This document shows positions 1 through 36,921 of a stretch of DNA of 36,921 bases, piece after piece. Numbering within the stretch: position 1 is the first letter of the stretch; every line of letters begins with the position of its first letter. The notes beneath the pieces were generated by a model, which did not search any database, was not told the origin of the DNA, and saw nothing but the letters and a program-made list of their open reading frames with translations. The stretch comes from Sideroxydans sp. (GTDB lineage Bacteria > Pseudomonadota > Gammaproteobacteria > Burkholderiales > Gallionellaceae). The DNA is taken from positions 1 to 36,921 of the forward strand of contig JABFSI010000016.1 in NCBI GenBank assembly GCA_013140695.1, written 5' to 3'. A program made the position numbers and the translations under genes.

Positions 1-363
1 GTGCTTCTCTGATTCTTGCTCAACCGTACCGAGTACCGAGCATCCCGTTCGCATCACATCCATCGGGTGTGCGTTGGCAGGCAGCGCTTCCAGTGCTTGC
101 TTCACCGCAGCGGGCAGGTCGCGCAGCGTCTTCAATTTGGCTTTGTAGGCTTTGAGCTGGGCGGCCGTCGGCAGCGTGCCGTGGATCAGCAAGTGAGCGA
201 TCTCTTCGAACTCCGCCTTCTCGGCGAAGTCGAGAATGTCATAGCCGCGATAGTGCAGGTCGTTGCCCGTACGTCCGACGGTACACACCGCCGTGTTGCC
301 AGCGACGGTGCCGGATAGTGCGACAGATTTCTTGGGCTTCGGTAATGTCGTTTCTTCTGCCAT
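1..363 (-). CDS. prpC: 2-methylcitrate synthase PrpC, N-terminal part (cut by window edge)
   Basis: Condenses propionyl-CoA with oxaloacetate to 2-methylcitrate, the first committed step of the cytosolic 2-methylcitrate cycle. The visible 121 codons start at an ATG (363-361) preceded by a GGGAGAG ribosome binding site. After a short Lys/Pro leader they read through the citrate-synthase-fold start: VCTVGRTGNDLHYRGYDI, then HLLIHGTLP, then AHPMDVMRTGCSVLG. The last motif is typical of PrpC rather than the GltA citrate synthase. The frame is open at base 1, so roughly two thirds of the protein lies outside the window. It follows prpB on the same strand, separated by 170 bases that hold a palindromic repeat, and is very probably co-transcribed with it. 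Confidence 0.93.
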   Translation of the reverse strand, partial: MAEETTLPKPKKSVALSGTVAGNTAVCTVGRTGNDLHYRGYDILDFAEKAEFEEIAHLLIHGTLPTAAQLKAYKAKLKTLRDLPAAVKQALEALPANAHPMDVMRTGCSVLGTVEQESEKH

Positions 364-418
364 GGTTCTCTCCCAGTTATTTGGAATAAATCGTTACAAA
401 TTACATCTGCTCTTTATA

Positions 419-525
419 TTCCCTCCCCCATGCAGGGGGAGGGTTAGGGTGGGGGTAGAAGCTTAGTGTTGCGCTACTTGCAATTTCTACCCCCATCCCA
501 GCCTTCCCCCTGCATGGGGGAAGGA
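419..525. repeat. Bipartite inverted repeat, family A copy 1
   Basis: Two arms of about 41 bases (419-460 and 485-525) are imperfect inverted copies of each other around a 24-base spacer. Each arm also contains its own palindrome, CCCCCATGCAGGGGG or its CCCCCTGCATGGGGG form, next to a GGGTGGGGGTAGAA tail. It fills the gap between prpB and prpC. A second copy lies at 2441-2541. It resembles a REP/BIME-type or MITE-like mobile intergenic repeat; no transposase is nearby. Confidence 0.85.
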
Positions 526-533
526 GTGGTGTG

Positions 534-1427
534 TTATTCAGCACCTTTTTCAGCGAACAAGCGATCGAGCTGCTGCTCGAACTCGTGATAGCCGAGATAG
601 TCGTAAAGCTCCATGCGTGTCTGCATCGTGGGCACCACGTTCGACTGCGTGCCGTCGGCGAGGATGTGTTGATACACGTTCAACGCCGCTTTGCTCATGG
701 CGCGATAGGCGGAGAGGGGATACAGCACCAACTGCACGCCCACGCCGGACAACTCTTGCGTAGTGAACAACGGTGTCGCGCCGAACTCGGTGATGTTCGC
801 CAACACGGGCACGTTCACCGCCTTGGTGAATTCTTTGTATTGCTCCAGCTTGGTCATCGCCTCGGGGAAGATCATGTCAGCACCCGCTTCCACGCAGGCT
901 TGCGCGCGGTCGATGGCGGACTGCATGCCTTCCACTGCCAGCGCATCGGTACGCGCCATGATGACGAAGCTGCTGTCCACGCGAGCATCTACTGCGGCCT
1001 TCACGCGATCCACCATCTCGCTCTGACTCACGATGGCTTTGTTAGGACGGTGACCGCAACGCTTCTGCATCACTTGGTCTTCGATGTGGAAACCAGCCGC
1101 ACCGGCTTGCGCCACTTCACGGGTTGCACGCGCGATGTTGAATGCGCCACCCCAGCCTGTGTCCACATCCACCAGCAGCGGTAGATCACTCGCAGCGGTG
1201 ATGCGGCGCGTGTCTTCGCATACGTCATGCAAAGTGGTGATGCCGAGATCGGGAATGCCCAATGAAGAGGCCGCCACGCCGCCACCCGAAAGGTACAGCG
1301 CCTTATGGCCGCTCTTCTGCGCAAGGATGGCGCAGTAGGCGGTGACGGCACCGACCACTTGTAGTGGGGAATTGTCTTTCACTGCTTGGCGCAGTTTGTT
1401 GCCGGGGGTGTTTGCTGTTGTGCTCAT
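534..1427 (-). CDS. prpB: 2-methylisocitrate lyase PrpB
   Basis: Cleaves 2-methylisocitrate to pyruvate and succinate, the last step of the 2-methylcitrate cycle. The 297-residue length is normal for the family. The isocitrate-lyase-superfamily signature is complete: VDVDTGWG at about 86-93 (Mg2+ site), HIEDQ at 114-118, and the catalytic loop KRCGH at 122-126 with the nucleophilic cysteine. The start ATG has a GAGGAAACAG ribosome binding site upstream. It lies between gntR and prpC on the minus strand. The gap to gntR holds a family B repeat and the gap to prpC a family A repeat, so the operon is stretched by repeats rather than tightly packed. Confidence 0.95.
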
Positions 1428-1480
1428 TTCTGTTTCCTCACGTGATTCAAAATTCGGTCATTCCCTATTTCAGCCACTCC

Positions 1481-1592
1481 GTCATTCCCGCGAAAGCGGG
1501 AATCCAGTGCCGTTATTCAAAAAGGCAGTTAGGTTTTGTCCGCTTCGCGGAATTGTTGTATTCGCTGGATTCCCGCCTTCGCGGGAATGACG
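1481..1592. repeat. Inverted repeat pair, family B (GTCATTCCCGCG... type)
   Basis: Left arm 1481-1507 and right arm 1565-1592 are inverted copies. Each carries an ATTCCCGC / GCGGGAAT hairpin ending in the TCCAG / CTGGA boundary. A partial extra copy of the left end (GGTCATTCCCT) occurs near 1457. The ATTCCC-N-GGGAAT architecture resembles the short repeats widespread in beta- and gammaproteobacteria (for example the neisserial dRS3 type). It sits between gntR and prpB. Confidence 0.85.
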
Positions 1593-1603
1593 ACTCAAAG
1601 AGT

Positions 1604-2287
1604 TCATGCTGCTTCCTCTTCTTCTTTATCGATCATTTCGCTGATGCTCTTCCATGCGCCGTGGATGTGGCGACGCATGAGTAGCTCTGCCAGCTCGCCG
1701 TCGCGTTGTTCCAATGCGGCGACGATCTGGCGGTGTTGTTGTAATGCAGGTTTGGTACGGGTGGCTTTGCGGCTCGTGCGATAACGGCACATGCGCAGGA
1801 GTTGGTATTGCTCGCTGCCAAGCATGTGCATCAACATTTCGTTGCGACTGCCGCGTGCGATTTGAAAATGGAAATCGAGGTCGCGCTCGCTTTGCGAATA
1901 GACTTTGCCGCCGACTTTCTTGATCTGCTCTTCGTGACTGTCGAGCAGCTTGCTCAATTTGGCGATCTCCTCATCGGTCATCTGTGTGGCGGCGAGTCGG
2001 CAGGCCATGCCTTCCAGTGCTTCGCGCACGCCATAGATATCGGAAAGGGTCTTGCGATCCAGCACTACCACTCGCGTACCGGCGTTGGGGATGCGCGTCA
2101 CCAGACGCATGCCTTCGAGATGTCGCAGGGCTTCGCGCAACGGGCCGCGCCCCATACCGAAGCGTTCGGCCAACTCGGCTTCGTTCAGCTTCTGGCCTTG
2201 CGCCAGCTCGCCAGTGACGATGCTATGCGCCAGACGATGCGCTGCAACGTCTGCAAGGGTGCCTTGTTCTGGAACTTGGATCAGCAT
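1604..2287 (-). CDS. GntR-family transcriptional regulator, FCD (FadR-like) subfamily
   Basis: A 227-residue DNA-binding regulator. The N-terminal winged helix-turn-helix (about residues 8-75) includes LNEAELAERFGMGRGPLREA and the wing RIPNAGTRVV. The C-terminal FCD effector domain (about 85-215) keeps likely metal ligands Asp136/138, His140, His185 and His207/209. The protein ends in an acidic EEEEAA tail. As the first gene ahead of prpB and prpC on the same strand, it is inferred to control the methylcitrate operon and itself, in place of the sigma-54-type PrpR of enterobacteria. The start ATG has GGAG seven bases upstream. A perfect TTGTCGACAA palindrome lies just upstream of the start. 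Confidence 0.9.
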   Translation of the reverse strand: MLIQVPEQGTLADVAAHRLAHSIVTGELAQGQKLNEAELAERFGMGRGPLREALRHLEGMRLVTRIPNAGTRVVVLDRKTLSDIYGVREALEGMACRLAATQMTDEEIAKLSKLLDSHEEQIKKVGGKVYSQSERDLDFHFQIARGSRNEMLMHMLGSEQYQLLRMCRYRTSRKATRTKPALQQHRQIVAALEQRDGELAELLMRRHIHGAWKSISEMIDKEEEEAA

Positions 2288-2298
2288 CTGCCCACTCC

Positions 2299-2374
2299 GA
2301 TTGTCGACAATCTAGGCGAATCCTAGCACCATAAATCTAAAATGTGGCAATTAATTTTGATTATGTCGACAAAG
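2299..2374 (-). promoter_or_regulatory. Probable GntR operator pair upstream of gntR-prpBC
   Basis: GATTGTCGACAATC at 2299-2312 is a perfect 14-base palindrome ending 12 bases before the gntR start. A second site, TATGTCGACAAA, is at 2362-2373 and shares the TGTCGACA core. The centres are about 62 bases apart, close to six helical turns, so looping by one dimeric regulator is plausible. On the minus strand, TTGCCA (2350-2345) and TAGGAT (2325-2320) are weak promoter candidates between the sites, with a long 19-base spacer. That the neighbouring GntR protein binds here is inferred from position and symmetry. Confidence 0.55.
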
Positions 2375-2440
2375 AGAGGTGGCGGGCGGGGTGCAAACCC
2401 TCATGGCAGTCGGCTAGGTAGGTGATGCATCGCGGAAACA

Positions 2441-2541
2441 TTCCCTCCCCCATGCAGGGGGAGGGGTAGGGTGGGGGTAGAAACCTTGAGTCTTCACCAA
2501 GTCAACCCCCATCCTAGCCTTCCCCCTGCATGGGGGAAGGG
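2441..2541. repeat. Bipartite inverted repeat, family A copy 2
   Basis: Nearly the same as the copy at 419-525. Arms 2441-2482 and 2501-2541 contain the CCCCCATGCAGGGGG palindrome and the GGGTGGGGGTAGAA tail, here with a shorter spacer. It lies directly 3' of the FecR-domain gene and about 150 bases upstream of gntR, in the same orientation as copy 1. Confidence 0.85.
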
Positions 2542-2545
2542 ACGG

Positions 2546-3241
2546 TTACGGTTTCTCGGTGAACGGCGGCACACGTCCTACCAAAGCCTCGGCCATGATG
2601 AGTTCCTCATCCGTATGGTTCGGTACAGGCAAACGCCCCACTGGATGGATGCTCTGGCCGGCCTGTCCTTTGCCGTAGATATAGAGCGGCTTGTCGTGAT
2701 GGGCAGAGACCACGGTCTCTTTGCTGTCGGGGTCGTTCACTGCCTGCACATCCACCTCGCCATAGCAGGTGCAGAAATAGGTGCGTTCAGGCCCAGCCTC
2801 TAGATAGACACCCGTACCTCGGATGCCGATGGTGGCGGAGGGGGTGTTGATGCGCATGCCTTTGTTGCGTGATACAGAAAGCAACTTGCCTGCGAACAAC
2901 CTCAAGCCTCCTATCAAGAATGAACCCACAGCGTTGTTCTCCTGCGGTTCGATCACCAGATGACTTCTGCCCCGTAGCAGCATCGCATGGTCGCCCACTA
3001 CGAACACCAGTTCGCTACCGTGCCCAGTTTTGACGATGTCGTTCGGTTTGATGTGGGTGTTCATATCCACTGGGTTGCCATTCACCCAAGCACGCCCCTT
3101 CAAACGGAACACTGACTTCTTCACCTCACCACCATCTAACGCACTGGCAGCAGCAGGGATGAGCGAGACGAGGAAGCCTGCGGACAAGGCTTGCAGCAGA
3201 CGGCGGCGTTGCAGGTCGGGTGTGCTTTCGGTGTATCTCAT
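2546..3241 (-). CDS. Exported FecR-domain protein
   Basis: A 231-residue protein with an N-terminal twin-arginine-like signal: RRR at 12-14, a hydrophobic stretch to about residue 33, and an AAASA cleavage site. The mature part is a FecR-type beta domain (about 45-180) with the characteristic VKTGHGSELVFVVGDHAML and TPSATIGIRGTGVYLE motifs. FecR domains act in periplasmic signalling or as binding modules. No sigma factor or TonB receptor is adjacent, so a classical FecIRA role is not supported; stand-alone exported FecR proteins like this one are of unknown role. The start ATG has an AAGGAAG ribosome binding site. It appears to be a single-gene unit. Confidence 0.82.
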   Translation of the reverse strand: MRYTESTPDLQRRRLLQALSAGFLVSLIPAAASALDGGEVKKSVFRLKGRAWVNGNPVDMNTHIKPNDIVKTGHGSELVFVVGDHAMLLRGRSHLVIEPQENNAVGSFLIGGLRLFAGKLLSVSRNKGMRINTPSATIGIRGTGVYLEAGPERTYFCTCYGEVDVQAVNDPDSKETVVSAHHDKPLYIYGKGQAGQSIHPVGRLPVPNHTDEELIMAEALVGRVPPFTEKP

Positions 3242-3365
3242 TTCACTTCCTTTTCAAGGGGGAGGGATGGGGGGCAACAATATCCTGCGCGGTCGCCATA
3301 CTAACTTGATACGCACTTCCATTGGCTAGACCGTTACCCTTTGCGGTAAGCTACGCCCCTTCAAG

Positions 3366-3527
3366 GTCACTGATGAAGTCCATTCATGGTTCGATACATT
3401 TTTCGTTCACTCTGATACCTCCATACCGTTCGTCCCGAGTGCCGCGCAGCGGTGTATCGAGGGAAGCGCGTAGTAGAAAAAGAGCGAACGAAAAACACTC
3501 ACCACGAACGGACTTGATCAGTGAGTC
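3366..3527. repeat. Large nested inverted-repeat element, family C copy 1
   Basis: This fills the gene-free stretch 3242-3554. Outer arms at about 3366-3412 and 3480-3527 are imperfect inverted copies (CACTGATGAAGTCC with GGACTTGATCAGTG; TTTTTCGTTC with GAACGAAAAA). An inner pair, CCGTTCGTCCCGAGT (3426-3440) with ACTCACCACGAACGG (3497-3511), encloses a GTATCGAGGGA block. The inner pair recurs in inverted orientation at 34525-34630. No open reading frame in the stretch looks real. Confidence 0.75.
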
Positions 3528-3554
3528 CATAACCTAATTTAGAGAATCCGCAAA

Positions 3555-5225
3555 ATGGTACAAGGCCAATACGTAATGTCTATGCTCCGCGTGAGCAAGA
3601 TCGTTCCCCCTAAACGTCAGATCATCAAAGACATCTCCCTGAGCTTCTTCCCCGGCGCCAAGATCGGCCTGCTGGGTCTGAACGGCTCGGGTAAATCCAC
3701 CGTGCTGCGCATCATGGCGAAGCAGGACAAAGAATATGACGGCGAAGTGCAGCACCTGCCCAACATCAAGATCGGCTATTTGGAACAAGAGCCCGTACTC
3801 GACCCCGCCAAGACCGTGCGTCAGGAAGTGGAATCCGCGCTGGGCGAAGTGATGGAAGCGCAATCCAAATTGGATGCCGTGTACGCCGCCTATGCCGAAG
3901 AGAACGCCGACTTCGATGCACTTGCCGCCGAGCAAGCGCGCCTCGAAGCCATCATCGCCGCAAGCGGTAGCGATGCATCTCACCAGATGGAGATCGCCGC
4001 CGATGCGCTGCGTCTGCCCGAGTGGGATGCCGTCATCAAGAACCTTTCTGGTGGTGAGAAGCGCCGCGTGGCGTTGTGCAAACTGCTGCTAGAAAAGCCA
4101 GACATGCTGTTGCTGGACGAACCCACCAACCACTTGGATGCAGAATCGGTGGAATGGCTGGAACAATTCCTCGTGCGCTTCCCCGGTACTGTGGTGGCTG
4201 TCACCCACGACCGTTACTTCCTCGACAACGCCGCCGAATGGATCTTGGAACTCGACCGTGGACACGGCATCCCTTGGAAGGGTAACTACTCAAGCTGGCT
4301 CGACCAGAAGGGCGAGCGTTTGGCGCAAGAGCAGAAGCAATTGGATGCACACGCCAAAGCGATGAAGCAAGAATTGGAATGGGTGCGTCAGAATCCGAAA
4401 GCGCGTCAGGCAAAATCCAAAGCGCGTATCGCACGTTTCGAAGAACTGAACTCGCAAGAACACCAAGCACGTAACGAGACGCAGGAGATCTTCATCCCCG
4501 TGGGCGAACGTCTGGGTAACGAAGTCATCGAATTCGAAGGCGTGAGCAAAGCCTATGGCGACCGTCTGCTCATCGACAACCTCAGCTTCAAGATCCCACC
4601 CGGCGCCATCGTCGGCATCATTGGCCCTAACGGTGCGGGTAAATCCACTCTGTTCCGCATGATCACCGGTAAAGAAACACCAGACAGCGGCACCGTGAAG
4701 ATCGGCCAGACCGTCAAGATCGCGCACATCGACCAATCACGTGATGGACTGCAAAACGACAAGACCGTGTTCGACGCCATCTCTGGCGGCAACGAGATCT
4801 TGACCGTGGGCAAATACGAAACGCCAGCGCGTGCCTACATCGGCCGCTTTAACTTCAAAGGTGGTGACCAAGGCAAGATCGTCGGCCAACTCTCCGGTGG
4901 TGAACGCGGACGTCTGCATCTGGCGCAGACACTCATCTCCGGGGGCAACGTGTTGCTACTCGACGAACCATCAAACGACCTCGACGTGGAAACCTTGCGC
5001 GCGCTGGAAGATGCGTTGTTGGAGTTCGCCGGCTGCGTCGCCGTCATCTCCCATGACCGCTGGTTCCTAGACCGCATCGCCACTCACATCCTCGCTTGCG
5101 AAGGTGATTCCAAGTGGACGTTCTTCGACGGTAACTATCAGGAATATGAAGCAGACAAGAAGAAGCGTTTGGGTGAAGAGGGTGCGAAGCCTAAACGGAT
5201 TCGGTATAAGCCGATTAGCAGGTAA
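3555..5225 (+). CDS. ettA: Energy-dependent translational throttle protein EttA (ABC-F)
   Basis: A soluble ABC-F ATPase that binds the ribosomal E site and gates entry into elongation according to the ATP/ADP ratio. Length (556 residues) and start (MVQGQYVMSMLRVSKIVPPK) match the family well. Both nucleotide-binding domains are complete. The first has Walker A GLNGSGKST at 41-49, LSGGEKRR and LLLDEPTNHLD. The second has GPNGAGKST, LSGGERGR and LLLDEPSNDLD. The linker between them carries the charged arm region (KARQAKSKARIARFEELN) that contacts the ribosome. It ends PKRIRYKPISR. There is no membrane segment. The upstream neighbour is repeat DNA and the downstream one an AT-rich gene pair, so it is probably transcribed alone. 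Confidence 0.95.
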   Translation: MVQGQYVMSMLRVSKIVPPKRQIIKDISLSFFPGAKIGLLGLNGSGKSTVLRIMAKQDKEYDGEVQHLPNIKIGYLEQEPVLDPAKTVRQEVESALGEVMEAQSKLDAVYAAYAEENADFDALAAEQARLEAIIAASGSDASHQMEIAADALRLPEWDAVIKNLSGGEKRRVALCKLLLEKPDMLLLDEPTNHLDAESVEWLEQFLVRFPGTVVAVTHDRYFLDNAAEWILELDRGHGIPWKGNYSSWLDQKGERLAQEQKQLDAHAKAMKQELEWVRQNPKARQAKSKARIARFEELNSQEHQARNETQEIFIPVGERLGNEVIEFEGVSKAYGDRLLIDNLSFKIPPGAIVGIIGPNGAGKSTLFRMITGKETPDSGTVKIGQTVKIAHIDQSRDGLQNDKTVFDAISGGNEILTVGKYETPARAYIGRFNFKGGDQGKIVGQLSGGERGRLHLAQTLISGGNVLLLDEPSNDLDVETLRALEDALLEFAGCVAVISHDRWFLDRIATHILACEGDSKWTFFDGNYQEYEADKKKRLGEEGAKPKRIRYKPISR

Positions 5226-5272
5226 GTTTTTTGCGTTTGCCGTTTCAATTTTTTGTTACAAATGGAGAAAGC

Positions 5273-5836
5273 ATGAAAAACACAGAATCCTCAAATTCCA
5301 AATCAAATAAACAATCCACTGGAATTGACAGCATCGTATCAGCTCCCGTACCACCACCTACAGAAAAAGGCTGGGTTACAGTACTGCAAAAATTCAATCC
5401 TCTTGGGGCTGCTGCCGAAGCATACGGTCGTACATTGGCATACCGACTTGAGTGCAAGAGAATTGATGCTGAGTTAGAGCGTGTTAGAACCCAAGCTGCT
5501 GTTGTTCATGATGCTATCGATAAGTCCTTCCAATTAAGCATGGAGGATTTAACTCAAAGACGCCTTTCAATAAATCGTTTCTTTGACACAGTACAAGGTG
5601 AGCTCGGTCAACATCACCTTGAACGTATGACCGTACTCAAGATGGCAGAGCGCGCAACTGAACACATGCTATCTCCCGGCCTATCCATAGAGGAGCGTCG
5701 CAATTGCAAAGAGCTTGCTGCAGAGCTTACTGCTCAAATACCAATCTTCGGGGATAAAGCGAATCAGAGTCTACAAACTCTTCTAAACGCTCTCCCCCAA
5801 GTTAAATTGCCAGATCAACTTTTGCTCCCAAGTTAA
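5273..5836 (+). CDS. Uncharacterised coiled-coil-rich protein, first gene of an AT-rich pair
   Basis: 187 residues; I do not recognise a family. The start at 5273 is chosen because GGAGAAA lies just upstream; an in-frame start 42 bases earlier lacks such a site. The N-terminal 40 residues are polar and Ser/Asn/Pro-rich. Next comes a small apolar patch (NPLGAAAEAYGRTLAY), then long amphipathic helices (about 65-160) with many Glu/Arg/Gln, then a Leu/Pro tail. No signal peptide or clear membrane segment is visible. Base composition is visibly more AT-rich than the flanking ettA. It is followed after 12 bases by a membrane-anchored coiled-coil gene, so the two probably form one transcription unit and were perhaps acquired together. 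Confidence 0.75.
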   Translation: MKNTESSNSKSNKQSTGIDSIVSAPVPPPTEKGWVTVLQKFNPLGAAAEAYGRTLAYRLECKRIDAELERVRTQAAVVHDAIDKSFQLSMEDLTQRRLSINRFFDTVQGELGQHHLERMTVLKMAERATEHMLSPGLSIEERRNCKELAAELTAQIPIFGDKANQSLQTLLNALPQVKLPDQLLLPS

Positions 5837-5848
5837 AAAAAGGATTTT

Positions 5849-6427
5849 ATGTGGTTTCTAATTCCAGTCGCAGGCCTAATCGTTGCAGGAATAGTTGCTC
5901 TTGTTTCAGAAGAAGAATCAAGCGCTCGACGTAATTGGGAAAATAAATATGCAGGTGCTAAAGATGAAGTCGAAAACCTCCGGCGTAATATCGAAAACCA
6001 TCTTGAAGGCACGCGAAAAACTTACGATTTCTATGTGCTGAACGAATATTATTACTCGTCATTTCGATTCGCTGACAATGCATTTAAGCTAATGAGCGAT
6101 TCAAAAACAAGCTTAAATAGCATCAAGAAAATGATAGGTGCAGCGAATGAAAAGCGGCACGAAATTAAAATTCAGTTGGAGGGGAAAATAGGTCGAGAAG
6201 CAAAAGCAGAACTCATAAAAGAACTCCGAAACCTCACTGAGTTTAGAGATGCTCTGCAACTAGATTTCAATAAGGTACTAGCGCAAAAACGAGATTTTTC
6301 TGATGAAGTAACAAGACTTAACCAGCAAACAGAAAAACTCAAAAATGCAATGCGGGAAAGTTGTGGCGCTAAAGGGCGGGAATGGTACGCCAACCTACAG
6401 CAACGCATTTCTTCGCGACGTACTTGA
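5849..6427 (+). CDS. Uncharacterised membrane-anchored coiled-coil protein, second gene of the pair
   Basis: 192 residues. One N-terminal membrane segment (about 2-20, FLIPVAGLIVAGIVALV) is followed by an acidic/basic stretch. The rest is almost entirely predicted helix with coiled-coil character (about 24-55 and 75-165), and the tail is basic (RISSRRT). The topology suggests a small inner-membrane anchor with a long cytoplasmic or periplasmic coiled coil. AAAGGA precedes the ATG. Like its upstream partner it is AT-rich and has no recognised domain. It sits at the left end of a cluster of toxin-antitoxin-like genes. Function unknown. Confidence 0.75.
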   Translation: MWFLIPVAGLIVAGIVALVSEEESSARRNWENKYAGAKDEVENLRRNIENHLEGTRKTYDFYVLNEYYYSSFRFADNAFKLMSDSKTSLNSIKKMIGAANEKRHEIKIQLEGKIGREAKAELIKELRNLTEFRDALQLDFNKVLAQKRDFSDEVTRLNQQTEKLKNAMRESCGAKGREWYANLQQRISSRRT

Positions 6428-6504
6428 CGCTGCAAAACGTAAATCAAAGGGGGCAGCATCGCAATTGTTTTTAGTTCGAGCTAACTAGTGGAACGGAGTA
6501 CGTA

Positions 6505-6810
6505 ATGCCCAAGCTCTACGAATATTTTGGTTTGATCATTATGTTCTATGCCAATGAGCATGAGCCAGTGCATGTCCACGGCAAGTTTCAAGATCGCGAG
6601 TCCCGTGCCGAGATCATTGTGGTGAATGGTGAGGTTGCTGAAATTCGCTACACTGCTGTCGCAGGGCGTGCTCCGTTGGTGAATACTGAGATGCACTATT
6701 TTGAAGAGCTTGTTTCCGCACGAGCAACAGAGATCATCAGCAAGTGGATTGATTTTTTCGTGCTGCACAAACCTGTAAAGTCGGAACGCATCACAAGGAG
6801 GCTGAAATGA
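6505..6810 (+). CDS. DUF4160 protein
   Basis: 101 residues. The N-terminal motif (YFGLIIMFYANEHEPVHVHG) is the DUF4160 signature, in which a conserved His-x-His follows an acidic turn. A C-terminal helix with Trp (SKWIDFFVLHK) is intact. GGAG lies six bases before the ATG. Its stop overlaps the start of the DUF2442 gene by four bases (ATGA), so the two are translationally coupled. DUF4160 and DUF2442 genes are commonly neighbours and have been suggested to form toxin-antitoxin-like pairs, but to my knowledge the activity is not established. A second, damaged copy of the same pair is at 23875-24385 on the other strand. Confidence 0.85.
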   Translation: MPKLYEYFGLIIMFYANEHEPVHVHGKFQDRESRAEIIVVNGEVAEIRYTAVAGRAPLVNTEMHYFEELVSARATEIISKWIDFFVLHKPVKSERITRRLK

Positions 6811-7088
6811 TTCCTGCAAAGATCAACATTACTAAGGCGGAACATGCCGGTGATTTTGCGCTGCGCCTGTCGTTCGATGATGGCACGGTGCAAACCGTGG
6901 ACTTCAAACCCTTTTTGACACTCTCGCGTCACCCCGATATTCGCGCTTATCTCGATCCTGCACTTTTCGCGGCATACCGCATTGAGTACGGTGAACTTGT
7001 GTGGGGCGATTATGATCTGTGCTTCCCCATCGCCGATTTGTACCAGAACAGGCTGATGCCTGACACCATGTTGGAAAAGGCAGCTTGA
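6807..7088 (+). CDS. DUF2442 protein
   Basis: 93 residues, of the DUF2442 family. It has an N-terminal beta-rich half (LRLSFDDGTVQTVDFKPFL) and the conserved YRIEYGELVWGDYDLCFPIADLY-type ending (about residues 60-80). It starts inside the DUF4160 stop (ATGA), and an AAGGAGG sequence lies about ten bases upstream. Small soluble protein; no enzyme motif. It probably acts with DUF4160 as a two-protein module. The next gene starts three bases downstream, so the module may be co-transcribed with the zeta-like cassette. Confidence 0.85.
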   Translation: MIPAKINITKAEHAGDFALRLSFDDGTVQTVDFKPFLTLSRHPDIRAYLDPALFAAYRIEYGELVWGDYDLCFPIADLYQNRLMPDTMLEKAA

Positions 7089-7091
7089 CGC

Positions 7092-7304
7092 ATGTCTCAA
7101 CCTACATTATTCACGCCTCGTGATTGGACATCGGAGGATGTGTTGCATGCTTTGAAGCGGGCATCCGAGAATGCCCGTCAATTGGCTGAGCAAACCGGCA
7201 CGCCATTCGTTTCTCGTAAGTCTGCGGCTGTTGCAAATACTCTGAGAACAATCGGGGACAGACCACGTTTTCTGAGTGAACATGACATCATCGACCAACA
7301 ATAA
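7092..7304 (+). CDS. Small antitoxin-like protein upstream of the zeta-like kinase
   Basis: 70 residues. The middle carries a helical stretch ending in the motif ARQLAEQTGTPFVSRK (about residues 29-44). The same 16-residue motif recurs in the 52-residue protein on the other side of the kinase gene (7809-7967). Small proteins with an A-x2-A-x4-TGTP motif accompany zeta-type kinases in proteobacteria, so an antitoxin role is inferred. The gene starts three bases after DUF2442 and its end overlaps the start of the kinase gene by about 20 bases, so all are likely one operon. Confidence 0.72.
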   Translation: MSQPTLFTPRDWTSEDVLHALKRASENARQLAEQTGTPFVSRKSAAVANTLRTIGDRPRFLSEHDIIDQQ

Positions 7305-7812
7305 ACGCATTGTCATCATCGCCGGACCAAACGGTGCAGGGAAGACGACCTTCGCGCGGGAGTTCTTGCCGACCGATGCAGAGTTGCCCAACTTTGTGAA
7401 TGCCGATCTAATCGCTGCTGGGTTGTCTCCTTTCGCACCTGATCTGGCCGCGTTCAAGGCGGGGCGGATCATGCTGGAGACGATTGCTGACTATGCGAAG
7501 CGCGGCGAGAGTTTTTCATTGGAGACGACGCTTTCCGGTTTGTCCTATGCACAGATGATTTCATCGTGGCGTGCAGCGGGTTACGTCGTGAATTTGATCT
7601 TTCTGTCTTTGCCAGATGTCGAGATGGCAATCGAACGCGTGGCGATTCGGGTCAGGCAGGGTGGTCACAATATTCCCACCGATGTCATCCGCCGCCGTTA
7701 TGTGCACGGCATTGCTAATTTTGAACGGTATAAACTGCTGGTGGATGGATGGCAGCTATACGACAATTCAGATACACCCGCTGTTTTGATAGAGGAGGGA
7801 CAGAATAAATGA
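7282..7812 (+). CDS. Zeta-toxin-like P-loop kinase
   Basis: 176 residues from the ATG at 7282; a GTG two codons upstream is an alternative. Walker A is GPNGAGKTT (15-23). It is followed by a NADLIAAGLSPF motif and an SLETTLSG motif, which in zeta toxins and related AAA kinases position substrate. Further on are an arginine-rich IRVRQGGHNIP loop and IRRRYVHGIANFERY. Zeta toxins phosphorylate UDP-N-acetylglucosamine and poison cell-wall synthesis; the Gram-negative short forms are less studied, so toxicity here is inferred. It overlaps the upstream small gene and its TGA overlaps the ATG of the downstream small gene, which shares a motif with the upstream one. Confidence 0.85.
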   Translation: MTSSTNNKRIVIIAGPNGAGKTTFAREFLPTDAELPNFVNADLIAAGLSPFAPDLAAFKAGRIMLETIADYAKRGESFSLETTLSGLSYAQMISSWRAAGYVVNLIFLSLPDVEMAIERVAIRVRQGGHNIPTDVIRRRYVHGIANFERYKLLVDGWQLYDNSDTPAVLIEEGQNK

Positions 7813-7967
7813 AATCAGTAGCTGTTTCACACTTGAAAGATCCGGATCTGCAAAAGGTTCCTCAAGCCTTGCTACGCGCTGCTGAAAAAGCCCGCCAACT
7901 GGCTGAGCAGACTGGGACTCCTTTCGTCTCTCGCAAAACTTCTACCACTGGCAAGCAGAGTAAATAA
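7809..7967 (+). CDS. Second small antitoxin-like protein, paralogue of the one at 7092
   Basis: 52 residues. It starts with an ATG overlapping the kinase stop (ATGA), has a variable N-terminus, and carries LLRAAEKARQLAEQTGTPFV followed by SRK at 22-43. ARQLAEQTGTPFVSRK is identical to the stretch in the 70-residue protein at 7092-7304. The C-terminus is short and basic (STTGKQSK). Translational coupling to the kinase and the repeated motif suggest the two small proteins arose by duplication around the toxin gene. Which of them, if either, neutralises the kinase cannot be told from sequence. Confidence 0.75.
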   Translation: MKSVAVSHLKDPDLQKVPQALLRAAEKARQLAEQTGTPFVSRKTSTTGKQSK

Positions 7968-8057
7968 GGCTTTGGTACGGTATAAGTAAGCATCGTTCCA
8001 TTGCCTGTTGCTTCTGGGGTTTGGGGGATTGCAATATATTCCTGAGGTGGTTTCCAA

Positions 8058-8867
8058 ATGCAGCAATCCTTCCAACAACAATGGCCTCTTCTTCGCGACA
8101 GTGTGCTTGAAGCCGCGCGCGATATCTTTCAGCATGCCCGATCTGGCCGTCAGCTCACACAGCGCAAGTCCGATGGCAGTTTGCTAACCGCCACCGACAT
8201 TGCGCTGCAAGAAAACATCAGCAGGATTCTCTCAAGTTACTTTCCCGACATTCCTGTGTTGGGCGAGGAGATGGCTGAGGATGAACAGGCGGCCATTCTG
8301 GCGACGGGCAGTTGCTGGGTGTTGGACCCTTTGGATGGCACCAGTAATTTCAGCCACGGCATTCCCGTTTATTCAGTGAGCCTTGCGTTGATGCAACAGG
8401 GCGAGGTGGTGGCGGGCATGGTGTATGACCCGAATCGGGAGGAATGCTTTCATGCGCTAAAGGGGCAGGGCGCTTACCTCAATCAACAGCCTCTCAACCG
8501 CCGCGATGACGAACCATGCCAGCTCAAACACGCGATGGCGATGATCGACACCAAACGCCTGCCGACCAAACTGGCTGTCGCCATTGCCACAGAAAATCCT
8601 TATCACTCTCAACGCAGCTTTGGCTCGGTGGCAATAGACTGGTGCTGGCTCGCAGCAGGCCGAATACAAACTTATCTGCACGGTAAACAAAAGCTGTGGG
8701 ACTTTGCGTCGGGGGCTTTGGTGGCACAAGAGGCAGGCTGTTTGACGCTGACCATGCAGGATGCCCCCATACTCGGCGCACCGCTTGATTTAACGGCACG
8801 CTCTGCCGTGGGTGCCTGCCCATCACTTGCCACGATCTGGCCAGAGTGGATTCGGGAACATAGTTGA
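8058..8867 (+). CDS. Inositol-monophosphatase-family phosphatase (HisN/SuhB-like)
   Basis: A 269-residue Mg2+-dependent sugar-phosphate phosphatase family member. All metal-site motifs are present: GEE at 69-71, WVLDPLDGTSNF at 87-98 and WDFASGALVAQEAG from 214. This fold includes inositol monophosphatase, histidinol-phosphatase HisN and 3'-phosphoadenosine phosphatase. The SLLTATDIALQENI region looks HisN-like, but substrate cannot be fixed from sequence, and no his genes are nearby. GAGGTGG precedes the ATG by seven bases. It begins the block of ordinary chromosomal genes after the accessory island. Confidence 0.85.
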   Translation: MQQSFQQQWPLLRDSVLEAARDIFQHARSGRQLTQRKSDGSLLTATDIALQENISRILSSYFPDIPVLGEEMAEDEQAAILATGSCWVLDPLDGTSNFSHGIPVYSVSLALMQQGEVVAGMVYDPNREECFHALKGQGAYLNQQPLNRRDDEPCQLKHAMAMIDTKRLPTKLAVAIATENPYHSQRSFGSVAIDWCWLAAGRIQTYLHGKQKLWDFASGALVAQEAGCLTLTMQDAPILGAPLDLTARSAVGACPSLATIWPEWIREHS

Positions 8868-8886
8868 TCCTTTTGGGAGTTATCGC

Positions 8887-9666
8887 ATGCTAAAGAAATT
8901 TTTGTTACCCGCCGCCATGTTGTTCGCCATCGCCCCCTTCGCTGTTGCCGCAGAGCATGCTAACAATTGCAGGCTCAAGGGCGGTTCGATGGTGTTGCTG
9001 GCGGCTGATGCCTGCGTGATGGAAGGTGGCGCGGTGGTGTCTGCGGTGGTTGCGCCTGTGGTTTTTATTCCCGCCATTCAGTTATCTGCCGACCCCAAGT
9101 TGGCTGCCGCGCAACGCACGGTGGCAGAGTTGTTGATGAAGCCGGTGGTGGATAAGAATCTGAAGAAGCGCACACCAGAGGAGATCGAGCGGGCGGTTAA
9201 GTTTGATGGTTGCCGCTTGCTGGTGGATGAGGATATGCAGGTGGAGCACGGCAATGCTTTTGCTGGGCGCAAGCATTTCAAGGTCAGTTCATCGGTGGAT
9301 ATGCAAAAGGTCAGTCGCGCTGCATTCGGCGAGTTGGGCAAGGTGACTTCGTATGGTGGCGGCTTGGAGACGTATGCCATCTACTTCGAAGAGCGCAAGC
9401 TCAAAGAAGGCAACAACATCGCCATCACGATGCTGCTACAGAAGGACGACGGCGCAAGGAAATTCTCTGTGCGCACTTCTGACATCTACTGGGATGCGAC
9501 TAACGATGATTTGTGGATGGCGGATGAATATGGCTACCCGAAAGATGTCGTGGAGAAGGGTGCTGCGCTCGACACCATCCGCCTCTTGTTTTTGATGAAC
9601 ACGCCCGACGATGCCGCTGCACTGAACAAAGCCTTGGGCGATGTGCATGCGCTGTGTAAGCCTTAG
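8887..9666 (+). CDS. Secreted protein of unknown function
   Basis: 259 residues from the ATG at 8887 (GGGAG seven bases upstream). An earlier in-frame start would overlap the phosphatase gene and bury the signal peptide. A Sec-type signal peptide is clear (LLPAAMLFAIAPFAVA, then AE at about 21-23). The mature part has a few Cys residues, an apolar stretch near 50-65 (VVSAVVAPVVFIPA) and a mixed alpha/beta C-terminal half ending HALCKP. I do not recognise a domain. It lies 44 bases upstream of a spike-like needle gene and may belong with it, but that link rests on position only. Confidence 0.7.
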   Translation: MLKKFLLPAAMLFAIAPFAVAAEHANNCRLKGGSMVLLAADACVMEGGAVVSAVVAPVVFIPAIQLSADPKLAAAQRTVAELLMKPVVDKNLKKRTPEEIERAVKFDGCRLLVDEDMQVEHGNAFAGRKHFKVSSSVDMQKVSRAAFGELGKVTSYGGGLETYAIYFEERKLKEGNNIAITMLLQKDDGARKFSVRTSDIYWDATNDDLWMADEYGYPKDVVEKGAALDTIRLLFLMNTPDDAAALNKALGDVHALCKP

Positions 9667-9710
9667 GTTGTACCTCTTCTTTAAATATTTCTTCTGCACC
9701 GGAGCGCATC

Positions 9711-10115
9711 ATGTCTGAAATCATCAAAGAGGTTGTGACTGGCGGCAAGCTGACGTTGGAGTTCGATCAGGACAAAAAGACAATCACGATCACCACGCCC
9801 AATAATCATCAGATCGTGATCTTGGATGAGCAGGATGCTTTGCAGTTGCAAGACCGCTTTGGCAATCTCGTCACCTTGGGGGCGAACGGCATCTTGATGC
9901 AGAGCGTTCAGGATGTTTCTATCTTGGCTGCCGGAAAAGTGAACATCGCAGCTGCGGGGAATATCGCCATCGAGTCGAAAGCGGATTGCACCGTTGATGC
10001 GCTGAATATCACGCAGACAACCAAGATAAGTTTCGTCGCTCGGGCGAATACCGTTACCGAGATATCGGCATCGGGTATGACGTCTATCAAGGGGGCGCTG
10101 GTCAATCTAAATTGA
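9711..10115 (+). CDS. Short beta-helix needle protein, like the C-terminal tip of VgrG/gp5 spikes
   Basis: 134 residues. The sequence is a chain of short beta repeats: KKTITITTPNNHQIVI, then DVSILAAGKVNIAAAGNIAI, ending EISASGMTSIKGALVNLN. This is the pattern of the triangular beta-helix needle and terminal GA(L/M)VxxN strand of T6SS VgrG and phage gp5/gpV spikes. The gp27-like and OB-fold parts of a full VgrG are absent, so it would be a stand-alone needle segment. GGAG precedes the ATG by six bases. It is followed 44 bases later by a PAAR-like DUF4280 protein, the usual sharpening partner of such needles. Confidence 0.72.
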   Translation: MSEIIKEVVTGGKLTLEFDQDKKTITITTPNNHQIVILDEQDALQLQDRFGNLVTLGANGILMQSVQDVSILAAGKVNIAAAGNIAIESKADCTVDALNITQTTKISFVARANTVTEISASGMTSIKGALVNLN

Positions 10116-10159
10116 CCTCGCGGCAGGTTCTTCGGATGATCAAACAAGGGAGGCGCTAA

Positions 10160-10555
10160 ATGGGGAATCTCGTTTGCATGGGGGCGCAATTACAGTGCAC
10201 TTGCGGTGCAGCTCCTAGCTCGCTGATGGTGTTGCCGACGAATCGAGTGATGAGCCGCGGTGTGCCTGTTGCAAACAGTTCCGATCATGCGCCTTTCGTG
10301 AATATCCTCCCCTTTGCCATGTGCTCGAGCCTTGCAAATCCAGCCGTGGTTGCGGCGACTGCGTTTGAGCAGGGTGTGCTGACCCCCATGCCGTGTATTC
10401 CCGTTACGCCTGCACCGTGGACGAATGTGAGTGGTTCCGTGAAGGTCGCCAACCTTTCTACATTGAGTGAGTTTTCAAAGCTGATGTGTCAGCATGGCGG
10501 CGAAATCACCATCGCCTTTGCAGGGCAAGCAAGCGTGAATACGCCGAGCATCTAA
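10160..10555 (+). CDS. DUF4280 PAAR-like protein
   Basis: 131 residues. The DUF4280 pattern is complete: VCMGAQLQCTCGAAPSSL at the start, LPTNRVMSRGVPVAN, DHAPFVNILPFAMCSSLANP, VLTPMPCIPVTPAPW, and the terminal MCQHGGEITIAFAGQ. DUF4280 proteins are PAAR-like; they cap beta-helix spikes of contractile injection systems and carry Cys residues that may bind metal. It lies directly after the needle-like gene. No sheath, tube, baseplate or ATPase gene is in this window, so the pair is either an orphan spike tip serving a system elsewhere or a relic. Confidence 0.85.
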   Translation: MGNLVCMGAQLQCTCGAAPSSLMVLPTNRVMSRGVPVANSSDHAPFVNILPFAMCSSLANPAVVAATAFEQGVLTPMPCIPVTPAPWTNVSGSVKVANLSTLSEFSKLMCQHGGEITIAFAGQASVNTPSI

Positions 10556-10610
10556 AACGATGCGACTGAAGTTGAATTTTTTTAGCGATAAACTGAAAGG
10601 AGAGTAAATC

Positions 10611-11057
10611 ATGTCCACTGGCACTGTTCGTCTTCATCGCGTACTCCGCACCAAACCCGAGCGTATCTACAAAGCCTTCCTGAATGCGGAGGCGATGGCT
10701 AAGTGGCTTCCACCCTACGGTTTCACTTGCACTGTCCACCATCTGGATGCCAAGGTCGGCGGCACATTCAGGATGTCTTTCACCAACTTCACCACTGGCA
10801 ACGGCCACTCTTTCGGTGGCGAATACCTCGAACTCGTGCCCTCGCAAAAGCTCAGCTATTCGGATAAGTTCGAAGACTCAAATCTGCCTGGAACAATGAA
10901 GACGACGGTGACGCTGAATCCGGTGTTATGCGGTACTGAGATATCCATCGTGCAAGAAGGTATCCCCGAGATGATCCCGACCGAGATGTGTTATCTCGGC
11001 TGGCAAGAGTCTCTGGAACAACTGGCGAAACTGGTCGAGCCAGAGATCCCAGATTAA
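10611..11057 (+). CDS. SRPBCC/AHSA1-family protein
   Basis: 148 residues. A START-like beta-grip fold is indicated by VRLHRVLRTKPERIYKAFLN, AMAKWLPPYGFTC, GGTFRMSFTNF and the C-terminal helix CYLGWQESLEQLAKLVE. These are the marks of the AHSA1 (activator of Hsp90 ATPase 1-like) subfamily of SRPBCC ligand-binding proteins. Ligand and role are unknown; family members are often stress or small-molecule responsive. AAAGGAG precedes the ATG by seven bases. Neighbouring genes are on the same strand but unrelated in function. Confidence 0.82.
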   Translation: MSTGTVRLHRVLRTKPERIYKAFLNAEAMAKWLPPYGFTCTVHHLDAKVGGTFRMSFTNFTTGNGHSFGGEYLELVPSQKLSYSDKFEDSNLPGTMKTTVTLNPVLCGTEISIVQEGIPEMIPTEMCYLGWQESLEQLAKLVEPEIPD

Positions 11058-11123
11058 AGCGCAGTGTGTGGAGTAGAATATTTCGCAGCAAGTCCCCGTC
11101 GTTAATAACCAGGAGAGAACATC

Positions 11124-11198
11124 ATGGGAAGTAAAGACAAGAAGAAGGAATCAAAGGGTAAGAAACCACTGCCAAAGCCAGTACCAGCGGGCAAGTGA
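11124..11198 (+). CDS. Lysine-rich 24-residue micro-protein
   Basis: ATG at 11124 with an AGGAGAG ribosome binding site seven bases upstream. The product is MGSKDKKKESKGKKPLPKPV followed by PAGK, i.e. about 42% lysine with a Pro-rich end. The strong ribosome binding site and the hairpin just downstream (11234-11262) argue that it is a translated, separately terminated gene. Function unknown; a nucleic-acid or ribosome contact is possible from charge alone. Confidence 0.6.
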   Translation: MGSKDKKKESKGKKPLPKPVPAGK

Positions 11199-11233
11199 TT
11201 AGGAGTTGAAAGGCATCACATTCGTTTTACACG

Positions 11234-11262
11234 ACATCGCCCGCTTGGGCGATGTTCGTTTC
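11234..11262 (+). terminator. Hairpin after the Lys-rich micro-protein gene
   Basis: Perfect 9-base stem ACATCGCCC / GGGCGATGT with a GCTT loop (11234-11255), followed by TCGTTT. It looks like a weak intrinsic terminator. It lies before the likely rsgA start at 11269. Confidence 0.5.
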
Positions 11263-11268
11263 TGGATC

Positions 11269-12342
11269 ATGAATAGGTTTGATATGGAGCTGACTGAGAT
11301 CGGTTTGGATGGCGACTTTGCGGAACAGGCGAAGCGCTTGTGTGCTTCAGGCCAGCGCGTGGCGCGGGTGACGGCGGTGGATCGCGGTCGCTATGTCGTG
11401 CGCAACGAAAACGGCGAAGTGCCCGCCGAGCTGACAGGCAAGTTCCTTCACACCGCCGCATCCTCCGTGGATATGCCTTGTGTGGGCGATTGGGTGTGTG
11501 CGGAATATCACGATGCCGGTTCGCATGCGAGCATCCATGATGTGGTGCCGCGCAGGTCTTTCTTGCGACGTAAGTCTCCCGGCAAGAACATCGATTTCCA
11601 GATGATCGCGGCGAATATCGACGTGGCGTTCATCGTGCAGTCGTGCCATTTTGATTTCAACGTGCGCAGGCTAGAGCGTTATCTGGTGATGGTGAACGAG
11701 GGGCATATCGAGCCAGTGCTGCTGCTGACCAAGACAGACTTGGTGAGTGCGCAAGAGTTGGAGCACATGCTCGGCAACATCCGCGCGGCGGGCATCACGG
11801 CGCGCATCATCACACTCAGCAGCATGACAGGTGAGGGTGTGGATGAGGTGAAGGCGCTGGTCGTACCGAGTAAGACTTATTGCCTGCTCGGTTCATCGGG
11901 TGTGGGCAAGACGACGCTGATCAATTTGTTGCTCGGCAAGGATGAGCTAGAGACTGGCGTGGTGAGCGGCACGGGCGAGGGCAGGCATACCACCACGCGC
12001 CGCCACCTTGTGACGCTGAACAACGGCGCACTGCTGATCGACATGCCGGGGATGCGCGAGTTGGGTATCTTGAGCACAGGCGACGGGCTGGACGACAGCT
12101 TCGCAGATATCACGGCGCTGGCAGGCCAATGCCGTTTTGCCGATTGCAGTCACAACAACGAGCCGGGTTGTGCGATCCGCAAGGCGATAGAAGATGGCGA
12201 GTTGAATCCCGAGCATTACCAAAGTTACCTCAAGCTCAAAGCGGAATCCGATTTCAACGAGATGTCATACGTGGATAAACGCAAGAAGGACAAAGCGTTC
12301 GGTAAGATGGTGAAGTCGGTTTTGAAGCATAAACACAAGTGA
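11269..12342 (+). CDS. rsgA: Ribosome small-subunit-dependent GTPase RsgA
   Basis: A circularly permuted GTPase that aids late maturation of the 30S subunit. From the ATG at 11269 it has 357 residues. Order of parts: an N-terminal OB domain (RVARVTAVDRGRYVV, then GDWV); the permuted G domain, with TKTD (G4) ahead of GSSGVGKTTLIN (G1), HTTTRRH (G2) and DMPGM (G3); and the C-terminal zinc motif CRFADCSHNNEPGC. An in-frame TTG at 11206 would extend it, but that extension is a hairpin that looks like the terminator of the preceding gene, so 11269 (or ATG 11284) is preferred. It is the longer COG1162 variant. Confidence 0.9.
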   Translation: MNRFDMELTEIGLDGDFAEQAKRLCASGQRVARVTAVDRGRYVVRNENGEVPAELTGKFLHTAASSVDMPCVGDWVCAEYHDAGSHASIHDVVPRRSFLRRKSPGKNIDFQMIAANIDVAFIVQSCHFDFNVRRLERYLVMVNEGHIEPVLLLTKTDLVSAQELEHMLGNIRAAGITARIITLSSMTGEGVDEVKALVVPSKTYCLLGSSGVGKTTLINLLLGKDELETGVVSGTGEGRHTTTRRHLVTLNNGALLIDMPGMRELGILSTGDGLDDSFADITALAGQCRFADCSHNNEPGCAIRKAIEDGELNPEHYQSYLKLKAESDFNEMSYVDKRKKDKAFGKMVKSVLKHKHK

Positions 12343-12381
12343 GATAATCCAAGCACATCCGGTGAATGAAAGGAGATCATC

Positions 12382-12858
12382 ATGAGCACCAATGACGAAA
12401 CCTGTTGTCCCCGATTCGATCCCGCCCCTTGGGATGGCAAGACGATCACCTGGCAGGGCAAACGCTTCATGCAAGACCGCGTGACCAGCCTGTTCCACAT
12501 TCCCCTCAACTACGGCGCAGTGATGTCGCGGATGGATGACGCCATCAGCGCGGCGGGCGCGAAGCTGGATGCACTGGTGATGGTGACTGATGAGAATTCG
12601 CTGTGGGGCGCGGATGTGTACGTCGAAGTCAGCAAGGATGTTCCCGCTGCGAAGATGTCTACTATCTCAGGCACGTTCATGTGCAAAGTGTTCGAAGGTC
12701 CGTACAGCCAGATCGGTAGCTGGGTGGAGTCTATGAAGGCGTGGCTGACCAGCGAAGGGAAGACATTCAGCAAGTTGTATTTCTATTACACCACCTGCCC
12801 CAAGTGCCAGAAGAAATACGGCAAGAACTATGTCGTGTTGCTGGCGCAAATTGCTTGA
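12382..12858 (+). CDS. GyrI-like small-molecule-binding protein
   Basis: 158 residues. It matches a conserved bacterial family often labelled hydrolase: CCPRFDPAPWDGKTITWQGK at 8-27, SLFHIPLNYG, DENSLWGADVYVEVSKDVP, and a C-terminal YYTTCPKCQKKYGKNYVVLL. The fold is likely GyrI/SOUL-like. The CC near the N-terminus and the CPKC near the C-terminus could form a metal or redox site. No catalytic triad is visible, so I would not call it an enzyme. AAAGGAG precedes the ATG. Its TGA overlaps the ATG of the next gene. Confidence 0.75.
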   Translation: MSTNDETCCPRFDPAPWDGKTITWQGKRFMQDRVTSLFHIPLNYGAVMSRMDDAISAAGAKLDALVMVTDENSLWGADVYVEVSKDVPAAKMSTISGTFMCKVFEGPYSQIGSWVESMKAWLTSEGKTFSKLYFYYTTCPKCQKKYGKNYVVLLAQIA

Positions 12859-13343
12859 TGAGTAAAAATTTCTTATTTCCCCGTACTGAGTCGCCACTTG
12901 TATTCTCGTTGGTCACGGCGATCTATACGGGTATCTATGCCGCACTCGCTTATTACTTGGTTTCACATCTGGTTGAAGCGGACAATATCACGCACCCCAT
13001 CGATTCAAAATTCAAGGATTTCACACCCAATATCCGTGCCGTCGTTACTTTGTTTCTAAAGCCATTGATAGATGCCTTGTTCATTGCAGGTATGCTTGAA
13101 ACTTTAAGGCGTAGCCGACTCTCGCCAAGGTTGCAATTGATCGCTGCGGTGTGTGTTCTGATGGGGTGCGTCTCTTTGATTTCATTGCTTTTCGGTATCA
13201 TTTTGATTCCACTGTTTGTCGTATATGTGGCAGCCTATGATCATTGGCGTCAAACGTCGTTTGAAACTGCCTTCTCTGTCGCCTTTATCATCCAGATGCT
13301 TCACAACGTATTTCCTGCTGCGCGAATGATCTATGCAAGTTGA
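12858..13343 (+). CDS. Small integral membrane protein
   Basis: 161 residues, starting at the ATG that overlaps the previous stop (TGATG). About four hydrophobic segments are visible: near 14-36 (VFSLVTAIYTGIYAALAYYL), 62-80, 93-118 (LIAAVCVLMGCVSLISLLFG) and 135-155. They are separated by short charged loops. I recognise no family. Its end overlaps the start of the DUF455 gene by 11 bases. Translational coupling to both neighbours suggests co-expression. Confidence 0.7.
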   Translation: MSKNFLFPRTESPLVFSLVTAIYTGIYAALAYYLVSHLVEADNITHPIDSKFKDFTPNIRAVVTLFLKPLIDALFIAGMLETLRRSRLSPRLQLIAAVCVLMGCVSLISLLFGIILIPLFVVYVAAYDHWRQTSFETAFSVAFIIQMLHNVFPAARMIYAS

Positions 13344-14133
13344 ACTAAGACAAGCCTCACTGCACTGGCTGGTCGAGTGTGATGCCGTGCAGAAAGCGGC
13401 GGGTGTGCGTCGCTTGGCGCGGGCATGGGCGGTGGGTGAGTTGACGCTGGATGCCGATGCGACTTTGAGTGAGTTGCAAGGTATTCCCGGCCATCCTGCC
13501 AAACCCGAGTTGGTCTCACCTTTGACTGTGAAACGCCGCGCGATGAACACACCGGAAGGCCGTGCCGCGATGATCCATGCGTTGGTGCATATCGAATTCA
13601 ATGCCATCAATCTGGCATTGGATGCGCTGTGGCGTTTCCCCGATATGCCGCGCGATTACTACGCCGATTGGCTGCGCGTGGCGGATGAGGAGGCGCTGCA
13701 CTTCACGCTGCTGGCCGATCATCTACAAACACAGGGCTATGCCTACGGTGATTTCACCGGACACAACGGTCTGTGGGATATGGCGATGCGCACACAACAT
13801 GATGTGCTGGAACGCATGGCACTGTTGCCGCGCACGATGGAGGCGCGCGGTCTTGATGTGACACCGGGCACGAAAGCGAAGTTGGTGCAGGCTGGCGATC
13901 ACGCCATCGCGCCTATCTTGGATATCGTGATGCGCGACGAGATCGGCCATGTGTCCATCGGCAACCGCTGGTTCAACTATCTGTGCGAACAGCGCAGCCT
14001 AGCGCCATCCACCACCTATGCCGCGTTGGTCGATAAACACAACGCTATCCCGCGACGCGGCCCGTTCAATCTAGAAGCACGCCGCGCGGCGGGATTCAGT
14101 GAAGAAGAGTTGGCGGGGTTGGGATCACTATGA
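13333..14133 (+). CDS. DUF455 ferritin-like protein
   Basis: 266 residues, of the COG2833/DUF455 family. A ferritin-like four-helix di-iron centre is indicated by HIEFNAI (Glu88), DEEALHF (Glu120 and His123) and RDEIGHV near 200. The TPEGRAAMIHALVHIEF block is the family hallmark. The function is unestablished; the fold is shared with di-iron hydroxylases such as MiaE and rubrerythrin-like proteins. The start overlaps the upstream membrane-protein gene and no good ribosome binding site is seen, consistent with coupling. Confidence 0.88.
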   Translation: MQVELRQASLHWLVECDAVQKAAGVRRLARAWAVGELTLDADATLSELQGIPGHPAKPELVSPLTVKRRAMNTPEGRAAMIHALVHIEFNAINLALDALWRFPDMPRDYYADWLRVADEEALHFTLLADHLQTQGYAYGDFTGHNGLWDMAMRTQHDVLERMALLPRTMEARGLDVTPGTKAKLVQAGDHAIAPILDIVMRDEIGHVSIGNRWFNYLCEQRSLAPSTTYAALVDKHNAIPRRGPFNLEARRAAGFSEEELAGLGSL

Positions 14134-14152
14134 AGGTTTTGGAGCGAACTTG

Positions 14153-15127
14153 ATGAAAGCGATTGTCTACAAAGAATACGGTTCACCCGATGTCCTCCAT
14201 CTAGAGGAGGTCGCGATGCCGATCCCTGCAGATGGTGAGGTGCGGGTGAAGGTGCAGGCGGCATCGGTGAATGCGGCTGATTGGCGTCTCATGCGCGCCG
14301 ATCCATTCTTGGCTCGTCTCTATACTGGGTTATTCAAGCCGACACGATTCCAGATACTCGGTGGCGACATCGCGGGGCGGGTGGAGGCTGTGGGCAAGGA
14401 TGTGAGCCAGTTCAAGGTCGGTGATGAGGTGTTCGGAGAAGTGTCGGCAAGTGGTTTTGGTGGCTTCGCCGAATTCAAATGTGCGCGTGAGAATGAGCTG
14501 GTCTTGAAGCCTGCCAATCTCTCGTTCGAAGAAGCGGCGGCTGTGCCTTTGGCCGCACTGGCGGCTTTGCAAGGTCTGCGCGACAAGGGGCGGATTCAAT
14601 CCGGGCAAAAGGTGTTGATATACGGTGCGTCTGGTGGCGTGGGGACATTCGCGGTGCAGATCGCCAAGTGTTTCGGGGCGGATGTCACCGCCGTGTGTAG
14701 TACGGCGAAGATGGAGTTGGCGCGTTCGCTGGGTGCCGACCATGTGCTCGATTACACGCAGGAAGATTTTACCCAGAGCGGGGCGCGCTATGACCTGATC
14801 CTTGCGGCGAATGGAGATCGTTCCATCTTCGATTACAAGCGTGCATTGAATGAGGGCGGCATCTACGTGATGGTGGGCGGTAAAGCGGGGCAGTTGTTCC
14901 AAGCACTGTTACTGGGGCCGTGGATATCCATGCTCGGTAGCAAGAAGATGCGAGCGGTGACCTCGAAACCCAATCAAGAAGATCTGCTATTCCTGAAGGA
15001 ACTCATCGAATCTGGCAAGCTGAAACCAGTCATCGACAGGCGTTTTCCACTGAGTGAAGTGGCTGACGCGGTTCGCTACATTGAAGCAGGGCATGCCACG
15101 GGAAAAGTGGTGATATCTGTGGCATAG
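14153..15127 (+). CDS. NAD(P)-dependent MDR oxidoreductase (quinone-oxidoreductase-like)
   Basis: A 324-residue medium-chain dehydrogenase/reductase. The start at 14153 has GGAG eight bases upstream and opens MKAIVYKEYGSPDVL, as is typical; an earlier in-frame start lacks this. The N-terminal GroES-like domain includes SVNAADWRLMR and GGDIAGRVEAVG. The Rossmann domain has YGASGGVGTFAVQIAK. The structural-zinc Cys cluster and the catalytic-zinc Cys/His pair are absent, so it is a zinc-free quinone-oxidoreductase type. It converges with the yheS gene, with only seven bases between their stops. Confidence 0.88.
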   Translation: MKAIVYKEYGSPDVLHLEEVAMPIPADGEVRVKVQAASVNAADWRLMRADPFLARLYTGLFKPTRFQILGGDIAGRVEAVGKDVSQFKVGDEVFGEVSASGFGGFAEFKCARENELVLKPANLSFEEAAAVPLAALAALQGLRDKGRIQSGQKVLIYGASGGVGTFAVQIAKCFGADVTAVCSTAKMELARSLGADHVLDYTQEDFTQSGARYDLILAANGDRSIFDYKRALNEGGIYVMVGGKAGQLFQALLLGPWISMLGSKKMRAVTSKPNQEDLLFLKELIESGKLKPVIDRRFPLSEVADAVRYIEAGHATGKVVISVA

Positions 15128-15134
15128 AGCAATA

Positions 15135-16985
<1,851 letters not shown>

Positions 16986-17041
16986 GGGCGCGATGATAAC
17001 AGACGGGCTGCGCCGTTCAGTCCTTCAAGCCAAGGATAGCT

Positions 17042-17194
17042 TCAACGTACGAAGCGGATGGTGCAGAAATTCAGCAAGTCTCCGAGCGCTTGTTCTGCAT
17101 CACGCACAGACTTAAAAATGCCGACGCATTTGGATTCGTCATCGTAAAGTCCGCGCTGTGTTATTGGATCTGTGGTGAGAAATACTTTGCACAT
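17042..17194 (-). CDS. Small protein of 50 residues, unknown
   Basis: ATG at 17194 with GAAGGGAG six bases upstream, an excellent ribosome binding site. The product begins MCKVFLTTDPITQRG and ends LLNFCTIRFVR. It contains three cysteines and an acidic middle (YDDESKC). It lies in the otherwise gene-free stretch 16986-17389 between yheS and the PilZ gene. Apart from this gene I see no promoter I would defend in that stretch. Function unknown; the translation signal is the main support. Confidence 0.6.
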   Translation of the reverse strand: MCKVFLTTDPITQRGLYDDESKCVGIFKSVRDAEQALGDLLNFCTIRFVR

Positions 17195-17389
17195 GATTGA
17201 CTCCCTTCAATTTTATTATCGGTTCACGGCAGTATTTCTTGAGCGGTATTCGAAGTGAATATTGAAATGCGGTACGACTAGGAATGAGTTTTTTTGAAAA
17301 CGTGAGGGCGCATCACGCTAGTTCTCTGATACGCTAGGCCTCACAGTGAGTGAAAAATTAGACGCCAAACACTGCATTAGAAAGCACAC

Positions 17390-17707
17390 ATGAGCGAAGA
17401 CCTGCCGCAGGGCAAACAAGACATCAGTGAATTACTTTCAGTCAAGCTGGGCATCGGTGATGTGATGCAGTTGCAGGATTTTTCGTCCAGCAAAGATCAA
17501 TACTATGTGAAGCTAATTGGCTACTTAAATAAAAAAAGCGTGCTGGTTTCACATCCGATGCTAGGAGAGAAACTGGTGTTTGTGAAAAAGGGCGAGAGTT
17601 ATTTGGTGCGCGGTTTTTCGGGTACGAAGACCTATGAGTTCACCGCTAATGTGATTAATGTCTGCCTTACACCCTACCCGTATTTACATCTGTCTTTTCC
17701 CGCGTAA
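17390..17707 (+). CDS. YcgR-like protein, N-terminal half (ended by an in-frame TAA)
   Basis: 105 residues, homologous to the N-terminal PilZN (YcgR) domain: IGDVMQLQDFS, YYVKLIGYLNKKSVLVSHP, YLVRGFSGTKTYEFTANV and PYPYLHLSFPA. In intact relatives this strand runs straight on into the PilZ domain. Here TAA at 17705-17707 ends it. The same frame then continues, without any shift, through VTTVNMRDALRIKLKL into the PilZ domain at 17723. So this is one half of a c-di-GMP-responsive YcgR-type protein whose gene has acquired a stop, or is read through. AGAAAG lies upstream of the ATG. Confidence 0.8.
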   Translation: MSEDLPQGKQDISELLSVKLGIGDVMQLQDFSSSKDQYYVKLIGYLNKKSVLVSHPMLGEKLVFVKKGESYLVRGFSGTKTYEFTANVINVCLTPYPYLHLSFPA

Positions 17708-17722
17708 GTTACGACGGTCAAT

Positions 17723-18073
17723 ATGCGTGATGCTTTGCGTATTAAGCTGAAACTGGTGTGTTCGGTTAAGGCAAAATCGGCTCCCGCGCCTATTACCGCC
17801 TCAATTGTAGATATGAGTCCTTCAGGTGTATTGATTCAATCCAAATTTGAGTTGGGTCAATTGGGCGAAGAGGTAGAAGTTAGTTTTCGCTTGCCCGTTG
17901 ATGACGAGGTCGTCTTATTCACGATGCCATCGCTGATTCGAAATGTGGGCAGTGAGATTGAGCAGTCCAATGGAGAAAAATTGATTCAGCGTGGGATGCA
18001 GTTTTTGAAAATGGAAGGCAATGAGCGCCTTGCTTTGCAAAATTACATCTATAAGCAGATGGCAGGAAATTGA
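17723..18073 (+). CDS. PilZ domain, C-terminal half of the split YcgR-like protein
   Basis: 116 residues. The c-di-GMP-binding PilZ signature is intact: RDALR (RxxxR) at 2-6 and DMSPSG (DxSxxG) at about 29-34, followed by a normal PilZ barrel (VEVSFRLPVDDEVVLF, RNVGSEI) and a C-terminal helix. The ATG at 17723 has no ribosome binding site; it is simply the first Met after the TAA that interrupts the gene. If expressed at all, it needs readthrough, reinitiation or an unseen start. No flagellar genes are nearby. An intrinsic terminator follows at 18081. Confidence 0.8.
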   Translation: MRDALRIKLKLVCSVKAKSAPAPITASIVDMSPSGVLIQSKFELGQLGEEVEVSFRLPVDDEVVLFTMPSLIRNVGSEIEQSNGEKLIQRGMQFLKMEGNERLALQNYIYKQMAGN

Positions 18074-18080
18074 TGGTTGG

Positions 18081-18119
18081 AGGAAGTGAAATTCTTTTGA
18101 ATTTCACTTCCTTTTGTAT
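18081..18119 (+). terminator. Strong intrinsic terminator after the PilZ gene
   Basis: Perfect 14-base stem AGGAAGTGAAATTC / GAATTTCACTTCCT (18081-18094 and 18099-18112) with a TTTT loop, followed by TTTGTATT. It is placed eight bases after the PilZ stop. Confidence 0.8.
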
Positions 18120-18135
18120 TCGAACGCTTCCCTCT

Positions 18136-18159
18136 TCGCCCGCAAGGGCGATTTTATTT
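18136..18159 (+). terminator. Second hairpin with T-tract ahead of pepD
   Basis: Stem TCGCCC / GGGCGA with a GCAA tetraloop (18136-18151), followed by TTTTATTT. It is a short terminator-like hairpin between the PilZ terminator and the pepD start. It could be a back-up terminator or part of the pepD leader. Confidence 0.55.
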
Positions 18160-18170
18160 GGATATTCCTG

Positions 18171-19637
18171 ATGACTAGGCACGACACTTTCAAACATTTA
18201 CAGCCTCAATCTGTTTGGTCTCACTTTGCTACCTTGTGCGCCATCCCCCGTGCGTCTTATTGTGAGGAGGCGCTGAAGCAGCAACTCATCGAATGGGCGC
18301 AAGCACGCGGCATCGCGCACGTTGTTGATGCAGCGGGCAATCTCATCTTGAAGAAACCGGCTAGCTTGGGTTGTGAATCCGCACCCGGCGTGATTTTGCA
18401 AGGCCATCTGGATATGGTGTGTCAGGCCAATGCGGGGACGGCACATGACTTCGAGCGTGATGCGATTAAGCCCGTAGTGCGCGATGGTTGGCTCATCGCG
18501 GAGGACACAACACTGGGAGCAGACAACGGCATCGGCGTGGCGCTGGCGCTGGCCGCCTTGGAAGAACCGAACCTGATGCATCCTGCGCTGGAGGTGTTGC
18601 TCACCATCAACGAGGAGTCAGGCATGGACGGTGCACGCGGTTTGGCTCACGGCACCTTACAGGGCAAGCTGCTTATTAATTTGGATACGGAGGAATGGGG
18701 ACACTTTTATCTGGGCTGTGCGGGTGGGGTGGATGTGCGCCTGCGCCACGATTGCGCGCAAGAGGAGATACCGCACGACTTTGCATTGTTGCGTTTCGAT
18801 GTAAGCGGTCTGCGCGGTGGCCATTCAGGTATCGACATTCATCTCGGGCGTGGCAATGCCATTAAATTGCTGGCGGAGGCGTTGCGCGATTTGTCTCTGC
18901 ACACCGATGTGCGTCTGATAGAAATGCGCGGTGGCTCGGCGCGCAATGCGATTCCGCGTGAAGCGTATGCCATTTGTGCGTTACCCCTAGCAGCGGTGTC
19001 GGGCATGGATGTGTGGATGGAACATCGCTTAAGTACATGGCGACAACGCTTTGCCGAGGTGGACGCGCAAGTGGCATTTCGCTATGAATTAGAGACGTTG
19101 CCCGTAGCGAAAGCCATTTCGCGTGAGGTACGTGATCGCGTGTTAGCCTTTCTCGATACGGCGCTAAATGGCGTGCAACAGATGAGCGCCGACTTTGCGG
19201 GCGTGACCGACACATCGAGTAATCTGGGTGTATTGGCACTGACTCAAGGCAATCTCAAAGTGACCTTCAAAGTGCGCTCATTGCATGATGCGCGTGCCGA
19301 CGCACTGGCCGAAAAACTGGTTTCGTTTGCGTCTGCTTATGCATTACAAGCATATAAAGAGGGGGGCTATCCCAGTTGGACACCTAACCCCTCCTCTGCA
19401 CTTTTGGCGTTATGCCAACACGTTCACACCACGCAATTTGGTCAGCCCGCCGGATTACAAGTGATTCACGCAGGGTTGGAATGTGGCTTGTTCTCTGCTA
19501 GCCATCCACATCTCGATATGATTTCCTTCGGCCCGGATATTCGTGGCGCACATGCACCTGGTGAGCGTGTAGAGATAGCTTCGGTAGGGCATTGCTGGAC
19601 CTTGCTTAAAGCCGTGTTGCAGGCACTGGCTCATTAA
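18171..19637 (+). CDS. pepD: Aminoacyl-histidine dipeptidase PepD
   Basis: A cytosolic M20-family metallopeptidase that cleaves Xaa-His dipeptides. The 488 residues from the ATG at 18171 compare with about 485 in E. coli; an upstream in-frame start would run through the terminator hairpins. Metal ligands are in place: HLDM (His79), ADNGIG (Asp118) and the catalytic INEESGMDG (Glu148/Glu149). Later come a lid domain (RGGHSGIDIHLGRGNA) and the C-terminal His in GAHAPGERVEI. A weak GGA is the only ribosome binding site. No operon partner is obvious. Confidence 0.93.
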   Translation: MTRHDTFKHLQPQSVWSHFATLCAIPRASYCEEALKQQLIEWAQARGIAHVVDAAGNLILKKPASLGCESAPGVILQGHLDMVCQANAGTAHDFERDAIKPVVRDGWLIAEDTTLGADNGIGVALALAALEEPNLMHPALEVLLTINEESGMDGARGLAHGTLQGKLLINLDTEEWGHFYLGCAGGVDVRLRHDCAQEEIPHDFALLRFDVSGLRGGHSGIDIHLGRGNAIKLLAEALRDLSLHTDVRLIEMRGGSARNAIPREAYAICALPLAAVSGMDVWMEHRLSTWRQRFAEVDAQVAFRYELETLPVAKAISREVRDRVLAFLDTALNGVQQMSADFAGVTDTSSNLGVLALTQGNLKVTFKVRSLHDARADALAEKLVSFASAYALQAYKEGGYPSWTPNPSSALLALCQHVHTTQFGQPAGLQVIHAGLECGLFSASHPHLDMISFGPDIRGAHAPGERVEIASVGHCWTLLKAVLQALAH

Positions 19638-19698
19638 GCGTTGGGGTAAGTCATTTCAAAAAGCGTCATGTTGCAACGCGGTACAATCGCGCCCCAGT

Positions 19699-19726
19699 TT
19701 GACAAGTCAATTGTCTTGGCTAAACC
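19699..19726 (+). promoter_or_regulatory. Probable sigma-70 promoter for the ZIP transporter operon
   Basis: TTGACA (19699-19704) and TAAACC (19721-19726) are separated by 16 bases, 27 bases before the ATG. The spacer contains GACAA-N5-TTGTC (19701-19715), an inverted repeat that could be an operator. The promoter call is by consensus; the operator is speculative. Confidence 0.5.
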
Positions 19727-19753
19727 ACCTTTAATTTTTTTTCGTAAAACACA

Positions 19754-20479
19754 ATGAACACACACCAATTTTTACTCATGACGATTCCCGCTGTGGTGGC
19801 TTTGGGCGGCGGCATCATGGCTTCCCTATGGAGTCCTAGTCATCAAACGCGCAGCCTGATTCAGCACTTTGCGGCTGGGGTGGTGTTGGCGGCATTGGCC
19901 GTTGAACTGTTGCCCGAAATTGGGCGCGAACATGCGCCAGGGTGGGTGCTCATCGGCTCATTTGCGTTGGGTAGTTTGTTTATGTATGGCTTGAAATTAT
20001 GGACGATGCGCATGGAGCATCAAGCAGCGGCAGCCGGTGTTGACGGGGCAAAAAGTGTGAGCATGGGATTGTTGCTCGCCACTTTTATTGACGTCGCTAC
20101 CGATGGATTCATTATCGGTGCGGGCTTTGCGGTAGGCGGTGAAACGGGAATGATTTTGGCGTTAGGGCTATCGGTTGAGTTGTTGTTCTTGGGCATGGCC
20201 TTGAGTTCTGCTGCGTTAGCAGGCTGGCGCATTGTGGCGGTGTCAGGGGCGTTGGGGGCAACTGTGCTGACATTTGCCGTCGTGGGTAATTTTGCGTTAG
20301 CGGATGCATCGCATGCGGTTATCGGCGCGGCGTTAGCGTTTAGCGCGGCGGCCTTGCTTTATTTGGTGACCGAAGAATTGCTGATGGAAGCGCATGAGGT
20401 AGAAGAAAAACCAATTTCCACGCTGGTGCTATTTGCTGGATTCCTCGTGTTCTGGAGCATTCAATTGTTAGGGAGTTAA
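19754..20479 (+). CDS. ZIP-family metal transporter, atypical metal-site residues
   Basis: 241 residues with about eight hydrophobic segments, forming a ZIP-like inner-membrane protein. GGGIMASLWSP and GVVLAALAVELLPEI are the usual N-terminal helices. The helix IV motif reads DVATDGFIIGAG instead of the usual HNxPEG, and helix V reads SVELLFLGMALS, with Glu but no His. The histidines that normally bind zinc are therefore missing and replaced by Asp/Glu. The transported ion is uncertain. The next gene starts eight bases after its stop, so the two are an operon. Confidence 0.82.
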   Translation: MNTHQFLLMTIPAVVALGGGIMASLWSPSHQTRSLIQHFAAGVVLAALAVELLPEIGREHAPGWVLIGSFALGSLFMYGLKLWTMRMEHQAAAAGVDGAKSVSMGLLLATFIDVATDGFIIGAGFAVGGETGMILALGLSVELLFLGMALSSAALAGWRIVAVSGALGATVLTFAVVGNFALADASHAVIGAALAFSAAALLYLVTEELLMEAHEVEEKPISTLVLFAGFLVFWSIQLLGS

Positions 20480-20487
20480 GCGCCGCG

Positions 20488-21525
20488 ATGCCTACTTCTC
20501 ACTTTTTGTGTATGCCTAACAACGCGCTTGTGATAGCTGAAAAACATGTGCGTGATATTTTGCGGCTGGCGATTCGACATGCGCCACCGCACGCGGCATT
20601 AGTGGTGTTTGATAAAAATTCGACGCTGTCTGTCACGTTGACGGCGGCCTATCAACGTTGCTTGCCAAACGCCGTGTTGATGGATTTTGATGAAGTCACA
20701 CCCGAGGCTATTTTTGCGCAGTTCGATAAGCTCGTGCCAGCTGATTTAGTGGTGTTAATTCAGTCCAGCAATTTTCGTTTGGAAGCATTTCGCATTCGCG
20801 TCGAATTGTTTAAGCGCGGCCTTAAAGTGGTTGAGCATCCGCATTTGGCGCGTATGCAAGGCGCAGAGTGCGACCTCTATATTGATGCGCTCGCTTACGA
20901 TGCGGATTATTTTCGAAGTACAGGACAATCACTCAAGCGGCACATCGACGCGGCGCCCTATGGTGCGATTGAAAGCGGTGGCGAGCTTTTGCACATTGCA
21001 TCTCCCTTTGAACCGGCCAAGCTCAACGTAGGCGATTACAGTGAGATGAATAATGTGGGCGGGCAATTTCCCATCGGTGAAGTGTTCACTGAAGCGCTCG
21101 ATTTGGAAGCAGTGAACGGGCGTGTGCGCATTTTTGCTTTTGGTGATACCGCCTTCGCCACCAACATTCCCGATATCCCGATTACCTTGGTGGTAGAAAA
21201 AGGCCGCGTTACGCAAGCGCTCAATTCGACGCCCGAATTTGATTTGGTGATGGACAACATTCGCGCTGATGAAGGTGAAATCTGGCTGCGTGAATTAGGC
21301 TTCGGACTGAATCGCGCCTTCACCAAAGAGCGCGTCGTGAATGACATCGGCACGTATGAGCGCATGTGCGGTATGCATTTGTCGCTGGGGGCAAAACATG
21401 GCAGCTATAGCAAACCGCAAATTCGCCGCGCCAGTGCACGCCATCATGTGGATGTGTTTGCGGTGACGGAATCGGTAACCCTAGGGGATGCCGAGGTGTA
21501 TCGCGACGGCGCGTGGATTAACTAG
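20488..21525 (+). CDS. M29-like (AmpS/PepT-type) aminopeptidase homologue
   Basis: 345 residues. The C-terminal half resembles the M29 metallo-aminopeptidase fold: GQFPIGEVFTEALD, RADEGEIWLRELGFGLN, TYERMCGMHLSLG and ARHHVDVF. These supply the Glu/Glu/His/Asp positions that bind metals in AmpS and AmpII. The N-terminal half (about 1-150) looks like the variable alpha/beta domain of that family. Similarity is distant, so the activity is not certain. It follows the ZIP gene by eight bases and precedes ycaO by 22, so all three are probably co-transcribed. Confidence 0.62.
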   Translation: MPTSHFLCMPNNALVIAEKHVRDILRLAIRHAPPHAALVVFDKNSTLSVTLTAAYQRCLPNAVLMDFDEVTPEAIFAQFDKLVPADLVVLIQSSNFRLEAFRIRVELFKRGLKVVEHPHLARMQGAECDLYIDALAYDADYFRSTGQSLKRHIDAAPYGAIESGGELLHIASPFEPAKLNVGDYSEMNNVGGQFPIGEVFTEALDLEAVNGRVRIFAFGDTAFATNIPDIPITLVVEKGRVTQALNSTPEFDLVMDNIRADEGEIWLRELGFGLNRAFTKERVVNDIGTYERMCGMHLSLGAKHGSYSKPQIRRASARHHVDVFAVTESVTLGDAEVYRDGAWIN

Positions 21526-21547
21526 CGTACCCACTTTTCAACATTAA

Positions 21548-23296
21548 ATGACCTCACTTCCTATGACCGAAACCTTCATCCCCAGCAAAGACGCCTCTGT
21601 CGAATCTTCCATCCGCACCTTGCAGGCCAAGCTGGAAGCCATCGGTTTTCATGTGCAGGAGAAGTCTTGGTTGAACGAGATCGAGAACATCTGGTCGGTG
21701 CATGTGACGGATAGGGATTGCACGCGCTTGTTCAGCAATGGCAAGGGTGGTTCAGAATTGGCAGGGCGCGCGAGTGCATTGGGCGAGTTCTTCGAGCGCT
21801 TGAGCACCAATTATTTTTGGACGCATTTCTACTTGGGCGAGACCATCAGCAACGCCAAGTTCGTGCATTACCCGAACGAGCAATGGTTGCCTGTGAAGGG
21901 CGATAAGTGGCCTGCCGCATTGCTCACGCCTGAGCTGCAAAAGTTCTACAACCCGGAAGGGGGCGTGCCGGCGAGTCATTTGATCGACTTGAATTCGGGC
22001 AATGCCGAACGTGGTATCTGCGCCATTCCCTATCAGCGCCTGCGCGACGATAAGACAGTGTTGTTCCCCGTCAATCTCATCGGCAATCTGTACGTGAGCA
22101 ACGGCATGTCTGCGGGCAACACCTTGAAAGAGGCACGCACGCAGGCGCTGGCCGAGATTTTTGAACGCGACATCAAGTACCGCATCATCCGCGACTGTAT
22201 CTGTTTGCCGGATGTGCCAGAGGTAGTCATCGCGCGTTATCCACGCATCGCGGCGGGCATCCAAGGGTTGCGCGCGGCGGGCTATGGCATCTTGGTGAAA
22301 GATGCGTCGCTGGGCGGCAAATATCCGGTGATGAGCGTCACCTTGTTGCACCCAGAAGACCAAGGTTGCTTCGCCAGTTTTGGTGCGCATCCGCGCTTTG
22401 AAGTCGCGTTGGAACGTGCGTTGACCGAGCTGCTGCAAGGTCGTGCCATGGATACGCTGAAAGGTTTTCCCGCACCGAGTTTCGACAAGGAAGAGATCGC
22501 CGACGACCAGAACAAAGAGATTCATTTCGTGGATTCCAGCGGTGTGATCGGTTGGGAGTTCATGCGCAACACACCAGATTTCGAGTTCGTCGATTGGAAC
22601 TTTGGCACGACGACGGAAGAAGATTATCAGTGGTGCTGTGACGCCATCCTCGCCAGCGGACACGATATCTACGTGGCCGACTTCACACATCTGGATGTGT
22701 ACGCTTGCCGCATCTTCGTACCCGGCATGTCGGAGATCTATCCCATCGAGGAGTTGCAATGGCAGAACAATACTGTAGGCAATTGGGTACGTCCTGCCTT
22801 GTTGCGCTTGCCTGAATTGAGCGAAGACGAGTGCAACGAATTGCTCGATACCTTGCTTGATCTCGATCTGCCAGAGAACCTCGCCATCACTACGTTGATC
22901 GGTTTGGCGGCAGACCCCGGAACTGCGTGGGTGGCGCTGCGCTTGGGCGAACTCAAGACCTTGCTGGCCTTGGCTGTGGGTGATGAGGAGGGGATTCTGG
23001 AGGGCTGTGCGTGGATCGCGCAACTCGGCCAACTAGAGGAGAAACGTGCCCGTGTGTATCGCTGCATCGCGCATCTGGTGGAACTTAAAGAGTTGGCAGA
23101 TTCGGATTCGACCGATGCCTACGATGCGAACCTGAGCTTGATGTACGGCGCGGAGACATTGCAGCAAGCGCAGCGATTGTTGAGCGGTGAAGAGCGCTTC
23201 TTCGGCCTAGGTGTGTTGGGTGAGAACATGCAAGGCAGCACCATGCATCAGCGTTTGTTAGAGGCGTATGCGAAGGTAAATCGGCATAAGCGGTAA
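21548..23296 (+). CDS. ycaO: YcaO, ribosomal protein S12 methylthiotransferase accessory protein
   Basis: 582 residues, co-linear with E. coli YcaO. The opening TETFIPSKDASVESSIRTLQ, then ASALGEFFERLSTNYFW, VSNGMSAGNTLKEARTQALA, FASFGAHPRFEVALERALTE and WNFGTTTEE are all conserved. They include the Glu residues that bind ATP and Mg2+ in the YcaO fold. The C-terminal tetratricopeptide-like part (from about 400) is present. YcaO is linked genetically to RimO-dependent beta-methylthiolation of S12; RimO is not in this window. Homology favours the second ATG (21563) as start; neither start has a clear ribosome binding site. Confidence 0.93.
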   Translation: MTSLPMTETFIPSKDASVESSIRTLQAKLEAIGFHVQEKSWLNEIENIWSVHVTDRDCTRLFSNGKGGSELAGRASALGEFFERLSTNYFWTHFYLGETISNAKFVHYPNEQWLPVKGDKWPAALLTPELQKFYNPEGGVPASHLIDLNSGNAERGICAIPYQRLRDDKTVLFPVNLIGNLYVSNGMSAGNTLKEARTQALAEIFERDIKYRIIRDCICLPDVPEVVIARYPRIAAGIQGLRAAGYGILVKDASLGGKYPVMSVTLLHPEDQGCFASFGAHPRFEVALERALTELLQGRAMDTLKGFPAPSFDKEEIADDQNKEIHFVDSSGVIGWEFMRNTPDFEFVDWNFGTTTEEDYQWCCDAILASGHDIYVADFTHLDVYACRIFVPGMSEIYPIEELQWQNNTVGNWVRPALLRLPELSEDECNELLDTLLDLDLPENLAITTLIGLAADPGTAWVALRLGELKTLLALAVGDEEGILEGCAWIAQLGQLEEKRARVYRCIAHLVELKELADSDSTDAYDANLSLMYGAETLQQAQRLLSGEERFFGLGVLGENMQGSTMHQRLLEAYAKVNRHKR

Positions 23297-23399
23297 GCTC
23301 GACAGCGGCAAGAAATTCGGCATGGAATGAAGTTGCAAATGAAAAATATGAGAAACAATTTTTTGTCGAAGAGCGGCGTCTAATGCCGCCGTATAGTAG

Positions 23400-23428
23400 C
23401 CAACATTAAATAATGTATCTAGTGTTGG
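23400..23428. repeat. Nested palindrome between convergent ycaO and the HigA-like gene
   Basis: CCAACA (23400-23405) pairs with TGTTGG (23423-23428) around ACATTA-AA-TAATGT (23403-23416). It lies in the 146-base convergent gap and could serve as a weak bidirectional transcription stop; no T-tract is present. Confidence 0.35.
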
Positions 23429-23442
23429 AGTTGATAATAGGC

Positions 23443-23844
23443 TCACAAAAACATGGCTGCTGATACATCAAATCTCCCCGCTAACTCTTTCGCCTGACGC
23501 GCATTGAATTCACGATGCCCTGAAAGCAATTCAGACACGACACCTTGACTGCCTAATTCAGGAAGGTCGATCTGGCGCAAGCCATTGTGTTGCATCAAAT
23601 AGCGCAGCGCTTCGGCACCCGTTGCCGCTTTGGGCATCTTGTCTTTGGATTCATATTTCGCAACCAAGTCGCCGAGATAAGCGACCAAACGAGCAAGCGG
23701 GTGTTTTTCATCAGCCCCGCCCGCGTCGATGGCGGTATCAAGCGCTTTAACTAACTGAGCATATTCTTTGGCATTGCGCGCAGGCTGTAGCAGAGGCGCG
23801 ACATAGCCCCAATGTTGAATCGCGGTTTTGATTTGTGCGTTCAT
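23443..23844 (-). CDS. HigA-like antitoxin / XRE-type regulator without adjacent HigB
   Basis: 133 residues from the ATG at 23844; a TTG four codons upstream is possible. The C-terminal helix-turn-helix (about 75-133) reads ALRYLMQHNGLRQIDLPELG, then VVSELLSGHREFNARQAKEL. This is the HigA (COG5499) pattern, with the HPLARLVAYLGDLVAKYE helix before it. Such proteins repress their own operon and normally pair with a RelE-fold HigB toxin. The gene upstream, 31 bases away, is DUF2442 rather than HigB, so either DUF4160/DUF2442 is the partner or the toxin has been lost. Confidence 0.75.
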   Translation of the reverse strand: MNAQIKTAIQHWGYVAPLLQPARNAKEYAQLVKALDTAIDAGGADEKHPLARLVAYLGDLVAKYESKDKMPKAATGAEALRYLMQHNGLRQIDLPELGSQGVVSELLSGHREFNARQAKELAGRFDVSAAMFL

Positions 23845-23874
23845 TACTTTTGACAAGACGATTGCCCGCTTTGC

Positions 23875-24123
23875 TTACACCGTCTCCAAAGTACGACACG
23901 ATTCATACAGCCGTGCAGGAGAAAGTTCCAATCCATTCGGCCAGCACAACGCGCCCGCATCAATGAAGAATTTTGTGAAGTAGCTTTCATCACGCAGCGG
24001 TTCAAGCAATGAACCTGTTTTTTGGAGTAGTGCCGCGCCATCAAAGGTGCCTTCTCTTCCGTCGGAGAAGGTGAATGCGATCTGCTGGTTTCCTAGGTAA
24101 CGTGCTTCAATTAATTTAATCAT
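23875..24123 (-). CDS. DUF2442 protein, second copy
   Basis: 82 residues from ATG 24123, with GGAG nine bases upstream. DUF2442 features are seen in IEARYLGNQQIAFTFSDGRE, then DESYFTKFFIDAGALCWPNG and LELSPARLYE. It starts within the last eight bases of the DUF4160 frame, the same coupled layout as the intact pair at 6505-7088. It differs strongly in sequence from that copy, so this is not a recent duplication. It is followed by the HigA-like gene on the same strand. Confidence 0.82.
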   Translation of the reverse strand: MIKLIEARYLGNQQIAFTFSDGREGTFDGAALLQKTGSLLEPLRDESYFTKFFIDAGALCWPNGLELSPARLYESCRTLETV

Positions 24124-24385
24124 CTTGATCTGCTCCTTGAATGCGTTCCATCGGTTCAAAGTGTTGACCGCGCTCCCAATTTTCTAGCAACTCTTTTTGA
24201 TGCCGTAAGCACTATTCCTTTACGATGGCGGTGGCCTTTTTGGGAAGCCGCCCTTCACTGACTTCTCCAGTCTGAATGTTGACCAATGCCTCGAATCCTT
24301 GGTATTCGACATGAATGTGCGGTGGCGGATGATCGTCGTGCAACATGCGGACGATGATGCCGAAAAACACAGACAGGATTGGCAC
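24116..24385 (-). pseudogene. DUF4160 gene interrupted by an in-frame TAG
   Basis: The GTG start at 24385 has a perfect AAGGAG six bases upstream. The frame reads VPILSVFFGIIVRMLHDDHP, PPHIHVEYQGFEALVNIQTG, then LPKKATAIVKE, a textbook DUF4160 protein. TAG follows at 24214-24212. In relatives a Trp usually sits at this place. Beyond the TAG the same frame continues CLRHQKELLENWERGQHFEP and MERIQG, the normal C-terminus, ending with TAA at 24118-24116 inside the DUF2442 start. A single TGG-to-TAG change would explain it. It is either a young pseudogene, a sequencing error or a readthrough site. Confidence 0.8.
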
Positions 24386-24473
24386 GGTTAACTCCTTCTA
24401 CTTGGGCTCGCGGTGGTTATGCGGTAACACTATGCTGTCTGCAACGATACCTAACCTGCTTGTAACGGGCGAC

Positions 24474-27400
24474 TCACTTCAATTCATTGAAGAAGTTCTT
24501 GATCGCCAACACTCGTTGCTGCAGATCGCCGTATTTCAGATCGATCTTCAGTTTGTCTTGTCCCGACATCTTGATGTGACGTTTGCTTTGGATCATCGTG
24601 ATGATCTTCATCGGGTCGATAGGTGGTTCGGGGATGAACTGGATGACGATGGAGTCAGACGACGCATCCACTTTGCTGATGCCGAGTGGCTTCGCCATGA
24701 TGCGCAGGCGATGGCTGTCGAGTAGGGTCTGTGCAGGTTCGGGTAACAGGCCGAAGCGGTCTATGAGTTCCTGCTGCATGTCGTCCAAATCTTCCTGCGT
24801 GTTGCAGTTCGCTAGACGTTTGTAAATGACCAGACGTTGATGGATGTCGCCGCAGTATTCATTCGGCAGCAGTGCAGGCGTGTGCAGATTGATCTCGGTG
24901 GTCACGCCCAGCGGGTGCGTCATGTCGGGTTCTTTGCCTTGCTTGAGCGAGGCGATGGCGGCGGCGAGCATGTCGTTGTACAAACTGAAACCAATTTCCT
25001 GCATCTCGCCACTCTGCGATTCACCCAACACTTCACCTGCGCCGCGTATCTCCAAGTCATGCATGGCGAGGAAGAATCCACTGCCTAGTTGTTCCATCGC
25101 TTGGATCGCTTCGAGGCGCTTCTTGGCTTGCGCGGTGAGGCCTTCCATGTTGTCCACCAAGAGATAGGCATAGGCTTGGTGATGCGAACGTCCGACGCGA
25201 CCGCGTAGTTGATGCAACTGCGCCAGGCCAAAGCGGTCGGCGCGATTCATGATGATGGTATTAGCCGTCGGAACGTCAATTCCAGTTTCAATAATCGTGG
25301 TGCACAGCAGCACGTTGAAACGCTGGTGGGTGAAGTCACGCATCACCGCTTCCAGATCGCGTTCACCCATCTGGCCATGCGCCACGCGGATGCGTGCTTC
25401 CGGCAACAGCGTCTCCAGTTTCTCCAGCATGTTGTTGATGGTGTCGACTTCGTTGTGCAGGAAGTACACCTGACCGCCACGTTTGAGTTCGCGCAACACG
25501 GCTTCGCGGATCACACCTTGGCTGAAGCTACTAGCGAAGGTCTTGATGGAGAGACGGCGTTGCGGTGCGGTGGCGATGACGGAGAAATCGCGCAACCCTT
25601 CCAGCGACATCGCCAACGTGCGCGGTATCGGTGTGGCGGTGAGTGTCAGCACATCCACCTCGGCACGCAATGCCTTCAGGCGTTCCTTTTGTTGCACGCC
25701 GAAGCGATGCTCCTCGTCGAGGATGACCAAGCCGAGGTTGTTGAACTTCACATCCTTTTGGATGAGCTTGTGGGTGCCGATGACGATGTCCAACTTGCCT
25801 TCCGCTAGCTCCTTCAAGGATTGCGTCACTTCCTTGGTGGAACGGAAGCGCGACAGTTCGGCGATCTTGATCGGCCAGTCGGCGAAGCGGGTGGAGAAGT
25901 TCTGGAAGTGCTGCTCCGCCAGCAGCGTGGTGGGTACCAGCACCGCTACCTGCTTGCCGTCCATCACCGCCACGAAGGCGGCATGTAACGCCACCTCGGT
26001 CTTGCCGAAACCCACGTCGCCGCAGATGAGTCTGTCCATCGGCTTGCCGGATTGCAGATCGAGCAACACTGCTTCGATGGCGGCTGCTTGGTCGGCAGTC
26101 TCTTCGAAACCGAAGCCTTCAGCGAACGCTTCGTAGTCGTGATACGTCAGCTTGAAAGCATGGCCTTTGCGCGTTGCGCGCTGCGCGTAGATGTTGAGTA
26201 GCTCGGCGGCGGTGTCGCGCACTTGCTGCATGGCGCGGCGCTTCGCCTTGTCCCATGTGCCGCTTCCCAGCTTGTGTAACGGTGCTGCCTCGGGTGAGCC
26301 GCCGCTGTAGCGGCTGATAACGTGCAGTTGCGACACCGGTACATACAGCTTGTCTTCGCCCGCATACACCAGCAATAAGAATTCGTTCTCGCCTTCGCCG
26401 AGGTCGAGGTTCACCAAGCCTTGATAGCGCGCGATGCCGTGTTGTTCATGCACCACTGGGTCGCCCGTCTTGAGTTCGGACAAGTCGCGCAACATGCCTT
26501 CGACGTTGCTCTTCTTAGCTGCCCGTGCAGCGCGGCTGCGCGGTTGTGCGGCGTAGAGTTCAGTCTCGGTGACGATGGCGACGTTCTCATCCGGCAGCGT
26601 GAAGCCGATCTGGATAGGACCGACGCCGAGCATGAACTTGTCCTTGCTGGCGAGGAACGATGCGTAGTCTTCGCATACGCTAGGTGTGAGGCCGTATTCC
26701 TTCAGATAGCCGGACATGATCTCGCGGCGGCCAAGACTTTCGGCGAGCAACAGGGTGCGTCCCTTGTAACTACGCAGGAAGTCTTCGAACTTTTGCGTGG
26801 GGACTTCGGCGCGGCGGTCTACGGCGATGGAAGGGATGGTGGCGGTGGGGCAGGGCGTCAGCGTCGTGCCACTCTCGTTAGTGACGATGTCCAATCGTGC
26901 GAATTCTTTCACACGGATGAAGAACTGCTCCCCATCCAAGAACAACTCTTTTGTTTCCAACAGCGGATGTTGCGGATCGCCACGCAACAGGTTGTAGCGC
27001 GAGGCGGTATCAACCGCGAACTGTTTTGTCGCAGCATCTACATCGTGGTGCAGGCACAACGTGGCGTTCTGCGGCAGGTAGTCGAACAGCGTCGCCGTCT
27101 TGTCGAAGAACAGCGGCAGGTAATACTCGATGCCCGCAGGCGCGATGCCCTTGCTCACGTCCTTGTAGATGCGCGACTTGGATGGGTCGCCCTCGAAACG
27201 GTCGCGGAAGTTCTGGCGGAAGGTTGCCTGACCTTTCTCGTCCATGGGGAACTCGCGCGCGGGCAACATGCGGATCTCCGGCACGGGGTAGAGCGTGCGT
27301 TGCGTATCCACATCGAAGGTGGCGATGGTCTCGATCTCGTCATCGAACAGGTCGAGGCGGTAGGGCAGCACGCTGCCCATGGCGAACAGATCGATGATGC

Positions 27401-27878
27401 CGCCGCGCACGCAGTATTCGCCGGGGGTCAACACCTGCTGCACGTGGTTGTATCCCGCCAACGTCATCTGCTGGCGGAAGGCGGCAAGGTCTAGGCGTTC
27501 GCCCTTCTTTAGAAAGAAGGTGTAAGCGGCCAGATATGACACCGGTGGCAGCGGGTACAGCGCAGTCGTGATGGGCACGATGACGACATCGAAAGCGTTA
27601 CTGCGAATGTGGTGCAAGGTGGCTAACCGTTCCGAGATCAGATCTTGGTGGGGCGAGAAGTGGTCGTAAGGCAGTGTCTCCCAGTCCGGCAGCAGATGCA
27701 CACGCAATTTAGGGCCGAAGAACGGTATCTCTTCAACGAGCCGTTGAGCTTCCAATGCGTTGGCAGCGATAACGACTAGCGGCGAATGCGAAGCGGCGTA
27801 TTGCGCCAGCGCCAAGGCGTCCGATGAGCCGACCAAGTGGGTGTAACGCGGGCGAGAGTGAGATGAGGCGAACAGCAT
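24474..27878 (-). CDS. mfd: Transcription-repair coupling factor Mfd
   Basis: A 1134-residue SF2 translocase that removes stalled RNA polymerase and recruits UvrA to the template strand. In order: a UvrB-homology module (from FFGPKLRVHLLPDWETLPYD), the RNA-polymerase-interacting Tudor-like domain (GDPVVHEQHGIARYQGLVNL), a RecG-like helicase core with Walker A CGDVGFGKTEVA, the DEEHRFGVQQKERLK box and LTATPIPRTLAMSL, the translocation motif LHQLRGRVGRS, and the C-terminal autoinhibitory domain. Length is close to the usual 1150. The start is ATG 27878 with only a weak site upstream. It is probably transcribed alone from a TATAAT-type promoter. Confidence 0.97.
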   Translation of the reverse strand: MLFASSHSRPRYTHLVGSSDALALAQYAASHSPLVVIAANALEAQRLVEEIPFFGPKLRVHLLPDWETLPYDHFSPHQDLISERLATLHHIRSNAFDVVIVPITTALYPLPPVSYLAAYTFFLKKGERLDLAAFRQQMTLAGYNHVQQVLTPGEYCVRGGIIDLFAMGSVLPYRLDLFDDEIETIATFDVDTQRTLYPVPEIRMLPAREFPMDEKGQATFRQNFRDRFEGDPSKSRIYKDVSKGIAPAGIEYYLPLFFDKTATLFDYLPQNATLCLHHDVDAATKQFAVDTASRYNLLRGDPQHPLLETKELFLDGEQFFIRVKEFARLDIVTNESGTTLTPCPTATIPSIAVDRRAEVPTQKFEDFLRSYKGRTLLLAESLGRREIMSGYLKEYGLTPSVCEDYASFLASKDKFMLGVGPIQIGFTLPDENVAIVTETELYAAQPRSRAARAAKKSNVEGMLRDLSELKTGDPVVHEQHGIARYQGLVNLDLGEGENEFLLLVYAGEDKLYVPVSQLHVISRYSGGSPEAAPLHKLGSGTWDKAKRRAMQQVRDTAAELLNIYAQRATRKGHAFKLTYHDYEAFAEGFGFEETADQAAAIEAVLLDLQSGKPMDRLICGDVGFGKTEVALHAAFVAVMDGKQVAVLVPTTLLAEQHFQNFSTRFADWPIKIAELSRFRSTKEVTQSLKELAEGKLDIVIGTHKLIQKDVKFNNLGLVILDEEHRFGVQQKERLKALRAEVDVLTLTATPIPRTLAMSLEGLRDFSVIATAPQRRLSIKTFASSFSQGVIREAVLRELKRGGQVYFLHNEVDTINNMLEKLETLLPEARIRVAHGQMGERDLEAVMRDFTHQRFNVLLCTTIIETGIDVPTANTIIMNRADRFGLAQLHQLRGRVGRSHHQAYAYLLVDNMEGLTAQAKKRLEAIQAMEQLGSGFFLAMHDLEIRGAGEVLGESQSGEMQEIGFSLYNDMLAAAIASLKQGKEPDMTHPLGVTTEINLHTPALLPNEYCGDIHQRLVIYKRLANCNTQEDLDDMQQELIDRFGLLPEPAQTLLDSHRLRIMAKPLGISKVDASSDSIVIQFIPEPPIDPMKIITMIQSKRHIKMSGQDKLKIDLKYGDLQQRVLAIKNFFNELK

Positions 27879-27904
27879 GGCAAGACTCGTTGCAAAGGGC
27901 GCGC

Positions 27905-27933
27905 ATTATAAGCCGCTCGTCAGCAATCGTTGC
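27905..27933 (-). promoter_or_regulatory. Probable mfd promoter
   Basis: On the minus strand a perfect TATAAT (27910-27905) lies 26 bases before the mfd ATG. The -35 region at the right spacing is poor (GCAACG, 27933-27928). It is back to back with the toxin-antitoxin promoter at 27946. Confidence 0.45.
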
Positions 27934-27945
27934 ATCATCTAGGCT

Positions 27946-27987
27946 TTGACTTGTAGGATATGTACAGGTAGGATTTGCAATGTACAT
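27946..27987 (+). promoter_or_regulatory. Promoter and probable operator of the Phd/PIN module
   Basis: TTGACT (27946-27951), a 17-base spacer and TAGGAT (27969-27974) form a good sigma-70 promoter. An inverted repeat ATGTACA (27960-27966) / TGTACAT (27981-27987) straddles the -10 element. Its two TGTACA cores are 20 bases apart, about two helical turns. This fits autorepression by the Phd-like antitoxin or its complex; that assignment is inferred. Confidence 0.6.
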
Positions 27988-28000
27988 GAGTGGAGGTCGT

Positions 28001-28243
28001 ATGAAAAAATTGACATTGACGACGTTGCGCCAGCAGATATTTCAAGTTGCTGATGAGGTGTTGGTGACGGGGGTGCCGGTGAGTATCGAGCGTAATGGCA
28101 GGTTGTTGCTGTTAAGTTCAGCCTCCCCAGACAAGCCATCCAAACATTTGAAATTGAAACGCAGGAAGCTCATCAACGGTGATGCGGAATCTTTGGTTAC
28201 GGAGAAAGTCGGGGAATGGCGCGAATCGCAAAATCTGGCGTAG
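28001..28243 (+). CDS. Phd/YefM-family antitoxin
   Basis: 80 residues from ATG 28001, which has GGAGG four bases upstream. The N-terminal fold reads KLTLTTLRQQIFQVADEVLV, then GVPVSIERNGRLLLL, typical of Phd/YefM antitoxins, where this part dimerises and binds DNA. The C-terminal tail ([20 protein letters not shown]) would wrap the toxin. It overlaps the PIN toxin gene by 28 bases. An inverted repeat in the promoter is the likely binding site. Confidence 0.85.
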   Translation: MKKLTLTTLRQQIFQVADEVLVTGVPVSIERNGRLLLLSSASPDKPSKHLKLKRRKLINGDAESLVTEKVGEWRESQNLA

Positions 28244-28614
28244 TTCATCTCGATACGCACATCGTGTGTTGGCTGTATGAAGGTCGCACCGAGTTGCTGA
28301 CAGCGGCTGCGATGAGTGCGCTCGAATCGGGTTTGCTGCAAGTTTCTCCCATGGTGCAGCTTGAGCTGACTTATCTGCATGAGATTGGACGTATCAGTCG
28401 TGGTGCGGATTACGTGTTGGAAGCATTATCTTCAGATATTGGTTTGAGTGTCGCGGATGTGTCTTTCGCGCAAGTGACAAAAACTGCCGAAGCGTTGACT
28501 TGGACACGCGATCCCTTCGATCGCATGATCGTCGCGCATTGCATGGTTGCAGGCGCGGTGTTGGTCAGCAAGGATGCATTGATTCATCAGAATTTTTCGA
28601 AAGTGGTTTGGTGA
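28216..28614 (+). CDS. PIN-domain toxin (VapC-like)
   Basis: 132 residues. PIN nuclease acidic residues are present: the Asp in [15 protein letters not shown] (about 13), the Glu in [13 protein letters not shown] (about 51), and the Asp pair in [15 protein letters not shown] (about 95-100), followed by LVSKDALI. VapC-type toxins are Mg2+-dependent RNases, often cutting initiator tRNA or rRNA; the target here is unknown. It overlaps the antitoxin gene, and its stop (TGA) overlaps the ATG of ispD, tying an essential gene to the module's transcript. Confidence 0.87.
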
Positions 28615-29297
28615 TGTCTGAATTCCATGCTTTAGTCCCTGCTGCCGGCTTCGGCGCCCGTATGGGTAATGAGTTGCCCAAGCAGTATCTCGATCTGGCT
28701 GGCCGCCCCATGATCTGGCACGCGCTGTCTACGCTGTGTGCCAATCTCAACATCAAGACCGTGTTCGTGGTGCTGGCACCCGAAGATGAATATTTCGCGC
28801 GCTACGATTGGTCGCATTGTGCGGGCAAGTTAGAGCCGCTCTATTGCGGTGGTGCGACGCGCGCCGAGAGCGTGGCGAACGGTCTGCTGGCTTCCGAGTT
28901 GGAGCCAGACGATTGGGTGTTGGTACACGATGCGGCGCGTCCTTGCCTGAGCGCGCATCTACTGTCGCGCATGATCGCCGAACTACGCGACGATCCGGTT
29001 GGCGGCATCCTCGCCGTGCCCGTGGCAGACACCTTGAAACGCGGCGACTCGCAACAACGCATCGCACATACCGAGCCCCGTGAAGGATTGTGGCAAGCGC
29101 AGACACCGCAGATGTTCCGTTCCGGATTGTTGGCGCAAGCCTTGCAACAATGTAAGACAGTCACCGACGAGGCTTCCGCTATCGAAGCGCTAGGGCTACA
29201 ACCCAAACTGGTGGCAAGCGATAGCAGCAACTTCAAAGTCACCTATCCGCAGGACATCGTGTTGGCAGAGTTGTTGTTGAAGGGTAAAAACATTTAG
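28614..29297 (+). CDS. ispD: 2-C-methyl-D-erythritol 4-phosphate cytidylyltransferase IspD
   Basis: Transfers CMP to MEP in the non-mevalonate isoprenoid pathway. 227 residues from the ATG that overlaps the PIN-toxin stop (TGATG). Key parts are present: the CTP-binding loop [10 protein letters not shown] (9-18), LPKQYL with the conserved Lys, VHDAARPCL (106-110), the [13 protein letters not shown] motif and [11 protein letters not shown]. Usually ispD follows ftsB; here the upstream neighbour is a toxin-antitoxin pair, so translation may depend on coupling to the toxin cistron or an internal promoter. A family D repeat begins at its stop codon. Confidence 0.95.
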
Positions 29298-29365
29298 CCA
29301 CAGAGTACACAGAGACCACAGAGAAAACCGTCGACCTTCTCTGTGTACTCTGTGATCTCTGTGGC
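29297..29365. repeat. CCACAGAG inverted repeat, family D copy 1
   Basis: Arms 29297-29325 and 29337-29365 are imperfect inverted repeats made of CACAGAG units. It begins at the last base of the ispD stop and ends 28 bases before ispF. A second copy lies on the other side of ispF. CCACAGAG-type repeats are common in environmental proteobacteria. Confidence 0.8.
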
Positions 29366-29392
29366 TTGTTTAGGTTTAGATTGAGAGGATAT

Positions 29393-29881
29393 ATGCGTAT
29401 CGGACAAGGTTTCGATGTTCACCAATTAGTGGAAGGGCGCAAGCTCATCATCGGCGGGGTGGATATTCCTTATGCGAAAGGGTTGCTCGGACACTCCGAT
29501 GCGGACGTGTTGTTGCATGCCATCTGCGATGCACTGCTGGGCGCGGCGGCGCTGGGCGATATCGGCAAACATTTCGCCGATACCGATGCGAAATTCAAAG
29601 ACATCGACAGCCGCATCTTGTTGCGTGACGTGGCGCGCAAGATCGAATCGGTGGGTTACCGTGTCGGCAACGTGGACGCCACCATCATCGCGCAAGCGCC
29701 CAAGATGGCGCCGCATATCCCCACCATGGTCGCCAACATCGCGGCAGACCTTGGCATCGGAGCAAGCTGCGTGAACGTGAAAGCCACCACCACCGAACAC
29801 TTGGGTTACACCGGACGCGGTGAGGGCATCGCAGCGCAGGCGGTGGCGTTGTTGTTGGTGAATGTGGAGATGGTCGGTTGA
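29393..29881 (+). CDS. ispF: 2-C-methyl-D-erythritol 2,4-cyclodiphosphate synthase IspF
   Basis: Cyclises CDP-ME 2-phosphate with loss of CMP, the step after IspE in the MEP pathway. 162 residues from ATG 29393, with GAGAGGA upstream. Zinc ligands Asp8 and His10 (GFDVH) and His42 ([12 protein letters not shown]) are present, as are [21 protein letters not shown] and the C-terminal [19 protein letters not shown]. The usual ispD-ispF order is kept, but the gene is bracketed by family D inverted repeats on both sides instead of abutting ispD. Confidence 0.96.
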
Positions 29882-29904
29882 AGCGCAAAACAAAAAAACT
29901 TATT

Positions 29905-30012
29905 GCCACAGAGAACACAGAGATCACAGAGCGAGAGGTGGTTTTGCGAGTTGGGCGAAATCGCCCATCCCTGCTTACACCACTTCTCTGTGTGCTCTGT
30001 GTTCTCTGTGAC
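29905..30012. repeat. CCACAGAG inverted repeat, family D copy 2
   Basis: Left arm from 29905 (GCCACAGAGAACACAGAGATC) and right arm ending 30012 are inverted copies of CACAGAG units. Inside, an AGAGGTGG / CCACTTCT pair and a GGGCGA-AA-TCGCCC hairpin (29953-29966) extend the structure. It lies between ispF and tsaB. Confidence 0.8.
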
Positions 30013-30033
30013 TAAATGCTTTTGACTTATAAG

Positions 30034-30741
30034 ATGAAAATCCTCGCAATCGAGACCTCCACCGAATACTGCTCCGTTGCCCTGTGGCAAGACGGCGTCG
30101 TGAGTGAGCGTTGCGAGTTGGTGGGGCAGAAGCATTCCGAGGTGTTGATGGAGATGCTGGATGCTTTGCTCAAAGATGCTGGCATCAAGGCCAAACAAGT
30201 CGATGGCATCGCCTTCGGTAAAGGGCCGGGTTCGTTCACGGGGGTGCGTATCGCGTGTGGCGTGACGCAAGGATTGGCACTGGGAGCGAATGTCGAAGTG
30301 GTCGGCGTGTGTACCTTGGAAGCCTTGGCGGAGGCATCGGGTAAAGACAAAGTCATCGCGGCGCTGGATGCGCGCATGAGCGAGTTGTATCTGGCGGCGT
30401 ATGAGAAGCGTAATGGCGAGTGGTCGGCGGTCATCTCCCCCTGTCTATGCAAAGCTGAGGATGCGCCTGCGTTGAGCGGGGATGGATGGTTCGGCGTGGG
30501 GAGTGGTTTCGCGGTGAGCGGTGTTGCGTTGCAAGCGCGTTACGGCGATCAGTTGAGCAGTGTGGATGAGAAGGTGATACCCCAAGCTTCTGCCGTCGTG
30601 CGCATCGGTGTTCGTGAATTTGCTAAAGGCCTAGCCGTGGATGCTGCGCTGGCCTTGCCGCTTTATCTGCGTGACAAAGTAGCGATGAAGACCGTTGAGC
30701 GTGAAGCGGCAAAAGCGAATTTACTACGCACAGGTGCTTGA
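30034..30741 (+). CDS. tsaB: tRNA t6A biosynthesis protein TsaB
   Basis: Partner of TsaD and TsaE in adding threonylcarbamoyl to A37 of ANN-decoding tRNAs. 235 residues from ATG 30034, matching the family start MKILAIETSTEYCSVAL. The ASKHA-fold marks are GQKHSEVLMEMLDALL, the FGKGPGSFTGVRIACGVTQG loop and ALDARMSELYLA. As in other TsaB proteins, active-site residues of the TsaD type are missing. Its TGA overlaps the rimI ATG by one base, and the two are an operon. Confidence 0.94.
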   Translation: MKILAIETSTEYCSVALWQDGVVSERCELVGQKHSEVLMEMLDALLKDAGIKAKQVDGIAFGKGPGSFTGVRIACGVTQGLALGANVEVVGVCTLEALAEASGKDKVIAALDARMSELYLAAYEKRNGEWSAVISPCLCKAEDAPALSGDGWFGVGSGFAVSGVALQARYGDQLSSVDEKVIPQASAVVRIGVREFAKGLAVDAALALPLYLRDKVAMKTVEREAAKANLLRTGA

Positions 30742-31178
30742 TGATTTTGCGTGACATGACGGAAGCGGATTTTGATGCCGTGTTGCGCATCGAGCGCGAG
30801 GTGCATGGGCATCCGTGGACGTTGGGCAATTTCAGCGATGCGTTGCGCAGCGGATATGCGAGCAAAGTGTTCGTGATTGAAGGTGAGATAGTGGGTTATG
30901 CAGTGATGATGTTGGCAGTGGACGAGGCAGAATTGTTGGATATCTCTATCGACAAGGCACATCAGCGCAAGGGTATCGGTCGCAAGTTATTGGAAGCCAT
31001 GTTGTCCTTGGCACGGCATGAGAACATGCAGCGTATGGTGTTGGAAGTCAGGGCCTCGAACCAAGCCGCTATCGCGCTGTATCGTGCGAGCGGCTTCGAG
31101 CAGATCGGGCTACGCCGCGATTACTATCCGGCGGCAAACGGGCGTGAAGACGCGATATTGATGGGGGAAGGGCTGTGA
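30741..31178 (+). CDS. rimI: Ribosomal protein S18 alanine N-acetyltransferase RimI
   Basis: A 145-residue GNAT acetyltransferase that acetylates the N-terminal Ala of S18. The acetyl-CoA motif A is ISIDKAHQRKGIGRKLLEAM at about 73-92. The Glu and Tyr of the family are in LEVRASNQAAIALYRASGF and RRDYYP. The ATG overlaps the tsaB stop (TGATG). Its TGA overlaps a GTG that starts the UDG-like gene. tsaB-rimI linkage is common in proteobacteria. Confidence 0.93.
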   Translation: MILRDMTEADFDAVLRIEREVHGHPWTLGNFSDALRSGYASKVFVIEGEIVGYAVMMLAVDEAELLDISIDKAHQRKGIGRKLLEAMLSLARHENMQRMVLEVRASNQAAIALYRASGFEQIGLRRDYYPAANGREDAILMGEGL

Positions 31179-31933
31179 ACCTTAAAGACGAGAGCGTGTT
31201 GCGCGAGATGAATCTGTACCCCTTGTGGGTGCGGAAAAATGCACCTGCGCCCTCGGCAATCCAAACGCAAGAGATTTTGGACGTCGTGCCAGCAGTCGTA
31301 TCTCTTTCTCAATCTTCACCTCGGCAGGAAGCCGCGCCATCCTTACCACAAGGCACGGCTTCGCCGGTCTTGCATTCATCGCACGAGAAAGGCTGCGCGC
31401 TTGATTGGCCTGCACTCAAACAAGCCGTCACGGACTGTACCGCCTGCAAACTACGCGCTGGCTGCGCGCAGACTGTTATGGGCGCAGGCGATGAAAATGC
31501 AGACTGGTTTTTTGTGGGTGAGCATCCTGTTGAAATGGCTGAAGACGAAAGTAAGTTGCTGACCAATATGTTGGCGGCGATTCAATTAAAACGCGGCACG
31601 CATACCTACATCAGCACCGTCATCAAATGTCGCCCCGCGCAAGATAGTCATCCCAGTGCTGACGAAATTTCCACCTGTTTGCCTTATCTACAACAACAAA
31701 TTGCGCTCATTAAACCCAAATTAATTGTGGCGCTCGGCAAAACCGCTGCGATGGCGTTACTGGGCAAAGATGTGCCGCTAGGTTCATTGCGCGGCAGTTT
31801 GCATGAGTATCAAGGTATTCCTGTGGTGGTCACCTATCACCCTGCGTATTTGCTACGTTCCCCTGCTGAAAAAGCGCGTGCGTGGGAAGATTTGAAGCTG
31901 GCGGTGAAGACAATGCAAGGGGTCGGGGTTTGA
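31175..31933 (+). CDS. Family-4 uracil-DNA-glycosylase-like protein with altered active site
   Basis: 252 residues from a GTG overlapping the rimI stop, with GGAAG upstream; ATG 31208 is an alternative. A variable N-terminal 80 residues precede a family-4 UDG core. The four iron-sulfur Cys are present (CTACK; VIKC; STCLPYL), as are LIVALGKTAAMALLG, SLRGSLHEYQG and VTYHPAYLLR. The usual GEAPGxxED-x-G-x-PFVG motif, however, reads GEHPVEMAEDESKLL. The Pro-Phe-Val-Gly part, with the base-stacking Phe, is missing, apparently by a deletion of about eight residues. Glycosylase activity is therefore doubtful and the protein may have a structural or other DNA role. Confidence 0.8.
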   Translation: MNLKDESVLREMNLYPLWVRKNAPAPSAIQTQEILDVVPAVVSLSQSSPRQEAAPSLPQGTASPVLHSSHEKGCALDWPALKQAVTDCTACKLRAGCAQTVMGAGDENADWFFVGEHPVEMAEDESKLLTNMLAAIQLKRGTHTYISTVIKCRPAQDSHPSADEISTCLPYLQQQIALIKPKLIVALGKTAAMALLGKDVPLGSLRGSLHEYQGIPVVVTYHPAYLLRSPAEKARAWEDLKLAVKTMQGVGV

Positions 31934-31971
31934 TGCGGAAAGCTTGAGAAATCGTTGAATTTGTTTTTTTG

Positions 31972-32036
31972 TGGGAGCGCAATTCATTGCGCGATAGTAA
32001 TTTCAGACAGTCATCGCGCAATGAATTGCGCTCCCA
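31972..32036. repeat. REP-like perfect inverted repeat, family E
   Basis: Arms 31972-31995 and 32013-32036 are perfect 24-base inverted copies around a 17-base loop. Each arm contains its own hairpin GCGCAAT-TC-ATTGCGC. It sits between the convergent UDG-like and queD genes and may also act as a bidirectional terminator; TTGTTTTTTT precedes it. Confidence 0.85.
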
Positions 32037-32041
32037 AAACG

Positions 32042-32488
32042 TTAAGCCGCCTGCGAATAATCAGCCCAATTGTTGGGTGTCTCGTACAACCTCACGCGCG
32101 CTAACTTAAGATGATTGCCGTAAGTGTCGCGGTAGGCATCGACCAATAAATCAAACGCCACCTTGGCTAAATTCTCCGCTGTTGGAATCACCTCAAGCAC
32201 CACGGTCTTGTGATTGGGCATGGACTGCAAAAAATCCATCACTACCTTATCGCCACGATATACCAAAAAAGCGTGATCCCACACATTCACCACACGCTCA
32301 TTCGCAATGCGTTTCACATCCGAAAAATCCATCACCATGCCCTGCGCAGAATCGCCCTCGGTGGTGATGACTTCACCTGCTAACGTAATCTCGATGGCAT
32401 AACGATGACCATGCAAATGCTTGCACTGACTGGTGTGATTGGGGATGCGATGACCAGCATCAAATTCTAGGCGGCGCGTGATGTGCAT
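32042..32488 (-). CDS. queD: 6-carboxy-5,6,7,8-tetrahydropterin synthase QueD
   Basis: Converts 7,8-dihydroneopterin triphosphate to 6-carboxytetrahydropterin in queuosine/preQ0 synthesis. 148 residues from ATG 32488. The opening MHITRRLEFDAGHRI is typical. Zinc ligands are His13, His26 and His28, and the catalytic Cys22 is in SQCKHLHGHRY. The MDFSDVK and WDHAFLV motifs and the C-terminal RVRLYETPNNWADY are intact. A GTG at 32545 in the same frame has a better ribosome binding site (GGGAG) but would add a poorly conserved leader. It follows tgpA closely on the minus strand. Confidence 0.93.
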   Translation of the reverse strand: MHITRRLEFDAGHRIPNHTSQCKHLHGHRYAIEITLAGEVITTEGDSAQGMVMDFSDVKRIANERVVNVWDHAFLVYRGDKVVMDFLQSMPNHKTVVLEVIPTAENLAKVAFDLLVDAYRDTYGNHLKLARVRLYETPNNWADYSQAA

Positions 32489-32549
32489 AGCGATAGTGGG
32501 TGGCAGAAAGTGGCGCGGATTATAGCTTGAAGCGGCGCTGCTCACGGCA

Positions 32550-34499
32550 TCACTCCCGTCCCTTTATGGTTTTGAAGTTTTTCACCGCACTCTTAAACGC
32601 ACGCAATTTGTCTTCATCGTTTGTGCCGAGGTAACGTAACGCGGTGTAGTGCGCGGCAATGACTTGTATGGGTTGCGCCAAGTCGGGACGTGTAATCGAG
32701 ATGCGGTTGGCGTAATCTTGTGCGCCTTCATGCGCCGGTCTGGGCAATCCTGCTTGGGCTAATTTTTTACACACCTTTATCCATGCGGCTTGCACGGGGT
32801 CGTGCTGTTTGACGATTAAACGGCGCAGTAGGATGAGGGTGAAAATTCCCACTAACAAAAAGATGCCTCCGAGCATGTTGAATGCCATGCGTTGCCAAGT
32901 GATGTCTTCCATGCCCAGTCGGGTGAGGAAGGCGAATTGGCGCTCCATGTCGTAGCCCAGCACCCATTGATTCCAATGGTTTGCCATGGCATCCAAGTTG
33001 AAGCGCAAGTCGCGCATCCATTGCGGTGGATTACGCGACATGAAAGGTAAGGCGGCGTTGTCGGGCAGGGATTCGCTCAAGCCGTTTTGAATGCGTCCGG
33101 GGGCGATGGCCGCAGTGGGGTCGAAGCGCACCCAGCCGCGTTCAGCCAGCCACACTTCTGTCCATGCGTGAGCATCGGCTTGGCGCAGGATGTAGTAACC
33201 GCCCAGGTCGTTGTATTCACCACCTTGATAGCCCGTCACCACGCGCGCGGGAATGCCCGCTGCACGCAACAAGAAAACAAAGCTGCTGGCGTAGTGTTCG
33301 CAGAATCCTTGTTTGCTACTAAATAAAAAATCATCCACGCTATTTAAACCCAGCAAGGGCGGCTCTAGCGTGTATTCAAATCCGCCGCGATTGAAATAGG
33401 TGAGTGCCAGTTGAATCACTTCCACATTGGACTTTGCTTGCGCGCGCCAAGTGGCAGCGAGTTGGCGCGTTAAAGGATTAACCCCAGCGGGCAAGGCGAG
33501 TGCGCGGCGCATTTGCAGCGGCGCTTCGTTAAGGTTGGCGCGATAAGATAGATAAGAGCTGGCGTTGTAGCGCGTTCGCGTGCGTACTATATCTGGACTC
33601 AACACTTGAAAGTCGGGCGCAAACCCCGCCGCTATAGACAGACGAGCGGGTATATCCAGCGCGAACAACCAGTGCTGATTGTGCGGCTCTAGCGTCACGG
33701 TGTAATTCACAGGCTGGCTGATGTCTGCCAAGGTGGGCGCTTGTAGGGTGGCATTGATGCCGCGCTTCCATGTTGTGCCATCAAAATCCCACAGCACAGG
33801 ACCGCGCCAATACATCTGTTCGCGTAGTGGGGCTTTACCTGCAAAGGTCACGCGAAAAGCGACGGCATCCGACAGCGATAATTTGCTCATTGTGCCGGGT
33901 GACATGGAATCGGATAGGCCGCTCTTGGCGTAAGCATCTTGCGGCATACCCCATAGTGGGCCTTGGATGCGCGGGAAGAATACAAACAAAATGAGCGATA
34001 GCGGAATGGCTTGGAGCAGCAACACGCCGCCTAGGCGCAAACGGGGTTTGAAGGCAAGCGAACCGGTTTGCAGATGCACCCAAGTTGCCAAAATAATCAG
34101 CAAGGTCAGCAGTAAATAAAGCGCAGTGAGAATGCTTTGCGAGTAGAAAAAATTAGTGATGATGATGAAACAGGACAAATAAATTAGCACGATCGCATCG
34201 CGTGCCGCACGCAGTTCAAGCAATTTAAGCGCGGCTAACAGGATGAGCAAAGTAACCCCCACCTCGCGTCCGAATAGTGTGTGAAAGCCAATGCCGATGG
34301 CCGCCACACTGCTCAAGGTGATGAGCAATAGCAGCCAACGCGCAGGTAGCGCACGCGCGCTAGCCGTTAGGAAAGTGCGCCACCCCAGCAATGCCATGCC
34401 CAACGCACTCACCCACAGCGGCAGATGTTCGGCATGCGGCGCACTCACCAGCAGAATGCAGGCGATAAGTCCGTAGATGAGCGGGGCACTAAGCTTCAT
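32550..34499 (-). CDS. tgpA: TgpA-family membrane transglutaminase-like protein
   Basis: 649 residues from ATG 34499. The N-terminal DUF3488 part has about five or six membrane segments (to about residue 175). A periplasmic transglutaminase core follows with the full triad: Cys400 (GFCEHYASSF), His444 (ADAHAWTEVW) and Asp460 (FDPTAA). One more membrane helix lies near 560-580, then a cytoplasmic DUF4129-like tail. Family members such as Pseudomonas TgpA are essential or growth-affecting envelope proteins of unclear substrate. It belongs to the moxR-DUF58-tgpA operon. The gap to DUF58 holds a family C repeat. Confidence 0.9.
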   Translation of the reverse strand: MKLSAPLIYGLIACILLVSAPHAEHLPLWVSALGMALLGWRTFLTASARALPARWLLLLITLSSVAAIGIGFHTLFGREVGVTLLILLAALKLLELRAARDAIVLIYLSCFIIITNFFYSQSILTALYLLLTLLIILATWVHLQTGSLAFKPRLRLGGVLLLQAIPLSLILFVFFPRIQGPLWGMPQDAYAKSGLSDSMSPGTMSKLSLSDAVAFRVTFAGKAPLREQMYWRGPVLWDFDGTTWKRGINATLQAPTLADISQPVNYTVTLEPHNQHWLFALDIPARLSIAAGFAPDFQVLSPDIVRTRTRYNASSYLSYRANLNEAPLQMRRALALPAGVNPLTRQLAATWRAQAKSNVEVIQLALTYFNRGGFEYTLEPPLLGLNSVDDFLFSSKQGFCEHYASSFVFLLRAAGIPARVVTGYQGGEYNDLGGYYILRQADAHAWTEVWLAERGWVRFDPTAAIAPGRIQNGLSESLPDNAALPFMSRNPPQWMRDLRFNLDAMANHWNQWVLGYDMERQFAFLTRLGMEDITWQRMAFNMLGGIFLLVGIFTLILLRRLIVKQHDPVQAAWIKVCKKLAQAGLPRPAHEGAQDYANRISITRPDLAQPIQVIAAHYTALRYLGTNDEDKLRAFKSAVKNFKTIKGRE

Positions 34500-34524
34500 T
34501 TTAGATTCCACGCGGCAACAGGAA

Positions 34525-34630
34525 CGTTCGTGGTGAGTAGGCCGTAGGCCGTATCGAACCATCTGGCGCGGTACGCGACGGCACGCCTTCGGCATCCCTC
34601 GATACGGCTTCGCCTACTCGGGACGAACGG
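34525..34630. repeat. Inverted-repeat element, family C copy 2
   Basis: CGTTCGTGGTGAGTAGGC (34525-34542) pairs with GCCTACTCGGGACGAACGG (34612-34630). Inside are GTATCGAACC and CCCTCGATAC blocks plus small hairpins such as GCCGTAGGC. It shares CCGTTCGTCCCGAGT, GTATCGAGGGA and CTCACCACGAACG with the element at 3426-3511, in the opposite orientation. Confidence 0.8.
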
Positions 34631-34658
34631 TTGGTGGGTGCCAACGAATCAATTGATT

Positions 34659-35657
34659 TCATTTGTCACCCATCCCATACAGCGCCAATCGGCGTAGACA
34701 CTCCGCCCGATGTGCCGTGCCGTGTTGTTGCATGACTTCGCCGTCAGGCAAACGTAGTCCGTACATCAACCCCTGCGCGTCGGCATCCAACACCCAGCGT
34801 GTGAGCAGTTCCAGTTTGCGCTCGGTCGCGATGTTGGGAAGCTGTGCCCAATCTAGCCACAGTGAGTAGCCCTGCTGCGCCGAGAACTGTTTCACTTGTA
34901 GACCTTGTTCACGTGCCAACGCTTTCCAGGCGATGCGCGGTAGCGCATCGCCTGCGACGTAATTGCGCAGCCCAGAGAAGTCGTCATCACCTTTCGCCAT
35001 TACCTTGCCTGTACCGTCCTGCGCAGAAGCGGCAGGTAAAGTTTGCGGCGCGGCAGGTTTGGGATACACCAGCGCACGCACATCGAAGTGGATGTAGGTC
35101 CACGCATGGAATAGGCCGAGCGGAAAATGCGTGTACAGCGACAATCGCTCACTATCCATCCATCCACGCTGGGTGGCGGGGATAGCGAGCGAGATGGGTG
35201 TTGAACGTTGCGCAGGCAAATCGAATACCGTTTCGTGCTCGGCATCGTCATGCAGATGAATTTGATAACGAATGAGCGAGCTGGGATTGTTGAAATGGAA
35301 AACAAAACGCGCTTGCTCGCCCACGAACACCGGCTCGATATGCCCCGCATGAATCTCCAACTGCGCGAGGTTGCGAAACGCATACAGCATGGTTAAGCCC
35401 GCGCTGGTGGCAAGTAGAAAGGTGAGGATGTACCCCAAACTCAAGTTGTAATTGATGTCCCCCAACAACATCAACGCCAACACCAACGCAAACACAAACC
35501 CTTGCTTGGACGGGATGATGTAGATGCGGCGCTGGTTGAGCACCACCGTGCCCGTCTCCACGGTGCGACGGAACGCCCAGTTGCGGAAGGTTTGTTTGAA
35601 CGATTTCAGCACAGGTGTTTTGTCTAGGCTTATGTAGGATTGATTGAAGCCAGCCAT
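34659..35657 (-). CDS. DUF58 protein of the MoxR-TgpA operon
   Basis: 332 residues. Two adjacent membrane helices lie at about 53-95 (FVFALVLALMLLGDI; YILTFLLATSAGLTML), followed by a soluble domain. The DUF58 signature GDDDFSGLRNYVAGDALPRI-type motif is near 225-245. These proteins accompany MoxR AAA+ ATPases and are thought to act as their targets or adaptors. The start overlaps the upstream nucleotidyltransferase gene by 28 bases, and the first 15 residues (MAGFNQSYISLDKTP) are unlike family members. A GTG at 35612 may be nearer the ancestral start, suggesting that an insertion reshaped the 5' end. Confidence 0.88.
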   Translation of the reverse strand: MAGFNQSYISLDKTPVLKSFKQTFRNWAFRRTVETGTVVLNQRRIYIIPSKQGFVFALVLALMLLGDINYNLSLGYILTFLLATSAGLTMLYAFRNLAQLEIHAGHIEPVFVGEQARFVFHFNNPSSLIRYQIHLHDDAEHETVFDLPAQRSTPISLAIPATQRGWMDSERLSLYTHFPLGLFHAWTYIHFDVRALVYPKPAAPQTLPAASAQDGTGKVMAKGDDDFSGLRNYVAGDALPRIAWKALAREQGLQVKQFSAQQGYSLWLDWAQLPNIATERKLELLTRWVLDADAQGLMYGLRLPDGEVMQQHGTAHRAECLRRLALYGMGDK

Positions 35658-36172
35658 ATTGTGTCTTCTGCAATGGCTTTTTTTGTTAGCGCGCTTTCTT
35701 CAGATTCCATGATCGTTTCGCGCAGACGATATTCGACGGTTGGTAGTGAAATAAAGCGGGCTAACAAACCAGCGCGAATCCAAGTGCGATCACGCGGTTC
35801 GCTACGGACATATTTAGAGATGGCGGCATCATTGGGGTCGAGAAACCAAGCCGTCACGCCATTATCAAATGCAACATTGATAAGCCTGGCCTCCCAGCCT
35901 TCGGGTAGCGTGGGCAACATGGGTGACACCGCATCAGCGTAATAGCCAAAACGTTGCTCAAATGCGCTACCCAATCCAAGCGCTGCGGCAATTTCGAAAG
36001 TACGTCCGGGATCGTTTTTGGGATACAGATCAACGTCAATTGAACCCGTCATTGAATCAGGCGGGGCGGCCGTGACGCCGAGAATAGAGAGACTGCCGAT
36101 AATGACGTAATCACGATGCTGGGTGAGGCGCATCGCTTCGGCTAGCAAATGACTTACATCGTTACGGTTCAT
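35630..36172 (-). CDS. DUF6036-like nucleotidyltransferase, probable toxin
   Basis: 180 residues. A nucleotidyltransferase fold is indicated by YVIIGSLSIL (Gly26-Ser27) followed by GSIDVDLYPK with Asp46 and Asp48. Then come FGYYADAVSPMLPTLPEGWE and the DPNDAAISKYVRSEPRD motif seen in DUF6036 and AbiEii/MenT-like proteins. Some of these transfer nucleotides to tRNA and act as toxins; the activity here is inferred. The ATG overlaps the stop of the upstream small gene by one base (TGATG). The pair lies between moxR and DUF58, which are normally adjacent. Confidence 0.75.
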   Translation of the reverse strand: MNRNDVSHLLAEAMRLTQHRDYVIIGSLSILGVTAAPPDSMTGSIDVDLYPKNDPGRTFEIAAALGLGSAFEQRFGYYADAVSPMLPTLPEGWEARLINVAFDNGVTAWFLDPNDAAISKYVRSEPRDRTWIRAGLLARFISLPTVEYRLRETIMESEESALTKKAIAEDTIWLASINPT

Positions 36173-36498
36173 CAGGCGCTGCGCTCGATCAGAAAACCAA
36201 AAGGTGAGTTTTGGCGTAAGGCGACACCTTCCGCATCGTTACGCAACATTGCGGGTTTTATCGAAGTCAAAGGCAAATTCAGAATATTTCTCCACGCATC
36301 GACATAGTGCATATCACACAGGTGAGCACTTTCCCAACGAGCAACTTGTTGCAAAGCACGTTCCCGCACACCGTCACCTGCAGACGAGTTGGATAGTGCG
36401 TCGCACGCTTTTACATGTAGCTCAACTAACGCCGCATCAACAAGGTTTTTTTCGGCGCGTGCTTTCCGTCGTTGTTCGAGAATTATTGATTGATTCAT
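36172..36498 (-). CDS. Small partner protein of the nucleotidyltransferase, probable antitoxin
   Basis: 108 residues from ATG 36498, with GGAG six bases upstream. It is mostly helical: a basic N-terminus (SIILEQRRKARAEKN), a middle with two Cys (HVKACDALSN; ESAHLCDMHYVDAW), and a C-terminus ending SPFGFLIERSA. I recognise no DNA-binding domain. Position (first gene, one-base overlap with the nucleotidyltransferase) and size suggest an antitoxin; the role is inferred. The 142 bases upstream to moxR hold a possible TAGAAT -10 element near 36530 but no convincing -35. Confidence 0.68.
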   Translation of the reverse strand: MNQSIILEQRRKARAEKNLVDAALVELHVKACDALSNSSAGDGVRERALQQVARWESAHLCDMHYVDAWRNILNLPLTSIKPAMLRNDAEGVALRQNSPFGFLIERSA

Positions 36499-36673
36499 GG
36501 CTAACTCCAGTGGGCTAATGATGGCAAACATTCTAGCATTGCGCCGCAGCTGTGCTTGACAGCCTCCCGAGTAAGAGTGTCCTACCGAATTAATCCGGGT
36601 TCACACAAGATTTTATGAAAGTAATCTTTCCATTGTATTTCGCCTTCCCATCCTTGCTATCGGCTTTATTCGA

Positions 36674-36921
36674 TTAAGGAATCGCGACAGCCTCGATCAA
36701 TTCGCGCGCTAGCTTGTCGCCATCCGAAGCCTGCGTGTCCTGCACCGATTGCAAGCGGTGGCTGGCGACACCGGGCAGCACGGCTTGGATGTCTTCCGGG
36801 ATGACCGCGTTGCGACCATCGAGCAGAGCCCATGCACGTGCAGCGGCAAGTAGAGAAAGCCCTGCGCGGGGTGACAAGCCATGTACATACCTTGCCGATT
36901 CACGGGTGTGACGCAGGATGG
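36674..36921 (-). CDS. MoxR-family AAA+ ATPase, C-terminal end (cut by window edge)
   Basis: About 82 C-terminal residues; the frame is open to the window end. It reads ILRHTRESARYVHGLSPRAG, then LSLLAAARAWALLDGRN, VIPEDIQAVLPGVASHRL and LIEAVAIP. This is the sensor-2 helical lid of MoxR ATPases, with the LSPRAG motif. MoxR proteins act as chaperone-like ATPases with DUF58 and TgpA partners. Here the DUF58 gene is about 1 kb downstream instead of adjacent, because a two-gene module intervenes. Confidence 0.9.
   Translation of the reverse strand, partial: ILRHTRESARYVHGLSPRAGLSLLAAARAWALLDGRNAVIPEDIQAVLPGVASHRLQSVQDTQASDGDKLARELIEAVAIP

Follow-up and report, generated by a model that had tools for sequence, protein, structure and literature searches.

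A stand-alone eCIS-type VgrG needle gene and a DUF4280 cap gene in a Sideroxydans genome with no detected injection machine

Needle and cap proteins form the puncturing tip of contractile injection systems, which raises the question of what such a tip is doing where the rest of the spike is missing. In the window, by which we mean the whole analysed stretch of 36,921 nucleotides of Sideroxydans sp. contig JABFSI010000016.1, two adjacent forward-strand genes pose this question. The first (9711-10115) encodes, from its own ATG, a stand-alone 134-aa needle assigned by sequence matches and predicted fold to the C-terminal beta-helix of an eCIS-type VgrG, and the second (10160-10555) encodes a 131-aa protein of the PAAR-like DUF4280 family (PF14107), a putative spike cap. 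Each is preceded by a Shine-Dalgarno-like motif on the same strand, GGAG at 9701-9704 for the needle gene and GGGAGG at 10148-10153 for the DUF4280 gene, both 6 nt before the ATG. The first-pass annotation had read the two as a needle-only VgrG protein and a PAAR-like cap, and the open reading frames at these coordinates, together with the matches to VgrG needles and to PF14107, bear this out.

The needle protein has no match above cut-off in Pfam, and it aligns with only the last ~130 residues of eCIS VgrG proteins of ~595 aa. Among proteins of known structure, sequence searches matched it to residues 467-597 of the CIS VgrG 9rce_F (1.5e-18), to All3320 of Anabaena (7b5h_AJ, 3.1e-15) and to the AlgoCIS protein 7aef_q (8.8e-7). 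An AlphaFold2 model, which represents the monomer only, reached a mean pLDDT of 91.7, with short repeated strands over residues ~4-64 and none assigned beyond. Searched with Foldseek at E-values up to 0.001, this model returned two matches only, 7b5h_AJ and 7aef_q, both of them CIS spikes, and the same two headed the VIA-align results, with Z-scores of 10.3 and 10.7 at large rmsd values of 7.8 and 12.4 Å, against a background in which unrelated sheet proteins attained a Z of 8.9. The spikes of Francisella, PVC and AFP followed at Z-scores of 6 to 8; because unrelated sheets fill the same range, little weight can be placed on these matches. Compared with a complete eCIS VgrG, therefore, the eCIS-type C-terminal needle is present, and the N-terminal gp27-like hub and OB fold are absent from a protein of only 134 aa.

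The cap protein scores 109.2 bits against PF14107 (cut-off 26.3 bits, E = 2.1e-31) and is encoded by the one DUF4280 gene of the assembly. DUF4280 is described as a PAAR-like family that includes IglG of Francisella (PMC5014421), is classed as PAAR type H in a survey of PAAR proteins (PMC8651086), and is named beside DUF4150 among PAAR-like families (PMC11883445). Four conserved cysteines are given as a criterion for the family (PMC5014421), and C13, C55, C79 and C110 of the window protein are the four cysteines invariant across 15 aligned sequences, which agree with this criterion in number. A phmmer search of the PDB returned no relative of this protein, and its AlphaFold2 model, built from 2 sequences, had a pLDDT of 30.3. 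DUF4280 was also encountered at the C-terminal ~125 residues of a 589-aa frame on a viral contig (L206:2459-4228), tail-fibre-like by reading, and in small genomes of 1.5-1.7 Mb (L110, L111 and L112), as genes beside others that by reading resemble VgrG and T6SS genes.

Whether this cell could fire such a tip depends on the remainder of its genome, an assembly (G000) of 2.50 Mb in 145 contigs, 99.59% complete with 1.42% contamination. Profile searches of this assembly gave no matches to gp25 (PF04965), the sheath (PF04984), VipB (PF05943) or the T4_gp19 tube (PF06841), while in the same searches the positive controls, relative genomes, were matched in 7 of 11 (gp25), 4 of 11 (PF04984), 2 of 5 (VipB) and 2 of 5 (T4_gp19). 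A full-length VgrG query likewise found this needle as its sole match in the genome, with no VgrG body. Thus, neither the sheath, tube and gp25 proteins of an eCIS nor the TssC/VipB and gp25-family TssE proteins of a T6SS were detected, and the genome-wide survey for T6SS and eCIS genes that the first-pass annotation had proposed came back empty where its controls did not. One of these profiles has a known weakness. A genome of another genus in the same family (G281) carries PF06841 and PF04965 matches above cut-off, but its sheath reaches just 24.7 bits against PF04984, under the cut-off, so that a sheath of this type could be missed; the tube and gp25 searches are free of this weakness. The absence of a machine is therefore strongly indicated, although not final, because accessory islands may be missing from an assembly split into 145 contigs. 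A separate observation concerns genome G015, where L051:10554-16215 holds, by reading, an eCIS-like sheath, tubes and a VgrG immediately followed by genes unlike gp25 or baseplate genes, an eCIS that looks split or incomplete.

These results bear directly on the possibility that the pair is a working orphan spike module, riding either on a contractile machine missed by the assembly or on another kind of hub protein, the role suggested for PdpA in Francisella. The first-pass annotation had called a needle without the gp27/OB platform unusual, and so it is, but the arrangement has a published precedent: the Francisella VgrG is described as a needle-only protein of 164 aa, for which the DUF4280 protein IglG is the proposed tip and PdpA the proposed head, carrying the short VgrG (PMC5924787, PMC5014421). 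Since, on this description, the Francisella needle-only VgrG works within a system, the reduced architecture as such is already known. Two genomes of the same genus as the window (G461 and G481) moreover possess the T6SS sheath VipB and gp25, and the Francisella VgrG 6u9e_B is among the structural matches of the needle model, with a Z-score of 7.5 over 88 residues that unrelated folds also reach. However, the Francisella NCBIfam models NF041249 and NF041248 place the needle at 26.3 of 100 bits and the cap at 36.6 of 200 bits, far under their cut-offs, and a 99.6% complete genome yielded no match to gp25, PF04984, VipB, T4_gp19 or a VgrG body, in searches that covered these components. We therefore consider a working orphan module very improbable.

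How the pair came to this position is indicated by nucleotide comparison with relatives. Similarity to one relative (G432) ends at 9667 and restarts at 10595, delimiting a lineage-specific insert of ~927 bp (9668-10594) that carries the pair; similarity to two others (G475 and G489) restarts at 10585. The insert is bordered on the left by a conserved forward-strand gene for a secreted-looking 259-aa protein (8887-9666) and on the right by a conserved forward-strand gene of the AHSA1 family (10611-11057), both outside the pair. Contamination is an unlikely source, since gene order on either side is shared with a genome of the same genus at 90-91% nucleotide identity. The 259-aa protein, which has no Pfam match above cut-off, had been suggested at first pass to be a cargo or relic; this role is rejected, as the gene flanks the insert and is conserved, occurring in 18 of 120 family genomes. 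In what is, by its handles, the same sample of 120, DUF4280 occurs only in the source genome, G281 and G492, so that the 17 other genomes with the 259-aa gene have none; in one of these (G251), a different contig carries VgrG-type matches. The gap at the insertion site holds other small genes or nothing in relatives, with rsgA directly after the 259-aa gene in G475, and tblastn across 11 stretches around the 259-aa gene in relatives (L078-L088) revealed no needle or DUF4280. The degraded full VgrG locus that the first-pass annotation had considered relatives might show is accordingly not seen there. Because relatives have other genes or nothing in this place, the pair is best described as a lineage-specific insertion of ~927 bp at a variable site. 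Its gene content is confined to the needle and DUF4280 genes, with no effector or immunity gene, and a check of its ends for a mobile-element signature found no repeat pair. Elsewhere in the window, the stretch 7092-7936 contains a small gene and a zeta-toxin-like P-loop kinase gene (7276-7812, label by reading), with a diverged partial DNA copy of the small gene (73%) at 7863-7936; in other genomes, too, the 259-aa gene has relatives of the kinase gene nearby.

The likely donor type is suggested by the G281 genome, whose eCIS locus comprises a sheath-like protein, two T4_gp19 tube proteins, VgrG, gp25 and eCIS_core payload genes, with a DUF4280 gene ~30 kb downstream of the VgrG gene on the same strand. 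Its full-length VgrG (595 aa) matches the window needle across residues 458-595 and is the nearest of the 12 needle rows compared (53% identity); its DUF4280 protein is the nearest of 14 (65%, with G316 and G257 at 64%). As the nearest needle and the nearest DUF4280 protein both belong to the G281 eCIS, both halves of the pair lead back to one type of system. The G281 needle as aligned starts at residue 467, past the OB/needle linker, and the window ATG lies 5 residues before the matching point, which puts it in the linker that follows the OB fold. A tree of 92 needles groups the window row with G281 in a four-row clade (SH-aLRT 96), within which its exact sister is poorly supported (46), and gives it an end branch roughly tenfold that of the sister (0.97 versus 0.09). 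In the DUF4280 tree, the window row takes a basal, poorly resolved position and does not group with G281, the nearest rows by path being G316, G257 and G281. The ultimate origin of the window needle in a full-length eCIS-type VgrG is clear.

If the pair is a fragment of an eCIS, the constraint under which it has since evolved becomes the central issue. We applied a home-made, GY94-like codon model (F3x4) on fixed trees of our own choosing to 6 needle taxa over 129 codons and 8 DUF4280 taxa over 118 codons. Fixing omega at 1 on the window branch was worse than a free omega by 12.6 lnL for the needle and 11.2 lnL for DUF4280, and by 11.3 and 9.8 lnL on other topologies; a run with tighter bounds gave the same picture, with 13.5 lnL against omega = 1. 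Under this model, fully neutral evolution of the window branches is rejected for both genes. A window omega free to differ from the background gained 1.0 lnL (needle) and 0.1 lnL (DUF4280), no significant rise, and the omega values themselves mean little because the window branches, where time runs to its bound, show saturation at synonymous sites. In a two-segment model, the neutral part settled at its lower bound, and profiling the length of such a phase produced a drop of ~1.9 lnL only near 0.4 neutral changes per codon for the needle and 0.3 for DUF4280. Simulated frames were still open at 0.4 neutral changes per codon in 27% (needle) and 35% (DUF4280) of cases. Since a short neutral phase stays within ~1.9 lnL, a young relic and a part kept by selection fit these data alike. 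The needle also departs from 20 of 55 conserved columns, the second most of 92 rows, behind a full-length VgrG (L016, 23 of 56) and ahead of the stand-alone viral needle L203 described below (11 of 55). Its long branch and conserved-column changes are as relaxed constraint would give. A promoter search over 9400-11300 found 2 candidates against 1.9 expected, none above chance.

It is plausible, if somewhat doubtful, that the pair is simply a decaying relic, a functionless eCIS fragment that has yet to collect stop codons, an explanation that overlaps with the one we prefer. The divergence of the needle, the compatibility of the data with a short neutral phase in which some simulated frames stay open, the lack of a promoter above chance, the lack of any effector or immunity gene beside the pair in its 927-bp insert and the lack of a detected machine would all follow readily from decay. 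Less readily accommodated are two intact frames with good ribosome-binding sites, a cut that falls at a domain boundary, the retention of cap and needle together, and the rejection of a fully neutral branch for both genes.

The distribution of stand-alone needles provides a further view of whether such a part might be kept. Needle matches occurred in 28 of 399 order, 10 of 369 class and 10 of 398 phylum genomes (overlapping samples), and in these samples all matches other than that of the window, some of them weak, lay in frames of at least 228 aa, compared with an open frame of 151 codons in the window. Genome contigs searched with the single needle sequence yielded no matches. With an alignment as query, the best 80 of at least 330 relatives were examined, and 78 of these 80 lay in frames of at least 400 aa, the two short frames among them (L164 and L166) both being cut by a contig end. 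Plasmid searches returned 4 and 8 records, 8 of them distinct, and the 5 checked were all in frames of at least 579 aa; phage searches matched neither the needle nor DUF4280. The DUF4280 gene itself was found in 28 of 399 order genomes, and among 30 DUF4280 loci, including that of the window, a short closed needle frame adjoins only the window gene, nine others having weaker needle matches whose frames run off the end of the ~3.4-kb locus. The rarity ascribed to the pair at first pass thus holds up, with no other short closed needle in the order, class and phylum samples.

Viral contigs gave two needle matches, one in a 322-aa frame (L204) and one that is stand-alone (L203, IMGVR_UViG_2617271080_000014); further viral scans returned the contig of L203 again or no needle. 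At 7974-8713 of L203, a 133-aa needle is followed 35 bp downstream by a canonical PAAR gene (PF05488, 5.1e-26), both on the strand opposite to their immediate phage neighbours, in a contig with NinG, ParB-like and replication initiation genes, that is, prophage genes. Like the window needle, it begins just after the OB fold, but the two are only 35% identical, and the nearest of the 10 sequences compared with L203 is a Bacteroides eCIS needle (L198, 60%); they therefore look like separate captures. The L203 case is a reason to consider that a hub-less capped needle has a use other than injection, for example as a decoy that disturbs how incoming phages or competing contractile systems assemble their spikes, with L203 as an independent version: the same cut point recurs with a PAAR gene of its own, and on the L203 needle branch omega = 1 is worse by 4.3 lnL. 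Still, there are only two cases, and independent captures could also arise by chance, which leaves such a use unlikely. Quite unlikely, in our estimation, is the broader proposal that selection maintains a recurrent two-gene device, a hub-less needle capped by a PAAR or PAAR-like protein, which would have arisen at least twice, once as this chromosomal insertion and once in the L203 prophage, by cuts of eCIS spikes at the OB/needle linker and would act machine-free, for instance against spike assembly.

Overall, we regard the pair as likely to be a hub-less spike-tip cassette of eCIS origin that this cell has no means of firing. In the scenario we favour, an eCIS fragment consisting of the needle end of a VgrG and a DUF4280 cap would have been inserted between conserved genes of one lineage, after a cut at the OB/needle linker that left each gene with a start of its own. 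By homology with related spikes, three needle chains would form the beta-helix and one DUF4280 protein would cap its tip, and the pair probably folds. With no gp27/OB hub, tube or sheath, the capped needle would not be fireable by this cell. At present it most likely persists as a folded spike tip that plays no part in injection, being either a recent relic or a component retained for some second use; the likelihoods we attach to the cassette, to decay and to a non-injection use overlap, being states of the same object, and do not sum to one. If the pair is kept by selection, the puncturing tip is separable from hub, tube and sheath and reusable elsewhere, and structural studies gain a minimal, naturally occurring needle/DUF4280 pair. 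If it is a relic, it shows how spike tips remain, and a lone needle or PAAR match should not count as an injection system.

Several known systems share features with the pair. It resembles eCIS VgrG proteins such as those of AlgoCIS (7aef_q) and Anabaena (7b5h_AJ) in needle sequence and predicted fold, and G281 in having a DUF4280 protein of the kind found in that eCIS region, but differs in having no gp27-like hub or OB fold, in a genome with no sheath, tube or gp25 matches. With the Francisella T6SS, as described in PMC5924787 and PMC5014421, it shares a needle-only VgrG, a DUF4280 tip and a weak NCBIfam similarity, whereas Francisella has the proposed PdpA head and the window has an eCIS-type needle in a genome with no T6SS sheath match. 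Orphan islands with hcp, vgrG and/or PAAR genes are reported to be common on plasmids and chromosomes, often accompanied by genes for effectors and immunity proteins, and that source takes them to work for a T6SS resident in the same cell (PMC13098142); the window pair is likewise an accessory insertion of spike parts away from a machine, but one with a needle only, no effector and no TssC/VipB match in the genome. PAAR genes linked to neither machine by the criteria of one survey are also common, since that source gives shares of at least 16.3% for eCIS and 20.7% for T6SS (PMC8651086). Among the titles and abstract openings covered, none dealt with a stand-alone eCIS needle and DUF4280, a scope that falls short of proving absence; what seems new is the combination of an eCIS-type needle-only gene with DUF4280 in a genome with no detected machine, together with a parallel prophage case. 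That parallel is close in its two-gene layout and cut point, and differs in that L203 carries a canonical PAAR protein (PF05488) instead of DUF4280 and has a different closest eCIS relative.
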